NCBI GenBank assembly: GCA_903930515.1
Contig: CAIYYW010000392.1
Coordinates: 1-17,654, forward strand
DNA: 17,654 nt
Direction of reading: 5' to 3'
DNA from: an uncultured delta proteobacterium
GTDB lineage: Bacteria; RBG-13-61-14; DRUE01
Positions 1 to 17,654 of the stretch are shown piece by piece. Made by a program: the position numbers and the translations under genes. Numbering within the stretch: position 1 is the stretch's first letter; each line of letters starts with the position of its first letter. A model generated the notes under the pieces. That model had not been told where the DNA came from. It saw nothing but the letters and a program-made list of their open reading frames with translations, and searched no databases.

Positions 1-1
1 C

Positions 2-742
2 ACCCTTTATTCCGCGCTCCTGGAGTTGAACAAGATCACGGATAATATCTCCACCGCGGAAGACCCGGTGGAATATTATCTGGAAGGGATCAACCAGGTG
101 CAGATGCACGACGAGATCGGACTCAACTTCGCCTTCACCCTTAGAAGCTTCCTCCGCCAGGACCCCGACATCATCATGGTGGGAGAAGTGCGCGATTTTG
201 AGACCGCGGAAATTGCGATCAAGGCCGCGCTCACCGGCCATTTGGTTCTGTCCTCGGTCCACACCAATGACGCCCCGAGCACGATCAGCCGTCTGCTCAA
301 TATGGGGATTGAGCCGTTTTTGCTCACCGCCTCGCTCAATGTGGTGGTGAGCCAGAGACTGGTCCGGAAACTCTGCCCGAACTGTATGGAGCCGGTGGAG
401 GTTCCGAGGAAGACCCTGATTGATATGGGGGTGAAGCCGGAGGCGCTGGAGGGTTTTGTGCCGTATGCCGGCAAGGGTTGTTCGGAATGCTCCAACCGGG
501 GATATAAGGGAAGGATCGGATTGTATGAAGTCCTGACCATCAAGGGAGAGATCGCAGAATTGATCCTGGCCGGCGCCACTCCGTCCGAGCTCAAGCGGGA
601 GGCGATGCAGATGGGGATGAGGACTTTGCGTCAGTCCGGGCTGAACAAGGTGAAGAGCAAGGAAACTTCTTTGGAGGAGATTACCCGGACCACCATGCCT
701 GATTTCATCAAGAGAGCTTCCGAGTTTGAAGATGCGGGATGA
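2..742 (+). CDS. pilB: Type IV pilus / type II secretion assembly ATPase (PilB/GspE family), 3' part
   Basis: This is the C-terminal 246 residues of a hexameric cytoplasmic ATPase that powers pilus polymerisation or type II secretion. The reading frame is open from base 2, so the gene starts outside the window. The first visible residues ([10 protein letters not shown]) follow the Walker A site, which is cut off. Visible family motifs are the Asp-box region [17 protein letters not shown], the Walker B segment [12 protein letters not shown], the His box [14 protein letters not shown], and a zinc tetracysteine formed by CPNC and CSEC about 45 residues apart. The C-terminal part [12 protein letters not shown] is also typical. 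No other pil/gsp gene follows, because a tRNA on the opposite strand comes next. PilB and GspE cannot be separated from this fragment alone; the family call is firm. Confidence 0.95.
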
Positions 743-760
743 ATGTGACGACCATAAAAA

Positions 761-837
761 TGGTCGGGATGGCGGGCTTTGAACCCGCGGCCTCTTGGTC
801 CCGAACCAAGCGCGCTACCAAACTGCGCTACATCCCG
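761..837 (-). tRNA. tRNA-Pro (anticodon CGG), CCA encoded
   Basis: The reverse complement folds as a full cloverleaf. The acceptor stem is CGGGATG / CATCCCG, and the D arm contains GCGC..AGTTTGGTA..GCGC. The anticodon stem is CTTGG / CCAAG around the loop TTCGGGA, giving anticodon CGG. The T arm is GCGGG-TTCAAAG-CCCGC. The discriminator is A and CCA is encoded (761-763). The layout matches bacterial tRNA-Pro. The CCA end is followed directly by a short T run, and a sigma70-like promoter lies just upstream, so it looks like a single-gene unit. Confidence 0.96.
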
Positions 838-848
838 ACGCTCCGAGT

Positions 849-876
849 ATGATAGCGGTTTTATTCCATTTGTAAA
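849..876 (-). promoter_or_regulatory. Promoter of tRNA-Pro
   Basis: On the minus strand, TTTACA (876-871) and TATCAT (854-849) are separated by 16 bp. The predicted start of transcription lies a few bases before the tRNA 5' end at 837. Seen in sequence; promoter activity is inferred. Confidence 0.6.
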
Positions 877-921
877 GGAAACCAGGAAACCGATCCCTTT
901 GGTTCCGCTTCCGGCCTGGAT

Positions 922-951
922 TTGACAAAAACCGTCCGGGTATGTTATACT
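922..951 (+). promoter_or_regulatory. Sigma70-like promoter of the small exported protein gene
   Basis: A perfect -35 TTGACA (922-927) and a near-perfect -10 TATACT (946-951) are separated by 18 bp, about 30 bp before the start codon at 981. This predicts a short leader of about 22 nt. Confidence 0.75.
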
Positions 952-980
952 TAAAAAATCTTATCAAAGGAGGAGAAGAA

Positions 981-1361
981 ATGAGAAAGGTATTATTGTT
1001 AGGGGTTTTGGTTGCTTTTGTTTTGGCGCTGGTTCCCGCGGTTTCCCGCGCGGATTATGCTGTGAAGCTTTCCGGCGATTACAAGGGCGTGGATGTGACC
1101 ATCACCAAAGACAGCTCAAGAGCCAGAGCGAACAAGCCCGTTAGTTTCACCTGCCGGATTACCGCCACTTATCAAAAGACCGGCGTCACCGTATATGATG
1201 ACAAACAGGAAGCGGATATCGAGCCGAACTCCGCCAAGACTTTCAAATTCAATTTCAAGGATAAGCTGATGGGCAGCGGAAATTACACGGTGAACGCCAC
1301 GGTCAGAAACCAATTGACCGGGAAGGAAATAATCCGGACCATTACCGTGGTTTCTCCCTGA
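981..1361 (+). CDS. Small exported protein with Ig-like beta-rich mature domain, unknown function
   Basis: The product has 126 residues. The start at 981 is chosen because it follows a strong ribosome binding site (AAAGGAGGAG) and opens a clean signal peptide: MRK, a hydrophobic stretch to about residue 20, and a likely cleavage after a VSRA-type site near residue 24. The next in-frame ATG upstream (942) overlaps the -10 region of the promoter. The mature part (about 100 residues) alternates hydrophobic and polar residues, with one Cys and motifs such as YQKTGVTVYDD and GSGNYTVNATV. This pattern suggests an immunoglobulin-like or CARDB-like beta sandwich, which is inference only. It has its own promoter and terminator, so it is monocistronic. 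A decayed paralogue lies about 220 bp downstream. I do not recognise a named family. Confidence 0.85.
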   Translation: MRKVLLLGVLVAFVLALVPAVSRADYAVKLSGDYKGVDVTITKDSSRARANKPVSFTCRITATYQKTGVTVYDDKQEADIEPNSAKTFKFNFKDKLMGSGNYTVNATVRNQLTGKEIIRTITVVSP

Positions 1362-1404
1362 CCGGACATTTGATTAGTTCTTAGGTAAAATTTTTCAATT
1401 ATCC

Positions 1405-1456
1405 GGGTGGGAAGGGAAGGCTTGGATATCAAGCCGGCCCTTTCCACCTGTCTTTT
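1405..1456 (+). terminator. Rho-independent terminator after the small exported protein gene
   Basis: A long imperfect hairpin has arms 1405-1424 and 1430-1449 (about 20 bp with four non-Watson-Crick positions) and loop GATAT, followed by GTCTTTT. It lies 44 bp after the stop codon at 1361. Confidence 0.65.
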
Positions 1457-1582
1457 CGCAGCCGGATCCATTCCTCCGGCCGATCAAGGCTCTTTTGGGA
1501 AAATAAGGTCAAAAAAGGGCATTTAACAACTCGCGGGACTGCATCTAATATTTCCTGCAACCAATATTTAAGGAGGAAGGAA

Positions 1583-1866
1583 ATAAAGAAGGCAATAATT
1601 CTTGCGATCCTGGTCGGTATCATCAAAAGGGCGCGAATAAAGATGTGACCTTTAGCTGCCGGGTGGTGGTGGTCTATCAAAAAACCGATCTGGCGGTGTT
1701 TGACGACAAGAAGGACATGGCGATTGGTCCCAATGCCGCGAAGATTTTTTCCTTTGAATTCAAAAACAAGACCGCGGGAAGCGGCAAATACTATGTGGTG
1801 GCCATTGTCCGGAACACGGAAAGCGGGATGGAGATTTTCAAGATTATGGAAGTGGTTTCGCCTTAG
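1583..1866 (+). pseudogene. Decayed paralogue of the 981-1361 exported protein
   Basis: From about 1630 to 1866 one frame encodes 79 residues that align without gaps to the C-terminal 79 residues of the 981-1361 product. My hand count is 41 identities, including CR..YQKT, DDK, PN.AK, GSG.Y and the terminal VVSP. The 5' end is broken. A strong Shine-Dalgarno (AGGAGG, 1571-1576) precedes ATA rather than ATG at 1583, in a frame reading KKAIILAILVG, a signal-peptide-like start. That frame meets TGA at 1646, while the mature domain is in a different frame. Compared with the intact copy, about 97 nt are missing between signal and mature domain, which shifts the frame. A short protein from GTG at 1645 is possible but has no ribosome binding site. 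A sequencing or assembly error cannot be excluded, but it would have to explain both the start codon and the deletion. Confidence 0.75.
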
Positions 1867-1887
1867 CATTAAGGCCGGTTGAAATAA

Positions 1888-1913
1888 GGATCAAATCCTC
1901 CCGGGATTGATCC
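1888..1913 (-). terminator. Possible terminator hairpin between convergent units
   Basis: The arms GGATCAAATCC (1888-1898) and GGATTGATCC (1904-1913) form a stem of about 10 bp with a short loop. Read on the minus strand it is followed by TTATTTC. It could end the minus-strand redox operon (stop at 2046). The T-tract is poor, so this is tentative. Confidence 0.35.
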
Positions 1914-2045
1914 GGGCGCCAGCTTTGATTTACGATCCGCTTCCGCCTGGTTTTTCCTGCGCGGCCTGAAAAGGATTACCCCTTGCCCTTGGAGCCATCT
2001 TCGGCCCAAGCCCGCGGTCTGGAGCAATTTTCTTCTGCTGATCCT

Positions 2046-2603
2046 CTAAATAAATTGCTCAAACCGGTCCCGGCTCGCCTTGCAGATCGGGCAGACCCCG
2101 GGCGGCTTTTCCCGCGCGCATAAATACCCGCAGACCTTGCACCGCCAGACCGGGTATGGCAAAGTCCCCTTGATCCCCGCGCCAACCTCCGGCCGCGATC
2201 CCTCCCGGGCCGCTCCCCCCGGCGATGCTTGTGCTTGAGCCGATCCCGCGGTTTCTCTCTTCACCGGCCTCCGCTCCGGGATGGACCCGATCTTTTCCTT
2301 CAAGTCAACCACTTCCTGCGAAACATACAGCCCGCAGTAGCAGGTGTTAAAATCATCCAAATCCGGATCGCGGTAGTCGCACGGGCAAATAATGTCCAGG
2401 TCGGCCGCCCTCTCCCCGGCCCCCAGCCGGCACGGGCAGGACTGATAGCCATAGCGCTTCTGGTTGATCAGCAAGCCCCGGACCAGGTCGCGGGTCAACC
2501 CCGGATCCGGATTCAAATGGTATCCGCCTTCCTTGGCCTCCTGGTCCAGCCTCTGATACAGCCGGTCAACCTCGGCCTCAATGCCCGGCCCCTGCCCGCT
2601 CAT
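2046..2603 (-). CDS. Ferredoxin-thioredoxin/disulfide reductase catalytic chain fused to a rubredoxin domain
   Basis: The 185-residue product is translated from an ATG that overlaps the stop of the upstream glutaredoxin gene (ATGA, 4-bp overlap). Residues about 1-108 are an FTR beta-type catalytic domain. The six hallmark cysteines are C56-P-C58, C73-P-C75 and C88-Y-C90, where the family builds a 4Fe-4S cluster next to a redox-active disulfide; the last motif is CYC rather than the usual CHC. Residues about 109-148 are a Pro/Ala/Gly/Arg-rich linker. Residues about 150-185 are a short rubredoxin-like domain with CKVCGY (C155, C158) and CPIC (C171, C174), ending in DRFEQF as in rubrerythrin tails. 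Family knowledge: such proteins take electrons from ferredoxin and reduce protein disulfides; a rubredoxin-bearing version (FDR) is known from Methanosarcina. Coupling to a glutaredoxin suggests that protein as partner (inference). Confidence 0.92.
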
Positions 2604-2881
2604 TCTCCCAGGGCCTCCCGGATCTGGTCGTCCTTGAATCCCACAATGCACCTGCCCCGGTCAATCACCAGGGTGGGAAAGGAACCCTGCGGATTCCATT
2701 TCTCAACCTCCTTCATAATCTCCTTCTTCTCCGAAGCGCTCAGCAAATCCACATCAACATACGAGAACTCAACCCCCAACTCCTCCAGCAAAGACTTGGT
2801 CTTCCGGCACCAGCCGCAAGTGCTCAGGGCATAAAGCATCACCTGCCCCCGATTCTTCCCTTTCACCTTCTTCAATTCCAT
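2600..2881 (-). CDS. Glutaredoxin-like thiol-disulfide protein (CGWC active site)
   Basis: The 93-residue cytoplasmic protein has a thioredoxin fold of glutaredoxin size. Visible features are the dithiol motif C22-G-W-C25 after a beta strand (VMLYALS), the FPT motif (residues 68-70) carrying the expected cis-proline, and the C-terminal [11 protein letters not shown] helix typical of NrdH/Grx-like proteins. The start is supported by AGGAGG six bases before the ATG. It is the first gene of a two-gene unit with the FTR-rubredoxin fusion, whose ATG overlaps its stop codon. The likely role is a disulfide shuttle reduced by the downstream ferredoxin-dependent reductase instead of glutathione (inference). 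CGWC differs from the classic CPYC glutaredoxin site. Confidence 0.9.
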
Positions 2882-3209
2882 CCCCTATCCTCCTTTGCTT
2901 CGGTTTCCCATCCATCCTTTTTCTCTTTTACCCTAACATAATCCGGTTGGAATGCCAAGGTATCCCCTCCCGGTTGCGCCCTTTGAACTTGTCCTTCGCT
3001 AAACCTTTACGCTCCATAAAAAATCTCCCGCATCAATCAACGAAACCACCCGATGCGACACGCTTGAGCAGCCTTGAGCCGATTCCCTTCCCGAGCGCCG
3101 GGATTAAAATTTCCCCCATATTCGGGGGGGAATCCGGCCGGACCCAGCAGCCGATACCTGCGCGACTTTGCCCCATAATCCCCCCGCAACCGCTTTTTTC
3201 GCCAAGAAC

Positions 3210-3237
3210 TTGACAACGCATTTTTTCCGGTTATTAT
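3210..3237 (+). promoter_or_regulatory. Orphan consensus promoter in the gene-free stretch
   Basis: TTGACA (3210-3215) and TATTAT (3232-3237) are separated by 16 bp. No good coding frame follows, only AT-rich sequence and a set of hairpins up to about 3560, so the transcript could be a non-coding RNA. Confidence 0.5.
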
Positions 3238-3381
3238 CTCCCTTGTTTGAAGGAAGCCGGAGTAGAGATTTATCACCCTTTTAGATAGAAGCAATTGATG
3301 GTTTCCCGCGCCGGGTTCGGCGTGGACCGCGAAAAAATCGTTAAATTTGCATATTCGGATATAGTGTTTATATTCTTGAGT

Positions 3382-3457
3382 GAGGAGCCGGTATCTGAAA
3401 AGAGAAATGAGCCTTGAGCAAGCTCTCGCCCCTCCTTTTTCCGAAATCCGGCTCCTC
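3382..3457 (+). repeat. Perfect 10-bp inverted repeat enclosing 56 nt
   Basis: GAGGAGCCGG (3382-3391) is the exact reverse complement of CCGGCTCCTC (3448-3457). It could form the closing stem of a structured RNA transcribed from the promoter at 3210, or be a binding site. It is followed by no T-tract, so it is not a terminator. Confidence 0.5.
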
Positions 3458-3571
3458 GCCATTTAATCAGTCCAACCATGATTTTCCCCGCAAAGCCGCA
3501 AGCCCCGGACTTGGGCGGGTTCAGCCGAGCCGTGAGCTTGCCGAAGAAAGGCCGGCAAGAATCTTATTTAT

Positions 3572-3718
3572 TCAGGGGACCGCGAACCGCTGAAGGCGCG
3601 GGCTTCCTGTCTCACAGCGGTCTGACGGGTGGTATATCCCGACCACCTGCAGCGCCGGCCCCAGCCACCAGGGAAAGGGCGACAGATAATTCCAGAACAG
3701 ATAAATCGGAATGAACAT
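3572..3718 (-). CDS. Possible small hydrophobic protein (48 residues), doubtful
   Basis: The frame begins at ATG 3718 just after a promoter-like pair (TTGTAT 3756-3751, 16 bp, TATAAA 3734-3729) and a weak AAAGAG ribosome site. The first 30 residues are hydrophobic and rich in Trp, Pro and Tyr (YLFWNYLSPFPWWLGPALQ), compatible with a short membrane segment. The last part reads CETGSPRLQ, which resembles the tail reading into the end of IS605/TnpB elements. I do not recognise a family; it may be a gene remnant rather than a functional gene. Confidence 0.2.
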   Translation of the reverse strand: MFIPIYLFWNYLSPFPWWLGPALQVVGIYHPSDRCETGSPRLQRFAVP

Positions 3719-3817
3719 CTCTTTTAATTTTATACCGAAATTGTAAAACGATACAACAATCAAGAAGGGTCGGAATAGACGCCAGATCAGCAAATCAGGG
3801 CAAAGAAAATACCCCGG

Positions 3818-4072
3818 TCAGCGATAGACCTCTTTCCGATGACCGATGGCGGAGACTGTGATTACTCTGGATTTGGTGTCCATCTCATAAAGAATTCTAT
3901 AATCCCCAACCCGCAAGCGATATCCGGGATGACCTTTGAGTTTGATAGCGCCATCGGGAAAAGGTTTTTCTTTGAGCGAAAACAGCTTTTCCAGGATTCG
4001 TTCTTGATCCTGAGTTTGCAGTTTTTCCAGCTCTTTTTCCGCGCTCCGCTTGAGTTCTACCTGCCAGCTCAC
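3818..4072 (-). CDS. RelE/ParE-superfamily toxin of a type II toxin-antitoxin pair
   Basis: From GTG 4072, which overlaps the antitoxin stop as GTGA, the product has 84 residues, the normal size of the family. A GTG at 4081 three codons upstream is an alternative. The features are those of RelE/ParE toxins: an N-terminal strand WQVELKRSAEKELEKL, two helices with QERILEKLFSLKEKP, then a beta sheet with LKGHPGYRLRVGDYRILYE and a C-terminal HRKEVYR. The Arg residues in YRLRVGDYRI and the terminal His/Arg/Tyr cluster are where RelE enzymes place mRNA-cleavage residues (established for the family). Together with the upstream gene it forms an antitoxin-first operon. Whether it is a ribosome-dependent RNase or a gyrase poison cannot be told by eye; the HRKEVYR end favours the RelE side. 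Confidence 0.9.
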   Translation of the reverse strand: MSWQVELKRSAEKELEKLQTQDQERILEKLFSLKEKPFPDGAIKLKGHPGYRLRVGDYRILYEMDTKSRVITVSAIGHRKEVYR

Positions 4073-4275
4073 TGATTGCACTTTTTATTTCTCAGCCGCT
4101 CCGCAACCTGCGGGAGGGGACGGCTGGGCTCGCCCCGGCGGGATTCAATTACCATTATATCCTGCTGGTCTTTGCTCAGCATCCCCTGGGCAAAGAGCTT
4201 TTTAAACAGCTCCTGCCGCTTCTTGGGTTCCAATCCCCTGATGACCGTGAACAGTCCCTCTATAACTTGATCCAT
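4069..4275 (-). CDS. Antitoxin of the RelE/ParE-type pair
   Basis: The product has 68 residues. The start at 4275 is chosen because AGAGG lies eight bases upstream and because the upstream in-frame ATGs (4326, 4299) fall inside the promoter. The N-terminal half is a predicted helix (MDQVIEGLFTVIRGL, then KKRQELFKKLF). The C-terminal half, QDIMVIESRRGEPSRPLPQVAERL, is charged and proline-containing and is likely the flexible toxin-binding tail. It does not show a clear ribbon-helix-helix or HTH signature, so its fold is open. The call rests on size, on its position directly before and overlapping the toxin gene, and on similarity to small partners often found with RelE-type toxins. Autoregulation at the promoter at 4298-4326 would be expected. 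Confidence 0.75.
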   Translation of the reverse strand: MDQVIEGLFTVIRGLEPKKRQELFKKLFAQGMLSKDQQDIMVIESRRGEPSRPLPQVAERLRNKKCNQ

Positions 4276-4297
4276 TTTGATATCCTCTCTAAATGCC

Positions 4298-4326
4298 ATT
4301 TTAGGATAAATCGCTCTCCGGCTCAA
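4298..4326 (-). promoter_or_regulatory. Promoter of the toxin-antitoxin operon
   Basis: On the minus strand, TTGAGC (4326-4321) and TAAAAT (4303-4298) are separated by 17 bp. It is divergent from the cobalamin promoter at 4350. Its position fixes the antitoxin start at 4275, since longer starts would lie within the promoter. Confidence 0.55.
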
Positions 4327-4349
4327 GTCTTTGCCCCTGTCCTCGCATC

Positions 4350-4377
4350 TTGACAGAACCGGTCTTGTGTGTTTAAT
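4350..4377 (+). promoter_or_regulatory. Promoter of the riboswitch-btuFCD operon
   Basis: A perfect TTGACA (4350-4355) and TTTAAT (4372-4377) are separated by 16 bp, immediately upstream of the cobalamin aptamer. Confidence 0.65.
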
Positions 4378-4384
4378 TCAGACT

Positions 4385-4690
4385 CAGCACTTTGAAAGCG
4401 AGCCTGTGGGTTTGTGAAAGGGAAGTCCGGTGAAAGGCCGGCGCGGACCCGCCACTGTAACCAGCGCGAATGCGGTACCCGGCGCGCGGTTCACGGCTCA
4501 CGGTATTGAAATGCGCGAGCGTCCGGTCTCGCTCCTCAGAGAGCGTGGCCGGATCAGGCGCGATACCGTTCCCCGTTAACCGTTTGTTGTTAACCGCATT
4601 TCCAAAACTGCCCAATCGGCCACTGGGGAGATCCAGCCGAACCCCGGGAAGGCGGGCAGGGAGCTGGGAGCCAGGAAACCTGCCCACAGA
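4385..4690 (+). promoter_or_regulatory. Cobalamin (B12) riboswitch aptamer
   Basis: The conserved core is clearly present: GGGAA (4420-4424), GGTGAAAGGCCGG (4429-4441), the segment GCGGACCCGCCACTGTAA (4443-4460), and the B12 box AGCCAGGAAACCTGCC (4669-4684). A stem CTGCCC / GGGCAG (4608-4613 / 4654-4659) encloses a second stem TCGGC / GCCGA (4616-4620 / 4636-4640). The stretch between CACTGTAA and this stem is unusually long and holds a nested hairpin at 4501-4568. Family knowledge: binding of adenosyl- or other cobalamins shuts down B12 uptake or synthesis genes. Location upstream of btuFCD matches that role. The 5' boundary is approximate. Confidence 0.95.
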
Positions 4691-4737
4691 GCCGAAACTG
4701 ATTTTCCCCGAGGATCGGGAAAGCAGAGGATTTTTTT

Positions 4738-4776
4738 CCCCCATTTTCCCGACTCGGGAATTGGGGGATTTTTTTT
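4738..4776 (+). terminator. Riboswitch-controlled terminator overlapping the btuF start
   Basis: The stem is CCCCCA (4738-4743) with TGGGGG (4762-4767) and inner pairs CCCG (4748-4751) / CGGG (4755-4758), followed by eight T residues (4769-4776). The upstream segment CGGGAAA (4716-4722) can pair either with TTTCCCCG (4703-4710) or with TTTCCCG (4745-4751). The second pairing would open the terminator. The presumed btuF start codon TTG (4775-4777) begins inside the T-tract. Confidence 0.85.
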
Positions 4777-5653
4777 GAGCAAGGTTGTAAAAACCATTAC
4801 CATCCTGATTTTGGTCCTGCTTTTGAGCGGTGAGGATTCCTGTTGGAAAAACCGTGGCGGGCAAAAAGCCCTTGCGCCCAGTCCCAGGATCGTGTCGCTG
4901 GCCCCGAACCTGACTGAAATTGTTTTCAGCCTCGGGATGGGCGGCCATCTGGTCGGGGTCACTGACCATTGCAACTATCCTGCTGAGGCCAAGACCAAGC
5001 CACGGCTGGGCGGCTTGAAAAATATCAACTTGGAGGCGGTGCTGGTCCAGGAGCCGGATCTGGCGCTGGCCACCAAAGACGGGAACGAGCCGGGTTTTTT
5101 GGACCAGCTCGCGGAACTTGGCGTGAAGGTGAAGACCTATCAGCCGGGAAATCTGGATCAGGTCCTGGAAACGATTTCAGCGGTCGGGAATGATTTGGGC
5201 GCCGAGGATCGGGCAAGGCAAATAGTCCGGGAATTGCGGCAAAAGGAATCCGAAGTTGAGACGCGCCTGTCCGGGGCGGAACCGGTCCCGGTCTTTCTTT
5301 TTTTCCAGCGGTCCCCCCTGATCTCAGCCGGGCCCGGCGCCTTTGCCGACGACCTGATCCGAAAAGCCGGCGGGATCAATTTGGCCGGGGACGCGAAAAT
5401 TTCTTACCCGCATTACAGCCTGGAAATGGTGATTGAAAAGGCGCCCAAGGTGATTATTGATGTGTCAATGGGAGAGGTCGGGAACGCCCAGCAAGAGGCG
5501 GACCGATACTGGAGCCAATGGCCGGACCTGCCCGCGGTGCGCGACCGTCGCGTTTATGTTTTGGACCAGGACTTGATCACCAGACCCGGGCCGAGACTTT
5601 TCCAGGGCCTTTCCGACCTGGCCAAAATCCTTCATCCGGAGCGGTTCCAATGA
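4775..5653 (+). CDS. btuF: Vitamin B12 ABC transporter, periplasmic binding protein (BtuF-like)
   Basis: The 292-residue cluster A-II substrate-binding protein should capture cobalamin or cobinamide outside the inner membrane and deliver it to BtuC2D2. It has a signal peptide (hydrophobic residues about 5-18; a Cys at 23 is not in a clear lipobox). The class III binding-protein fold starts at PRIVSLAPNLTEIVFSLG, followed by VGVTDHCNYPAEA, the LVQEPDLALA strand, and the C-terminal lobe with ISAGPGAFADDLIRKAGGINLAG. The TTG start at 4775 is the only plausible one upstream of the signal peptide; the only possible ribosome site is the GGGGG of the terminator stem. Fe-siderophore binding is excluded mainly by the riboswitch context. 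Its stop overlaps the btuC start (ATGA). Confidence 0.9.
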   Translation: MSKVVKTITILILVLLLSGEDSCWKNRGGQKALAPSPRIVSLAPNLTEIVFSLGMGGHLVGVTDHCNYPAEAKTKPRLGGLKNINLEAVLVQEPDLALATKDGNEPGFLDQLAELGVKVKTYQPGNLDQVLETISAVGNDLGAEDRARQIVRELRQKESEVETRLSGAEPVPVFLFFQRSPLISAGPGAFADDLIRKAGGINLAGDAKISYPHYSLEMVIEKAPKVIIDVSMGEVGNAQQEADRYWSQWPDLPAVRDRRVYVLDQDLITRPGPRLFQGLSDLAKILHPERFQ

Positions 5654-6678
5654 CCGCGCTGACCCGGGCGAAATTATTTTCCATCCTTGCCTTCCTGTTC
5701 CTGCTGCTCGTCTTCGCAATCGTCCTCTCCTTGTGGTTCGGGCCCGCGGAAGTGAGCCTGAGTCTGCCGGAGTTGAAGCGTCAATTCTTCGCCCTGCTCA
5801 GTTCCGAGCCGCTCAGCAAAAACGGCGCCATTTTATTCCGGATCCGGCTCCCACGCGCGCTCCTGGCCGGCCTGGTCGGGGGAGGATTGGCTATGGCCGG
5901 GGCGAGCTTCCAGGCCCTGTTGCGCAACCCGCTGGCTGATCCCTATATCCTGGGCGTGAGCGGCGGGTCCGCCTTTTTCGCCATCCTGGGAATGATCTTC
6001 CTCACCTCGCTCGGATTCGCCACCATCCCCATCTTCGCCTTTTTTGGCGCCATCCTCGCCATCCTGTTGGTGCTGGCAGTTGCCCGGACCAGGGGCCGGC
6101 TCCCGGTGATCACCTTGCTCTTGGCCGGCGTGGTGGTGAACGCCTTTTTCAGCGCCCTGGTGATGTTCATCCTGAGCGTAACCTCCATCAGCCATCTCCC
6201 CAGCGCCATTTTCTGGATGATGGGGGATTTGAGCGCGAAAAATTATTCCACCCTCGCCGCGGTCTCGCTCTACTATCTCCCCGGAATCGCCCTCCTGCTC
6301 GGGCTTTCCCGCGATTTCAACCTGATGGCCCTGGGCGAGGAATCCGCGGAACAATTGGGAGTGAATATTGAGCGGACCAAACTCCTCACCTTTATCTCCG
6401 CCAGCCTGATCACCGCGGTCGCGGTCTCGGTCTCCGGCCTGATCGGGTTCGTGGGCCTGATGGTCCCGCATATCATCCGACTGATCTTCGGGCCCGACCA
6501 CCGTCTCCTCATCTCCGCCAGTTTCCTCTTCGGAGCAACCTTCCTCGTCCTCTGCGACCTGATCGCCCGGACCGTCATCTCCCCCGCGGAATTGCCGGTG
6601 GGAGTGATCACCGCGATCCTGGGCGGCCCGTTTTTTATCTGGCTCCTGCGCCAGAGCCGGGAGCAGCCTGCCGGATGA
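5650..6678 (+). CDS. btuC: Vitamin B12 ABC transporter permease (BtuC/FecCD family)
   Basis: The 342-residue integral membrane protein begins at an ATG overlapping the btuF stop by 4 bp, which suits the family length of 320-350. It has many hydrophobic spans consistent with the ten-helix FecCD fold. Family motifs are RIRLPRALLAGLVGGGLA, GASFQALLRNPLADPYILG with the following VSGGSAF, the cytoplasmic coupling segment LGEESAEQLGVN, and GLIGFVGLMVPHIIRL near the C-terminus. It pairs as a dimer with BtuD and receives substrate from BtuF. Specificity for B12 comes from the riboswitch; by sequence alone FecCD permeases for haem or siderophores look alike. Confidence 0.92.
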   Translation: MTALTRAKLFSILAFLFLLLVFAIVLSLWFGPAEVSLSLPELKRQFFALLSSEPLSKNGAILFRIRLPRALLAGLVGGGLAMAGASFQALLRNPLADPYILGVSGGSAFFAILGMIFLTSLGFATIPIFAFFGAILAILLVLAVARTRGRLPVITLLLAGVVVNAFFSALVMFILSVTSISHLPSAIFWMMGDLSAKNYSTLAAVSLYYLPGIALLLGLSRDFNLMALGEESAEQLGVNIERTKLLTFISASLITAVAVSVSGLIGFVGLMVPHIIRLIFGPDHRLLISASFLFGATFLVLCDLIARTVISPAELPVGVITAILGGPFFIWLLRQSREQPAG

Positions 6679-7454
6679 AAATCCTGGAAACCGAAAACCT
6701 TTCCTTCTCCTTCCAACCCGGAAAGCCGGTCCTGCAAAAGGTCAGCTTCGGGATGGATGACGCACAGATGCTCGCCGTGATCGGCCCGAACGGCTCCGGC
6801 AAAAGCACCCTGATCCGAATCCTGTCCGGGGTGCTTAAGCCCGAGGCCGGCAAAATCAGTATCCAACAAAAACCACTCCTGGAATTCGGCAAAAAAAATC
6901 TCGCCCGAAAAATCGCGGTGGTCCCCCAGCAAACCCAGATTACTTTTTCATATACCGTCCTGGAAATCGTCCTGATGGGAAGGGCGCCTTATCTCAAGAG
7001 GTTCCAGCTTGAGGGCAAACGGGACCTGGAGATGGCGAGGCGGGCGCTGGAACTGACGGATTGCGAGGAACTGGCCGGCCGGAGCATTGACGAAATTTCC
7101 GGGGGAGAGAAACAAAGGGTGATCCTGGCCCGGGCCTTGGCCCAGGAGCCGGAAATTTTATTGCTGGACGAGCCCACCGCCCATCTTGACCTTCATCATC
7201 AAATCGGCTTTATGCAACTGCTGATCCAGCTCAAGACCGAATCCAAAATCTCCATCCTCTTCACCACCCACGACCTCAACCTCGCCTCAATCTTCGCCGA
7301 CCAAATCCTGATCCTGGACCAGGGAAAAGTCGCCGGGCTGGGAAACCCCGGCCAGGTCCTTAATCCAGAATTATTGAGCCGCGTCTATCAGATCAAGCTC
7401 AAACTCATCCCCAACCTCTACCCCAACCGACCCTATATCCTGCCTGAGATTTGA
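6675..7454 (+). CDS. btuD: Vitamin B12 ABC transporter ATPase (BtuD/FepC family)
   Basis: The 259-residue ATP-binding subunit is coupled to btuC by an ATGA overlap. In order: Walker A GPNGSGKST (37-45), Q-loop near VVPQQ (82-86), signature ISGGEKQR (141-148), Walker B ILLLDEP (161-167), D-loop AHLDL, and the switch His in FTTHDLNLA (His199). These match the FepC/BtuD/HmuV subgroup that drives FecCD permeases. It is the last gene of the operon. The gap to the convergent gene at 7490 holds only a small AT-rich hairpin (7462-7479) and no clear terminator. Confidence 0.93.
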   Translation: MKILETENLSFSFQPGKPVLQKVSFGMDDAQMLAVIGPNGSGKSTLIRILSGVLKPEAGKISIQQKPLLEFGKKNLARKIAVVPQQTQITFSYTVLEIVLMGRAPYLKRFQLEGKRDLEMARRALELTDCEELAGRSIDEISGGEKQRVILARALAQEPEILLLDEPTAHLDLHHQIGFMQLLIQLKTESKISILFTTHDLNLASIFADQILILDQGKVAGLGNPGQVLNPELLSRVYQIKLKLIPNLYPNRPYILPEI

Positions 7455-7489
7455 TCCATAAAATTACTCCAAAGTAATTCCCGGCAACC

Positions 7490-9016
7490 CTAAACGCGGA
7501 TCGGGTATTTTCCGAATTTCTTCGCGGCAATGATCATAGCCCGGTAGTTCTCGGGCTTGACATAGTCCGGGACAGAGTTTGACGCGGCAAGCCCATAGCC
7601 GCCTCCGGGCGCCAGCTCCCGGATTTTTTTCTTCACCTCTTGCTCCACCTCCTCCATTGTGCCGCGGGTGAGGGTGTGCTCAAGATCTATATTGCCGAAA
7701 ATACAAAAGCGGTTCCCATGCCTTTTCTTCAGCTCCACGATATCCATTGCCTGGGGCTCAACCGGATGCAGGGCCTTGATCCCGCATTCGGCCAAATCGT
7801 CCAGCACCGGCAGGATATTTCCGTCGGAGTGAAAGATAAAAGGCAGATGCGCGTCGGCGAGAATCTCTCCGATCCGCCGGTACCAGGGGAACACATACTT
7901 GCGGTAGATTTTGGGCGAGACCAGGGTTCCCTCGGTGTAAGCCAGGTCGTCTGACATAAAGACCGCGCCGAGCCGGGGCGCCTGGACGAGCCGCTTGGTT
8001 ATTTTCACATAGGTGGACCCGATGATCTCAAAGAGGGCTTCCACCACGGCCGGGTCGTCGTAAAGGGCGTAAGAGAAATTCTCAAGCCCCATTGACTGGG
8101 AGGTGTTTCCGAAAATGGCTGCCGGGGAGAGCATGCCGACTATCTTCATCTTGGGGGGCAGGAGTGCGGCAACCTCGGAAAAAGACGAGAAATCCACATC
8201 CTCCGCTTTGGGCCAGGGGAATTTCTCAACATCCTTAAGGTTCTTGATGATGCCCTCGCTCTCAATGAGCCAGGCGCGAGTCCGGTCGCCATCGGAAAGG
8301 GCGCCGTCCGCGTCCGGGGCGGTCCGCATCAGCCGCGGGGTGAAAAACGGAGGAATCACCGGCACAAAGTCGTAGCCCGCGCGGATATAGAACTCAACCT
8401 CGTCCCGGGCGGAACTAATCTCCCGGCCAAGGAACCACTCCTGGATCGGGATCGCGATCTCGGCCTCAAAAAGCGGCACCCGGTCCGGCTCCTCCCTTCG
8501 GAGCGCCACCTCCAGCCGACCGAAGTCAGGGTCCAACGACACGCCCCCCAGTTCTCCCTCCACTTTGAGCGGACCAGCGCGCTCTCTCCCCCTCTCGCCG
8601 GCCAGTCTTCTCTTGATCCTTGACCACCGAGACCCCGGCTCGGACTCGCCGATGGTATCGCTCACCTTGATGCTGGCGCCCCCGTACTCGTTGGTGATGA
8701 AGCTGATTTTGAGGATATGCCTGCCATTGGAAAGATGATCGCCCGCGACCCGGATCACGAGGCTGGAGTCCTTTGCAAATGCAATCGGTCTTGCCAGCGC
8801 GCCATCGGAAAAGGAGATGGGCTGACCGGAAAGGATGGGTTTAATCTTGTCCGCCTGGTAGAGCCTGCCGTCAACATCAACGCTGAGGTCGCGCATGCCG
8901 CTGATCTGGAGCGGGGTCATCCGGTTCACAAAGCAGAATTCAAATCCGTCATCAATATTGCGGAGGCTCCCCCGTTGATAGACCTTGCTGACCAGAAATC
9001 CAGGTATATAAACCAT
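7490..9016 (-). CDS. UroD/MtaA-family methyltransferase-like protein with extra N-terminal beta-rich domain
   Basis: The 508-residue protein has two parts. Residues about 164-505 are a uroporphyrinogen-decarboxylase-superfamily TIM barrel: RLEVALRREEPDRVP at its start, YIRAGYDFVPV, SDDLAYTEGTLVSPKIYRKY, then FHSDGNILPVLDDL (His396), LHPVEPQAMDI and FCIFGNIDLEHTL. These fit the branch of corrinoid/CoM-type methyltransferases and unknown relatives more than haem-pathway HemE, which is shorter and has different N-terminal motifs. Residues about 1-125 are an added beta-rich domain (GSLRNIDDGFEF...NRMTPLQISGM...VDVDG), reminiscent of DUF6379-like domains of C-glycoside-processing enzymes; this is a weak match from memory. 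A charged linker joins them. The start has an excellent AGGAGGAGAGG site. No corrinoid protein or substrate-specific MtaB-like gene is nearby in the window; the convergent B12 importer is the only hint of corrinoid use. Confidence 0.85.
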   Translation of the reverse strand: MVYIPGFLVSKVYQRGSLRNIDDGFEFCFVNRMTPLQISGMRDLSVDVDGRLYQADKIKPILSGQPISFSDGALARPIAFAKDSSLVIRVAGDHLSNGRHILKISFITNEYGGASIKVSDTIGESEPGSRWSRIKRRLAGERGRERAGPLKVEGELGGVSLDPDFGRLEVALRREEPDRVPLFEAEIAIPIQEWFLGREISSARDEVEFYIRAGYDFVPVIPPFFTPRLMRTAPDADGALSDGDRTRAWLIESEGIIKNLKDVEKFPWPKAEDVDFSSFSEVAALLPPKMKIVGMLSPAAIFGNTSQSMGLENFSYALYDDPAVVEALFEIIGSTYVKITKRLVQAPRLGAVFMSDDLAYTEGTLVSPKIYRKYVFPWYRRIGEILADAHLPFIFHSDGNILPVLDDLAECGIKALHPVEPQAMDIVELKKRHGNRFCIFGNIDLEHTLTRGTMEEVEQEVKKKIRELAPGGGYGLAASNSVPDYVKPENYRAMIIAAKKFGKYPIRV

Positions 9017-9094
9017 TTCCTCTCCTCCTAAGAACCTCCCGCGATCAGCCTATCTTGAGGCCGCTCCCATATCGGGCAGGGCCGGAAATTTAGA

Positions 9095-9141
9095 GCCGGT
9101 TGCCCAAATCATTTATAAAACCCCACATTTGAGCAACCGGC
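9095..9141. repeat. Inverted repeat (hairpin) downstream of the repeat lipoprotein gene
   Basis: GCCGGTTGC (9095-9103) pairs with GCAACCGGC (9133-9141), and after one mismatch CAAAT (9105-9109) pairs with ATTTG (9127-9131). The loop is 17 nt. It lies 42 bp after the minus-strand stop at 9183 and could be a terminator or mRNA-stabilising stem, although no T-tract follows. Confidence 0.55.
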
Positions 9142-9182
9142 CCTCAAGGTTTAACCCCTGGCGTATGCCTGACTAATAAAAT

Positions 9183-9797
9183 TTATGGACAAATAAAATT
9201 AACATTGTTCATTGTTTTAGCTCCGCATTTAGTACAGCAACTGGGGCAGTATTCTGCGCAATCCTCACCGCACCCCCAATATAAATCAGTTGTCCATGCG
9301 CCATAGCATATTTTGTCACCCCTAACGCAGCGTATTTTTACATATTCAGGATCATCATAATAAGTGAAATAATAAGGTCCCCAATAAACATGTCTTTTCA
9401 TATCATACAATTCCAAGGTTGGACTAACGCCGTCAGGACATTGGTCGGTGTACCACAACTTCATTGTCTTTTTAACTATAGTATAGTCTATCACCTCATC
9501 CGTTTCCGAAGAAAACTGACTGTCAGAGTCTGCCTTTGCCTCGCCTTCGCCGTCTCTAAAAGCAGCCGAGATCTGAGAAGGCTGAAGATCGGAGTCTCCG
9601 CTTTCTCCACAAGTAGCCGAGATCTGAGGCTGAAGATCGGAGTCCAGCCATACCCCGTCTCCGTTTCCTCCACAAACAGCCGGGACCGGAGAAAACTGAA
9701 CATCGGAGTCTCCCCCTACCCCGCTCCCACTGTCTGCGCAAGCAGCCAGGAAAAGAATAATCCCCAAAATCCCCACAATTTTTCCCCTTGTTCTCAT
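9183..9797 (-). CDS. Lipoprotein with degenerate internal repeats and a cysteine-rich C-terminus, unknown function
   Basis: The 204-residue product has a lipoprotein signal (hydrophobic 8-18, lipobox LAAC, Cys20) after a strong AGAGGAGG site. Residues about 29-100 are low complexity with an approximate repeat around DSDxQxSxxxA and Cys-Gly/Gly-Asp, acidic and probably disordered; the DNA shows matching tandem repeats. Residues about 105-204 are Tyr/Trp-rich with ten cysteines (120, 157, 164, 176, 180, 184, 187, 188, 191, 203), including CGEDCAEYCPSCCTKCG. That suggests a small disulfide-knotted or metal-binding extracytoplasmic domain. I do not recognise the family. Composition is less GC-rich than its neighbours in the C-terminal part, so recent acquisition is possible. 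A promoter lies about 190 bp upstream. Confidence 0.8.
   Translation of the reverse strand: MRTRGKIVGILGIILFLAACADSGSGVGGDSDVQFSPVPAVCGGNGDGVWLDSDLQPQISATCGESGDSDLQPSQISAAFRDGEGEAKADSDSQFSSETDEVIDYTIVKKTMKLWYTDQCPDGVSPTLELYDMKRHVYWGPYYFTYYDDPEYVKIRCVRGDKICYGAWTTDLYWGCGEDCAEYCPSCCTKCGAKTMNNVNFICP
9564..9757. repeat. Degenerate tandem repeat inside the lipoprotein gene
   Basis: The segment AGCCGAGATCTGAG recurs exactly at 9564 and 9615, with diverged copies at 9678 (AGCCGGGACCGGAG) and 9744 (AGCCAGG). A second segment, GAAGATCGGAGTC (diverged to GAACATCGGAGTC), lies between them. Spacings are 51, 63 and 66 bp, all multiples of three, so length changes keep the reading frame. Confidence 0.7.
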
Positions 9798-10123
9798 TTT
9801 TTCCTCCTCTTTTTCCAGATTTTAATGAAATGTCCCCCTATACGCATCCTCTGCTCGGCATACAAAAACTCCCCGGCCCGGATTTTGGGCTGGAGGCGCA
9901 AGACTTTTTGCTTCCCTTTTGCTTCATCGCGGTTCCCTGGTAAAATTCGCTCAACTGCGCGTTTTTACAATTAAGCGTTCTACAATGTAACTTGTATCAG
10001 GTTCCAAACAGGTTGTCAAGCCTAATAAGGTTATGGGAGCTTATTGGCGGATATGCTGATCAGGGGACAGGTTGATCGGTTGACCGGGATATGCCGGAAT
10101 CTGCGCGGGACCCCTTTTAACCT
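9798..10123. other. Intergenic stretch of 326 bp
   Basis: It contains the lipoprotein ribosome site, a long leader, and the minus-strand promoter at 9991-10019. A short direct repeat GGATATGC occurs twice between about 10047 and 10098. I see no gene, tRNA or clear terminator for the gene ending at 10124. Confidence 0.6.
9991..10019 (-). promoter_or_regulatory. Promoter upstream of the repeat lipoprotein gene
   Basis: On the minus strand, a perfect TTGACA (10019-10014) and TACAAG (9996-9991) are separated by 17 bp. It would give a leader of nearly 190 nt before the ATG at 9797, long enough for leader-level regulation, although I see no recognised motif there. Confidence 0.5.
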
Positions 10124-11152
10124 TTACGGCTTTCTTTCTTTATGCTTGATCCGGTATTGCTCCACCATTTCATAACCGGCCTTTTCCGCCTGCAAGCTGA
10201 TCTTCTCTTCGGATCCATTCCTGCCGGCCAAGAGCTTGACCGAATCTTCCTGGGATTGATTCACATAATGAGCCACCAGCCTTCCGGCCAGGGCGATCTG
10301 CTCCGAAGCCTGCGCGCCCCGGATCAGCCCGAGCGGTCCGGGGATGCCGTCGGTCTGGATCAGCCAATCCCCGGCCAGGGCCAGTCTTTCAATGGTTTTA
10401 TTTTCAGAATCATTTTTCCCGACCACCAGTTTGGCAGAACCGGAGAGCCGGAAATGTCTTCCCAGCTTGATCAGGCTCACATCGTTCTGATTGAGCTTGC
10501 CGTTATGCACGATCAGGTCTTTAACCTTGACCGCGAACTCCGGCTGGGTCAGCATACATCCCCCAGCGGGGCAGGGATAATCTATAATATTTTTTTCCTC
10601 CGCCAGTTGAATCTGGACCTTCCGGCTCCGGCCCGTGATCTCTAAAAATTTATTCCGGTCCACCCATCCCCTCTGCTCCGGGATGGTTTCAGGGAGCACG
10701 CGCGCTGAAAGCGGTCTCAGGATCAAGCCCGGGAACCCGCTTTCTTTTTCAATCTGGAGCAGGGTATTGCGCCTCTGGCTCATCGGTCTCTGCCCGACCA
10801 CCTCGCCGGTGACCAGGAATTTAGCGTCCCGCTCTTTCATCAAGTCGCCGGCCTTTTTCAATTTGAGGATCCGGCAGTCAATGCAAGGGTTGAGGCCGCG
10901 CCCGTGTCCAAATTTGGGATGCTCAATGATCTCAAAATATTCCTCTTTTAAGCTCTGAACCACCAGCTCTATTCCAAGCTGGTCCGCGGCTGACCGGCAG
11001 GATGAGCAGCCCATTTTTTTGGGGGTGCAGGTGCAAAACGGGGTTACAAAATTCACCGCGATCACCTCCACCCCCTGCTCCTTGACCAGCTTGAGCGCAA
11101 GCCGGCTGTCCAAGCCGCCGGAAAGCAATCCTATGGCTTTAATCCCATCCAT
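10124..11152 (-). CDS. PP-loop ATPase of the ThiI/MnmA-like tRNA thiolation group, probable NFACT-R-like C-terminal domain
   Basis: The chosen ATG at 11152 gives 342 residues starting MDGIKAIGLLSGGLDS, as expected for the family; an in-frame ATG at 11197 would add 15 residues. The N-terminal domain binds ATP through the PP-loop SGGLDS (11-16). It contains many cysteines: CTC and CSSC in a 13-residue cluster, NPCIDCR further on, and PCPAGGC. The central motif FLVTGEVVGQRPMSQRR matches MnmA-like proteins. The C-terminal third (GRHFRLSGSAKLVVGKNDSEN...) resembles the small RNA-binding NFACT-R type domain often attached in this group. The probable role is adenylation and sulfur transfer to a tRNA base. 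The exact product is unknown, and it is not canonical MnmA. It is divergent from tilS, another PP-loop tRNA enzyme. Confidence 0.82.
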   Translation of the reverse strand: MDGIKAIGLLSGGLDSRLALKLVKEQGVEVIAVNFVTPFCTCTPKKMGCSSCRSAADQLGIELVVQSLKEEYFEIIEHPKFGHGRGLNPCIDCRILKLKKAGDLMKERDAKFLVTGEVVGQRPMSQRRNTLLQIEKESGFPGLILRPLSARVLPETIPEQRGWVDRNKFLEITGRSRKVQIQLAEEKNIIDYPCPAGGCMLTQPEFAVKVKDLIVHNGKLNQNDVSLIKLGRHFRLSGSAKLVVGKNDSENKTIERLALAGDWLIQTDGIPGPLGLIRGAQASEQIALAGRLVAHYVNQSQEDSVKLLAGRNGSEEKISLQAEKAGYEMVEQYRIKHKERKP

Positions 11153-11405
11153 TGATCCGCTTGCGATAGAGGTTAGGTTGAAACCGCAAATATGCAAGCC
11201 TTCGCCTCTTCAGGATTTTTGGGTCTTGAAGGCGCCGGCGGAAATCGCATCGGCCTGTTCAATCCGGACCAATTTTATCCCGTCCGCGCAATCATCCACA
11301 CCGGCCAGGTGGTCGGATCATTCTTGCCCGGCGGTTCAATAAAGATTTTGTTGTTGGCGGTTCCTATGCTTGCGAGGCCGCTAAAATAGTTCTATAAATG
11401 GGCAG

Positions 11406-12842
11406 ATGAATTTCAAGGATAAAGTTCGGGCGGGGATCAGCAGGCATGGGATGCTCTCGGGCGGGGAGAGGGTTTTGGTCGCGGTTTCAGGCGGGCCGGA
11501 TTCAATGGCGCTGTTGCATGTTCTTGCCGAGTTGCAGGACGAGCTTTCGCTTACGCTGGCGGTTGCTCACTATCATCATCAGTTGCGGGGCAAGGACGCG
11601 GACCTGGACCAAAAGCTGGCGATGGAGACGGCAAGGAAGATGGGGGCGGAATTTTATTCCGGCAAGGCTGAGCCGGAATGGTGGAAGAAGCTGAAGGGCT
11701 CCATTGAAGAATTGGCGCGCAATATGCGCTATGAATTTTTGAGCAAGACCGCCCAAAAAAATTCCGCGGATAAAATCGCGCTCGGGCATAATGCCGATGA
11801 CCGGGCCGAGAGCGTTCTGATCAACCTGCTCCGGGGCTCGGGCCTGCTCGGCCTGGCCGGGATGCCTTTGAAAAGGGACCAATTCGTCCGGCCGTTGATT
11901 GAAACCAGCCGTCAGGAAATTTTGGACTATTGCTGGGAGAACAGCCTGGGCTTCCGGGTGGATAAGTCCAACCGGGACCGGAAGATTTTGCGGAACCGGA
12001 TCCGGGCGGAACTGGTCCCGATGCTGAAGAGTTTCAACCCGGCAATTGTGGGCGCGCTGGGAAAAACCGCGGAGCTGTTGGCGGCTGACGAAAAATTCCT
12101 GGAGCAGGAATCAAAAGCGGTCTTTGCCAGACTCGCGCAATGCCGGCCCGGTCAGGTGGATTTCCACTTGCCGGTTTTTTTTAAACAGGATTTGGCGATC
12201 CAGCGGAGATTGATCCGGCTGGCGATCCAAAAATTGAAAAAGAATTTGCGCAGGATTGAATCCGGGCATATCTTTGAGCTGGAATCCCTGCTCGCGGCCG
12301 GTCAAGCGAGCTTTGAAATGGACCTCCCGGACGGGATCAGGATTTTCAAAAGCTATGACCAACTCCGGATCGAGCCGGCCAGGCTGAAACCGGAAAGCAA
12401 ATTTGCGCCGGTTCAATTAACGATTCCCGGCGCGATCAGGATTTCCCCAGAAGAAGGATTTGAGCTGGAATTGAAAGCCGAGCCTTCGGATTACGGGCGG
12501 TTTGAAAGGCAAGCCCGGAAAAAAATGAAACGGGAATCCATTTCCCGGTTGGGATCGGAGGAAGTTTTCCTGTGCCTGGACCAAATTCCCGGCTCGCTCT
12601 GGCTCCGCCCCCCCAGACCCGGCGACCGGCTCCAGCCGTTGGGGATGAAGGGCCGGAAGAAGCTCAAGGAAATCTTGCAGGAATTGAAAGCGCCGAGAGA
12701 TTTTCGGCCGACATATCCGGTGATTGCGGATGAAAAAGAATTGCTCTGGGCGCCCGGATTCGGGATTTCGGAGAAAGCTAAAGTCACCCCCGGCTCCAAA
12801 AGCGTGTTCCTTTTTAAGCTATCACTCTCAATCAAGATTTGA
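11406..12842 (+). CDS. tilS: tRNA(Ile)-lysidine synthase
   Basis: The 478-residue cytoplasmic enzyme converts C34 of tRNA-Ile(CAU) to lysidine with ATP and lysine, changing both codon reading and charging identity. The PP-loop SGGPDS is at residues 28-33, the conserved HYHHQLRG at 55-61, IALGHNADDRAESVLINLLRG around 124-143, and LRNRIRAELVPMLKSFNP at 195-212. The C-terminal TilS domain has GDRLQPLGMKGRKKLKEIL and ELLWAPGFGIS. Length fits the long, E. coli-like form with both C-terminal domains. In the GHxADDQAE motif Gln is replaced by Arg, a conservative oddity. The ribosome site before 11406 is weak. A terminator follows directly. Confidence 0.96.
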   Translation: MNFKDKVRAGISRHGMLSGGERVLVAVSGGPDSMALLHVLAELQDELSLTLAVAHYHHQLRGKDADLDQKLAMETARKMGAEFYSGKAEPEWWKKLKGSIEELARNMRYEFLSKTAQKNSADKIALGHNADDRAESVLINLLRGSGLLGLAGMPLKRDQFVRPLIETSRQEILDYCWENSLGFRVDKSNRDRKILRNRIRAELVPMLKSFNPAIVGALGKTAELLAADEKFLEQESKAVFARLAQCRPGQVDFHLPVFFKQDLAIQRRLIRLAIQKLKKNLRRIESGHIFELESLLAAGQASFEMDLPDGIRIFKSYDQLRIEPARLKPESKFAPVQLTIPGAIRISPEEGFELELKAEPSDYGRFERQARKKMKRESISRLGSEEVFLCLDQIPGSLWLRPPRPGDRLQPLGMKGRKKLKEILQELKAPRDFRPTYPVIADEKELLWAPGFGISEKAKVTPGSKSVFLFKLSLSIKI

Positions 12843-12866
12843 ACAAAATCTCCCCCCTCACCGCGA

Positions 12867-12899
12867 CCCTCTCCCACCAAGGGGAGAAGGATTTTTTTT
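12867..12899 (+). terminator. Rho-independent terminator of tilS
   Basis: A C-rich/G-rich hairpin (core CTCCC 12871-12875 with GGGAG 12882-12886) is followed by eight T residues (12892-12899). It directly abuts the stop codon of the convergent lipoprotein gene at 12899. The sequence resembles a CCCTCACC...CCTCTCCC...GGGGAGA segment that I recall as common between genes in many bacteria. Confidence 0.7.
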
Positions 12900-14212
12900 C
12901 AAGGTCCGATGTTTTTGGAAGGAAGCAACTTCGCTCGATCCAATCCAATCTCCGGATTTTTCGCGAACTCATCCACTGAGCAATAAACCCCGCCGGGGGT
13001 GTATTGATCCCAATCGCGCGAAATTTTTCCGGCCGGGATCTTCCCGAAATCCCCCGCGGATCCAGGCGTGATCAGGATATTGCGCATAATGATCATCCCC
13101 TCTTTCCATTTCACGCTCACCCATTGCTCAGGCGCAACCGCGGCCGGCTTCTCCATTCCGCCGAACCCGATCACGACCTGGCGGGTTCCGTCCGGGAGAA
13201 CCGGGACATCCACATCGGCCAAGGTTTTTTCCGCGTAAACCTTCAAGGGCCGGCTTAGATCAATATAGTTGAAGCTCAAACTCCAATATCGCAGGTCATA
13301 ACTTTTCGGGAACGGCTCTCCGAGAAAAGTCTGCTCGGGGGTCTGAGCCGCTTTCCATCGAAGAACCAACAGCTCCCCGAACTTATTGCTCACCGGCAGG
13401 GCGAGATACCGGGTGTCGTCATTGGGCACAAAGGTATTTTCGCGCTGGGTCTGGTCGCTGGCATTATTGATCCATTGCGGCGGATTTTCCGGCTCGCCCA
13501 GGTATTTCATCGGATCGGCCAGCAACCCTTGATTGAGCTTGAGGATCGCCAACATCACCCGGCTCATATTCAGTTTGGTCTCCGCATTATTCAGGCAATA
13601 GGGATTCCCCTTTTGGTCAATCATTTTATATTTCGGAGGCTCCACCCCTCCGAACCGGGCGAGCGGATGATGGTCTCGAAATCCCAATCCCTGATCCGGC
13701 AGATATACCCGGTAAGCCAGCACAAAAAGATCATTCTTCTTCCCATCGTTCCTGATCCCGGCATAAAGCGTATTGGCCGGACGATCCCTTGCCGGCGGAG
13801 GCGTCATCAAGACCTGGATTTCAAACTCGCCCAACTCTCCCTGCCGCGGATTCCCGGCCCCAAACGGATTCACGCCTTTGATCGGCGCGATCTCAAAATC
13901 CGTAATCGCGTCCACCGGCATAAAATCCCGGTCATAAATCATCACCGAGCTGTATCGGGCTTTGGCGAAATTTCCCTTCAAAACCAGCCGCTCCCCCTCG
14001 CGCGCTTGGGACACGATCCCGGAATAGCCGGCGTTATAGTCTATCGCCCCGAGCTTGGAGGCGGTGTTGCCGTCGGACAAATTCAGCTCGCACCAGGCCT
14101 CGCTGCCCCCGGAAAGCTCCGGCCGCTTTTGGCAGGAAAAAATCGCCAGCGACATAAAAACAGCCGCGCCCAGGATTCCCAACCCGGCCCTCTGTTTTTT
14201 ATTCTTCATCAT
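12899..14212 (-). CDS. Putative exported lipoprotein, 437 residues, unknown function
   Basis: Start at 14212 follows GGGAGG; a second ATG comes directly after it. The signal peptide is followed by a probable lipobox (AIFSC, Cys27). The mature protein is globular and beta-rich. Motifs such as ARYSSVMIYDRDFMPVDAI, DFEIAPIKGVNPFGAG and YAGIRNDG...LAYRVYLPD recall the beta-sandwich of DUF1214-type and related exported proteins, but I cannot assign a family with certainty. Other landmarks are RYLALPVSNKFGELLVLRWKAA, DLRYWSLSFNYID and a C-terminal CSVDEFAKNP. It is divergent from etfBA over a 107-bp gap that holds back-to-back promoters, and convergent with tilS. No neighbour explains its role. Confidence 0.8.
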   Translation of the reverse strand: MMKNKKQRAGLGILGAAVFMSLAIFSCQKRPELSGGSEAWCELNLSDGNTASKLGAIDYNAGYSGIVSQAREGERLVLKGNFAKARYSSVMIYDRDFMPVDAITDFEIAPIKGVNPFGAGNPRQGELGEFEIQVLMTPPPARDRPANTLYAGIRNDGKKNDLFVLAYRVYLPDQGLGFRDHHPLARFGGVEPPKYKMIDQKGNPYCLNNAETKLNMSRVMLAILKLNQGLLADPMKYLGEPENPPQWINNASDQTQRENTFVPNDDTRYLALPVSNKFGELLVLRWKAAQTPEQTFLGEPFPKSYDLRYWSLSFNYIDLSRPLKVYAEKTLADVDVPVLPDGTRQVVIGFGGMEKPAAVAPEQWVSVKWKEGMIIMRNILITPGSAGDFGKIPAGKISRDWDQYTPGGVYCSVDEFAKNPEIGLDRAKLLPSKNIGP

Positions 14213-14227
14213 CGTCCTCCCTTTTTC

Positions 14228-14255
14228 ATTATAGACAGGGAAAATGTTTTGCGAA
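14228..14255 (-). promoter_or_regulatory. Promoter of the 437-residue lipoprotein gene
   Basis: On the minus strand, TTCGCA (14255-14250) and a perfect TATAAT (14233-14228) are separated by 16 bp. The expected transcript begins only about ten bases before the ATG, leaving little more than the GGGAGG ribosome site as leader. Confidence 0.5.
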
Positions 14256-14273
14256 ACGCCTGATCAAAAGGAT

Positions 14274-14301
14274 TTGACAAGATTGAAGGCTTTCTTATGC
14301 T
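14274..14301 (+). promoter_or_regulatory. Promoter of etfBA
   Basis: A perfect TTGACA (14274-14279) and TATGCT (14296-14301) are separated by 16 bp, 18 bp before the etfB start at 14320. It is divergent from the promoter at 14228-14255. Confidence 0.6.
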
Positions 14302-14319
14302 AATGACCGGGAAGAGCGA

Positions 14320-15108
14320 ATGATGAAAATTTTAGTCTGCGTCAGGTCTGTGCCCTTGCCGGAATCCAGCTTCCGGGTGAACGGGGCTGGAAATTTTTAC
14401 GACCAGTCCGAGCTCAATTCCCAGGTCAACGAGTATGACCTGTTCTCAATTGAGGAAGCGGTGCGGCTCAAGGAAAGATTCAAAGATGTAGAGATCACGG
14501 TGGTCTCGGTGGGACCGCAACGGGTGGATCTGGAAATAAAAAAGGCCCTGGCCCAGGGCGCGGACCAGGGCGCCAGGATTGACGACCCGCAGGGTTTGGA
14601 AAAAGATTCGCTCTCGGTCGCGTCCCTGATCGCCAAATGGGCCTCGGATAAAAAGTTTGACCTGATCTTCTGCGGGCTGATGTCCCAGGATTTGCAACGA
14701 TACCAAACCGGGCCGATGCTGGCCCAACTGCTCAGCCTTCCCTGCGCCACCACCATCGTGGCGATGACGGTTTCGGACGACCGTAAAAAAATTATTTGCG
14801 AGCGCGAGCTGGAAGGCGGGGTTCGGGAAAAGGTGGAACTGTTGCTTCCGGCTTTGGTCTCGGTCCAGTCCGGGATCAATCAGCCGCGTTACGCCAGTTT
14901 AAGCAATGTGCTCAAGGCCAGGAAAATAAAAATACCGGTTCTGCCGCCGGAGCCGATGCCCGGACTCAAGCCCGGGGAAAAAACCGGCCGGATCTATTTG
15001 CCGGAAAAAAGAGGCAAATGCGAATTTTTGCAGGGCGGCCCGGAACAGGTCGCGGAGGCTCTGCTGGAAAAAATTCGGGGCAAGGCGAATCTGTTCTCGG
15101 AGAGATGA
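14320..15108 (+). CDS. etfB: Electron transfer flavoprotein beta subunit
   Basis: The 262-residue subunit (family 250-270) holds AMP or a second flavin and docks to dehydrogenases. It starts MMKILVCVRSVPLPES, has the N-terminal Rossmann-like alpha/beta core with NEYDLFSIEEAVRLKE and VTVVSVGP, LIFCGLMSQDLQRYQTGPML in the middle, and the EtfB signature ERELEGGVREKVELLLPAL followed by VQSGINQPRYASLSNVLKA. Its stop overlaps the etfA start. No acyl-CoA dehydrogenase, FixC/FixX or lactate dehydrogenase gene is adjacent, so the electron donor is unknown. A GGGAAGAG sequence serves as ribosome site. Confidence 0.95.
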   Translation: MMKILVCVRSVPLPESSFRVNGAGNFYDQSELNSQVNEYDLFSIEEAVRLKERFKDVEITVVSVGPQRVDLEIKKALAQGADQGARIDDPQGLEKDSLSVASLIAKWASDKKFDLIFCGLMSQDLQRYQTGPMLAQLLSLPCATTIVAMTVSDDRKKIICERELEGGVREKVELLLPALVSVQSGINQPRYASLSNVLKARKIKIPVLPPEPMPGLKPGEKTGRIYLPEKRGKCEFLQGGPEQVAEALLEKIRGKANLFSER

Positions 15109-16079
15109 TGTCTGGCAAAATTATCGTTATTGCCGAACAGTTTGATGGAAAGATCAAGCCGGTTTCTTTGGAACTGGCCGGGTTCGGGAAAGAAATCAGC
15201 CAAACGACCGGGGGCGAACTGATTGGGGTGGCGCTGGGTTTTCCGGCCTTGGCCTTGGCCCGGGAGTTCGCGCGAGCTTCCGGCCTCAAGGTGATCGGGC
15301 TGGAGCATCCAAACCTGGAAACCTACAACGCGGACAGTTTTGTCCAGGCGCTCTCAAAATTTATTCCCGGCCAAAATCCAGACTATATCCTGATCCCGCA
15401 TACCGCGATCGGATGGGATTTCGCGCCCAGGCTCGCCGCAGCCCTCAACGGCTCCTGCCTGTCCGTGATCACCGGTTTGAAGATGGACGGAAGGTTGAGA
15501 TTCCTCCGGCCGATCTGCTCGGGCAAGTTGATGGCCGAGGTGGAGCCGGCGCCGGATACCGTCGCCGTGATCACGGTCAACCCCGGAGCGGCCCGGGCCA
15601 TTAAGCCGGATGCGCCGGGCCAGGCCGAATTTGTAAAAATGGACCTGGCCGAGACTGCAACTAAAAACCTGGGATATACCGAAGCGAAGAGGGGAGCGCT
15701 GGACCTGACCAAGGCCGAAGTGATCGTCGCGGCCGGCCGGGGCCTGGGCAAGGTGGAAAATCTGGAGCTGGTCAAAACCCTGGCCGGTCTTTTTGACAAG
15801 AGCGCGATCGGGGCCTCACGCGCGGTGGTGGACGCCGGCTGGCTCCCTTATGAACACCAGGTGGGACAGACCGGACAGACGGTGCATCCCAAGCTCTATC
15901 TCGCCCTTGGCATCTCCGGAGCCATCCAGCATCTGGTCGGGATGACCCAGTCCGAGCTGATCGTGGCCGTCAACACCGATCCCAAAGCCGCCATCTTCAA
16001 TGTCGCGCATCTTGGAGTGGTCCAGGATCTCATTAAGTTTTTGCCCGCGTTGATAGAAAAAATCAAAGAAATAAAATGA
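15105..16079 (+). CDS. etfA: Electron transfer flavoprotein alpha subunit
   Basis: The product has 324 residues from ATG 15105, which overlaps the etfB stop (ATGA). The N-terminal domain (MSGKIIVIAEQFDGKIKPVS, with YILIPHTAIGWDFAPRLAAAL) packs against EtfB. The C-terminal FAD domain is complete: VIVAAGRGLGKVENLELVKTLA (207-228), GASRAVVDAGWLPYEHQVGQTG (237-257), LYLALGISGAIQHLVGM (265-280) and VAVNTDPKAAIFNVAHLG (288-304). These are the classic FAD contacts. There is no extra ferredoxin domain, as occurs in some bifurcating ETFs. Whether the pair is bifurcating cannot be decided by eye. Confidence 0.96.
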   Translation: MMSGKIIVIAEQFDGKIKPVSLELAGFGKEISQTTGGELIGVALGFPALALAREFARASGLKVIGLEHPNLETYNADSFVQALSKFIPGQNPDYILIPHTAIGWDFAPRLAAALNGSCLSVITGLKMDGRLRFLRPICSGKLMAEVEPAPDTVAVITVNPGAARAIKPDAPGQAEFVKMDLAETATKNLGYTEAKRGALDLTKAEVIVAAGRGLGKVENLELVKTLAGLFDKSAIGASRAVVDAGWLPYEHQVGQTGQTVHPKLYLALGISGAIQHLVGMTQSELIVAVNTDPKAAIFNVAHLGVVQDLIKFLPALIEKIKEIK

Positions 16080-16094
16080 AACGGCTTCCGGGAT

Positions 16095-16133
16095 GTTCCG
16101 GTTCGACTTTTCCCCAACCGGAACCCGTATTTT
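16095..16133 (+). terminator. Rho-independent terminator of etfBA
   Basis: A perfect 9-bp stem GTTCCGGTT (16095-16103) / AACCGGAAC (16116-16124) with a 12-nt loop is followed by CCGTATTTT. It lies 15 bp after the etfA stop. Confidence 0.65.
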
Positions 16134-16163
16134 CTTTGCGTCCCCTGCGTCTTCGCGGCGAAT
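16132..16163. repeat. Copy of a dispersed intergenic sequence (TTTGCGTC...GCGTCTTCGCGGCGAA type)
   Basis: The segment between the etfA terminator and the convergent gene reads CTTTGCGTCC / CCTGCGTCTTCGCGGCGAA. I recall near-identical short segments as frequent intergenic repeats in many environmental bacterial genomes. It is not part of either gene. Confidence 0.35.
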
Positions 16164-16170
16164 AATATAT

Positions 16171-17340
16171 TTATAATCTATATTCCGGATTCTCCGGATC
16201 AAAGTCGCGGTCGGTCAGGCCGGCGTTGATTTTGATTTTGGTGTAAGTGAACGACTCCTTGAGTTGATCGTTGAAATTGAACACCTCGGCCTTGGGCTCC
16301 AAACCGCGCTGATAGTCCATATATTGGATCACCCGGTGGCAGTAATATTTCGCGGCCGGGTTGTTTTTGGTCATAATGTTTTCCATCGCAAACACCCGGT
16401 GGCCGTCCACCATCTGGATCCCGTGATTCTTCCGCGCCAGTTCCTTGTTGGCAAAGGCCTTCTTGTATTCGCGCAAATTCAACTCCAGCATAAATTTCAA
16501 GCCGACCTCAACCGCAGGATGATTGGTCCCGCGCATCGCGATCGGACTCATATAATGGATCCAGATCGGAATCACTCCCAGGAATCCGCTCTCCCGTACC
16601 CGGACCTTATCCTGGCTGAGCGTTTCATTGTAGAGCATTTCCCTGCCCTTCCAGGGCCCGTCCAGCCATTTCATATAAATCGCTTTCGGCTTTTCCCGAT
16701 ACTTGAGCAAAATCGTCTCCACCCCCTGGAGCTTGTCGCCCAATCGCTCCTGCTTGTAATAAATGCAGGTGTAATCCTTGATCGTGGCATACTTGCGCAA
16801 GCCCACTTCCAAAAACACCCAGTCCGGGGTCAGGTTCAGGATCGCCTCGTGCCGTGTCTGCTCCAATCCGGCCCATAAAATCTCCTGGCCGACCCAGTCC
16901 ATATAAATTCCCTCCGGCCCGATCTCTTCCGCGCTGGAGTCCACAAACTTCTTATAGTTGTCCAGCGGCATCGGGTTCAATATCGCGACCAGGATGGCCG
17001 GCCAGATTTTCTGGAACTCCGCCTCGCTCACCCCTTTCTCCGGCTTAAAACTTTGCGCCAGCGGACAGGCCTCCCCCTGGCAATGCGCAAGCAGATATGC
17101 CTTGCCCGGCTCGCCTAAAAAATTGACCAAAGCGGATTTTTTCTCCGGCCCCAGCGCGTCCAGGCTCAACTTGGCCTCGGCCCGGGAACAAGCGGAAAGA
17201 TAGTGGGCAAAAACCCCGGCAATGACCTCCCTTGAATCCGGCAGTTGTCCCTTGATCCAGGAAGTCAGAGACGCGGCCGGATTGGAAATAACCAGAAAGA
17301 TAATCCCCAGTCCCGCGACCCCGATTCTGACTTTTTTCAT
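16171..17340 (-). CDS. DUF1571-type exported protein
   Basis: The 389-residue protein has a signal peptide or N-terminal anchor (MKKVRIGVAGLGIIFLVIS, cleavage possible after PAAS near 24) and a good GGGAGGG ribosome site. The N-terminal part (30-170) is helical. Residues about 176-300 carry the DUF1571 signature: YATIKDYTCIYYKQERLGDK (184-203), LLKYREKPKAIYMKWLDGP (211-229) and GREMLYNE (232-239). DUF1571 proteins resemble the beta-fold of LolA-like lipid-binding proteins, but their function is not established. It follows the 17354-17653 gene by 13 bp, so the two are probably co-transcribed and perhaps linked in envelope or polysaccharide processing (inference). Confidence 0.85.
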   Translation of the reverse strand: MKKVRIGVAGLGIIFLVISNPAASLTSWIKGQLPDSREVIAGVFAHYLSACSRAEAKLSLDALGPEKKSALVNFLGEPGKAYLLAHCQGEACPLAQSFKPEKGVSEAEFQKIWPAILVAILNPMPLDNYKKFVDSSAEEIGPEGIYMDWVGQEILWAGLEQTRHEAILNLTPDWVFLEVGLRKYATIKDYTCIYYKQERLGDKLQGVETILLKYREKPKAIYMKWLDGPWKGREMLYNETLSQDKVRVRESGFLGVIPIWIHYMSPIAMRGTNHPAVEVGLKFMLELNLREYKKAFANKELARKNHGIQMVDGHRVFAMENIMTKNNPAAKYYCHRVIQYMDYQRGLEPKAEVFNFNDQLKESFTYTKIKINAGLTDRDFDPENPEYRL

Positions 17341-17353
17341 TTTTCCCTCCCGT

Positions 17354-17653
17354 CTATTTGCTTTGGGATATCACCACAACCCCGTAATGCTCAACCCGGC
17401 TGAGCGTGAATTCGCAAGTTCCGCCCTTGATCAAAATCCGCCCAGCCTCCGCGGCGTTTTCATCCGGAGATAATACCTTGATTTGATACCCGCTCAAATC
17501 CTTTGCGTAATCTCTCAAATCCAGCTTGATCCTGACATTTTCCGCCGTATTTTTCAGATCGTAATTGAGCAGATGCACGATGAATTGACCGCCCTCCGCT
17601 TTCCTGGTCACATTCGCGATCAGGTATCGGCTGTTCTCCATCCTCACCACCGG
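17354..17653 (-). CDS. C-terminal end of a probable glycoside-hydrolase-like exported protein (gene continues past the window)
   Basis: The frame is open to the window edge, so only about the last 99 residues are seen. They contain the motifs YLIANVTRKAEGGQFIVHLLNYD, NVRIKLDLRDYAKDLSGYQIKVLSPD and FTLSRVEHYGVVVI. This is the shape of the small beta-sandwich that ends many uncharacterised glycoside-hydrolase-type or beta-galactosidase-like proteins. There is no catalytic domain in view, so the enzyme class cannot be named. The downstream DUF1571 gene starts 13 bp after its stop, suggesting one operon. Confidence 0.6.
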   Translation of the reverse strand, partial: PVVRMENSRYLIANVTRKAEGGQFIVHLLNYDLKNTAENVRIKLDLRDYAKDLSGYQIKVLSPDENAAEAGRILIKGGTCEFTLSRVEHYGVVVISQSK

Positions 17654-17654
17654 C

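Follow-up and report, generated by a model that had tools for sequence, protein, structure and literature searches.

The window, a stretch of 17,654 nucleotides from the draft genome of an uncultured delta proteobacterium, carries two overlapping genes on its minus strand. The first encodes a glutaredoxin-like protein (Grx) of 93 residues, and the second a protein of 185 residues in which an FTR catalytic domain is fused to a rubredoxin-like domain and which we assign as a ferredoxin:disulfide reductase (FDR). The features of the locus are listed below; the motifs and the overlap were read directly from the sequence.

2046–2603, minus strand: FDR gene, 185 aa (full-length match to PDB entry 4tpu, E = 6.3e-64)
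2049–2156, minus strand: rubredoxin-like domain, residues 150–185, with C155, C158, C171 and C174 (Pfam RUBY_RBDX at residues 153–182, 1.6e-13; 72% identity to the 4tpu domain)
2157–2258, minus strand: Pro/Ala/Gly-rich linker, about residues 116–149 (pLDDT below 50 at residues 120–139)
2259–2603, minus strand: FTR catalytic domain, residues 1–115 (Pfam FeThRed_B at residues 13–103, 7.3e-22; model compared with 7pwe_B)
2334–2438, minus strand: six FTR cysteines, C56/58, C73/75 and C88/90 (CPC, CPC, CYC)
2600–2603, minus strand: ATGA overlap of Grx stop and FDR start
2600–2881, minus strand: glutaredoxin-like (methanoredoxin-like) gene, 93 aa (Pfam Glutaredoxin, 1e-13; PDB entry 5cax, E = 3.3e-29)
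2807–2818, minus strand: CGWC redox site, C22 and C25 of Grx
2889–2893, minus strand: GGAGG resembling a Shine-Dalgarno sequence, 7 nt upstream of the Grx ATG (assigned from the consensus)

All three Pfam matches lie above the curated cut-offs; no NCBIfam model exceeded its cut-off for either gene. The cysteines of the 185-aa protein are at positions 56, 58, 73, 75, 88, 90, 155, 158, 162, 171 and 174. The second and third FTR motifs are 12 residues apart, and the rubredoxin cysteines follow the pattern C155-x2-C158-x12-C171-x2-C174 at the C-terminal end. A sequence-only reading of this DNA had proposed that one protein holds six FTR cysteines and a rubredoxin domain, and both the sequence and the profile searches that it had recommended bear this out. 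Its claim that the reductase ATG overlaps the stop of the glutaredoxin-like gene is likewise correct, with the ATG at 2601–2603, the TGA at 2600–2602 and the ATGA common to both. The interval 2046–2881 that it gave is that of the gene pair and not of the fusion alone.

Because the assembly is a draft in 401 contigs, a chance open reading frame or an assembly artefact could be considered, but the full-length matches (E = 1e-22 to 1e-64) and a gene order kept across many phyla make the probability of this negligible, and the Pfam E-values rule out chance. The FDR/Grx pair is real and probably functional.

Elsewhere in the window, at 3818–4326 (minus strand), a small ORF without a Pfam match overlaps the ParE-type toxin gene downstream of it (Pfam 8.6e-12); the two are likely a toxin-antitoxin pair. 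An ORF at 7490–9016 (minus strand) has an unusual combination of a uroporphyrinogen-decarboxylase-like domain and a separate N-terminal HMG-CoA_red_N match (Pfam 9.8e-14), and a predicted lipoprotein-like ORF at 9183–9797 (minus strand) has internal SDLQPQISA/SDLQPSQISA repeats and no Pfam match. Two similar small proteins at 942–1361 and 1645–1866 (plus strand) are apparently tandem copies; the second has no proper start or signal region and appears to be truncated or frameshifted. A periplasmic-binding-protein/ABC transporter cluster is also present, with B12 as its possible, inferred substrate.

The fusion matches 4tpu, titled ‘ferredoxin-dependent disulfide reductase from Methanosarcina acetivorans’, from end to end at 59% identity (62% in the FTR domain). 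The two proteins share an FTR domain followed by a C-terminal rubredoxin domain, the ten metal/redox cysteines, the CYC motif and the motif spacing, and they differ in the interdomain linker, which is longer in the window protein. Since the alignment gaps are confined to this linker, the CYC motif and the longer spacing between motifs 2 and 3 are those of FDR. Thus, the fusion is, by sequence assignment, a ferredoxin:disulfide reductase with a built-in rubredoxin, an enzyme already described and whose prototype has been crystallised and assayed.

Plant-type FTR has a separate variable subunit, lacks a rubredoxin, carries a CHC motif and has its motifs 2 and 3 closer together. The window protein shares its catalytic fold and six cysteines but has CYC instead of CHC and carries a rubredoxin domain in the same chain. 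In FDR, tyrosine is said to replace the FTR histidine, and the rubredoxin centre reportedly mediates electron transfer from ferredoxin.

For Grx, the best matches among structural entries were 5cax (55% identity), listed as Glutaredoxin and which we take to be the methanoredoxin of M. acetivorans, and its relative 3nzn. The window protein has CGWC where methanoredoxin has CVWC. Like these proteins, it belongs to the Glutaredoxin family, has a CxWC site and adjoins an FDR gene, the features by which we recognise a methanoredoxin-like glutaredoxin. A further entry, 7pwe from Desulfotalea psychrophila, is titled a glutaredoxin/ferredoxin disulfide reductase fusion protein and matches both genes; it joins such Grx and FTR-type modules in one polypeptide, in the order of the two window genes, and its matched part, in a 196-residue chain, ends before any rubredoxin domain.

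An AlphaFold model of the window fusion (pLDDT 78, pTM 0.56) predicts the FTR core and the rubredoxin domain with confidence and the linker between them, with its low-confidence stretch, as disordered. Its FTR domain superposes on 7pwe_B with Z = 14.2 and 2.2 Å over 105 residues. Against 4tpu, Z is 13.9, and superposition of both domains gives an rmsd of 19.6–19.8 Å with the domains placed differently, so their relative placement is not fixed by the model. The linker may be a flexible tether between the two domains; the model is compatible with this, and the domain swinging envisaged in the sequence-only reading is not demonstrated by it.

To place the pair in its family, we scanned one genome per species with two strict peptide patterns, which yielded 458 confirmed relatives, and analysed the best 80 of the 458. 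FDR homologues are reportedly widespread in Bacteria, and these 80 loci come from Chloroflexi, WOR-3, Zixibacteria, Aminicenantes, Spirochaetes, Elusimicrobia, Deltaproteobacteria, Methanomicrobiales, Methanosarcina and others. Having been picked by similarity to the rubredoxin-bearing form, they are uninformative on the frequency of rubredoxin-less forms. In one genome of an independent panel (G025), an FTR-type protein beside Grx had no matched rubredoxin part. At another locus (L006/L022; G008:C261:5036-5534), FDR changes frame before its rubredoxin part, which contains a single in-frame TGA, indicating a frameshift or fusion decay.

Full-motif sequences from the best 80 loci and the panel genomes numbered 82. 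The third motif is CYC in 78 of these and CFC in the other 4, and the motif spacing is 14 and 12 in all 82; the six FTR cysteines are invariant across 40 sequences. CYC and the longer spacing, which had been singled out as departures from plant FTR, are therefore regular FDR traits. The long Pro/Ala/Gly linker was rightly noted: from the third motif to the first rubredoxin cysteine (C90 to C155) it measures 64 residues, at the long end of the family range of 45–64 (median 49).

Of the 80 loci, which span many bacterial and archaeal phyla, 79 have a Grx relative directly upstream of FDR and on its strand. Measured from the Grx stop codon to the FDR start codon, the distance is −4 in 51 of 78 cases, the overlap seen in the window, and −1 in 11, and falls between −11 and 0 in 69. 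In an independent panel of 60 genomes, Grx was immediately upstream in all five with an FDR-type match (E below 1e-18), and in Methanosarcina sp. Ant1 (L079) close homologues of 5cax/3nzn and of 4tpu are adjacent in the same order. In the remaining locus (L035), no Grx was detected near FDR, which there follows a P-type ATPase-like frame; in L066, Grx is split over two frames. The active site varies among the 79 Grx relatives (CGWC in 35, CVWC in 22, CIWC in 13). Had the fusion and the glutaredoxin gene failed to co-occur, the sequence-only reading would have lost its footing; the survey favours their pairing by a wide margin.

Conserved third genes other than peroxiredoxin are patchy; most clusters are shadow ORFs of the pair or belong to loci of Methanomicrobiales and related groups. 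At 8 of the 80 loci (L035, L036, L053, L063, L071, L081, L084 and L104), a peroxiredoxin gene, sometimes accompanied by a nitroreductase, lies within a few kb of FDR on the same strand. These proteins are possible clients; the window itself has no peroxiredoxin beside the pair, so the pattern is not counted as evidence here.

We consider it highly probable that the pair consists of FDR and a methanoredoxin/glutaredoxin-like partner working as a ferredoxin-to-glutaredoxin relay. The two-gene path proposed earlier is supported by the pairing in 79 of 80 loci and by the M. acetivorans homologues, which are reported to work together: where it cites Prakash 2018, PMC6491703 describes methanoredoxin as utilising coenzyme M and FDR. 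What is observed here is the homology, the order of the domains and the conservation of both the cysteines and the gene pairing; the FDR structure and methanoredoxin's use of FDR are taken from the M. acetivorans homologues, and by analogy the window copy would act as these do. Both FTR and FDR are [4Fe-4S] enzymes (PMC7278568). Reduced ferredoxin would deliver single electrons to the predicted rubredoxin-like iron centre. From there they would pass to a [4Fe-4S] cluster beside the redox-active disulfide in the FTR domain, where the CYC tyrosine is predicted to sit in the position that histidine has in plant FTR. Dithiol exchange with the FTR domain would then reduce the CGWC disulfide of Grx, and reduced Grx would reduce client proteins, putatively the B12-dependent ribonucleotide reductase (RNR), peroxiredoxin-like proteins and possibly the single thioredoxin.

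The host draft genome is 93.5% complete, and absences from it are no proof. Within it, there is no second FTR-type gene besides the FDR of the pair. Searches for glutathione synthesis gave no match to GCS2, Glu_cys_ligase or GSH-S_ATP, with positive controls detected, in agreement with the proposed path without glutathione; the glutathione synthesis that would mark a glutathione-dependent glutaredoxin was thus not found in the draft. No protein exceeded the TIGR01292 cut-off for canonical TrxB, which 12 of 14 control genomes reach. The draft has one clear thioredoxin (NCBIfam equivalog model, contig C229), a second, marginal Thioredoxin-domain match at a contig edge, a CoA-disulfide-reductase-like protein and a B12-dependent RNR (NrdJ). 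FDR has been named as electron donor to the class III RNR of M. barkeri (Wei 2015, as cited in PMC6262447); this client was rejected for the host, in whose draft no NRDD domain was found.

FDR might instead mainly reduce the cell's thioredoxin, with Grx as a minor or specialised partner. The single thioredoxin and missing TrxB of the draft are in keeping with this, and one of the thioredoxins of M. acetivorans is a substrate of its FDR (PMC6262447), so the adjoining Grx need not be the sole substrate. However, the thioredoxin is encoded on a different contig, and it is the Grx gene that overlaps FDR and is paired with it almost throughout the family, and we regard this assignment as unlikely. 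The strict pairing, together with the natural Grx/FDR fusion and the lack of detected glutathione-synthesis genes in the draft, also makes it very improbable that Grx is reduced by a low-molecular-weight thiol while FDR serves other disulfides, even though methanoredoxin of M. acetivorans is coenzyme M-dependent and accepts this thiol (PMC7278568) and the host has the CoA-disulfide-reductase-like protein.

With the relay from FDR to Grx as the preferred assignment, the lack of detected glutathione synthesis, class III RNR and TrxB in the draft, together with one thioredoxin and a B12-dependent RNR, suggests that the pair is possibly the main disulfide-reducing route, through which most electrons may reach protein disulfides in this host. 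That the pair takes the place of the NADPH-thioredoxin reductase system as well as that of glutathione, with ferredoxin driving cytosolic disulfide reduction including that of the B12-dependent RNR, is conceivable but rather doubtful.

The system is already known, and the pair in the window is one more copy, an ordinary member of a well-spread anaerobe system. The CYC motif, the spacing, the fused rubredoxin and the adjoining CGWC glutaredoxin form an FDR signature and make this a clean annotation case. That the pairing is near-universal across phyla supports the view that glutaredoxin systems driven by ferredoxin are common among anaerobes, and the missing TrxB and glutathione genes would make the host a test case for a cell that lives on disulfide reduction driven by ferredoxin.
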